Positions 1 to 36,821 of a stretch of 36,821 bases of DNA are shown one piece after another. This DNA is from Aquaspirillum serpens DSM 68 (GTDB lineage: Bacteria > Pseudomonadota > Gammaproteobacteria > Burkholderiales > Aquaspirillaceae). Made by a program: the position numbers and the translations under genes. The notes beneath the pieces are model-generated. The model was given only the letters and a program-made list of their open reading frames with translations, made no database searches and was not told the origin of the DNA. The stretch is from NCBI RefSeq assembly GCF_000420525.1, contig NZ_ATVC01000022.1, positions 1 to 36,821 on the forward strand, read 5' to 3'. How positions within the stretch are numbered: position 1 is the first letter of the stretch; each line of letters opens with the position of its first letter.

Positions 1-342
1 TCCGGTCTGAATAAGTCCATCCTCGACCAAGGCTGGGGCGAGTTCCGTCGCCAATTGGACTACAAGCTGGTCTGGAACGGCGGCTGGCTGGTTGTCGTGC
101 CACCCCAGAACACCAGCCGCACTTGTCCGTGCTGCGGCCATGTGTCGGCGGACAACCGCAAGACGCAGGCACAGTTTGCGTGCGTCAAGTGCGGTTTCGA
201 GGAAAACGCCGATCTGGTCGGCGCGATCAATGTTTTAAGGGCGGGACACGCCCGGTTCGCCTGTGAAGTGAGCGGTGCAGCAATGCCGCCAGCAGCAGGA
301 ACCCACCGAAGCGACTCAGATGCGGCTCAATGCCGCGTCTGA
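1..342 (+). CDS. tnpB: TnpB C-terminal part (IS200/IS605 family), cut by window edge
   Basis: The frame is open from the first base, so the gene starts outside the window and only about the last 113 codons are seen. The protein has the C-terminal hallmarks of TnpB: a four-cysteine zinc finger (CPCC then CVKC, spaced by a basic loop) followed by the third RuvC acidic motif in 'NADLVGAINVL'. TnpB is the RNA-guided nuclease encoded by IS200/IS605 and IS607 elements and related to Cas12 ancestors. The tail after the RuvC motif is the variable, low-similarity end typical of these proteins. It is followed directly by a hairpin-bearing right end. The catalytic D and E of the earlier RuvC motifs lie outside the window, so activity cannot be judged. 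A shorter reading from the TTG at 55 is not a real start. Confidence 0.9.
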   Translation, partial: SGLNKSILDQGWGEFRRQLDYKLVWNGGWLVVVPPQNTSRTCPCCGHVSADNRKTQAQFACVKCGFEENADLVGAINVLRAGHARFACEVSGAAMPPAAGTHRSDSDAAQCRV

Positions 343-355
343 GCGCCGTAGGAAT

Positions 356-377
356 CTCCGGCCTTCAGGCCGGGGAG
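356..377 (+). ncRNA. Right-end hairpin, probable omega RNA scaffold tip
   Basis: CTCCGGCC (356-363), loop TTCA (364-367) and GGCCGGGGAG (368-377) form a GC-rich stem-loop at the element's right end. IS200/IS605 ends carry such subterminal hairpins, recognised by TnpA as DNA and by TnpB as RNA. That this one is functional is inferred from its position after tnpB. Confidence 0.55.
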
Positions 378-385
378 GATGTCAA

Positions 386-950
386 AGAAACTGAGGAAAG
401 AAGCCGCAGGAAATTGGCGCATCTTCGCCACCGGTGCCGACCAAATCGCCGCACCCATCGGTAACAAATAGTTTTCTTGCATTTCACGGCTAAAGCCGCT
501 GTTCTGGAGTAACTGGCCTAAAGTCCATTGTTGTTGTCGGGCTTGTTCCAACAATTGCGGTGCTTGTTGGTGTAAACGCAAGATATCGCGCAACATGCGC
601 CAAAATGAAGGCGAAACCAGATTACTGCGTTGAGCGAATAAAGTATTTAAGTTAGTGCCGGCCCATTCCAAACTCGATGCTTCTACTCGCACGCTAAAAC
701 TCATCTCGCTCGGATATGTTTTTACGCCGAGCAAATCGAATAAAGCAATTAAGTTTGGATAGGTTCTATCATTATGTACGAGGAAGCCGGTATCCACCGC
801 CAAGTGTTGACCTTCCACCTCAATATCCACGGTATTACTGTGGCCACCAGCACGATGTTCGGCTTCAAATAACGTCACTTGATGATGGTTTCGCAGCAAC
901 CATGCTGCAGATAAACCAGCAATCCCAGCTCCAATCACAGCAATGCGCAT
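386..950 (-). pseudogene. FAD-dependent oxidoreductase (amine oxidase-like), truncated by the IS element
   Basis: The N-terminus is intact, with an ATG at 950 preceded by AGGGAG. It begins with a dinucleotide-binding Rossmann fold (GAGIAGLSAA, residues 7-16) and continues with FEAEHRAGGHSNTV, as in predicted NAD/FAD-binding proteins of the COG2907 type (usually about 420 residues). Homology stops after about 188 codons at 'FLSFF'. The frame then runs on to a stop at 327 through IS right-end sequence (DILPGLKAGDSYG...), which is not oxidoreductase. More than half the protein, including the substrate-side domain, is missing here. The rest probably lies beyond the IS outside the window. The family name is by recognition; substrate unknown. 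Confidence 0.8.
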
Positions 951-1035
951 CGTTTTTCTCCCTTGTTAGAGAGAAGGATAGAGAAAACTATAAATTTGTC
1001 AAAGTTTTGTACTGAACAAAAATAAAAATCCCGAA

Positions 1036-1067
1036 AAAAACCCCGCCCATGACAAGGCGGGGTTTTT
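1036..1067 (-). terminator. Rho-independent terminator after purF
   Basis: CCCCGCC (1041-1047) pairs with GGCGGGG (1056-1062) around an 8-base loop, with flanking A and T runs on both sides. It lies 24 bases past the purF stop. The symmetrical A/T flanks mean it could also stop plus-strand transcripts. Confidence 0.85.
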
Positions 1068-1091
1068 AAAATTCACAACATAAACAAGCTG

Positions 1092-2630
1092 TTAGATTAA
1101 ATTTTGCTCAGCAACATTTAAATTCATGTCCAACATACCTTGTGTCTTAGCATCATGACGCTGACCGTTGGCATCGCTACGCAAGCTTTCGACTTGATTC
1201 AAGTACGCTTCATCAATATCACCAGTGATATAGCGGCCATCGAAACAGGATGTTTCAAAATCAACCAAGTTGCGATTAGCAACATGTACCGCTTCTTTCA
1301 AGGCGTCGAGGTCTTGATACACCACGGCGTCAGCGCCAATTTCGCGGGCAATTTCTTCTTCTGTGCGACCCGTGGCTAACAATTCCGCCCGTGTCGGCAT
1401 ATCAATGCCATACACATTCGGGAATCGAACTGCCGGCGCAGCAGAGGCAAAATACACTTTATTTGCGCCGGCATCACGCGCCATCTGTACGATTTCACGG
1501 CTGGTAGTACCACGGACGATGGAGTCATCGACCAATAACACATTCTTACCGGCAAATTCGTGACCAATTGCGTTGAGCTTCTGCCGCACCGATTTTTTAC
1601 GCGTAGCCTGCCCCGGCATAATAAAGGTACGTCCCACATAGCGGTTTTTGATAAAGCCCATGCGGAAAGGTAAACCGAGGTGGTTTGCCAGTTGTAACGC
1701 TGAAGGAAGGCTGGTGTCTGGAATTGGAATCACCACATCAATATCAGCCAGTTGTGGATATTCACGGCGGATCTTGTCGCCCAGTTTTTCACCCATCAAC
1801 AAACGGGTTTGATAGACACTGGCACCATCAATCAGTGAATCAGGACGCGCAAAGTAAACATATTCAAACATACACGGGGTATGGGGTGCAGGATCAGCAC
1901 ACATACGGCTAGACATCGTGCCATCAAAGCGAATCACCACCGCTTCACCTGGGGCGACATCTCGTTCTAATTTAAATCCTAAACAATCCAGTGCTACCGA
2001 TTCGGAAGCCAACATATATTCAGAAATCGGGCCGTTACGATTGATCCCCAACACCAAAGGCCGAATGCCGTTTGGATCGCGGAAAGCGACTAAGCCAAAG
2101 CCAGCGATAATCGCCACTACCGCATACGCACCTTTAACGCGGCGGTTGACCTCAACCACCGCATGGAAAACCGCTTCTTCCGATAATTCGCGGCCATAAA
2201 TATGTCTTTGCAGTTCATGGGCAAAGACGTTTAACAACACTTCCGAATCAGAATTGGTGTTGATATGGCGGAGGTCTTGCCGGAACATTTCCTCTTTTAA
2301 TTCATCGGTATTGGTCAAATTACCGTTGTGCGCCAACACAATGCCATAGGGCGAATTGACATAGAAAGGCTGTGCTTCGGCCAAATTCGAGGCAGACCCA
2401 GCAGTCGGGTAGCGCACATGACCAATACCCACATGGCCAAATAACGAGCGCATATTGCGGGTGCGGAACACATCACGCACCATCCCGCTACCTTTGTGCA
2501 TGTGAAAACTGTTGCCGCTGGCCGTTACAATCCCTGCGGCATCTTGACCGCGATGTTGCAAGATTTGTAATCCGTCATACAAAAGTTGATTGACCGGCGA
2601 TTGACCGACCACACCGAGAATGCCACACAT
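1092..2630 (-). CDS. purF: Amidophosphoribosyltransferase
   Basis: Catalyses the first step of purine synthesis: PRPP plus glutamine gives 5-phosphoribosylamine, in the cytoplasm. The protein has 512 residues (E. coli about 505). After Met removal Cys2 ([10 protein letters not shown]) is the nucleophile of the class II glutamine amidotransferase domain, followed by the conserved [11 protein letters not shown]. The C-terminal phosphoribosyltransferase domain carries the PRPP loop '[13 protein letters not shown]' at about residues 365-378. It is the last gene of the folC-dedD-cvpA-purF run, 29 bases after cvpA, and ends at a strong terminator. The same order is found in E. coli, so co-transcription is likely. 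No frameshift or missing catalytic residue was seen. Confidence 0.97.
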
Positions 2631-2659
2631 AGTTATTCAAGCCTCTGCGCTAAGCGCGT

Positions 2660-3238
2660 TCAGTTTGTTGCAGGAGAAGGGCGAGGGTTAGGCGATACTG
2701 ACGGCGCAGGCATCCAAGCTGGCCGTTCAGGGATCACAAAGAAATAATCTGAAAAGTTGATTTGTTGTGCCAACACAGCCGGCAGCCACGTTGTGGTATG
2801 TTGGGCCAAGGTTTCAAATGGCCCCATCAACAACGATTTTTGCCACACTAATTGACGTGGGAAATCAGTTAAACCAGCGAACCATACCAATAGCAGGACA
2901 AAAGCGCCACCGCGAATGCTGCCAAAAATTAAGCCCAATAGACGATCGAGCGGGCCTAAGCCAATTCCCCGCAAGAGTGCCGCCACCAGACGAGAAAAAA
3001 TATCCAGCACCATTCTGGCCACGACCATCAGCGCGACAAAAGTTAATACCGGTCGTAACAAGCTGCCCGGTTCACCGACTGGCAGCCAATCCGCCAAAGC
3101 AGGGGTTAGGCTACGTGCAGCAATAAAGGCAACAATCCATGCAAATAGAGAAAACACTTCACGGGTAAAACCGCGCAAGAGCCCCAACAAAGCCGAGCCA
3201 CCCAAAACAGCGATGATAAGATAATCGAGAATATTCAT
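2660..3238 (-). CDS. cvpA: CvpA family inner-membrane protein
   Basis: A 192-residue, strongly hydrophobic protein with about four membrane segments (near residues 5-22, 28-46, 62-82 and 100-122). It starts with the family signature 'MNILDYLIIAVLGGSALLGLLRGFTREVFSLFAWI'-like pattern, seen here as NILDYLII followed by GLLRGFTREV. CvpA is needed for colicin V production in E. coli and is otherwise linked to envelope homeostasis; its molecular function is not settled. The C-terminal 40 residues are proline-rich and poorly conserved. It begins 4 bases after the dedD-like gene and precedes purF, the usual context. Confidence 0.9.
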   Translation of the reverse strand: MNILDYLIIAVLGGSALLGLLRGFTREVFSLFAWIVAFIAARSLTPALADWLPVGEPGSLLRPVLTFVALMVVARMVLDIFSRLVAALLRGIGLGPLDRLLGLIFGSIRGGAFVLLLVWFAGLTDFPRQLVWQKSLLMGPFETLAQHTTTWLPAVLAQQINFSDYFFVIPERPAWMPAPSVSPNPRPSPATN

Positions 3239-3242
3239 GCTG

Positions 3243-4130
3243 TTACTGTGGAATTAAAATTCCACTGACTCCAACCTGAGCTGCCTTTGCCAAAGCCGCT
3301 TTTGCATCTTGCTCGTTGTTAAAAGGCCCTAAACGAACACGACTGATTTCACCTTTACTGGTTTCCACACGAGAAATTTTTGCCTGTACCCCAACTGATG
3401 CCAATTTTGCCCGCAGCTCATCTGCCTTGGCTGCATCGGATAATGCGGCAATCTGTACGATATAACGCTTGTTGGCGCCAGCACTAGTTTCAGCTGCTTT
3501 GGCAGCCGGTTTCTTATCTGCCGCTGCTTCATCAAAGCGGCCTTCTAAGATAGCAGCTGGATCGCGCTTAGGTTTTTCCGCCGGTTTTTCGACTACTTTT
3601 GGCGGTGGTTCAACCACAGGTTTCGGTTTTTCTGCCACCGGTGGTTTCTCCACCGGTTTAGCAACCTCTGGAATAGGTTTGGGCTTCTCTTCGGTCTTTT
3701 TGACCACCGGCTCAACTTTCACCACTGGTTTTTCAACTGGTTTTGGTTCAACCACCGGTGCTGGTTTTGGCTCGGGCTTAGGCGGTGAAGGGGCTTTAGG
3801 CGGCGTGGAATTGGGTACGGCAATCGGGCCGCTTGGCATCACCAAAGGCGGCGGGGTCACGGGGACAGCCGCCGGTGATACTGGGGTCGGTACTGCCGCT
3901 TCCACCGGTTCATTCGGTTGCGGTAATTCAGCCGTCGGTGGTGTCGCAGGTGCGACAACGGCCCCGACCACATCGACAGATTCTGGACGCAAATCGGCAT
4001 TCGGTGGGGCGTTGTCCACCACATTCCATAAAACACCGACAGCGATACCAGTTAAGGCAATTGCTCCCACCAAGCGGCGGCGGGCACGTTTGCGTAACGT
4101 GATCAAATCAGCTTGATTATCGCGGCTCAT
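3243..4130 (-). CDS. dedD: SPOR-domain protein, DedD-like
   Basis: Predicted single-pass inner-membrane protein: a basic N-terminus (KRARRR), one membrane segment at about residues 20-38, a long Pro/Val/Lys/Glu-rich linker (about 75-205) and a C-terminal SPOR domain (about 220-295; YIVQIAALSD, then VRLGPF). SPOR domains bind denuded septal peptidoglycan, and DedD acts in cell division. The ATG at 4130 is preferred because GAAGG lies at a proper distance; the ATG at 4136 has that Shine-Dalgarno directly against it. The linker is low complexity, which produces long open frames on the opposite strand. The position between folC and cvpA supports the DedD assignment over other SPOR proteins. Confidence 0.88.
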   Translation of the reverse strand: MSRDNQADLITLRKRARRRLVGAIALTGIAVGVLWNVVDNAPPNADLRPESVDVVGAVVAPATPPTAELPQPNEPVEAAVPTPVSPAAVPVTPPPLVMPSGPIAVPNSTPPKAPSPPKPEPKPAPVVEPKPVEKPVVKVEPVVKKTEEKPKPIPEVAKPVEKPPVAEKPKPVVEPPPKVVEKPAEKPKRDPAAILEGRFDEAAADKKPAAKAAETSAGANKRYIVQIAALSDAAKADELRAKLASVGVQAKISRVETSKGEISRVRLGPFNNEQDAKAALAKAAQVGVSGILIPQ

Positions 4131-4164
4131 GCCCATCCTTCGGCAAACTTAGGAAATGCGTCTG

Positions 4165-5448
4165 TTATGGTCGGCCCACTTGGACAGCTGCCGCCACAGT
4201 GAAAAACGACCCAAAGACCACGATTCTATCATTTTCATCGGCACGCGATAAAGCCAACTGCCAAGCCTCTGCTACCGAAGGTAGGGTTTCAATCGCGCTG
4301 ATACCATGATTTTGCAGAGCCTCAGCAATCGCCGCCACCGGCAATGCACGGGGATGATCAATCGGTGCAATCAACCACGTATCAAATTGATCTTTCAACG
4401 GTGCAATCACACCATCGATATCTTTATCTGCTAGGACAGAAAAAACAGCGTAACGGTGTTGTGCAAAGCTCAGTTGGGTAAGGTTGGCAGCCAAACCACG
4501 CGCCGCATGTGGATTGTGCCCCACATCCCACACCACAACAGGCCGCCCAGGTAACACTTGGAACCGCCCAGGCCATTCCACTTCCACCAAACCACGCCGA
4601 ATCGCACCCATCGATACGGGTAGCTTATCGTGCATCAGTTCCAGTGCCGCAATCACAGCACTGGCATTATGGATTTGATAGTTGCCGCGTAAAGCAGGAA
4701 CAGGCAAACCACCACGGCGATTTTCATTCGACCAAAATAACCATTGCTGGCCCTCGCCACGCTGCCCACCAAAATCACGCCCCAATACTCTAAGCGGACA
4801 GGCCAAAGCGTGAGCGTGATCTAACAGAGATTGCGGCGGTTCTGGATCGGCACATACCACCGGTTTTGCCTGACGGAATACCCCCGCCTTTTCACGCCCA
4901 ATTAACTCTCGAGTATCGCCTAACCAATCTTGATGGTCTAAGTCGATGCTTGAAATAATGGCACAGTCAGCATCAAAGACATTCACTGCGTCTAAACGCC
5001 CACCAAGCCCCACTTCCAACACCATTACGTCCACTTCGGCTTGCATAAAACACGCCACGGCTGCCAACGTACCGAATTCAAAATAGGTCAGGGAAATATC
5101 CCCTCTCGCTTGCTCGACAGCAGCGAGTCCAGCGCAAATTGCCGTATCAGACGCTTCTTCCATATCGATACGCACACGCTCGTTGTAGCGTAATAAGTGC
5201 GGCGAGGTGTATGTCCCGACACGAAACCCAGCGGCCCGCAACATGGTTGATAACAGCGCACAAATCGAGCCCTTGCCATTCGTTCCTGCCACAACAAATA
5301 CTGGGCAAGTTGGGGTAAGTTGCAAACGCTGTTTGACCTGTTGCACACGGTCTAACCCCAATTCAATCGCTTGACCATGTAGCGATTCTAAGTGTGATAA
5401 CCATGTTGCTAAGGGTGTGTGTTCTGTTAAAAGCGTGGAAGCAGTCAA
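4165..5448 (-). CDS. folC: Folylpolyglutamate synthase / dihydrofolate synthase
   Basis: Adds glutamate to dihydropteroate and to folates, ATP-dependent, in the cytoplasm. It shows the Mur-ligase-like layout: P-loop 'GTNGKGS', 'YTSPHLLRYNERVRI', 'TYFEFGTLAA', 'VLEVGLGGRLDAVN', and the C-terminal 'GHNPHAA' and 'VVFGSFFTVA'. I place the start at the TTG at 5448, which overlaps the TGA of the upstream gene (TTGA) and gives 427 residues, near the E. coli 422. The frame stays open up to an ATG at 5535, but those 29 extra codons lie over the upstream coding region and only mimic a signal peptide. No good Shine-Dalgarno precedes the TTG, so translational coupling is likely. The start is the uncertain part. 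Confidence 0.93.
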   Translation of the reverse strand: MTASTLLTEHTPLATWLSHLESLHGQAIELGLDRVQQVKQRLQLTPTCPVFVVAGTNGKGSICALLSTMLRAAGFRVGTYTSPHLLRYNERVRIDMEEASDTAICAGLAAVEQARGDISLTYFEFGTLAAVACFMQAEVDVMVLEVGLGGRLDAVNVFDADCAIISSIDLDHQDWLGDTRELIGREKAGVFRQAKPVVCADPEPPQSLLDHAHALACPLRVLGRDFGGQRGEGQQWLFWSNENRRGGLPVPALRGNYQIHNASAVIAALELMHDKLPVSMGAIRRGLVEVEWPGRFQVLPGRPVVVWDVGHNPHAARGLAANLTQLSFAQHRYAVFSVLADKDIDGVIAPLKDQFDTWLIAPIDHPRALPVAAIAEALQNHGISAIETLPSVAEAWQLALSRADENDRIVVFGSFFTVAAAVQVGRP

Positions 5449-5858
5449 TTTTTTATTACCATTGAGGAAGAAGAGGCAAAGGCCCAATGCCAACGTAACC
5501 AGATGCGCAACTGCCGCTGGGCTTCTTGGTGACAACTGTCAGGCCAAATCACATACCGCCCGCCCGACCAGCTGAGTACCAGCCACAGTAGCCAAATTCG
5601 GGTTTGGGTATCCAACTGCACCGGCAGCCATTTACCTGCCGCCGTTTGCAACAACAAACCTCCCTGCGGTTCAAGCGCAAAAGCAATAGCAGGCATTTTT
5701 TCGCGCCAGCAATATCCTCCCCATAACAAAGGAAGGACAGACCACCACAGCGCATCGAGGGTCAGCGACAACAACAGCGTGCTAAGCCCCATCAGGATTA
5801 ACAGTGCGTATCGTCGCTGGCGGCTGGGTTGCAAGGGATACTGTTGCTTAGGCGGCAT
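5445..5858 (-). CDS. YgfX/CptA-like membrane protein
   Basis: A 137-residue protein with two adjacent hydrophobic segments near residues 16-48 (ALLILMGLSTLLLSL, then WWSVLPLLWGGY) followed by a small soluble part containing 'RYVIWPDSCHQEAQRQLRIWLR'-like sequence, i.e. a PDS-x5-R-x-LR motif. This layout (two N-terminal helices, a beta-rich middle, then the P-D-S motif with LR repeats) matches the YgfX/CptA family. In E. coli that protein is a membrane partner of the SdhE/YgfY flavinylation factor. No sdhE-like gene is adjacent here. The ATG at 5858 is preferred to the upstream in-frame TTG. It overlaps the folC start by four bases. The family call rests on the motif only. Confidence 0.6.
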   Translation of the reverse strand: MPPKQQYPLQPSRQRRYALLILMGLSTLLLSLTLDALWWSVLPLLWGGYCWREKMPAIAFALEPQGGLLLQTAAGKWLPVQLDTQTRIWLLWLVLSWSGGRYVIWPDSCHQEAQRQLRIWLRWHWAFASSSSMVIKN

Positions 5859-5890
5859 GGCCAAGGCAGAGATGATGATTTAGGGATAAC

Positions 5891-6235
5891 TTAGATTGGG
5901 GTGTTACTTAAGTCTTCGTCTAATGAATCAATCAACATCGAGTGAAATTCAACATCAAACCATTCCCAAAAAGCTTTCAGAGAACGATCTGTCGGCCAGA
6001 CGGTGTTATCTTCATACCAGCTCGACAATTCCATCTCGAACACACGCTCGAAAATCTCGTCGATATAAGCAACGCCTTCTTCAGGTTCGTCGTATTCCGG
6101 AATCAGTAACACGGTGCAATCTGCACGCAGATTATCTAACGACAAATCAATGTCGTTGTCTGGCATATTATTTAACCAATCGAGAAACGGTTGTTTCGGT
6201 TTGATAACAGCAACAGAACGATCAACAAAATACAT
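5891..6235 (-). CDS. Conserved acidic hypothetical protein
   Basis: A 114-residue acidic soluble protein beginning MYFVDRS, with the features of a proteobacterial conserved hypothetical family: 'LRADCTVLLIPEYDEPEEGVAYI' in the middle and 'WPTDRSLKAFWEWFDVE' near the end. No enzyme motif, signal peptide or membrane segment is visible. The ATG at 6235 is chosen because GGGGG sits just upstream; the ATG at 6253 would put that site inside the gene. It lies 32 bases before the ygfX-like gene on the same strand and probably heads the folC-purF transcript. Function unknown. Confidence 0.75.
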   Translation of the reverse strand: MYFVDRSVAVIKPKQPFLDWLNNMPDNDIDLSLDNLRADCTVLLIPEYDEPEEGVAYIDEIFERVFEMELSSWYEDNTVWPTDRSLKAFWEWFDVEFHSMLIDSLDEDLSNTPI

Positions 6236-6327
6236 ACGACCCCCATTACACATTCAGTGCAGGCAGATAATTAAGCGGGGATTGTAACAGGAAGCAGGGT
6301 GAGGGGGGCAGGTGAAGCATGAGCAAA

Positions 6328-6364
6328 CCTCCTCGCTGCGATATTCAAGCACGCAGCGAGGAGG
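6328..6364 (-). terminator. Perfect 13-bp inverted repeat after metY
   Basis: CCTCCTCGCTGCG (6328-6340) and CGCAGCGAGGAGG (6352-6364) pair perfectly around an 11-base loop, 9 bases past the metY stop. Only a short T stretch follows on the minus strand, so it may end transcription inefficiently or mainly protect the 3' end. Confidence 0.65.
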
Positions 6365-6373
6365 ACGCTGTGT

Positions 6374-7648
6374 TTAGGCTTGCGGTTCCAATGCCTGTGT
6401 CACATCGGCAATCAAATCTTCAATATGTTCAATGCCGATCGATAAACGCACCATATCAGCAGACACACCAGCTTTTTTCAATTCTTCATCGTTAAGTTGG
6501 CGATGAGTCGTAGAAGCCGGATGAGTCGCCAAGCTCTTAGCATCGCCAATATTGACCAAACGGGTAATCAGTTGTAACCGATCAAGGAAAGCCGCCCCCG
6601 CTTCACGTCCACCCTTCACGCCAAACGACAGAATGCCAGAGGCTTTACCAGACATATAGCGATCAACCAAGGCCTTAGACGGGCTACCTTCCAGACCGGC
6701 GTATTCCACCCAAGCCACTTGTGGATGTTGTAGCAAGAATTTCGCCAGCTGTTGCGTGTTTTCGCAGATACGATCCATCCGCAATGGCAAGGTTTCAATC
6801 CCTTGCAAAATCATAAAGCTGTTAAATGGCGAAATAGCTGCGCCCATATTGCGTAATGGGACAACACGAGCACGGGCGATATACGCAGCAGCGCCTAATG
6901 CCTCGACATAGTTCACACCGTGATAGCTGACGTCTGGTGTGTTGAGACGAACAAAGCGTTCTTTATGCTCACCCCAAGGGAATTTACCAGAATCAACGAT
7001 GATACCGCCGATAGTCGTCCCATGACCGCCCATGTATTTGGTCAAAGAATGCACCACAATATCAGCGCCATGCTCAAACGGACGGCACAAATATGGACTT
7101 GGCACCGTGTTATCGACAATCAGCGGCAAACCGTTCTGATGCGCCACCTCAGCGAAGGCAGCGAAATCAACCACATTACCTAATGGGTTACCAATCGATT
7201 CACAAAACACGGCTTTGGTTTTGGCATCGACTAACGTAGCCACTTGTTCTGGTTGGCGATAATCGACAAATCGCACTTCGATGCCTAATTGCGGCAAGGT
7301 ATGTGCGAACAGGTTATAGGTACCACCATAGAGCGTTGAAGTGGCAATAATGTTGTCGCCAGCCTCTGCAATGGTTTGAATCGAATACAAAATAGCCGCC
7401 ATACCGGAAGCCAGCGCCAACGCACCGATGCCACCTTCTAACGCCGCAACCCGTTTTTCCAATACGTCAGTTGTTGGATTCATGATACGGGTGTAGATAT
7501 TGCCCTGTACCTTCAAGTCAAATAAATCTGCCCCATGTTGCGCGCTATCAAACGCATAACTGGCTGTTTGATATAACGGCACAGCGGCGGCTTTGGTGGT
7601 GGGATCAGGAGAATAACCGCCATGCACGGCTAAGGTTTCAATACGCAT
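6374..7648 (-). CDS. metY: O-acetylhomoserine sulfhydrylase (O-acetylhomoserine aminocarboxypropyltransferase)
   Basis: A PLP enzyme of the Cys/Met metabolism family, 424 residues. It makes homocysteine from O-acetylhomoserine and sulfide (direct sulfhydrylation). Seen: N-terminal '[14 protein letters not shown]', '[11 protein letters not shown]', '[22 protein letters not shown]', the PLP-lysine motif '[16 protein letters not shown]' (Lys near residue 204) and the C-terminal 'THPASTTH'. The length and the motif [11 protein letters not shown] fit MetY better than the shorter (about 390-residue) cystathionine gamma-synthase or lyase. Start ATG preceded by GAGGTGAAC. It is monocistronic: divergent from prfB and closed by a hairpin. 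Confidence 0.93.
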
Positions 7649-7684
7649 TGTTCACCTCAATAAAAAGGATTAGGGGCAGAAAAA

Positions 7685-7711
7685 TTAACGGTGTCGTTAA
7701 AGCTAACCGTT
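7685..7711. promoter_or_regulatory. Palindromic site upstream of metY
   Basis: TTAACG (7685-7690), GTGT, CGTTAA (7695-7700) is a perfect dyad, and AACGGT (7687-7692) also pairs with ACCGTT (7706-7711). It lies 37-63 bases before the metY start, where an operator or a short leader hairpin would sit. The bound factor is unknown and it does not match a site I recognise. The rest of the 224-base metY-prfB gap shows no RNA gene. Confidence 0.35.
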
Positions 7712-7804
7712 TCAAGACCAGTTTGCAATAGGCATAAAACGAACAAATCATTACAGCTTCATTCCAAAAAAGCATATTACAGTCTGGCATGGCACATCTT
7801 TTAG

Positions 7805-7833
7805 TGTAAATACAGCACGCCTAAGGTTATAAT
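7805..7833 (+). promoter_or_regulatory. Probable prfB promoter
   Basis: A perfect TATAAT at 7828-7833 lies 40 bases before the prfB ATG. The hexamer 17 bases upstream (TGTAAA) is a weak -35. A start near 7840 would give a short leader. Confidence 0.5.
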
Positions 7834-7872
7834 TTGCGGTTTTTGAAGCCATTTTTGCATTCAGGATCCACC

Positions 7873-8980
7873 ATGCTCGAAGCCGAAGTTCTCAACCAAA
7901 TTGATAACCAGCTTGCCGATCTCGCCGCCCGTAACGACGAAATTCGGAGGTATCTTTGACTATCCCACCAAACAAGAACGCCTAGAAGAAGTCAGCCGCC
8001 TCAGTGAAGACCCCACGATTTGGGAAGACCCGAAACGGGCGCAAGAATTGGGCCGTGAAAAAAAACAACTTGAAGATGTCGTCGTTGTGATCGACCGGAT
8101 CAGCCAAACCCTAGAAGACGGCGGCGAGCTGTTAGAGATGGGTAAGGCAGAAGAAGACACCGATACTATTTTGGCAGTCAAAGCCGATTTAGATGAAATT
8201 GAAAACCTGCTAGCGACATTAGAATTCCGCCGGATGTTCTCCGACCCGATGGATCCGAACAACTGCTTCTTAGACATTCAGTCTGGCGCGGGTGGTACCG
8301 AGGCGCAAGATTGGGCGCAGATGTTGTTGCGGATGTATTTGCGTTATTGCGAGCGCAAAGGCTTTACAGCCGAAGTGATCGAAGAATCTGAAGGTGAAGT
8401 AGCTGGCATTAAAAGCGCCACCCTGAAAATCAGCGGTGAATATGCCTACGGTTATCTGCGTACCGAAGTTGGCGTCCATCGTTTAGTGCGTAATAGTCCA
8501 TTCGACTCCAACAATCGTCGTCAAACATCGTTTGCCAGTGTGTTTGTTTATCCCGAAGTCGATGATTCGATTGAGGTTGAAATCAACCCTGCCGATCTGC
8601 GGATTGATACCTATCGTGCCTCGGGTGCCGGTGGTCAGCATATTAACAAAACCGACTCCGCCATCCGTATCACGCACAACCCAACAGGGATTGTTGTGCA
8701 ATGTCAAAACGACCGCTCACAGCATAAAAACCGTGCTGAGGCGATGTCGATGCTGAAAGCGCGCTTATACGAATTAGAATTACGCAAACGCAATGAACAA
8801 AAACAAGCGCTTGAAGACAGCAAAACCGATGTGGGTTGGGGACACCAAATTCGTTCTTACGTGTTCGATCAATCGCGGGTGAAAGATTTACGCACCAACG
8901 TAGAAGTCGGTAACGTCAGGGCGGTGATGGACGGCGACTTGGATGGTTTCATTGAAGCGAGCCTGAAACAAGGCGTGTAA
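7873..8980 (+). CDS. prfB: Peptide chain release factor 2, with programmed +1 frameshift
   Basis: Class I release factor that reads UAA and UGA and triggers peptide release. Translation starts at the ATG at 7873 (MLEAEVLNQ), reads 28 codons to an in-frame TGA at 7957-7959, then shifts +1 at CTT-T and continues as DYPTKQERL to 8980. The full product is 368 residues (E. coli 365). The anticodon-like tripeptide SPF is present ([11 protein letters not shown]), and the catalytic GGQ lies in '[15 protein letters not shown]'. A plain open-frame call starting at 7901 gives a false N-terminus. lysS follows 37 bases later, the common prfB-lysS pair. The autoregulatory shift is described under the site itself. 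Confidence 0.97.
7946..7960 (+). promoter_or_regulatory. RF2 autoregulatory frameshift site
   Basis: GGAGG (7946-7950), TAT, CTT, TGA, C: an internal Shine-Dalgarno three bases before the CTT slip codon, then a UGA stop in the poor context UGAC. When RF2 is scarce the ribosome pauses at UGA and slips +1. All elements of the established mechanism are present; the SD-like stretch is GGAGG rather than the E. coli AGGGGG. Confidence 0.95.
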
Positions 8981-9017
8981 TCCTTAACGCAATCTCTACT
9001 TAAATTACGGATTTTTT

Positions 9018-10526
9018 ATGTCAGCACATACCCCCGCCAGCGAGATCGCTGTTGATGAAAACCAGATTATTGCTGAACGTCGGCAAAAACTGCATGCCTT
9101 ACGCGAACAAGGCATTGCTTTCCCGAATGATTTTAAACGTGAACATCTGGCCGCAAACTTAGCCGCTCAATATGGCGATAAAAGCAAAGAAGAGTTAGAA
9201 CAACTCGCCATCACTGTCAGTGTGGCAGGCCGGATGATGTTAAAACGGGTGATGGGGAAAGCCAGCTTTGCTACCGTGCAAGATGGCTCTGGCCGGATCC
9301 AGTTTTATATTAACGATCAAGGCGTGGGTGCTGATGTGCACGCGGCATTCAAACATTGGGACATGGGCGATATTTTGGCCGCCCGTGGCACTTTGTTTAA
9401 AACCAATAAAGGCGAACTGTCGGTTAATGTCAGCGAATTGCGTTTATTGACCAAATCGTTGCGTCCCCTGCCAGAAAAATTCCACGGTTTGACTGACCAA
9501 GAGCAGAAATATCGTCAACGCTATGTGGATTTGATCGTCAACGAAGACAGCCGCAAAACCTTCGTTCAACGCTCAAAAATTATCCAAAATGTGCGGGAAA
9601 CGATGGTTGGCGAAGGCTATTTGGAAGTCGAAACACCGATGATGCACCCCATCCCCGGCGGTGCCACAGCCAAACCGTTTGTGACTCATCACAATGCATT
9701 AGACATGCCGCTTTATCTGCGGATTGCTCCAGAGCTGTACCTGAAACGTTTGGTAGTCGGTGGATTGGAGCGCGTGTTTGAGATTAACCGCAACTTCCGC
9801 AACGAGGGGATGAGCACCCGCCACAATCCAGAATTCACCATGATGGAATTCTACGAGGCGTATGCAGATTACCAACGGATGATGACCCTCACAGAAACCA
9901 TTATCCGCCAAGCCGCCATCGCCGCCTGTGGTACCACCGTGGTGCAGTACAATGGTCGTGAAGTCGATTTAGGCCAACCTTTTGCCCGTTTCACCATTTT
10001 AGAAGCCATCCGTCATTACAATCCACAATACACTGATGAACAGCTCAATGATACCGCATGGTTGAGCAATGAAATCAAACGCTTGGGCGGTAAATTGCCA
10101 CCGGCAACCAGCCTCGGTAGTTTGCAGTTGGCGTTGTTTGAGGAAAGTGCAGAAAGCCAGCTGTGGCAGCCAACTTTTATTATCGACTACCCAGCAGAAG
10201 TTTCGCCGTTAGCCCGTGCTAGCGATCAACGCGCCGGTATCACCGAGCGTTTTGAATTGTTTGTGGTGGGGCGTGAGTTGGCAAATGGCTATTCAGAGTT
10301 GAACGATCCAGAAGACCAAGCCGAACGCTTCTTGAAGCAGGTTGAGCAAAAAGATGCGGGGGATGATGAAGCAATGCACTTTGATGCAGATTACATCCGT
10401 GCTTTGGAATATGGCATGGCGCCAACCGGCGGATGTGGTATCGGTATTGACCGTTTGGTGATGTTGTTAACCGATGCACCATCAATCCGTGATGTGATTT
10501 TGTTCCCACAAATGCGGCAAGAATAA
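9018..10526 (+). CDS. lysS: Lysyl-tRNA synthetase, class II
   Basis: Charges tRNA(Lys) with lysine using ATP. The 502 residues (E. coli 505) hold an N-terminal OB-fold anticodon-binding domain (around '[21 protein letters not shown]' territory, residues 70-150) and the class II catalytic core. Motif 2 is visible as '[20 protein letters not shown]' and motif 3 as '[12 protein letters not shown]'. The sequence [15 protein letters not shown] is typical of LysS. It is downstream of prfB on the same strand and ends at a clear terminator. No unusual residue was noted. The Shine-Dalgarno is weak (ACGGA). Confidence 0.97.
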
Positions 10527-10535
10527 GTAAGGCAC

Positions 10536-10569
10536 AAGACCCCATTGATAATTCTTTGGGGTCTTTTTT
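10536..10569 (+). terminator. Rho-independent terminator after lysS
   Basis: AAGACCCCA (10536-10544) pairs with TGGGGTCTT (10557-10565) around a 12-base loop and runs into TTTTTT, starting 10 bases past the lysS stop. Confidence 0.9.
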
Positions 10570-10573
10570 GCCG

Positions 10574-11059
10574 CTAGACCATTTCAACATCACACTGAGA
10601 ATGCTTTGCCGCGTGGTTGGATAAGCGTGTTAGCCGGAAAATATTTTTCCGCGAATAAGCACCGAGTTTTTCCACCGCGACACAGGGTCGATTCGAATGA
10701 CAGCTTGCTTTGCCTCCAAACAAAATCTCCTGCTCATCGATGCTAGTAGGGACAAATAACTTTGCTTCATACTCAGCACCAATTTCTGCAGCAATCGCAA
10801 TGAACAACTCAGCAAACTTCAGCAAAAACACCTCGCATTGCAACCGCGCAACATCCGACCACACAAAGACATTCTGCTCCACTCGGCGAACATGAATATG
10901 CTCTTCTAAAGCAAGAGATGTTGCTTTGAGACACAGACGATTCATAGCACGCCCCACCGCTACTAAAAACGCACCATCAACCAACTCCTGATCGTCAAAC
11001 TCGGCCTGTGCCTGTTGCAAAATTAAATGTAAAACAACATTGTTCGTCCGCTGCTTCAT
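10574..11059 (-). CDS. Unrecognised protein of 161 residues
   Basis: I do not recognise this protein. From the ATG at 11059 (preceded by GAAAGG) it reads MKQRTNNVVLHLI and continues with helix-like sequence through about residue 95, then a Cys- and basic-rich tail. No signal peptide, clear membrane segment or catalytic motif is visible. An upstream in-frame start at 11173 would add 38 basic residues but lacks a ribosome site. It faces lysS tail-to-tail with only 8 bases between the lysS terminator stem and T-run end and its stop. It could be an orphan accessory gene; a chance open frame cannot be fully excluded. Confidence 0.5.
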   Translation of the reverse strand: MKQRTNNVVLHLILQQAQAEFDDQELVDGAFLVAVGRAMNRLCLKATSLALEEHIHVRRVEQNVFVWSDVARLQCEVFLLKFAELFIAIAAEIGAEYEAKLFVPTSIDEQEILFGGKASCHSNRPCVAVEKLGAYSRKNIFRLTRLSNHAAKHSQCDVEMV

Positions 11060-11197
11060 GGTATCTACCTTTCTCTTTTTACCGCCACCGAATGTCATCA
11101 TCACAGACTTAAACCTCGAATTGGCTTTATTAACACCTTTGTCTAATACCATTAAAGCAGAAGATATAAACAATTAAAACAACAAAAACAAAGAATT

Positions 11198-11226
11198 GAC
11201 ATTTATCAGAATAATTTATCTTATAC
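11198..11226 (+). promoter_or_regulatory. Candidate sigma70 promoter reading away from any nearby plus-strand gene
   Basis: A consensus TTGACA at 11198-11203 is followed after about 17 bases by TTATAC. The next plus-strand gene starts at 11793 and an antiparallel gene lies between. The transcript might therefore be a short RNA ending at the hairpins at 11297-11365, or an antisense RNA. Confidence 0.4.
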
Positions 11227-11296
11227 ACATTAAAATAACAATGACGAAGTTTTTATAAAAACACATAATGACTTATAGGTAATCAATAAATTGCTA

Positions 11297-11329
11297 TGCC
11301 AAAAGAAAATTTGTGTTATGTTTTTGGCA
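11297..11329. repeat. 8-bp inverted repeat
   Basis: TGCCAAAA (11297-11304) and TTTTGGCA (11322-11329) pair around 17 bases. It sits seven bases from the terminator of the 68-residue gene, and could be a second terminator-like stem. Confidence 0.45.
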
Positions 11330-11335
11330 AATAAA

Positions 11336-11365
11336 AAGGCAGATCCCAAGTTTGGAATCTGCCTT
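11336..11365 (-). terminator. Terminator of the 68-residue gene
   Basis: AAGGCAGAT (11336-11344) pairs with ATCTGCCTT (11357-11365). On the minus strand the stem is followed by a T-rich run (TTTTTAT), 30 bases past the stop at 11395. Confidence 0.7.
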
Positions 11366-11394
11366 CATACATTTTTTTCATTTTAGCTTGGTTG

Positions 11395-11601
11395 CTAACG
11401 CATCCCAGATTGAGCAGCATGCGCCACCACCGACAACCAAGTCCGCAAATCCTGTGCCGTATGCTCACCAATCCCAGCATTGGGATAGGTGTAGACATAA
11501 GGTTGAATCTCTAACGTGGGTTCGGGGGTATCCGCCTGTTGGCTGATATAAGACGAAATCGCTTGCGCCAATTCGGGTAGTGCAATCGTTGTTTCTGACA
11601 T
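11395..11601 (-). CDS. Small unrecognised protein of 68 residues
   Basis: I do not recognise it. A strong GAGGAGAA Shine-Dalgarno precedes the ATG at 11601 and a terminator follows, so it looks like a real, separately expressed gene. The protein starts MSETTIALPELAQAI, is mildly acidic at first, and has a middle YVYTYPNAGIGEH followed by a predicted helix (AQDLRTWLSVVAHAAQ). There is no signal peptide, Cys pair or membrane segment. It is divergent from the SapC-family gene, with 191 bases between them that contain a dyad. A peptide precursor is conceivable but nothing in its sequence proves it. Confidence 0.65.
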   Translation of the reverse strand: MSETTIALPELAQAISSYISQQADTPEPTLEIQPYVYTYPNAGIGEHTAQDLRTWLSVVAHAAQSGMR

Positions 11602-11648
11602 CTTTGTTCTCCTCTATATAGATGGCTTTTTTGATAGCAGCCATTCAA

Positions 11649-11680
11649 TTTGTCATATCGTAAAGCGATTTTGTGACAAA
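11649..11680. promoter_or_regulatory. Nested dyad between the 68-residue gene and the SapC-family gene
   Basis: TTTGTCA (11649-11655) and TGACAAA (11674-11680) pair, and within them ATCG (11657-11660) pairs with CGAT (11666-11669). It lies in a divergent promoter region, so an operator shared by both genes is possible. Confidence 0.35.
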
Positions 11681-11792
11681 AGAAAGATGTTCGTTTAAAA
11701 ATCTCATGAAGTCGCAGCAGTTCGCTGGTCATCCCCTCCATTTTTTGTCAGAATCCGCCAACTTCATGATGCTTGTTACAAAGGTAGAGACT

Positions 11793-12593
11793 ATGCCGCA
11801 ATACCATCCCATTTCATTTGAGCGCCACGGTAATCAACAATGGAAACGCTACTCCAACTATTTATTTGCCGCTACGGATGCCATTGCCCCACTGACAGCA
11901 CCGGAACTGGCAAAAGCGGTGTTAAGCCTTGCTATTGCATTTGTCCCAGTGAACGATCGTTTTACCGTGGTGGCAGTACAAGGACTGCAACCTAACCAAA
12001 ACCTGTTGGTGTTACCTGATGGTCGTTGGGCGGGTGACTATATCCCTGCTCGCTATCGCGGCCATCCATTTGCCTTGTTGGACAGCACAGACGGACAGCA
12101 GGTGTTATGTATTGATGAAGCCGGCGATCATTTAACCTCTGAAGGCGGTGAGCATTTCTTTGATGAGCCAGGTAAACCAAGCCAAGTCATCAATGAATTG
12201 CTGACGTTCCTCGGCCATGTCAAAACGGCAGATGCCGCCACTCGGCAGATGTGTGATGTTTTACAGCAGTATCAATTAATTGTGCCGTGGCCGTTAACTG
12301 TGCAAACCGCCGAGGGCGATAAAACAGTGGAAGGTTTGTTCCGTGTTGACGAGGCGGCATTTAACGCCTTGCCAGCAGAAGCCCTGTTTCATATCCGCCA
12401 AGCCGGCGCTCTGCCTTTGGTGTATTGCCAACTGCTGTCGATGCAAAATATCGCTAAGCTCAGCCAACTTGCTGTTCTACACGCGCAAATTCAGGCACAA
12501 CAAGCTGCAGCAACACCTGCCGCAGCATTAAGCCAAGGTGCTGAGCTGAACCTTGAATTTTTGAAACAAGGTGACACTCTGCGTTTCAGTTAA
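11793..12593 (+). CDS. SapC-family protein
   Basis: A 266-residue protein from the ATG at 11793 (AAAGGTAGAG upstream); an upstream in-frame ATG at 11673 lies in the promoter zone. It begins MPQYHPISFERHG and has the features of the SapC family (Pfam 'SapC'): an early 'YLFAATDAIAPLTAPELAKAVLSLAIAFVPV' type of region, here around residues 22-53, then 'GRWAGDYIPARYRGHPFAL' and an acidic 'IDEAGDHLTSEGGEHFF'. SapC was named from Campylobacter S-layer gene clusters, but its biochemical role is unknown; in proteobacteria it often lies near TonB-dependent receptor genes. None is seen here. It converges with a FecR-domain gene, separated by 4 bases. Confidence 0.75.
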   Translation: MPQYHPISFERHGNQQWKRYSNYLFAATDAIAPLTAPELAKAVLSLAIAFVPVNDRFTVVAVQGLQPNQNLLVLPDGRWAGDYIPARYRGHPFALLDSTDGQQVLCIDEAGDHLTSEGGEHFFDEPGKPSQVINELLTFLGHVKTADAATRQMCDVLQQYQLIVPWPLTVQTAEGDKTVEGLFRVDEAAFNALPAEALFHIRQAGALPLVYCQLLSMQNIAKLSQLAVLHAQIQAQQAAATPAAALSQGAELNLEFLKQGDTLRFS

Positions 12594-12597
12594 TTGC

Positions 12598-13272
12598 CTA
12601 ATAATAACTACCCTCTGAATATGAGTTGATGTCAAACGGCAGGCTGCGATATTGCAGCGCTTCTAACATCAATAACTCATCATCGGTATGGTTATAAACG
12701 CCCCCGGGGACAGGCTCAATCGGCTGTTGTTCTCGGGGGTAGATATACACCGGCCGATCATGATGAAACGAGGTATAGCGCATAGCTTGTTGTGGGTTGG
12801 CCGTCGGCTGAAGATGAGTCCAGCCATAACACAAACAAAAATAGGTTCGCTCTGGTTCTACCTCGAAATAACAACCCGTCCCCCGAATCCCCATGGTTGC
12901 CACTGGCGTATGTAAGGTTTTTTCACCGCGTCCAAATACAGCCAGCAATTTCCCAGTGATAACCCGAAAAAACTGTTGTGCATCTTCGCCAAACAAGACT
13001 TCGGATTGATCGCGTTGTAAATAGGCTTCCTCACCAATGACATACACCACATGGGCATGTTTTCCTGTGGTAATCCGGTCAGTTCGGCGCACCAAATCAC
13101 CCACTTTAGCAAGCCGACCATTGATCCATACCTGACCTTGTAGTGTACGGATGCCTTGAATGACCGCCGCCTGACTTGCTAAAACAGATTGAATCGCAAA
13201 TAAAGGAGAAAGTGCGGATATTGCGCCGAGGTTAATGATCTTTTCTAATGATTTTCTTTTTTTAATATCCAT
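12598..13272 (-). CDS. FecR-domain protein with signal peptide
   Basis: A 224-residue protein. The ATG at 13272 starts MDIKKRKSLEKI, a basic head followed by a hydrophobic stretch ending VLASQA, a likely export signal. The TTG start at 13326 would bury this. The exported part shows a FecR-like fold: 'GQVWINGRLAKVGDLVRRTDRITTGKHAHVVYV', then 'SEVLF', 'VITGKLLAVFG' and 'TPVATMGIRGTGCYFE'. FecR of E. coli is an inner-membrane anti-sigma regulator, but this class has only the periplasmic FecR domain and no cytoplasmic part. It faces the SapC-family gene tail-to-tail and is divergent from the signalling cluster, so it may belong with it. Function unknown. Confidence 0.75.
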   Translation of the reverse strand: MDIKKRKSLEKIINLGAISALSPLFAIQSVLASQAAVIQGIRTLQGQVWINGRLAKVGDLVRRTDRITTGKHAHVVYVIGEEAYLQRDQSEVLFGEDAQQFFRVITGKLLAVFGRGEKTLHTPVATMGIRGTGCYFEVEPERTYFCLCYGWTHLQPTANPQQAMRYTSFHHDRPVYIYPREQQPIEPVPGGVYNHTDDELLMLEALQYRSLPFDINSYSEGSYY

Positions 13273-13407
13273 TTTTCGATAATAATTTGATTGTTCACCG
13301 AATAATTTATTCACGATTTTGCCCAATACTAGGGAACATCCGAGTGGGTTTTTTAGAAAAATTACTCTACTCTTGAGGCTAGATGCTTATGATAAGGGCA
13401 ACAGTCT

Positions 13408-13755
13408 ATGACAAACTACCGTTACTTTAATCCAGAGCATGCCCTCGCCCCGTTACGCGGCGACAAACAAGGGTTTCGACTGTTAGCACAAGCATATGCA
13501 CAAGAGTTACCTCTGCACCTCGCCCAACTACAACAACACAATTTACCCGCCCTGCGACAGCTTCTACATCAGCTCTCTGCCACCTTTGGCATTTTTCAAT
13601 GCCAAATCGGCCAAGATATCGTACACACACTGAGACAACATCTCACACAATCGGATGATTTTCCGTTCGAAGATAGCCAACAACTAGAAAAAATTATGAA
13701 TTCCCTCAATGAAGAACTGACCCATTATTTACAACTAGGAGAGACAGATGTTTAA
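13408..13755 (+). CDS. Stand-alone Hpt-like phosphotransfer protein
   Basis: A 115-residue all-helical protein. The region 'LRQLLHQLSATFGIFQCQIGQ' (residues 49-69) matches the pattern of the active helix of histidine phosphotransfer domains (H-x-LKGxxxxxG), with His54 as candidate phosphorylation site. An amphipathic helix precedes it (FRLLAQAYAQELPLHLAQL) and a last helix follows, as in Hpt bundles. The lysine usual at H+3 is serine here, so the match is divergent. It overlaps the histidine kinase start by 8 bases (ATGTTTAA), which supports a shared phosphorelay. The family call is an inference from pattern and context. Confidence 0.6.
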   Translation: MTNYRYFNPEHALAPLRGDKQGFRLLAQAYAQELPLHLAQLQQHNLPALRQLLHQLSATFGIFQCQIGQDIVHTLRQHLTQSDDFPFEDSQQLEKIMNSLNEELTHYLQLGETDV

Positions 13756-15397
13756 ACGTCTCTTATCTTCACACCATCTCACCACCATTTTGCCCGTTTT
13801 CCTACTCTGCGTTTTGTTAGGGCTATGGTTTGGAATTAATGCTCTGATTAAGCATGATAAAAAAATCAGTATCACTCACCAACAAGAAATTGATCGTAAT
13901 TTAGTCCGTGCCTTAGAGGAACATATCGATAGCGTGATTCGTGAAGTCGATCAAACCACCCGTTTTCTTAAATTTCGTTACGAAAAATCTCCCGAACAAG
14001 TTGATATTGTGTCATTTCTTGAACAAGAAGTGATTATTAACCGCTATTTTACTCAAATTGGCATTATCGATGAGCATGGTTTTTTAACCATGACCAATAA
14101 GCGCGATTTTAAGCGAGTTGATTTGCGTGACCGTGAGCATTTTTTAGTGCATAAACAAGCTAAAGATCGTGGGCTTTTTATTAGCAAACCGATTTTAGGC
14201 CGGTCTTCTGGCAAATGGTCAATTCAATTCACTCGCCGTATCAATAAACCCAATGGTGATTTTGGTGGGGTAGTCGTGGTCTCAGTCGATCCATTTTACT
14301 TTACTCAACTTTATCAAGATGTCCATACCAACCATAATGGCGTGATTTTGTTAGTGGGCTTAGATGGCATTATTCGCACCACCAAAAGTGCAGGTTTCTT
14401 AAAAATGGGGGAAAATATTGCTCATCACCCTTGGTTCCAATTATTAAAAAATCCAAAACAGCCTTTTATCCAAAAACAATTTACGGGTTATGGCAACCAC
14501 ACGTGGCAACTGTCGGCCACGACACTCGATAAATTCCCCATTTCTGTGGTGCTGATGCATAAAGATAGCTCTATTTTACAAGAGCATGAAGAAAGACAAG
14601 AATATCTGATTTTACTAGGCGGATTTAGCTCTCTGTTCTTAGTGTTATTTGGTGGTTATATTTTATGGCAAGCCCACCGCTTACAACGCAGCCAAGCCGC
14701 AGCAGAATCAGCTAATAAAATGAAGTCTGAATTCCTTGCCCACATGTCACATGAATTAAGAACACCGCTTAATGGCATTTTAGGGGCAGCTGAATTGATC
14801 CAAGAAAGCGAAGAAGTCGAAGAATGCCGTGAATTGGCCGTGATGATTCACAGCAGCGGTAAGCAATTACATCAACATGTTGATATGGTGTTAGACCTAG
14901 CACGACTTGAAGCCGGCAAAATGACGTTACAAACCAAGCCGTGTCAACTGGCCGAGATCTTGCAACAGGCCTGCAATCAACACCAACATTTTGCCCGTCA
15001 AAAAAATCTTTCTGTTGAACGGCGATGGGACAGTGAACAATTAGGCTGCGCCGAGGTCGATCCAGTTCGCTTGAGTGAAATCATCAGCAACTTGCTACAT
15101 AACGCAATTAAATACACGCCACAAGGCAAGGTAACCATTGAAGCCACCCGACAACCCCATCATTTGATGATTAAAGTCACCGATACCGGCATTGGCATCA
15201 ATGAAGAAGATTTACCGTATATCTTCGACAAATTTCGCCAAATCGAACGGTTTGTAACGCGCTCACAAGGCGGCTCTGGCTTGGGCTTGGCATTAGTACG
15301 TGAATTAAGTAGCCTGATGGGTGGTAACATTCAAGTGCAATCAACGCCCAACCAAGGGAGTTGTTTTATTCTTGAACTGCCATTACAGGACACTTAG
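13748..15397 (+). CDS. Membrane sensor histidine kinase with periplasmic dCache-like domain
   Basis: A 549-residue kinase. It has a membrane segment at about 13-34, a roughly 240-residue extracytoplasmic sensor (about 35-283) of PDC/dCache style, with 'FTQIGIIDEHGFLTMTNK' and 'VDLRDREHFLVHK' in the membrane-distal part, and a second membrane segment at about 285-307. The kinase core has H-box 'FLAHMSHELRTPLNG' with His335, N-box 'ISNLLHNAIKYTP', 'DTGIGI' and 'GGSGLGLALV'. There is no attached receiver; a single-domain receiver follows 2 bases after the stop and an Hpt-like gene precedes with overlap. Together they look like a three-gene phosphorelay. The ligand is unknown; dCache domains often bind small acids, amines or amino acids. 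Confidence 0.92.
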   Translation: MFKRLLSSHHLTTILPVFLLCVLLGLWFGINALIKHDKKISITHQQEIDRNLVRALEEHIDSVIREVDQTTRFLKFRYEKSPEQVDIVSFLEQEVIINRYFTQIGIIDEHGFLTMTNKRDFKRVDLRDREHFLVHKQAKDRGLFISKPILGRSSGKWSIQFTRRINKPNGDFGGVVVVSVDPFYFTQLYQDVHTNHNGVILLVGLDGIIRTTKSAGFLKMGENIAHHPWFQLLKNPKQPFIQKQFTGYGNHTWQLSATTLDKFPISVVLMHKDSSILQEHEERQEYLILLGGFSSLFLVLFGGYILWQAHRLQRSQAAAESANKMKSEFLAHMSHELRTPLNGILGAAELIQESEEVEECRELAVMIHSSGKQLHQHVDMVLDLARLEAGKMTLQTKPCQLAEILQQACNQHQHFARQKNLSVERRWDSEQLGCAEVDPVRLSEIISNLLHNAIKYTPQGKVTIEATRQPHHLMIKVTDTGIGINEEDLPYIFDKFRQIERFVTRSQGGSGLGLALVRELSSLMGGNIQVQSTPNQGSCFILELPLQDT

Positions 15398-15399
15398 CC

Positions 15400-15777
15400 A
15401 TGACAAAACATGCCTCAGTTTTAATTGTTGATGATGAAGAAATCAATCGCCGCGTCGCCACCCTGTTTTTAGAACGAGCCGGTTATGCAGTGCGGGCAGT
15501 GAAAGACGCGGCTGAGGCATGGGCAATTTTGCAACAACAAGATTTTGATCTTGTGTTGTTAGACATCAGTATGCCGGGGGAAAGCGGCATCAGCCTATGT
15601 CAACGCATCCGCCAAGATTACCGAGGCAACCAACCAGCAGTCATTGCCTACACAGCGCATGCGATGGCAATTGAACAGGACGAAATCCGCCAAGCCGGTT
15701 TTGATGCCATTGCCACAAAACCGGTATCCAAACAAGGTTTACTGCAGCAAATAGCAGACATTTTACAAAAACGTTAA
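15400..15777 (+). CDS. Single-domain response regulator (receiver only)
   Basis: A 125-residue CheY-like receiver: acidic pair at residues 11-12 (IVDDEEINRR), phospho-acceptor Asp55 (LVLLDISMPG), conserved Thr near 85 (IAYTAHA) and Lys107 (ATKPVS). There is no output domain, so it acts by protein contact or passes phosphate on, for example to the Hpt-like protein two genes upstream. It starts 2 bases after the kinase. A 6-bp stem (15803-15808 with 15823-15828) follows the stop but is too weak to call a terminator. Confidence 0.93.
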   Translation: MTKHASVLIVDDEEINRRVATLFLERAGYAVRAVKDAAEAWAILQQQDFDLVLLDISMPGESGISLCQRIRQDYRGNQPAVIAYTAHAMAIEQDEIRQAGFDAIATKPVSKQGLLQQIADILQKR

Positions 15778-15895
15778 ATGCTAAAAATTCATTAAAAATT
15801 TGACAAGGCGCATCACGTAACACCTTGTTTCCCGCTAAAATCAATCAAACACTTAAATTTTTAACGAATTTGTTTTCTAGCAAAAGGATGCCATC

Positions 15896-16663
15896 GTGCC
15901 CGTGCCTGCCCATAGCCGTGTGCTGATTGTCGAAGATTCATTGATTCACGAAGTTTTGTTGCGTTGTTGGCTAGAACAATCTGGTGCCCATTTAGCGATG
16001 GCCGGAGATTTAGCCGAGGCAAGACGGTTGATCGAAGCAGGCGAACCCTTCAGCCATGCTTTGATAGATATTCAGTTACCCGATGGACTAGGGTCTAGCT
16101 TGGTGACAACCCTGCGGCAAGCCGAGTGTCGCTGCATTATTGCAATGGCGTCTTTTGATGAAACCACCATCCACGAGCTAGCAGGTTGTGGGTTTGATTA
16201 TGTGCTGGACAAACCCATCGACCATCAACAACTGTTGCGCGCACTACAGCCACACGAAACACACCACCACAGTGGTTTATTGGCGTTATTTGAAGAAGAC
16301 CCTGTAGAAGAATTTAATTTAGCTGCCGCACTCGAACGCTTTGGTGGTGAACACAGTTTATATCAACATATTGTGCAATTGTTTTTACAGCAATGGCCTC
16401 TACACAAAGAAGCGATGTTCTTACAAATTACTGAACCAGCACAATTGGTTAAAACGGTACAAAGCTTGATTAGCTTAATTAGCCAAGTGGGTTTTACTAC
16501 GGTGATCAAGAATGAATTACATAATTTAGAAACCAAAGCAACATTATGGTCAATCGCCGCACGTTTTCACCATGTTTGCCACATTAGCAATCGAATTGAA
16601 AATTATCTGCCCTTGTTGCGCGAACACATCGCCCAGCCACAGAAAAAATCTTCATACGCTTAA
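15896..16663 (+). CDS. Receiver fused to a degenerate Hpt domain
   Basis: A 255-residue protein with a GTG start at 15896 preceded by AAAAGGA. Residues 7-120 are a receiver: ED at 13-14, phospho-acceptor Asp58 (ALIDIQLPDG), Lys106 (LDKPID). Residues about 138-240 follow the Hpt pattern (FNLAAALERFGGEHSLYQHI, then the helix where the active histidine should be). At the histidine position the sequence reads TVQSLISLISQVG, so Gln189 replaces His and the following Lys-Gly is also lost. The domain cannot carry phosphohistidine there and may serve as a binding or docking module. It lies 118 bases after the single-domain receiver and its end overlaps the converging GGDEF gene by 12 bases. Confidence 0.8.
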   Translation: MPVPAHSRVLIVEDSLIHEVLLRCWLEQSGAHLAMAGDLAEARRLIEAGEPFSHALIDIQLPDGLGSSLVTTLRQAECRCIIAMASFDETTIHELAGCGFDYVLDKPIDHQQLLRALQPHETHHHSGLLALFEEDPVEEFNLAAALERFGGEHSLYQHIVQLFLQQWPLHKEAMFLQITEPAQLVKTVQSLISLISQVGFTTVIKNELHNLETKATLWSIAARFHHVCHISNRIENYLPLLREHIAQPQKKSSYA

Positions 16664-17905
16664 CCCAGCCAATATCAAACTGCCTTTTGCTTGTTTTTTT
16701 GCCTGGTACATCGCTTTATCAGCCAAAGTTAATAACTCGGTCGCTGTTTTCCCGTGCTGTGGAATGAGGGTAATGCCAATACTGGCACTCATCTGGCGTG
16801 GTTGTTCATTTAATAGCATCACGCCTTTAATCGCTTCTAACAAACGCCCAGCAATTTTCAAGGCATTTTCTGCTGTTTGTACGTCATAACACAACACAAC
16901 AAATTCATCACCACCAATTCGTGCCACAAAATCGTCTGCCGGTAAATGACTGCGCAGACGTTGGGCAATGATTCTTAACGCCTGATCACCACAATCATGG
17001 CCTAATTCATCATTAATGGGCTTAAAACCATCTAAATCAATAAATAACAAAGCATGTTTCTTGTCACTGGAAGCAGCCGAATGGAGGATAAGTTCCATCG
17101 TTTCATTTAGATAGGCTCGGTTTGGCAGTCCGGTTAAACTGTCATGCATCGCTAAAAATTCGACTTTTCTGAGACCAATTTCTTCCTCAGAAATATCACT
17201 GACCAAGCCAATAAATAATGTTTCATGGTTGCGGCGAATTTCAGTTACGGATAATCGCATGGGAAACACTTCGCCATTTTTCCGGAGCCCCTGCACTTTA
17301 CGGCCCACGCCAATGATGTGCGCTGTACGGTCTTTTTGATAGCGTTCGAGATGTGCATCATGTTTCTCTGAATAAGGTTTTGGCATTAAGCATTTTATAT
17401 TTTCACCCAAAACCTCATGGTAAGCATACCCGAAGATTCGTTCAGCAGCCCGATTATAACTTTTAATCAACCCTTTTTGATCAATAGTAATAATTCCTTC
17501 AAATACATTATCGAGAATATTAAATAAACTCTCTTGCATCATCACTACACGCCGCATTGCATTTAAACGCGCCAGCAATAAACGTAGATTAACTGGCTTA
17601 ATCACATAATCATCAGCGCCAGCATCGAAACCTTTTAGAATGTCACTCTGCTCATTGAGTCCTGTCATCATCACAATCGGAACCCAGTGGTCTTCCGATA
17701 AGGCACGAATAGTTTTGGTTGCCTCAATTCCATCCATGATCGGCATCATGACATCCATCAAAATCAAGTCGGGGGTTTCTTGCAAGTAACTATCAATCGC
17801 TTGCTGACCGTTCTCGACATGGTTGACGGTATAACCACATTTTTCCAAGTACAAAATGACCGGTAACGCCGCTATATGACAATCATCAGCAAAGAGAATT
17901 TTCAT
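16652..17905 (-). CDS. Receiver-PAS-GGDEF diguanylate cyclase, possible haem PAS
   Basis: A 417-residue protein predicted to make cyclic di-GMP. Receiver residues 1-118: DD at 7-8, Asp51 (LILMDVMMPI), Lys103 (VIKPVN). PAS residues about 125-240 resemble FixL: 'MPKPYSEKHDAHLERY' with His182, then Arg188 and Arg202 at the same spacing as the haem ligand and distal arginines of FixL, plus 'HIIGVGR' and 'RKNGEVFPMRLSV'. GGDEF domain about 250-417 with intact 'GGDEF' at 331-335 and 'FIDLDGFKPIND'. The product-inhibition RxxD just upstream is not intact (PADD). It converges on the receiver-Hpt gene, with stops overlapping by 12 bases. Haem binding is inferred from residues only. Confidence 0.9.
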   Translation of the reverse strand: MKILFADDCHIAALPVILYLEKCGYTVNHVENGQQAIDSYLQETPDLILMDVMMPIMDGIEATKTIRALSEDHWVPIVMMTGLNEQSDILKGFDAGADDYVIKPVNLRLLLARLNAMRRVVMMQESLFNILDNVFEGIITIDQKGLIKSYNRAAERIFGYAYHEVLGENIKCLMPKPYSEKHDAHLERYQKDRTAHIIGVGRKVQGLRKNGEVFPMRLSVTEIRRNHETLFIGLVSDISEEEIGLRKVEFLAMHDSLTGLPNRAYLNETMELILHSAASSDKKHALLFIDLDGFKPINDELGHDCGDQALRIIAQRLRSHLPADDFVARIGGDEFVVLCYDVQTAENALKIAGRLLEAIKGVMLLNEQPRQMSASIGITLIPQHGKTATELLTLADKAMYQAKKQAKGSLILAGLSV

Positions 17906-17935
17906 AAAAACACCAAAAAATTTATTTAATTACCA

Positions 17936-17959
17936 AATAACGTTTATTTTTACGTTATT
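17936..17959. promoter_or_regulatory. 8-bp dyad in the promoter region of the GGDEF gene
   Basis: AATAACGT (17936-17943) and ACGTTATT (17952-17959) are perfect inverted copies, separated by 8 bases, centred about 42 bases before the ATG at 17905. Position and symmetry suit an operator. It is not an FNR-type site (no TTGAT-N4-ATCAA). Confidence 0.4.
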
Positions 17960-18023
17960 GATATAGTTACTTTGCTTTCATTACAGCACAGATTTTGCCG
18001 ATTGCGAAAGATGATCGAAAAAA

Positions 18024-18048
18024 AGCCCAGCTCTCGTTGAGCTGGGCT
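18024..18048 (-). terminator. Terminator after slyX
   Basis: AGCCCAGCT (18024-18032) and AGCTGGGCT (18040-18048) form a 9-bp stem with a 7-base loop, followed on the minus strand by a run of T. It starts 14 bases past the slyX stop. Confidence 0.85.
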
Positions 18049-18062
18049 AGTGGAGTCTTGGC

Positions 18063-18269
18063 TCAGTAATGGGGCGGGATTTCTTGTTCTAGCGAACGTG
18101 GGTCGGGGATATCGGGTGCATGGTGCAAGATCATTTGATACAGCAAACGCACATTTTTTTCTAACTCGTCAATTTGCAGCTGTTGACGAGCAACGGTAGC
18201 GTTGAGCGACTCGACCAACTCGTTTTGATAAGCCAGTTGGATTTCTAATTCAATCAGGTGGCTTTCCAT
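18063..18269 (-). CDS. slyX: SlyX family protein
   Basis: A 68-residue coiled-coil protein: starts MESHLIELEIQLAYQ, continues with heptad-like leucines (LVESLNATVARQQLQIDELEKNVRLLYQ type pattern, residues 18-46) and ends in the family's 'PPHY' C-terminus. SlyX is a small conserved gammaproteobacterial protein of unknown function, often near slyD or fkpA. Neither is seen here. It follows the urease block on the same strand after 65 bases but has its own terminator, so it may be a separate unit. Confidence 0.85.
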   Translation of the reverse strand: MESHLIELEIQLAYQNELVESLNATVARQQLQIDELEKNVRLLYQMILHHAPDIPDPRSLEQEIPPHY

Positions 18270-18334
18270 AGCAGCGTTCCGTGTGGAATGGCGAAGCGCT
18301 ATTGTATGCCGAGAAAACCACCCGTTTGCAATGA

Positions 18335-18910
18335 TTAAAAGCTCAGTGCCAACAAGGTACCGCCACAGACGGTCAAACCACCCCCTAACACTCGACTGAT
18401 CAGCACAGCCGGCGAACGACCAGCAAGGCTTCGTACCAGCACAAAACCAAGGCCATGTAAAATAGCACTCGCAAGCACAAAACCGATGCCATAGTGCAAA
18501 CCTGACACTGCCGCCGGCATTTCAACCCCATGCGCCGCCCCATGCCACAGGGCAGACAATGCAAATAACACCAGTGCCACACTCGGAGCGATACGGCTCA
18601 ACGCGATCAGCAACAACCCCATTAACAATACCGAACTGGCAATGCCTTGTTCCAACCACGGCAAAGCCCCGCCTTGCCAGCCGATCACCGCGCCAGCAGT
18701 CAACATTAACAAGAATACTGCCGGCGCTTGCCAACGCAAATGATCTCGCTGTTGTGCCGACCATAAACCCACAGCCAGCATCGCCAAAATATGATCTAGG
18801 CCAACAAAAGGATGGCTAAGACCGTGCCACAAGCCACCGTCGGCATGTCCGCTATGCGCACTGGCCGTAGCAGATAACACCATCAACATCGCAGCAACAA
18901 CTTTACGCAT
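18335..18910 (-). CDS. ureJ: HupE/UreJ family nickel permease
   Basis: A 191-residue membrane protein with an N-terminal signal (cleavage expected after ATASA, about residue 18) and about six hydrophobic segments. The HupE/UreJ signature H-x5-DH is present as 'HPFVGLDH' (residues 33-40) followed by '[10 protein letters not shown]'. These proteins move Ni2+ across the membrane for urease or NiFe hydrogenase. It overlaps the ureG stop by 8 bases and is the last gene of the urea block, which points to nickel supply for urease (ureJ) rather than hydrogenase (hupE). The direction and metal are inferred from family and context. Confidence 0.9.
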
Positions 18911-19529
18911 CGATTTCTCCTAATTTTAATAAGCCTTTATGTTCAATAAACTGGATGATGTGCTCTAAACCGTGATTGATTTTTAAGTTAGAAAACACAA
19001 AAGGACGTTCACCACGCATTTTCTTGGCATCACGCTCCATCACTTCTAACGATGCCCCAACCATCGGTGCAAGGTCGATTTTATTAATCACCAACAAATC
19101 GGACTTACAAATACCGGGCCCCCCTTTGCGGGGAATTTTGTCACCGGCAGAGACATCAATCACATACAGCGTTAAATCGGATAATTCTGGGCTAAAGGTA
19201 GCTGCCAGATTATCGCCACCGCTTTCAATAAAAATAATATCCAGCCCTGGGTGTCGTTGATTAAGCCGCGCTACGGCTTCAAGATTGATCGACGCATCCT
19301 CGCGAATCGCCGTATGTGGGCAACCACCAGTTTCAACCCCAATAATCCGATCAGCAGCAAGGGCTTCGTTTTTAACCAGAAATTGCGCATCTTCTTGCGT
19401 GTAAATGTCGTTAGTCACCGCCGCTACGTTGTAGCGCTCGCGCAAAGCCTGACATAACGCCCACGTTAAATGGGTTTTTCCTGAGCCGACCGGCCCCCCG
19501 ATACCCACACGCAAAGCGGGTTGTTTCAT
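18903..19529 (-). CDS. ureG: Urease accessory GTPase UreG
   Basis: A SIMIBI-class GTPase of 208 residues that drives nickel insertion into urease with UreF and UreD. Seen: P-loop 'GPVGSGKT' (residues 12-19), '[13 protein letters not shown]', the metal-binding CPH motif in '[18 protein letters not shown]', '[17 protein letters not shown]', and the guanine-specificity 'NKIDLA'. It has the typical length. ATG with AGAGGAC upstream. It lies 27 bases after ureF and overlaps hupE/ureJ. All residues expected for function are present. Confidence 0.97.
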
Positions 19530-19556
19530 GATGTTGTGTCCTCTGAAAATGAAAAT

Positions 19557-20234
19557 TTATGACCGAAATAAGCGGCTGTATTGGGTTTCGTGTTTCAGTG
19601 CCGCCAAGCTAAAGCGTGGAGCAAAGTTGTTGAGTTCTTCTTCTGGCAGATTCCACGCCAAGGCAGTGGCCTCGTGTAGCTGTGGCAACAGGGCGGAAAT
19701 CAGTTGTTGTCCGGCGCTTTGGCCCATCGGCATCGCCTTCATCAACACCATGACCTGATTTTCTAACCAACTCCATAACCATGCCGCCACCGCCGCCTCG
19801 CCTGCAATGGCAAATTGATGTGCCGCCACCGCCCACACCACCGGCAAGCTATACGGGGTTTGCAATTGCTCCGGCCACCCCTCGGCACCTTCTGGCAACA
19901 CCGACAGTAATTGATGCAGGGAATAGGCCATTTGCTCGGTTTCTAAACGCTGCTCTCGACTTTCACGGCTGGCTAATACCCGTTGATTAAGATGGCCCAA
20001 TAGGGCTTGGTTACCCGCCGCCGCCGCCCGACACGCCTGCGCCAGCAAAGCGGCATCAAAATGTGCCAAGGGCCCCATCAAAATGGCAGACAGCCAATGT
20101 TCCGCACTTTTCGCGTCATACACCCAACCGAGGTCTAACGCGGTCTCTAACCCTTGCGAGTAGCTATAGCCACCAATCGGCAGGGCAGGACTGGCTAGGC
20201 GTAGCCACTGCAAAGCAGCAACATTAAGCGGCAT
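19557..20234 (-). CDS. ureF: Urease accessory protein UreF
   Basis: A 225-residue helical chaperone that couples UreG to the UreD-urease complex. It begins MPLNVAALQWLRLASPALP and has the family's 'PIGGYSYSQGLE'. Two adjacent ATG codons (20237 and 20234) both overlap the ureE stop region; either start fits. The frame remains open to 20348, but that stretch lies over ureE and has no UreF similarity. Coupled translation with ureE is likely. Confidence 0.93.
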   Translation of the reverse strand: MPLNVAALQWLRLASPALPIGGYSYSQGLETALDLGWVYDAKSAEHWLSAILMGPLAHFDAALLAQACRAAAAGNQALLGHLNQRVLASRESREQRLETEQMAYSLHQLLSVLPEGAEGWPEQLQTPYSLPVVWAVAAHQFAIAGEAAVAAWLWSWLENQVMVLMKAMPMGQSAGQQLISALLPQLHEATALAWNLPEEELNNFAPRFSLAALKHETQYSRLFRS

Positions 20235-20730
20235 CATGATGGCGGCCAAATAAATGGAGTTTGGGGGCGTAGTGAAACGCGGATTCTTGCCCATGTGAAT
20301 GGTGATGGCCGCCGCCGTACGCCCCTTGTTCTGGCTCAAACGGTGCAATAATGCGTTCTACCACCAACCCCATTTGGCACAACATCTCGGCCAAAACGTC
20401 ATCTTCCGCCAAACGCAGCCAACCCTGTCCCACTTGCACTTTGACATGGCGATTGCCCAAGTGATAAGCGGCTTTCGCCAAACTGGCGGCATCGGCACAA
20501 CGCACTTGCAACAATTTTTCATCAGCAGCCCGAATCGCGACACAACGCCCATCGTCAGCCAATAAATAATCTCCCTCGCGCAAACTGCGGCTATCCGAGG
20601 GCAATAACACCCCGACCTCTTCCCCATCGGCGGTTTGCGTCAATAAGCGGCGTTTGGTGCGTAATTCGAATGGCAAGACCAACTCGGCCACCGGCACCCC
20701 TTCTTGACAAAATTGTCGTAATACCAACAT
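20224..20730 (-). CDS. ureE: Urease nickel metallochaperone UreE
   Basis: A 168-residue protein that brings Ni2+ to the urease assembly complex. The N-terminal peptide-binding domain has 'LPFELRTKRRLL', and the metal-binding domain has 'AYHLGNRHVKVQV' with the conserved histidine. The C-terminal tail is His-rich (GGGHHHSHGQ, then FGRHHDAA), an extra nickel reservoir in many UreE proteins. ATG preceded by AGGAGG. It starts 9 bases after ureC and its end overlaps ureF. Confidence 0.95.
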   Translation of the reverse strand: MLVLRQFCQEGVPVAELVLPFELRTKRRLLTQTADGEEVGVLLPSDSRSLREGDYLLADDGRCVAIRAADEKLLQVRCADAASLAKAAYHLGNRHVKVQVGQGWLRLAEDDVLAEMLCQMGLVVERIIAPFEPEQGAYGGGHHHSHGQESAFHYAPKLHLFGRHHDAA

Positions 20731-20739
20731 CGCCGCCTC

Positions 20740-22440
20740 CTAAAACAAAAAGTAGCGTTGTGCTAAAGGCAAGACCTGTGCCGGCTCACACCACAACAGT
20801 TGACCATCGGCTTTTACGCGATAATTCTCGGGATCGACTTCAATCACCGGCAGATAGTTGTTGTGCAATAAATCGGTCTTTTTCACCTCACGACAGCCTT
20901 GCACCGCAACCAAACGCTTTTTCAAACCAAGCTGCCCACCGATATCAGCCTCTAATGCAGCTTGGGATATAAAAGTCACGCTTGTTGCAGCGACAGCGGC
21001 GCCATAACTACCGAACATGGGCCGATAATGCACCGGCTGTGGCGTGGGAATACTGGCGTTAGCATCACCCATCACCGCCGCCGCAATCATACCGCCTTTG
21101 AGAATTAAGCTCGGTTTCACCCCAAAAAACATCGGCTTCCACAACACCAAATCGGCCAGTTTCCCAACTTCAATGCTGCCGACTTCATGCGAAATACCGT
21201 GGGTAATGGCCGGATTGATGGTGTATTTGGCGAGATAGCGTTTAATACGGGCATTGTCATGATGCTGACCGTCTTCGGGCAATGGCCCACGCTGCCGTTT
21301 CATTTTGTCGGCTGTTTGCCAACAACGCAGAATGGTTTCTCCCACCCGCCCCATGGCTTGCGAATCAGAGGACATCATCGAAAATGCACCAAGATCGTGC
21401 AAAATATCCTCGGCTGCGATGGTTTCGCGTCGAATACGGCTTTCGGCAAATGCCACATCCTCGGCAATACTCGGGTCGAGGTGATGACACACCATCAGCA
21501 TATCGAGATGTTCGTCAATGGTATTGATGGTGAAGGGGCGAGTCGGGTTGGTGGAGCTGGGCAATACATTCAGTTCACCGCAGGCTTTAATAATATCTGG
21601 CGCGTGCCCACCGCCGGCCCCCTCGGTGTGATAAGTGTGGATGGTGCGGCCTTTGAATGCGGCCAGTGTCGTTTCAATAAAACCCGATTCGTTTAAGGTA
21701 TCGGTATGAATCGCCACCTGCACATCCATTTCATCTGCCACTGTCAGACAATTATCAATCGCCGCTGGTGTAGTACCCCAATCCTCATGCAGTTTTAAGC
21801 CAATCGCCCCAGCGCGCACTTGTTCACGCAGTGGCTCCGGTAAACTGGCATTGCCTTTGCCAGTAAAGCCTAAATTCATCGGGAAGGCTTCTGCGGCTTT
21901 TAACATCTGTGCCATATGCCACGGGCCGGGAGTACAGGTGGTGGCATTGGTCCCTGTGGCTGGGCCGGTGCCACCGCCAATCATGCTGGTAATGCCCGAC
22001 ATCAGGGCTTCTTCGATCTGTTGTGGGCAAATAAAATGAATATGCGTGTCAATGCCGCCGGCAGTAACAATCATCCCCTCCGCCGCAATAATTTCGGTCG
22101 AAGCGCCAATCACAATGTCCACCGCGGGTTGAATGTCTGGGTTACCGGCCTTGCCAATCGCCACAATACGGCCCTGTTTCAAACCAATATCGGCTTTGAC
22201 AATCCCCCAATGGTCAAAAATCAAAGCATTGGTCAATACCGTATCAGCAACATCTGCTGCTAGCGCTTGGCTTTGTCCCATCCCATCGCGAATCACTTTA
22301 CCGCCGCCAAATTTCACCTCTTCACCGTACACGGTGTAGTCATATTCAACCTCGGCAAACAATTCGGTATCGGCCAAACGTACTCGGTCACCCACCGTCG
22401 GGCCGAACATTTCAGCATAGGCTTGTCGTGAGATTTTCAT
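20740..22440 (-). CDS. ureC: Urease alpha subunit
   Basis: Catalytic subunit of urease: urea plus water gives ammonia and carbamate. 566 residues, the standard length. All nickel-site residues are present, offset by one from Klebsiella numbering: His133 and His135 (DTHIHF), carbamylated Lys216 ([12 protein letters not shown]), His245, His271, Asp359 ([10 protein letters not shown]). The flap cysteine and histidine are in 'MVCHHLDPS' (Cys318, His319). The start ATG overlaps the ureB stop as ATGA. No sign of decay. Confidence 0.99.
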
Positions 22441-22742
22441 AATGCCCCCATCACATCACCGTGAAAGCCATACACGTGGCGCGTGCCAGCAAAAGCAACC
22501 AGCTCCACCGTGCGACTTTGACCGGGTTCAAAACGCACCGCTGTCCCAGCAGGGATGTTCAAGCGATACCCCCGCGCTTGTTGGCGGTCGAATAACAACG
22601 CCCGATTCACCTCGGCAAAATGATAGTGCGAGCCAATTTGCACCGGCCGATCACCGCTGTTTGCCACCACCAACGACAGCGTATCGCGGCCTTCATTCAA
22701 CGTGATGTCACCGGCGGCAGGAAGAATTTGTCCTGGAATCAT
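22437..22742 (-). CDS. ureB: Urease beta subunit
   Basis: A 101-residue separate beta chain. It starts [13 protein letters not shown] and has the typical '[17 protein letters not shown]', '[25 protein letters not shown]' region (about residues 52-75) and 'VYGFHG' near the end. Being separate from ureA marks a three-subunit bacterial urease rather than the fused Helicobacter type. It lies 14 bases after ureA and overlaps ureC by 4 bases. Confidence 0.97.
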
Positions 22743-22756
22743 GTTTTTCTCGCTGA

Positions 22757-23059
22757 TTAAATAATGGGCTGGTGCACAGTGACCAGTTTTGTGCCATCCG
22801 GAAAAGTTGCCTCGACCTGAATCTCTGTCACCATCTCGGCAATTCCCTCCATCACATCATCACGACCTAACAAGGTAGTGCCATAGTGCATCAGGTCTGC
22901 GACGGTGCGGCCCTCTCGTGCCCCCTCCATAATCGCCGCACTAATCAATGCCACCGCTTCGGGATAATTCAGTTTCAAACCGCGTGCCCGTCGCCGCTCG
23001 GCCAATAGCGCAGCGGTGAAAATCAATAATTTATCTTTTTCTCGTGGGCTCAGCTCCAT
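22757..23059 (-). CDS. ureA: Urease gamma subunit
   Basis: A 100-residue gamma chain, [17 protein letters not shown], then '[15 protein letters not shown]' and 'GREGRT'-like '[13 protein letters not shown]', ending 'VTVHQPII'. The ATG at 23059 is chosen because AAAGGAGGATGGG stands just before it and the length equals the family standard. The open frame reaching 23332 only overlaps ureD in another frame. Confidence 0.97.
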
Positions 23060-23087
23060 CCCATCCTCCTTTGTTATTGCTGTTCGA

Positions 23088-23912
23088 CTAGGTACGCCAA
23101 ATTCGTGGGGTATCAGCATGTCGCTGATGGGTATGGGGATAAAGCAGTTCTCGTGCCGCCCGTAACCAATGCCACGCCGCTTCTGCGCTGTCGCCAATAA
23201 AACGCGCCAGCCACACTTCGGGTAGTTGTGTTGCTCCTGCCTCCCCCTTGCAGGGCAAAGCCAAAATTTCTTGGTGACAGGCATCAGGAATCTGCCCTGT
23301 CCACAGCAAAGTGGCGATGACACTGTGACCACCTAGCCCAATCGCCGACTGCCATAGTGGATCACTGGCAGCTAGGCGCGTGTGTTCACACCATAACAAC
23401 TGCTGTTGTCGCCAAATTTCGGTGCGCTGTCGCCAATATCCCTGTTGAAATGGTTTGTTACCGGCAGGACGGCCAAAGCACACCACCTCCCCCCACAGCA
23501 AAGCGGCATCGGGTTGCAGATCAAAACGGTTTTGTGATTGCACCTGTGCACCATCAAAGACAATGGTTTCCAAGGGCAGCCACGCTAAACGGCTATGCCG
23601 CGCCAAGTTGACGGTCAAGGTTTGTTGTGCCGCTTGCCCAAAGCCGTTGTACCACTTCGCCGCACCAGCCGATGTGATAAGCACATCGGCATCCTGCTCT
23701 AAGGCAATGTCGAGTGCTAATACATCACCACCGGCAATGCCACCGGGGGGATGCAAAATAATGTGCTGACAGCTGCCATCCGGTTGCACAAAATGTTTTT
23801 GTACCCGCAATGGGCCTTGATGCTGGCGCAAAATCGGGACGGTACGCCCATGTCGTTGACCATAGCGTAGTTGCAAACTGGCATACCACACCGGTGTTCC
23901 CCTCTCGTTCAT
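23088..23912 (-). CDS. ureD: Urease accessory protein UreD
   Basis: A 274-residue scaffold for apo-urease activation, also called UreH. Seen: '[25 protein letters not shown]', with the family's 'GPLRVQKHF', '[12 protein letters not shown]', 'TSAGAAKWY' (TPGATKWYR-like), and '[11 protein letters not shown]'. It lies between urtE (5 bases upstream) and ureA, so the transport and urease genes are physically one run. The Shine-Dalgarno is weak and translation may depend on urtE. Confidence 0.93.
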
Positions 23913-23917
23913 GTGGC

Positions 23918-24616
23918 TTAAATCGCCAATAACTCTCGTACACCCTCGGTAACCATCGCCTGTCCGGCACCGGCTTGCACCACTTCACCACGCGCCATCA
24001 CCACATAACGATCAGCAAGCGCCTCGGCAAAATCGTAATACTGTTCCACCAACACAATTGCCATATCACCGCGTGCCGCCAGTTGTTTAATCACATGGCC
24101 GATGTCTTTGATAATCGAAGGCTGAATGCCCTCGGTTGGCTCATCTAGAATCAGCAATGACGGCTCACTGACTAGGGCTCGAGCAATCGCCAATTGTTGC
24201 TGTTGTCCGCCGGAGAGATCGCCACCTCGCCGGTGGCGCATTTGTGCCAACACGGGGAACATGTCATAGACCGAAGAGGGAATCTGCCGCCCTTTAGCGC
24301 CACGAAAACGCGCTAGCCCCATGCGTAAATTTTCTTCTACCGATAGGCGAGCAAAAATCTCCCGTCCCTGCGGCACATACGCCATGCCACGCTGTACCCG
24401 TTGATGCGGGGAAAGAGAATTGACCACTTGGCCTTGCCAAGTGATCTGGCCGCTGGCAATCGGCAAAACCCCCATTAAACAGCGCAACAGCGTACTTTTC
24501 CCTACCCCATTGCGGCCCAATACACAGGTCACCTCGCCGATAGCAGCAGTGAACGAAATATCCCGCAAGATATGACTGCCACCATAAAACTGATTCAGTT
24601 TTTCAATCTGTAACAT
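23918..24616 (-). CDS. urtE: Urea ABC transporter ATPase UrtE
   Basis: LivF-type ATPase of 232 residues. Walker A 'GRNGVGKST', signature 'LSGGQQQQLAIARAL', Walker B 'LLILDEPTEG' and the H-loop region 'VLVEQYYDFAEAL'. The 'GIQPSIIKDIG' after Walker B is typical of UrtE and LivF. It starts 3 bases after urtD. Assigned to urea, not branched amino acids, because of the surrounding urt and ure genes. Confidence 0.93.
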   Translation of the reverse strand: MLQIEKLNQFYGGSHILRDISFTAAIGEVTCVLGRNGVGKSTLLRCLMGVLPIASGQITWQGQVVNSLSPHQRVQRGMAYVPQGREIFARLSVEENLRMGLARFRGAKGRQIPSSVYDMFPVLAQMRHRRGGDLSGGQQQQLAIARALVSEPSLLILDEPTEGIQPSIIKDIGHVIKQLAARGDMAIVLVEQYYDFAEALADRYVVMARGEVVQAGAGQAMVTEGVRELLAI

Positions 24617-24619
24617 ACT

Positions 24620-25459
24620 TTAGCGCCCCAAATAGACCTCAATCACCCGCTCATCTGCTTGCACCTGCGCTAAGCTCCCCTCGGCCAGCACACTGCCTTC
24701 GGCCAACACCGTCACTCTCTCGGCGATGGCCTCGACAAAAGCCATGTCATGCTCCACCACCATTAAGGAATGATGGCCTTTCAAACTCAGCAGCAATTCG
24801 GCTGTTTTTTCTGTTTCGGCATCGGTCATCCCTGCCACCGGCTCATCCAACAACAACAGCCGTGGGTCTTGAGCTAATAACATGCCAATTTCCAACCATT
24901 GCTTTTGGCCATGAGATAACAAACCCGCCACCCGATGGCGTTGTTCCTGCAACCGCACTCGCAGCAATAACGCTTCAATTCGGTCGCGTTGTTCGCCAGT
25001 CAATCGAGCGCGCAAACTTGCCCACACCGAGCGCGGGCCAGCCAAGGCCAGTTGGAGGTTTTCAAACACCGTCATTGCCTCGAACACTGTCGGCTTTTGA
25101 AATTTCCGGCCAATCCCAAGCTGGGCAATCTCGGCTTCACGATAGCGAGTCAGATCAATGGTTTGTCCGAAAAACACCGCCCCACTATCGGGACGTGTTT
25201 TGCCGGTGATCACGTCCATCATGGTGGTTTTACCAGCACCATTTGGGCCAATGATGCAGCGCAGTTCACCGACACCAATATCCAGATTCAGATGGTTTAA
25301 CGCTTTGAAGCCGTCAAAACTGACGCAAACCTCTTCCAGATACAAAATTGCACCGTGACGGGTATCGAGTTGGCCATCGACAAGGTGAGCGAGTCCCTTG
25401 GCTTCGCCGTCCCAGCCTTCACGCTCAACCACAGCTGTTTTAGGAGAGAAGAGAGTCAT
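24620..25459 (-). CDS. urtD: Urea ABC transporter ATPase UrtD
   Basis: LivG-type ATPase of 279 residues. Walker A 'GPNGAGKTT', signature 'LSHGQKQWLEIGMLL', Walker B 'LLLLDEPVAG' followed by 'MTDAETEKTAELL', a wording common in UrtD. The start is the ATG at 25459: it forms an ATGA overlap with the urtC stop and has GGAGA upstream. The open frame extends to 25657, but this extra part lies inside urtC and is not UrtD-like. The N-terminal 35 residues before the ABC fold are variable. Confidence 0.94.
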   Translation of the reverse strand: MTLFSPKTAVVEREGWDGEAKGLAHLVDGQLDTRHGAILYLEEVCVSFDGFKALNHLNLDIGVGELRCIIGPNGAGKTTMMDVITGKTRPDSGAVFFGQTIDLTRYREAEIAQLGIGRKFQKPTVFEAMTVFENLQLALAGPRSVWASLRARLTGEQRDRIEALLLRVRLQEQRHRVAGLLSHGQKQWLEIGMLLAQDPRLLLLDEPVAGMTDAETEKTAELLLSLKGHHSLMVVEHDMAFVEAIAERVTVLAEGSVLAEGSLAQVQADERVIEVYLGR

Positions 25460-26556
25460 GCTGATTTTCTCCATAAGCGACGCCACCATCCCACCACCCC
25501 ATGTGGCAAGAACAAAGTCGCGGCAATAAAGACGAAACCGAGGAAGAACAACCAATATTCGGGAAATGCCACGGTAAACCAGCTTTTTGCGCCATTCACC
25601 AAACCGGCCCCCAACATCGGGCCGATCAAAGTACCGCGCCCCCCCAAGGCCACCCAAATCACCATCTCAATCGAGTTGGCTGGCGACATTTCACTGGGAT
25701 TGATAATGCCCACCTGTGGCACATACAGCGCACCAGCTAAAGCACATAACACTGCCGACAGCACCCAGATGGTCAATTTGAAATAAAGCGGTGAGTAGCC
25801 ACAGAACATTAAGCGCGACTCGGCATCTCGCACTGCGGTCAAAATCCGACCAAATGGACTGTTGACCAACCAACGCGCCCCCAGCCATGCCAACACCAAC
25901 AACGCCAACGACAACAGGAATAACACCGCCCGTGTCGCTGGTTCAGCAATCCCAAAACCAAGCAAGGTTTTGAAATCAGTAAAACCGTTATTGCCACCAA
26001 AGCCGGTTTCATTACGGAAAAACAGCAACATGGCGGCAAAGGTCAACGCTTGGGTGATGATCGAGAAATACACCCCTTTAATCCGTGACCGGAAGGCCAA
26101 CCATCCAAAGATTCCCGCCACCAGCGCCGGCACCATCACAATCAACACCAATGCCCATAAAAAATGTTCACTGCCCCACCAAAACCACGGCAAGGTTTGC
26201 CAATCGAGAAAGGTCATAAAGGCAGGCAATTCGGCATCGCCTTGTCGCATCAAATACATGCCCATACCATAGCCGCCTAGCGCGAAAAACAAGCCATGAC
26301 CGAGGCTCAATAAGCCGGTGTAGCCCCAAACCAAATCCAAGGCCAACGCCACCACGGCATAACACAATATTTTTCCAGCAAGGGTTAAGGTATAAGCCGA
26401 GATAAACCACGGGTGATCGGCAGGTAACAAGGCATGTGCCAACGGTAATGCCACCCCGAGCAATAACAATGCCGCTAACAGCAATGGCCCCAATTGTGGC
26501 CCTAGCCACGCCCACAGCCGCATTGAATAGGGCTGGCTCATCAGTTCACTTTGCAT
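25456..26556 (-). CDS. urtC: Urea ABC transporter permease UrtC
   Basis: LivM-type permease, 366 residues, about ten membrane segments. Seen: 'LALDLVWGYTGLLSLGHGLFFALGGYGMGMYL', with the conserved GYTGLLSLGH part, and 'VYFSIITQALTFAAMLLFF' typical of UrtC, then the EAA-like loop 'GRILTAVRDAESRLMFCGY'. The ATG at 26556 has AGGGGAAA upstream; the open frame up to 26601 adds 15 unlikely residues. Gap of 16 bases from urtB and ATGA overlap with urtD. Confidence 0.94.
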   Translation of the reverse strand: MQSELMSQPYSMRLWAWLGPQLGPLLLAALLLLGVALPLAHALLPADHPWFISAYTLTLAGKILCYAVVALALDLVWGYTGLLSLGHGLFFALGGYGMGMYLMRQGDAELPAFMTFLDWQTLPWFWWGSEHFLWALVLIVMVPALVAGIFGWLAFRSRIKGVYFSIITQALTFAAMLLFFRNETGFGGNNGFTDFKTLLGFGIAEPATRAVLFLLSLALLVLAWLGARWLVNSPFGRILTAVRDAESRLMFCGYSPLYFKLTIWVLSAVLCALAGALYVPQVGIINPSEMSPANSIEMVIWVALGGRGTLIGPMLGAGLVNGAKSWFTVAFPEYWLFFLGFVFIAATLFLPHGVVGWWRRLWRKSA

Positions 26557-26572
26557 GATATTTCCCCTGAAC

Positions 26573-28168
26573 TTAATCCAACACCCGACCCTTGAGGGCA
26601 AACAAACCCTGTGGCCGTTTTTGAATAAAGAGGATGATTAAAGCCAAAATGGCGATTTTGCCGAGGACTGCGCCCAACGAAGGTTCGAGAATCTTGTTCA
26701 ACATCCCTAAACCAAAGGCACCTAATACCGTGCCCGCCAGTTGCCCGACACCCCCCAACACCACCACCATAAAGCTGTCAACGATATAGCTTTGCCCCAA
26801 ATCAGGCCCGACATTACCGATTTGGCTTAATGCCACCCCACCTAAACCCGCCACACCAGAACCAATGCCAAAAGCCAAGCTATCTACGCGTCCAGTTGGT
26901 ACGCCAACACAGTCGGCCATACGGCGGTTTTGTGTAACAGCGCGGACAAACAGCCCTAAACGGGTGCGGTTGAGCATCCACCATGTCAACAACAACACGG
27001 CACCGACAAAGGCAATAATCACTAAACGATTGAACGGCAGCGTTAAAGCAGGGCTGATAACCCAACCACCCGCCATCCAGCTGGGGTTAGCCACTTCGAC
27101 ATTCTGCGCACCGAACATCACCCGAACCGCCTGCATTAACACCAAGCTCATACCCCACGTTGCGAGCAGGGTTTCTAAGGGGCGGCCATACAGATGACGA
27201 ATCACCAAACGCTCTAGTGCCATACCGATGGCGCAAGTCACTAAAAACGCTACCGGCAATGCCACAATCACATAGGCATCGACCCACGCAGGGGCATAGC
27301 GTTGAAAGGCCAGTTGCACCACATAGGTGCTATAGGCACCCAACATCAACATTTCGCCATGTGCCATATTGATGACACCTAGCAGACCATAGGTGATGGC
27401 CAAGCCAAGCGCCGCCAGCAGTAAGACCGATCCGAGGCTGATGCCGCTAAACAGATGACCCAGTAAATGATCGGTAAATTGTGCCGACTCAAGCTGGGCC
27501 ATTGCACGCAAAGCGGCTTGACGCACTGCCGCTTGTGGCGTGCTATCCGCCAATTCTTGTAACACCACCAAGAGATTGGGGTCGCGGGTGTCGGCAAGGG
27601 TATTGATCGCGGCTAACTGTTGTGGCAGTTGATCGCTGTGCAGCTGGATACGTGCGGTGGCCAGTTGTAAGGCCGTGCGAACGGTGGGTTCTTGTTCACG
27701 CTGTAATTGAGCTTGTAACAACGGCAACCATGCAGGATTTGCAGCGTCTTGTAATAAGCCCACGGCCGCTAAACGCGCTGCGGTATCACCCTGCTGTAAC
27801 TGGGTAGCCGCTTGATAACGCTCTAAGGCCATGCGGAGGCGGTTGTTTAATAACACCGGCTCCGCTTCTGCCGGTAAAGCGGTGAGGCTTTTGCCTGATG
27901 GAATGTCCACCACTTGGCCATCAGGCTGTTGCAGAAAGAATTGGCTTTCGTCGGGTGTTTGATAAACCCGTTCTTCTTGCCATGCCAACGCAGCTTCAGA
28001 ACGTGCCGCTGTCGGTTGTGCCGCCCATTGTTCAATTTGTGCTGGGCGCTGTTCCGGTGAGGTGTTGACCAGTTCAGCCAATGGCGAAGCCACACTCAGG
28101 CTGGCGCAAGACAAGACCATCACAGCGCATACCCACGCCATGAACCGTTGCATCATCGTTTGCCGCAT
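26573..28168 (-). CDS. urtB: Urea ABC transporter permease UrtB with long N-terminal periplasmic domain
   Basis: LivH-type permease, 531 residues from the ATG at 28168 (AGGGGGAAAAC upstream). Residues 1-30 are a signal sequence (ending about SVASP). Residues about 30-235 are a helical, HEAT-like region rich in Ala, Leu and Gln ('AVRQAALRAMAQLE'), known as an N-terminal extension in many UrtB proteins. The permease part follows from about residue 240: 'SGISLGSVLLLAALGLAITYGLLG', then 'INMAHGEMLMLGAY' and 'RMADCVGVPTGRVD'. The role of the extension is unknown; contact with UrtA is plausible but not shown. Confidence 0.93.
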   Translation of the reverse strand: MRQTMMQRFMAWVCAVMVLSCASLSVASPLAELVNTSPEQRPAQIEQWAAQPTAARSEAALAWQEERVYQTPDESQFFLQQPDGQVVDIPSGKSLTALPAEAEPVLLNNRLRMALERYQAATQLQQGDTAARLAAVGLLQDAANPAWLPLLQAQLQREQEPTVRTALQLATARIQLHSDQLPQQLAAINTLADTRDPNLLVVLQELADSTPQAAVRQAALRAMAQLESAQFTDHLLGHLFSGISLGSVLLLAALGLAITYGLLGVINMAHGEMLMLGAYSTYVVQLAFQRYAPAWVDAYVIVALPVAFLVTCAIGMALERLVIRHLYGRPLETLLATWGMSLVLMQAVRVMFGAQNVEVANPSWMAGGWVISPALTLPFNRLVIIAFVGAVLLLTWWMLNRTRLGLFVRAVTQNRRMADCVGVPTGRVDSLAFGIGSGVAGLGGVALSQIGNVGPDLGQSYIVDSFMVVVLGGVGQLAGTVLGAFGLGMLNKILEPSLGAVLGKIAILALIILFIQKRPQGLFALKGRVLD

Positions 28169-28192
28169 TTTGTTTTCCCCCTGTGCATTGGC

Positions 28193-28219
28193 TGTGGGGT
28201 GGGACAGTGCCCACCCACA
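28193..28219 (-). other. Hairpin between urtA and urtB
   Basis: TGTGGGGTGGG (28193-28203) pairs with CCCACCCACA (28210-28219) with one bulged base and a 6-base loop. There is no T run, so it is more likely an mRNA-stabilising or attenuating stem that keeps urtA mRNA above the rest, a common pattern for binding-protein genes. Confidence 0.5.
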
Positions 28220-28242
28220 CAACCAGACAAATCGATGAACCC

Positions 28243-29511
28243 TTATTTACTTTTCACTGGGGTATCGGGTTTTTTGTCATTACCCGCGATAAACGGACTC
28301 CACGGCTGAGCACGAACAGGGGCTTTGGTTTTCCACACTACCGAGAATTGACCATCAGGACGCACTTCACCAATCATCACTGGCTTATGCAGGTGGTGGT
28401 TTTTTTCGTCCATTTTCAGGGTAAAACCAGAAGGGGCATTGAAGCTAACGCCGGCCATCGCTTTACGCACCGCATTGACATCAGTCGTACCCGCCTTTTT
28501 CACCGCCTCGGCCCACATATGGATACCAACATAGGTCGCTTCCATCGGATCGTTGGTGACTAACTTATCAGCATTAGCCATGCCTTTTTTCTTGGCCCAC
28601 GCTTTGTAATCGGTAATCCACTTGGTATTAACAGGGTTTTTGACGCTCATAAAGTAGTTCCATGCCGCCAAATGACCCACCAAGGGTTTGGTATCAATCC
28701 CCTTCAATTCTTCTTCGCCCACTGAGAAAGCGACAACCGGTGTGGTGGTAGATTTCAACCCTTGGTTACCCAATTCTTTATAAAACGGCACATTCGAATC
28801 GCCGTTGATGGTGGAAATCACCGCTGTTTTACCACCGGCAGAGAATTTTTTGATATTGCCAACGATGGTTTGGTAATCACTATGACCGAATGGGGTGTAA
28901 ACCTCTTCGATATCGCTGTCCTTCACCCCTTTTGATTTGAGGAAAGCGCGTAGAATTTTGTTGGTGGTGCGTGGGTAAACATAATCGGTTCCAAGTAAGA
29001 AGAAGCGTTTTGCTTCGCCGCCGTCTTTGCTCATCAGGTATTCAACCGCCGGAATGGCCTGTTGGTTAGGGGCCGCACCGGTATAGAACACATTGGGCGA
29101 CATTTCCTCGCCTTCGTATTGCACGGGGTAGAACAGCAAGCCATTGAGTTCTTCATATACTGGCAACACTGATTTACGCGACACCGATGTCCAACAGCCA
29201 AAGGTCACCGCCACTTTATCTCGGGTCAGTAACTGACGTGCTTTTTCAGCAAATAGCGGCCAGTTCGAGGCAGGATCCACCACCACCGGTTCGAGCTTTT
29301 TACCCAACACCCCGCCCTTGGCGTTGATTTCGTCAATCGTAAACAGAGCCATGTCTTTGAGCGAGGTCTCAGAAATCGCCATCGTGCCAGAGAGCGAATG
29401 CAGCACACCCACTTTAATGGTGTCAGCAGCCAAGACGGTGGACGAAAGACCCGCAGACAACAGGCAGGCGGTGAGGGTGGTCAGTTTCAGAAATAAGCGG
29501 CGGGTGGTCAT
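28243..29511 (-). CDS. urtA: Urea ABC transporter substrate-binding protein UrtA
   Basis: Periplasmic urea-binding protein of 422 residues. The N-terminus has a twin-arginine-like signal (TTRRLFLKLTTLTACLLSAG) with cleavage expected after TVLA, about residue 28. The mature part shows 'DTIKVGVLHSLSGTMAISE', 'FGCWTSVSRKSVLPVYEE' and 'GLLFYPVQYEGEE', all characteristic of UrtA and FmdD-type proteins rather than LivJ. FmdD (short-chain amides) is the main alternative; the urease genes behind it favour urea. ATG with GGGAG upstream. First gene of the urea block. Confidence 0.95.
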   Translation of the reverse strand: MTTRRLFLKLTTLTACLLSAGLSSTVLAADTIKVGVLHSLSGTMAISETSLKDMALFTIDEINAKGGVLGKKLEPVVVDPASNWPLFAEKARQLLTRDKVAVTFGCWTSVSRKSVLPVYEELNGLLFYPVQYEGEEMSPNVFYTGAAPNQQAIPAVEYLMSKDGGEAKRFFLLGTDYVYPRTTNKILRAFLKSKGVKDSDIEEVYTPFGHSDYQTIVGNIKKFSAGGKTAVISTINGDSNVPFYKELGNQGLKSTTTPVVAFSVGEEELKGIDTKPLVGHLAAWNYFMSVKNPVNTKWITDYKAWAKKKGMANADKLVTNDPMEATYVGIHMWAEAVKKAGTTDVNAVRKAMAGVSFNAPSGFTLKMDEKNHHLHKPVMIGEVRPDGQFSVVWKTKAPVRAQPWSPFIAGNDKKPDTPVKSK

Positions 29512-29539
29512 GGCAAAGCTCCCTGAGAAAGGTGATCAA

Positions 29540-29563
29540 TGTTTTTGCTGCAATGCAAAAACA
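29540..29563. promoter_or_regulatory. Perfect 9-bp dyad upstream of urtA
   Basis: TGTTTTTGC (29540-29548) and GCAAAAACA (29555-29563) are exact inverted copies with a 6-base spacer, 29-52 bases before the urtA ATG. It can be an operator for the neighbouring LuxR-type regulator or a hairpin that ends the regulator transcript. No T run follows on the minus strand, which favours the operator reading. Confidence 0.45.
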
Positions 29564-29620
29564 GCTTACCCGTGCGCCCAGTTCGCTTAAATACGTCATT
29601 TGGCGTACACCCGTGCCAGC

Positions 29621-30529
29621 CTAACTGCTACGCCATTTGCTCAAGGCTAACGCCGCCGCTGCAGTGCGGGTTTCAACACCTAACTTGCTGAAAATATGTT
29701 CTAAATGTTTATTGACCGTGCGGGGACTCATACCGAGGATATCGGCAATATCGCGGTTGGTTTTGCCTAAGCTCAGCCAATACAACACTTCGGCCTCGCG
29801 TTGGGTCAATGGAAAAACCTGCATCAGGCTGAGCATACTGGCTTGGTGATTTTCTTCGCGTAACACCAGCAGCCATTCCCCTTCGGTGGTTTGTTGATGC
29901 AGCGATGCCAGCAAGCGCCGGCCAGCGGTTTGATAAACCAAAGCCGAGGGCTCTTGCCCATTGAGATAAGCGGTTTGCGCTTGGGCAATCCATTGCAACA
30001 GCACAGGCGGAGCGGTGTCGCTAAGGCCAAAATAGCTTTCTAACAGCTGGCGCGCCAACGCGGTTTGCCAGACTAATTTACCGCTGGCACTGGCAATCGC
30101 TAAAGTGGCTTGACCAAAAGCGTCGAGGGCGGAACTGGCTTGGGTCAGTTGTCGTGCTTGTTGGATATGGACGGCAATCCGCACCAGCACTTCTTGTGGT
30201 TTTAACGGCTTGGTCACATAGTCGGCGCTGCCAGCAGCAAAGGCGGCTACCACATGTTCACTTTCGGTTAGGCCAGTCATAAACACAATCGGAATCGACC
30301 GCGTGTGAAAATTGGCTTTTAATGCCCGCGCCACGCTAAACCCATCCATGCCGGGCATAACCGCATCAAGCAAAATCACATCGGGCAAGGAGCGTTGCGC
30401 CCGTTGTAATGCTGACTCACCGTCGGTAGCCACCAACACCATATATCCCGCTTCATCCAACGCATCATGCAATAAGGTTAAATTATCCGGCTGATCGTCC
30501 ACAATCAGCACCACACCGCAATGGTTCAT
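29621..30529 (-). CDS. LuxR-type response regulator
   Basis: A 302-residue transcription factor from the ATG at 30529. Receiver residues 1-120: DD at 11-12, Asp55 (VILLDAVMPGMDG), Thr85 in 'FMTGL', Lys107 (VTKPLK). A middle region of about 110 residues (125-232) has no recognised domain. The C-terminal LuxR/NarL helix-turn-helix is 'LTQREAEVLYWLSLGKTNRDIADILGMSPRTVNKHLEHIF' territory, residues about 237-290. The start ATG overlaps the stop of the permease-kinase as ATGA, so the two are a cognate pair. It lies directly before urtA on the same strand and is the obvious candidate regulator of the urea block. Confidence 0.93.
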   Translation of the reverse strand: MNHCGVVLIVDDQPDNLTLLHDALDEAGYMVLVATDGESALQRAQRSLPDVILLDAVMPGMDGFSVARALKANFHTRSIPIVFMTGLTESEHVVAAFAAGSADYVTKPLKPQEVLVRIAVHIQQARQLTQASSALDAFGQATLAIASASGKLVWQTALARQLLESYFGLSDTAPPVLLQWIAQAQTAYLNGQEPSALVYQTAGRRLLASLHQQTTEGEWLLVLREENHQASMLSLMQVFPLTQREAEVLYWLSLGKTNRDIADILGMSPRTVNKHLEHIFSKLGVETRTAAAALALSKWRSS

Positions 30530-33500
30530 ATCGAATTTCCTGTTGTGGCCAATCCGCGCCGAATCCACTCCCGCAGCGCATCAAACTCAAACCGTTTCAC
30601 ATGCTCGCTTGCCACGGCCACAAATTCAGCGTAGCGCGGGTCGAGCATGGCTAAACGTGCCAATTCTTGTTTCATGCCGCGCACATAGCCCAAACCAGCG
30701 GCGTCAAGTAAGGGCAACAGTTCTGCTGCTGGAGGAAAAACCCTTTCTGTTATGGCTGGCACTTCTGGAGTCATGTCCTCCGCCGAATCGGCCAATAACC
30801 ATGACAGTTGTAAACGTTGGCCGATCCAATCTAGCAATTCTTCAATTCGAATTGGCTTTAGCAAAAAGTCCTCGCTGGCAATTCCGACATCGTTTTCTTG
30901 CCCTTTTTCAAACGCATTGGCTGAAATAATGGCTAATTGACAATCGGTTAATTGCTTTTGTCGCAACACGCGCAATGTCTGCCAACCATCCATTCCCGGC
31001 ATGGCCAGATCCATCAATACTAAGTGCGGTTTCAACTCATCGACACACGCCAAACACGCTTCACCGCTGGCAGCTTGACTGACTTCAAACCCCAACTGCG
31101 CCAGCATGGTTGCCAACATTTCGCGATCGGTATCCTCGTTATCCACCAGCAAAATACGCCGCCGCGCACCGAGATAGCCGACACGATTCCGCCGTGGCAG
31201 TTCTTTTGCCGCCACCGCCGCGTGGACATACGGCAAAAATAAGCGCACCGTGAAGTGGCAACCTTCGCCCACACGACTCTGCAAAGTCAGCTCACCGCCC
31301 ATTAAATCCGTCAGCATTTTGCTGATGGTTAAACCCAAGCCGGTGCCACCGACACCACTACTGGCGGCACGCTCAAAGGGTTCGAAAATTCGCATTTGTT
31401 CGGCTTGTGCAATCCCCGGCCCAGTATCAATCACTTCAAAGGTTGCCATATCACGGCGGTAATGCAAACAAAACCGCACGCCACCACGGCGAGTAAATTT
31501 CACCGCATTGCCTAATAAGTTAATTAAAATTTGCCGCAGCCGTTTTTCATCAGCACGCACCACCGCAGGTAAATGTGCAGGGCCGCTAAAAGTAAAATCT
31601 AAGCCCTTATTGCGGGCTTGTAGCTCGAACATTGCCACCAGTTGTTGGATAAATGCCGCAAAATCTAAGGCGCGAGTGTCTAAGCGCAATTTGCCGCTTT
31701 CAATTCGAGCAATGTCCATCGTGCCTTCAATCACCGACAATAAATGGTCACCACTGCGCTGTATCACCTCTACCGCTTGCCGGCGGTGGGGGGGAATCGT
31801 GGCGTCGGCGGCCAAAATTTGGGCATAGCCCAAGAGACTATTCAGCGGTGTGCGTAATTCATGGCTAATGGAAGAGATATAACGGCTTTTTGCCTGATTG
31901 GCTTGTTCTGCCGCATGGCGAGCACGTTTTAACTGTTCATCGGTACGGCGGTGAGAATCGATTTCTTGCATTAACAAGGCTGTTTGTCGATCCGATTCTG
32001 CCTGTGCCACTTCACGACTGCGTGCCGTTAATACCATCCACCATGCCACCACCCCACTGACCAACACCAAAGCCGCCAGTAACCGCAAAAATAAAGCAGG
32101 CAAGGCTTCAGCATACAGCGCATTGGCATCTTGCCATTCAATGTAATACAGCAAACCCAAAATCAAACCCAACACACTGACAATGCCAGCCATCAGCAAT
32201 AAGTAGTGGGCCAAGCCATGCGCCAAATAAGGATGTAACGCCCGTGGCAACAGAGTATGCAAACAAGACATCCATTGTGCTGATAAACGGGCTTGTGGTT
32301 TACAACGATCACCACAACGCACATCTAAGGTGCAGCAAAGCGAACAGATCGACCCTTGGTAGGCAGGACACGTTGCCATATCTGCCGCTTCGTACGATTG
32401 TTCACACACCACACATTGCAGTTGTGTAGCCGAGGCAGCCGGAGGGTGGGGTTGACGCGCTAGGTAATAATGACCTCGGGTTAGCCATGCCAATAAAGGC
32501 GCCGACAAGAACGACACCGACATCGCCACAAAAGCGGAAAACGGTTGAATGTCCTCGCCAAACAGCCCAAGGTGAGCTGCGATAGATAATATTGACGCCA
32601 ATAACATCGCCCCCACGCCGACGGGATTGATGTCATAAAGATGGCTGCGCTTAAACTCAATTCCTTTTGGACTCAAGCCAAGCGGTTTGTTCAGCACCAA
32701 ATCCGCCACCACCGCCATCATCCAAGAAATGGCAATATGCGAATACAAGCCCAATACCTGCCCCAACGCATGAAACACTTCCAGCTCCATCAGCATCAGG
32801 GCAATCGCTAAATTAAACACCACCCACACCACCCGTCCGGGGTGGCTGTGCGTCAGACGAGAAAAGAAATTCGACCACGCCAAAGAACCTGCATAAGCAT
32901 TGGTGACATTGATTTTTAACTGTGAAATCACCACAAATACGGTAGTGACGGCAATCGCTATCGCCGTGTGGTCAAATACATACGAAAAACCAATTAAATA
33001 CATCTGGTTAGGATCAACCGCTTTGTCAGCGGCCACACCATTACGCAGCGCTAAATAGGCCAATAACGCCCCGCCCAACATTTTCATCACCCCCGGTACC
33101 ACCCAACCCGGCCCACCGACAATCACCGCCAACCACCACCGCCCCCGCTTACCTGCCTCTGCTGCTGGCATAAAACGCAAATAGTCGGCCTGTTCGCCCA
33201 TTTGAGTAATCAGCGCAATGCCGACTGTTAATGCCGCACCAAACAAGTGCCAATCAAAACCGGCTGGGGCAGTATGTGCACCGGTGTATTGCCATAAACC
33301 GGTCAGGGCATCAGGGGCATGCCATAAGACAAACAGATAAGGCAGTAGCAATAACACCGCCCAAAGGGGTAAGGTCCATTGTTGTAAGCGACTAATCACC
33401 GTGACCCCGTGCATCACCAACGGCAACACCACCAAAGCACAGACCAAATAGCCCCATGCCGGTGGCAGGCCAAACCCCAGTTCTAGCGCATAGGCCATGA

Positions 33501-33969
33501 TGGCGGCTTCGAGGGCAAAGAAAATAAAGGTAAATGAGGCGTAAATCAGCGAGGTGATCGTTGAGCCGATATAACCAAATCCGGCACCACGGGTCAGCAA
33601 ATCCATATCAACGCCATAACGCGCAGCGTAGTAACTGATCGGCAACCCAGCCAAAAAAATAATTAACCCAGTGGCTAAAATCGCCCAAAACGCATTGAGA
33701 AAGCCCGTTTGCACCATCATGGTCGCCCCAACGGCTTCTAACACTAAAAAAGCAGCCGCCCCACCAGCAGCAGTATTGGCCACTTGCCATAGCGACCAAC
33801 GGCGGAAACGCTGCGGGGTAAAGCGCAGCGCATAGTCCTCGAGCGTTTCGCTGGCAACCCAGCGGTTATAGTCGCGACGGAGGGTCACAATCGGCGGTGG
33901 GGATGAAGTTGGGCGGTCCATACCCAGCAAAGCCAGCAAAAACCCTGCCATCGGTTTTGTTTCTCGCAT
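30526..33969 (-). CDS. NCS1 permease-histidine kinase-receiver fusion
   Basis: A 1147-residue protein from the ATG at 33969 (a TTG precedes it directly). Residues about 32-505 form an NCS1/CodB-like permease with about 12 membrane segments ('RFRRWSLWQVANTAAGGAAA', 'DLLTRGAGFGYIGS', 'QMGEQADYLRFMP', 'KINVTNAYAGSLAWSNFF'). Residues 519-556 carry a Cys cluster. Two further membrane segments (about 585-609, 626-648) lead to a coiled coil and the kinase: His703 in 'SSISHELRTPLNS', N-box 'NLLGNAVKFT', 'DTGPGI', 'GGTGLGL'. A receiver follows at about 937-1050 (Asp987, Lys1038), then an 80-residue helical tail. The likely role is sensing a small nitrogen compound by or through the permease, passing phosphate to the adjacent LuxR-type regulator. 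Ligand unknown. Confidence 0.93.
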   Translation of the reverse strand: MRETKPMAGFLLALLGMDRPTSSPPPIVTLRRDYNRWVASETLEDYALRFTPQRFRRWSLWQVANTAAGGAAAFLVLEAVGATMMVQTGFLNAFWAILATGLIIFLAGLPISYYAARYGVDMDLLTRGAGFGYIGSTITSLIYASFTFIFFALEAAIMAYALELGFGLPPAWGYLVCALVVLPLVMHGVTVISRLQQWTLPLWAVLLLLPYLFVLWHAPDALTGLWQYTGAHTAPAGFDWHLFGAALTVGIALITQMGEQADYLRFMPAAEAGKRGRWWLAVIVGGPGWVVPGVMKMLGGALLAYLALRNGVAADKAVDPNQMYLIGFSYVFDHTAIAIAVTTVFVVISQLKINVTNAYAGSLAWSNFFSRLTHSHPGRVVWVVFNLAIALMLMELEVFHALGQVLGLYSHIAISWMMAVVADLVLNKPLGLSPKGIEFKRSHLYDINPVGVGAMLLASILSIAAHLGLFGEDIQPFSAFVAMSVSFLSAPLLAWLTRGHYYLARQPHPPAASATQLQCVVCEQSYEAADMATCPAYQGSICSLCCTLDVRCGDRCKPQARLSAQWMSCLHTLLPRALHPYLAHGLAHYLLLMAGIVSVLGLILGLLYYIEWQDANALYAEALPALFLRLLAALVLVSGVVAWWMVLTARSREVAQAESDRQTALLMQEIDSHRRTDEQLKRARHAAEQANQAKSRYISSISHELRTPLNSLLGYAQILAADATIPPHRRQAVEVIQRSGDHLLSVIEGTMDIARIESGKLRLDTRALDFAAFIQQLVAMFELQARNKGLDFTFSGPAHLPAVVRADEKRLRQILINLLGNAVKFTRRGGVRFCLHYRRDMATFEVIDTGPGIAQAEQMRIFEPFERAASSGVGGTGLGLTISKMLTDLMGGELTLQSRVGEGCHFTVRLFLPYVHAAVAAKELPRRNRVGYLGARRRILLVDNEDTDREMLATMLAQLGFEVSQAASGEACLACVDELKPHLVLMDLAMPGMDGWQTLRVLRQKQLTDCQLAIISANAFEKGQENDVGIASEDFLLKPIRIEELLDWIGQRLQLSWLLADSAEDMTPEVPAITERVFPPAAELLPLLDAAGLGYVRGMKQELARLAMLDPRYAEFVAVASEHVKRFEFDALREWIRRGLATTGNSI

Positions 33970-34020
33970 CAAGCTAGTTCATAATCGCGGCTGAACTTAT
34001 CTTGATTAGGATTGTGCCTT
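33970..34020. promoter_or_regulatory. Short divergent promoter region
   Basis: Only 51 bases separate the permease-kinase start from the fbp start. GGATT lies before the fbp ATG as a weak ribosome site; no clear -35/-10 pair could be assigned. Promoters probably extend into one or both coding regions. Confidence 0.4.
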
Positions 34021-35013
34021 ATGTCATCCAGCATCAGCTTGGCCCGTTTTCTGGCAACCGCCCAACAGCAACAACACCTCGACCATGATTTAGCGGCCTT
34101 AATTAGCGCTGTGGCGCGTACCTGTGTTTCCATCAGTGATGCCGTTAGCCAAGGGGCATTGGCAGGTGTGCTGGGTGAAGCCGGTACCGGCAATGTGCAA
34201 GGGGAAGATCAGAAAAAATTAGATGTGATTGCCAATCAAATGTTGCTCGATGGTCTGGCATGGACGGGGTTAGTCAGTGGTATGGCATCAGAAGAGATGG
34301 AACATGCCAGCCCTATCCCTGCCGAATACCCACAAGGCCCTTACTTATTATTGTTTGATCCTCTCGATGGCTCATCCAATATTGATGTCAATATTTCGGT
34401 TGGCACCATTTTCTCGATTTTGAAGCGTGGCGAGGGTGAATTAGAGTCACAATTCTTACAAGCCGGTAGCCAACAAGTGGCCGCTGGTTATGTCTTATAT
34501 GGGCCACAAACCATGTTGGTGCTCAGCACCGGTCAAGGTGTGCAAGGGTTTACCTTGGACCGGCATTGTGGCGAATTTATGCTGACACAAGCCAATATGA
34601 CCATTCCCACCGCAACAAAAGAATTCGCTATCAATATGTCGAACCAACGGCATTGGGAAGCACCGGTACAGCGTTATATTGCCGAATTGCTGGCTGGCAA
34701 AACCGGTGTGCGTGGCAAAGATTTTAATATGCGTTGGGTGGCCTCGATGGTGGCGGAGGTGCATCGTATTTTGACCCGTGGCGGCATCTTTATGTACCCA
34801 CGCGATGCCCGCGACCCAAGCAAACCCGGCAAACTGCGCTTGATGTATGAAGCCAACCCAATGTCTTTCTTGGTAGAACAAGCCGGTGGTGCAGCCACCA
34901 ATGGCCGCGAGCGGATTGTGTCATTACAGCCCGAAGGCTTGCATCAGCGTGTCTCGGTGATTCTCGGTTCGAAGGAAGAAGTCGAACGGGTCACGCAATA
35001 TCATTTTGAGTAA
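34021..35013 (+). CDS. fbp: Fructose-1,6-bisphosphatase, class I
   Basis: Hydrolyses fructose 1,6-bisphosphate to fructose 6-phosphate in gluconeogenesis or the Calvin cycle. 330 residues. Metal and substrate motifs: '[12 protein letters not shown]', 'GMASEE', '[15 protein letters not shown]' and '[37 protein letters not shown]'-type C-terminal block, of which [11 protein letters not shown] is the core. The ATG at 34021 ([10 protein letters not shown]) is preferred to a TTG three codons upstream. The reductase gene starts 6 bases after its stop. Confidence 0.96.
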
Positions 35014-35019
35014 GACAGC

Positions 35020-35904
35020 ATGACAGAGATGTTAAGTCTAGGATTTGCTGGGCTGGGCTTGATGGGCCAGCCGATGGTGCGGCGGTTGTTAGCAGCAGGG
35101 TTTACCGTGCAAGTGTGGAACCGCCACCCAGACAAAGCCGCTGCGCTGTTGGCACTCGGGGCGACATGGGCAGACACCCCACAGGTTTTGGCAGAACAAT
35201 GCGATGTGGTGATGTTGTGCTTGGCTGATACGGCAGCGGTGGAACAGGTGGTGTTCGGTGAGCACGGCTTGATTCATGCGCAATTAGCACAGGCGCGTGT
35301 TTTGGTGGATTTTTCCAGTATCACACCAGAAGCCACCCGCCGTTTTGCCGCACAGGTCGCCGAACAACAACCCTTTCAATGGATTGATGCGCCGGTATCC
35401 GGTGGGGTGGTTGGCGCCGAGCAAGGCAGCTTGGTCATCATGGCCGGCGGTGATGCCGAGGCTATCACCGGTTTAGCGCCAGTGTTTTCAGCTTTATCTA
35501 GCCGTGTCACGCGGATGGGTGATGTGGGCAGCGGCCAAGTGACTAAGCTGTGTAATCAATTGATTGTCGCCGCCAATGCGGTGTTGATTGCCGAGGCAGT
35601 GGCCTTAGCTGAAAAAGCTGGCGTTGATCCCGATTTATTAGCCCCCGCGCTGGCCGGTGGTTTTGCCGATTCCAAACCGTTTCAAATACTGACGCCACGC
35701 ATGGCACAAGCGCAATATGAGCCGGTGCAATGGAAGGTGGCGACATTATTGAAAGATTTACGCAACGCCCTCGATAGCGCACAACAGACCGGGCTGGCGC
35801 TGCCAGTAGCCAGTCAAGCCGCAGCACAGTTAGCACAACATGCCGAGGGTTTTAGTGTGCAAGATTTATCCACTTTAATTGAATTGTATCGGAAGGCCAT
35901 CTAA
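35020..35904 (+). CDS. glxR: Beta-hydroxyacid dehydrogenase, probable tartronate semialdehyde reductase
   Basis: A 294-residue NAD(P)-dependent enzyme of the 3-hydroxyisobutyrate dehydrogenase family. Rossmann motif 'GFAGLGLMGQPMVRRL' (residues 8-23), substrate loop 'DAPVSGGVVGAE' (123-134), catalytic Lys176 in 'GSGQVTKLCNQ' with Asn179. By motif alone it could also be 3-hydroxyisobutyrate dehydrogenase or a succinic semialdehyde reductase. A 1-base overlap (TAATG) with a hydroxypyruvate isomerase gene points to 2-hydroxy-3-oxopropionate (tartronate semialdehyde) reduction to glycerate. The gene symbol is tentative. Confidence 0.85.
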   Translation: MTEMLSLGFAGLGLMGQPMVRRLLAAGFTVQVWNRHPDKAAALLALGATWADTPQVLAEQCDVVMLCLADTAAVEQVVFGEHGLIHAQLAQARVLVDFSSITPEATRRFAAQVAEQQPFQWIDAPVSGGVVGAEQGSLVIMAGGDAEAITGLAPVFSALSSRVTRMGDVGSGQVTKLCNQLIVAANAVLIAEAVALAEKAGVDPDLLAPALAGGFADSKPFQILTPRMAQAQYEPVQWKVATLLKDLRNALDSAQQTGLALPVASQAAAQLAQHAEGFSVQDLSTLIELYRKAI

Positions 35905-36680
35905 TGCCGCGCTTTGCTGCCAATCTCTCGCTAATGTTTACGGAAGTGCCTTGGGCAGAACGGTTACATGCGGCACGCATGGCAGGGTTTGACCGTGTGG
36001 AAATTCAGTTTCCTTATGCCATCCCCTTGCATGATTGGCAGCAATGGCAACGGGAAAGCGGAGTTGAGATTGTGTTAATCAATGCCCCAGCCGGTGATTT
36101 AATGAACGGGGGTGCAGGTCTGGCTGCTGTCGCTGGGCAAGAGCAAGCCTTTCAAGCGGGTATTGAACAAGCCTTGCGTTATGCCGAGGGTTTGGGGGTA
36201 AGTTGTGTCAATGTGTTGGCGGGTCGGTTAGCACCCGATCATCAACCGGCACAAGCATGGCAATTGTTGACCGAGAATGTGCAACACGCGTGCCAACGCT
36301 TCGCCGCCCATCTCGATTGCACCCTGACCAGCGAAGCCATTAACCCATTTGATATGCCGGGGTTTTTGGTGAATCGTGGGGAGGATATGCTGCGCCTGCT
36401 GGAATTGGTTGATTGTCCTAACTTGGGTCTGCAAGTCGATATTTATCACTTTGCTCGACAACAGCTGCCGATTTTGCCTTTTATCGAACAACACTTACCG
36501 CAGTTGGCACATATTCAGTTTGCTGATTGCCCAGGCCGCCGCGAGCCGGGATCGGGTGAATTGGATTTTGTTGAGATTTTCAGCGCCATCGATCGACTGG
36601 GTTATCGCGGTGTTGTCGCTGCGGAATACCATCCCTCGGTGCAAACTGAACACACGTTGTTTTGGTTAGAAGCCGATTAG
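35904..36680 (+). CDS. hyi: Hydroxypyruvate isomerase-like TIM-barrel protein
   Basis: A 258-residue protein of the AP-endonuclease-2-like TIM barrel family. It begins MPRFAANLSLMFTEVPWAERL as in Hyi and keeps the catalytic and metal positions: Glu144 (TSEAINPFDMPGF), Asp179 (VDIYHF) and Glu241 (AAEYHPS). Hyi interconverts hydroxypyruvate and tartronate semialdehyde, the substrate of the enzyme encoded just before. OtnI-type isomerases look similar and cannot be excluded. No gcl (glyoxylate carboligase) is seen in the window; the next gene lies outside. Confidence 0.87.
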   Translation: MPRFAANLSLMFTEVPWAERLHAARMAGFDRVEIQFPYAIPLHDWQQWQRESGVEIVLINAPAGDLMNGGAGLAAVAGQEQAFQAGIEQALRYAEGLGVSCVNVLAGRLAPDHQPAQAWQLLTENVQHACQRFAAHLDCTLTSEAINPFDMPGFLVNRGEDMLRLLELVDCPNLGLQVDIYHFARQQLPILPFIEQHLPQLAHIQFADCPGRREPGSGELDFVEIFSAIDRLGYRGVVAAEYHPSVQTEHTLFWLEAD

Positions 36681-36821
36681 CCAGCATAGGACGTTTTGGC
36701 GAAACGGATTGAAGCAAACTGTAACGGTCAAATACCCTGCGCCCTTGTTTCATTACCATTCCTCCAAAACCTTCTTCATCCCCCTATCTTACTGTCCGCT
36801 GACATTAGACCATTACACCTT
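36681..36821. other. Window end, no gene seen
   Basis: 141 bases after hyi. No terminator, RNA or convincing coding frame. AGGAATGGTAATG on the minus strand looks like a ribosome site plus start, but its frame only runs back over hyi. Confidence 0.5.

Follow-up and report, generated by a model that had tools for sequence, protein, structure and literature searches.

A permease-histidine kinase-receiver fusion next to the urea genes of Aquaspirillum serpens as a candidate urea/amide transceptor kinase

Known transporter-kinase sensors and the layout of the locus

Sensors in which a transporter and a histidine kinase form a single chain rest, in the papers we found, on SLC5 permeases with a STAC domain. 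In the acetate system CrbS/CrbR (MxtR/ErdR), a transporter-kinase-receiver hybrid has a LuxR-type partner, and a repeat lies before the -35 region. The excerpt of the pertinent report describes the CrbR motif as an inverted repeat at -52 to -36, just upstream of an RpoD promoter (PMC5715377). CrbS/CrbR comprises an SLC5 permease, STAC and PAS domains and is tied to acetate genes. CbrA, the histidine transceptor of Pseudomonas, likewise joins transporter and kinase in one chain, and according to the portion of the source at hand the domain under the transporter may couple the two (PMC13022988); it carries SLC5, STAC and PAS domains, lacks a receiver and serves carbon control by CbrB. RpuS/RpuR of Sinorhizobium fredii, built on an SLC5-STAC kinase and concerned with pyruvate, controls a transporter gene through an imperfect direct repeat in the promoter, as far as the excerpt of PMC9100948 goes.

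Neither an NCS1-kinase fusion nor a urea-sensing kinase is described in the titles and abstract openings of the openly licensed papers that our searches listed. Published clusters of urtABCDE and formamidase genes in Ectopseudomonas guguanensis and Pseudomonas veronii have neighbour genes like those treated below, and the available text permits comparison of the kinase by description only. In the part of PMC13296017 at hand, a hybrid kinase and a LuxR regulator are drawn at the urtABCDE operon, with no permease noted and no function assigned; the corresponding part of PMC13209695 places amiE, fmdA, fmdB and urtABCDE together and names no kinase. A further literature match, PMC8905175, was discarded, the matching words in its excerpt stemming from a mutation list.

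We examined a 36,821-nt stretch of Aquaspirillum serpens DSM 68 (contig NZ_ATVC01000022.1), hereafter the window. The genes concerned are:

30526..33951, minus strand: permease-histidine kinase-receiver fusion gene, 1141 aa, a single open frame with relatives of the same architecture
29621..30529, minus strand: receiver-LuxR (GerE) response regulator with Asp55, starting in the ATGA overlap (Pfam Response_reg and GerE)
28243..29511, minus strand: urtA, urea ABC transporter binding protein (TIGR03407, 590.8 bits)
23918..28222, minus strand: urtB, urtC, urtD and urtE (TIGR03409, TIGR03408, TIGR03411 and TIGR03410)
18335..23912, minus strand: ureD, A, B, C, E, F, G and a ureJ/hupE-like gene (UreD Pfam, urease alpha model, reading frames)

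A preliminary description of this DNA had placed a permease, a cysteine cluster, two extra membrane helices, a kinase and a receiver in one frame that overlaps a receiver-LuxR gene 109 bases before urtA. Direct reading gives the same picture. The frame runs from 33951 to 30526 on the minus strand (1141 aa) with its ATG at 33951, a TTG at 33972 being a possible alternative start; the fusion stop TGA (30528-30526) and the regulator ATG (30529-30527) share the ATGA at 30529-30526; and the distance from the regulator gene to urtA again measures 109 bp.

UrtA to UrtE score above the curated NCBIfam cut-offs, and the urease alpha model is matched as well. The putative names of ureA, B, E, F, G and J follow gene order and the matches that these genes give as tblastn queries at ure loci of other genomes. 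From urtA through the ureJ-like gene, all frames share one orientation and no gap exceeds 101 bp, so that urtABCDE and the ure genes probably form one operon.

Domains of the fusion protein

Within the fusion we distinguish the following parts:

32452..33843, minus strand: NCS1-like permease of LeuT fold, about residues 37-500 (AlphaFold2, structure comparison, hhalign)
32302..32415, minus strand: cysteine module, residues 513-550, eight Cys (alignment of 65 sequences)
32032..32217, minus strand: two further membrane helices, about residues 579-608 and 617-640 (AlphaFold2 model)
31234..31893, minus strand: HisKA (residues 687-753) and HATPase_c (801-906) with phospho-acceptor His697 (Pfam, boxes; residue numbers are Pfam positions less 7, for the ATG start)
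30829..31155, minus strand: C-terminal receiver, residues 933-1041, Asp981 (Pfam, receiver box)

The permease had been called complete and NCS1/CodB-like. Comparisons of fold and profile uphold this assignment; a match to the Pfam NCS1 model PF02133 is the part that did not materialize. The AlphaFold2 model of residues 1-690 (mean pLDDT 90.3, pTM 0.89) shows a LeuT-type fold of 5+5 helices with Mhp1 and CodB as its top Foldseek ranks, and VIA-align gives Z 34.4 for CodB and 29.2 for Mhp1, the next family scoring about 24; in both comparisons NCS1 structures outrank SLC5-type ones. Hhalign against nine PF02133-type permeases yields a probability of 98.9% (E 3.5e-17, 399 columns). An intermediate sequence, the kinase-free relative L211, is 28% identical and matches PF02133 at 3.6e-9. 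In Pfam, the permease of the window protein finds no match even at E 10, and PF02133 is matched by none of 69 family members, window included (E 0.1). Direct Pfam, PDB-sequence or profile searches did not place the permease; it was placed only through structure, hhalign and L211. Taken together, model and profile evidence on the one hand and the missing PF02133 match on the other indicate an NCS1-like permease that forms a separate branch not covered by the Pfam NCS1 model. With CodB and Mhp1 it has the fold in common, and its pocket positions can be aligned with theirs; it is about 15% identical to them and differs by the absent PF02133 match, by Lys346 at the position of Mhp1 Thr313, by its Cys tail and by the fused kinase.

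In the alignments, that of hhalign among them, F144, E148 and N351 correspond to Mhp1 W117, Q121 and N318, so that Asn is kept, Trp is replaced by Phe and Gln by Glu; these Mhp1 residues contact the substrate according to the excerpt of PMC4195764. F68, with an alignment gap a few residues away, falls on Mhp1 Gln42, a position held by Phe33 in CodB (excerpt of PMC9379551). No variation occurs at E148, K346 and N351 among 76 aligned sequences, some of which are stand-alone permeases. In Mhp1, Thr313 is part of the Na2 sodium site. By the alignment alone, it is this TM8 position that the invariant K346 occupies; the Na2 site is thus not kept there, which suggests that the permease may be sodium-independent. 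The CodB counterpart for this comparison is Thr278/279 (PMC9379551, same excerpt). Likewise, the Na2 site of CbrA is not conserved and CbrA is reported to be sodium-independent in the portion of PMC7918813 at hand.

Behind the permease, where a STAC four-helix bundle would follow, the models show the Cys module with short strands. Its eight cysteines are invariant in the 65 aligned sequences, and both extra helices that had been proposed appear in the model (579-608 and 617-689; the second runs on into the signalling helix, its membrane end near 640 being an estimate). The module may be a treble-clef/RING-like zinc site: searched alone, it finds only weak treble-clef/RING/FYVE/PHD look-alikes (best E 0.5), and in Pfam scattered weak zinc-finger matches. 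Three stand-alone family permeases of 538-559 aa (L153, L155 and L224) also end in a Cys-rich tail; L224 has all eight cysteines, the other two lack some. Since the tail also occurs in permeases free of a kinase, it would belong to the permease branch rather than having been made for the kinase. It may nevertheless couple permease to kinase, in the place that STAC takes in CbrA (excerpt of PMC13022988).

The expected kinase and receiver were recovered by Pfam (HisKA, HATPase_c, Response_reg), and all boxes could be read: SHELRTPL at 696, NLLGNAVKF at 811, DTGPGI at 842 and GTGLGL at 869, with the receiver Asp981 inside LVLMDLAMPGMDGW at residue 977. No PAS or other Pfam input domain is present in the window fusion protein, and a PADLOC scan returned weak matches only, to the receiver. 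The partner is of NarL/FixJ (LuxR) type, a receiver followed by a GerE helix-turn-helix. Elsewhere the family permease carries other outputs: a kinase without receiver (L196, L209 and L223) or, in L232, a PAS-PAS-kinase-receiver array. Judged from the models, the fusion would work like the SLC5/STAC kinases and is not one of them, having neither an SLC5 domain nor a STAC bundle. Unlike CrbS/CrbR with its SLC5 permease, STAC and PAS, the present system has an NCS1-like permease followed by a Cys module and two helices, lacks PAS, and comes with urea/amide genes and another palindrome.

Relatives, neighbour genes and a predicted operator

Matching genomes (E up to 0.001; the counts take in the own genome as well as genomes with weak matches to plain permeases) number 13 of 60 among relatives, 21 of 369 in the class and 71 of 398 in the phylum. 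A scan of genome contigs found at least 565 relatives, the best 80 of which were kept, and 528 plasmid records match, 342 of them from Klebsiella. Among the records listed, annotation reads 'ATP-binding protein', 'response regulator', ArcB or plain hybrid kinase, the sensor part being unnamed. The fetched loci contain 157 permease frames of at least 1000 aa. A kinase-receiver part follows the permease in 51 of 54 phylum-draw loci and 79 of 80 genome contigs (best 80 of at least 565), and the paired regulator is present in 48/54 of the phylum draw, 72/80 genome contigs (again the best 80 of at least 565), 22/26 loci from relatives and class, and 6/7 from plasmids and phages. The architecture thus exists elsewhere, as had been surmised: relatives occur across many proteobacteria, and the fusion is conserved as one frame in three proteobacterial classes.

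Next, we scored neighbour genes with a tblastn panel inside the fetched stretches. Homologues lying mostly away from nitrogen genes had been named as evidence against a urea connection; we observed the opposite. Urt, ure or formamidase genes lie nearby in 51/54 phylum-draw loci, in 62/80 genome contigs (best 80 of at least 565), in 16/26 relatives/class loci and in 5/7 plasmid/phage loci; all four sets together give 134 of 167 beside urea/amide genes. These sets hold close relatives and a few overlapping loci, and the counts are not independent events. Two of the three phylum-draw misses are cut by contig ends and the third is the distant permease L211. In the other sets 10/26, 18/80 (of the best 80) and 2/7 loci have no urea/amide gene in the fetched stretch, some of them cut by contig ends. 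Among 27 genomes without urea genes near the kinase, UrtA above the cut-off is found elsewhere in 22 and not in 5. In ten loci without urea genes or with odd architecture, inspection by eye revealed no common alternative partner, and several of them retain the paired regulator. By annotation, no purine or allantoin breakdown gene is named beside the kinase in those annotated stretches that we read; a creatininase-family gene is.

The loci fall into two types, urea (window-type Urt and urease) and amide (urt-like genes with formamidase FmdA and aliphatic amidase AmiE, both identified there). The window has urease, and formamidase, FmdB and aliphatic amidase have no match in it. On a permease tree (FastTree, long branches flagged) whose 132 labelled rows comprise 83 of urea and 49 of amide type, we counted 4 changes of label, against at least 32 in 100 shuffles; 34 unlabelled rows and 2 rows with both labels were left out of this count. 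In a tree built without the window sequence, its closest relatives L023 and L024 sit in the urea clade. Residue 313 is Asp in 81 of 83 urea-labelled rows and Glu in 39 of 49 amide rows. As a specificity switch it was set aside and kept as a lead, with only 4 independent pairs and a mean of 1.3 in the same direction. Two layouts support a ligand common to permease and kinase: in L224 a stand-alone family permease adjoins formamidase, and a single operator lies between it and the divergent kinase gene; Acinetobacter L153 has a stand-alone relative in a like divergent arrangement, again with one site in between.

The operator and its promoter were predicted at these positions:

29589..29610, no strand: predicted operator, palindrome TACGYCA-NN-TGRCGTA, core 29592-29607 (comparative matrix)
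29563..29568, minus strand: -10-like hexamer TAAGCT, beginning 31 bp downstream from the centre of the operator (fixed spacing)

The training material consisted of 43 divergent gaps of amide type, all from other genomes. TACGT-N6-ACGTA occurs in 20 of them (shuffled maximum 3) and TACG-N8-CGTA in 35, and the matrix was built from these sites. Its best score in the window, 24.0, falls at 29589-29610, inside the 109-bp gap; the next is 7.2. The 16-bp consensus has a single exact match in the 2.61-Mb genome, the site before urtA. A regulator site confined to unrelated operons had been named as evidence against the urea link; the predicted site instead sits at urtA, and the consensus is matched exactly nowhere else in the genome. 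If two mismatches at most are allowed, it has 22 matches genome-wide, against 40 for a reversed control.

Applied to 3.19 Mb of loci, the matrix gives 102 sites scoring at least 14, training sites included (shuffled: 5, 5 and 1). For 98 of them the matched start of a panel gene follows at a distance of 43-286 bp; in most cases this gene is urtA, ureA or the kinase gene. In Sinorhizobium meliloti 1021 the kinase maps to pSymB near 1622186, with an operator at about 1620462. Outside the training set, with duplicates removed, the site lies upstream of urtA in 32 of 42 loci; of 605 segments drawn at random from loci not labelled amide, 8 have it. Beyond the fetched kinase stretch we considered 22 further urtA genes above the cut-off (the G307 urtA beside its kinase excluded) and found the site at 16: all 6 genes that share the contig of the kinase, at a distance of about 16-27 kb, have it, as do 10 of the 16 that lie on a different contig or are separated from the kinase by more than 1 Mb. 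Among 19 urtA genes in 16 genomes of order-mates without a kinase match, related to the kinase bearers at order level only, no site was found. Against this 0/19, Fisher's test gives p = 6.7e-9 for 32/42 and 4e-5 for 10/16, values uncorrected for kinship. A strict pattern has 8 sites in 16 kinase-bearing genomes, 5 at urtA or the kinase and 3 elsewhere, and is absent from 10 of these genomes; inspection by eye of 3 kb of frames around the extra strict sites in G005 and G652 brought no recognisable urea/amide gene. No clearly enriched palindrome emerged from 54 regions upstream of ureA (best 4, shuffled maximum 3), and the operator matrix has weak sites in only some of them.

The -10-like hexamer also keeps a fixed spacing. 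Among 51 sequences not labelled amide, 35 have a TANNNT that starts exactly 31 bp past the site centre, the next offset reaching 2; among amide sequences, 9 of 38 have it there. With the -10 hexamer taken as -12 to -7, the operator centre comes to lie near -43, the place of the CrbR motif in the excerpt of PMC5715377. On these sequence comparisons we strongly infer that the regulator acts at urtA through this operator.

Proposed mechanism, alternatives and significance

We consider it likely that the fusion is a urea/amide transceptor kinase whose LuxR-type partner activates the urea operon. The NCS1-like permease would bind urea in its LeuT-type central site (formamide or acetamide in sister clades), and binding or transport would shift its conformation. 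The Cys module beneath the permease, together with the two extra helices, may relay this shift to the kinase, which would phosphorylate the partner, the fused receiver acting as intermediate or phosphate sink. The phosphorylated partner would then bind the palindrome at about -43 of the urtA promoter, overlapping the would-be -35 box, and activate urtABCDE-ureDABCEFGJ from a class II position. Urea as the ligand and the direction of the signal are what we infer from the setting of the genes.

Control of urtA could also proceed as described with the permease serving only as transporter or anchor, and with the kinase or the Cys module sensing an intracellular signal: nitrogen status, energy state, or zinc or redox in the case of the Cys module. 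CbrA signals without its SLC5 domain, so that the sensing part is not necessarily the permease, and for CrbS/MxtR a connection with the redox state of quinones has been drawn (both from the excerpt of PMC7918813); the eight invariant cysteines would suit sensing by the module. We nevertheless hold this unlikely, for the window protein has no PAS or other Pfam input domain, its permease is conserved more than the kinase part and has invariant residues at the expected pocket positions, and the neighbour type tracks the permease tree. The ligand might also be formamide, acetamide, a urea precursor or another compound akin to urea, with the urea genes controlled only indirectly. Amide-linked loci are indeed common, with fmdA in 32 of 54 phylum-draw loci and formamidase and aliphatic amidase both identified; yet L023 and L024 group in the urea clade, the window combines urease with the lack of any formamidase, FmdB or aliphatic amidase match, and Asp313 goes with the urea rows as opposed to Glu in the amide rows, if by few independent changes. 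A ligand other than urea thus appears doubtful for this locus.

Similar repeats are bound by LuxR-type and other regulators, and the palindrome might belong to another one, for instance of general nitrogen control, the kinase pair being a mere neighbour. The contrast between 0/19 urtA genes without a kinase and 16/22 further urtA genes in kinase-bearing genomes makes this highly improbable. A chance fusion or annotation artefact without function of its own is practically negligible, being already refuted by the conservation of one frame across three proteobacterial classes.

From the known SLC5/STAC kinases, the fusion considered here differs in permease, linker and targets. With more reserve, we lean towards a wider reading, in which NCS1-type transceptor kinases form a widespread and so far unrecognised family of sensors for urea and short-chain amides in Alpha-, Beta- and Gammaproteobacteria, the Cys module stands where STAC does in CbrA, and the ligand has switched several times between formamide/acetamide and urea along with the operon. 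If true, transporter-kinase sensing would have arisen independently a second time, apart from SLC5/STAC, and urea would have a membrane sensor dedicated to it. With two unrelated permease types serving in this way, transceptor kinases would be a general design, and the family would form a comparison set for the communication between transporter and kinase. Its urea-operon and formamide-operon clades make ligand specificity testable by domain swaps. For many soil, water and host-associated bacteria the locus offers a candidate urea/amide sensor and a precise predicted operator for urea uptake and urease genes, and it suggests a role for the corresponding locus on the 342 Klebsiella plasmid records.

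Elements upstream of urtA and within ureC

Downstream of the predicted palindromic operator and its -10-like hexamer, and again inside the urease genes, the window contains the following features:

29541-29562, inverted repeat GTTTTTGC-ATTGCA-GCAAAAAC, directly after the -10-like hexamer and spanning the predicted urtA start
22008-22293 (+), match to the Rfam family 5' ureB sRNA (RF02514), 120 bits, antisense within ureC

Comparison of urtA upstream sequences revealed a TGCACTGCAACAA-like element at the matching place in several relatives, and the inverted repeat is possibly a second control site. The RF02514 match probably reflects conservation of the urease alpha coding sequence rather than an RNA gene.

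Duplicated and plasmid-borne copies of the permease-kinase

Among the relatives carrying the permease-kinase family, L097 and L227/L228 each harbor two kinase-regulator copies inside 10 kb, and in each pair an operator site scoring 14 or more on the operator matrix is found only at the copy adjoining urtA. Second permease-kinase copies were also identified at L207 (genome G564) and L231 (genome G195), where a search of the genome sequences located stops, one TAG and one TAA in the former and a single TAA in the latter. Both may be decaying copies, or the stops may be start-site effects.

A plasmid search returned 342 Klebsiella plasmid records with the kinase family. In both stretches that were read (L151 and L304), one on a Klebsiella plasmid and the other in an E. 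coli chromosome, the locus is of the formamide type and has clpK/hsp20 and insertion sequences in its vicinity. The annotation calls its transporter a urea transporter despite the formamidase alongside. The kinase in a record named Acinetobacter phage MD-2021a (L153) is surrounded by many ordinary bacterial genes, e.g. katE, fadD and art transport genes; this record looks like a piece of bacterial chromosome.

Kinase C-terminus and permease residue 313

The roughly 100 residues following the receiver of the window kinase (1042-1141) gave no match in a Pfam search. In the aligned permeases, typed by their neighbour genes, 81 of the 83 rows labelled urea have Asp at residue 313, and 39 of the 49 amide rows (formamidase/amidase neighbours) have Glu; both rows having urease and formamidase together have Asn. 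On this alignment, residue 313 is a possible specificity residue of the permease.
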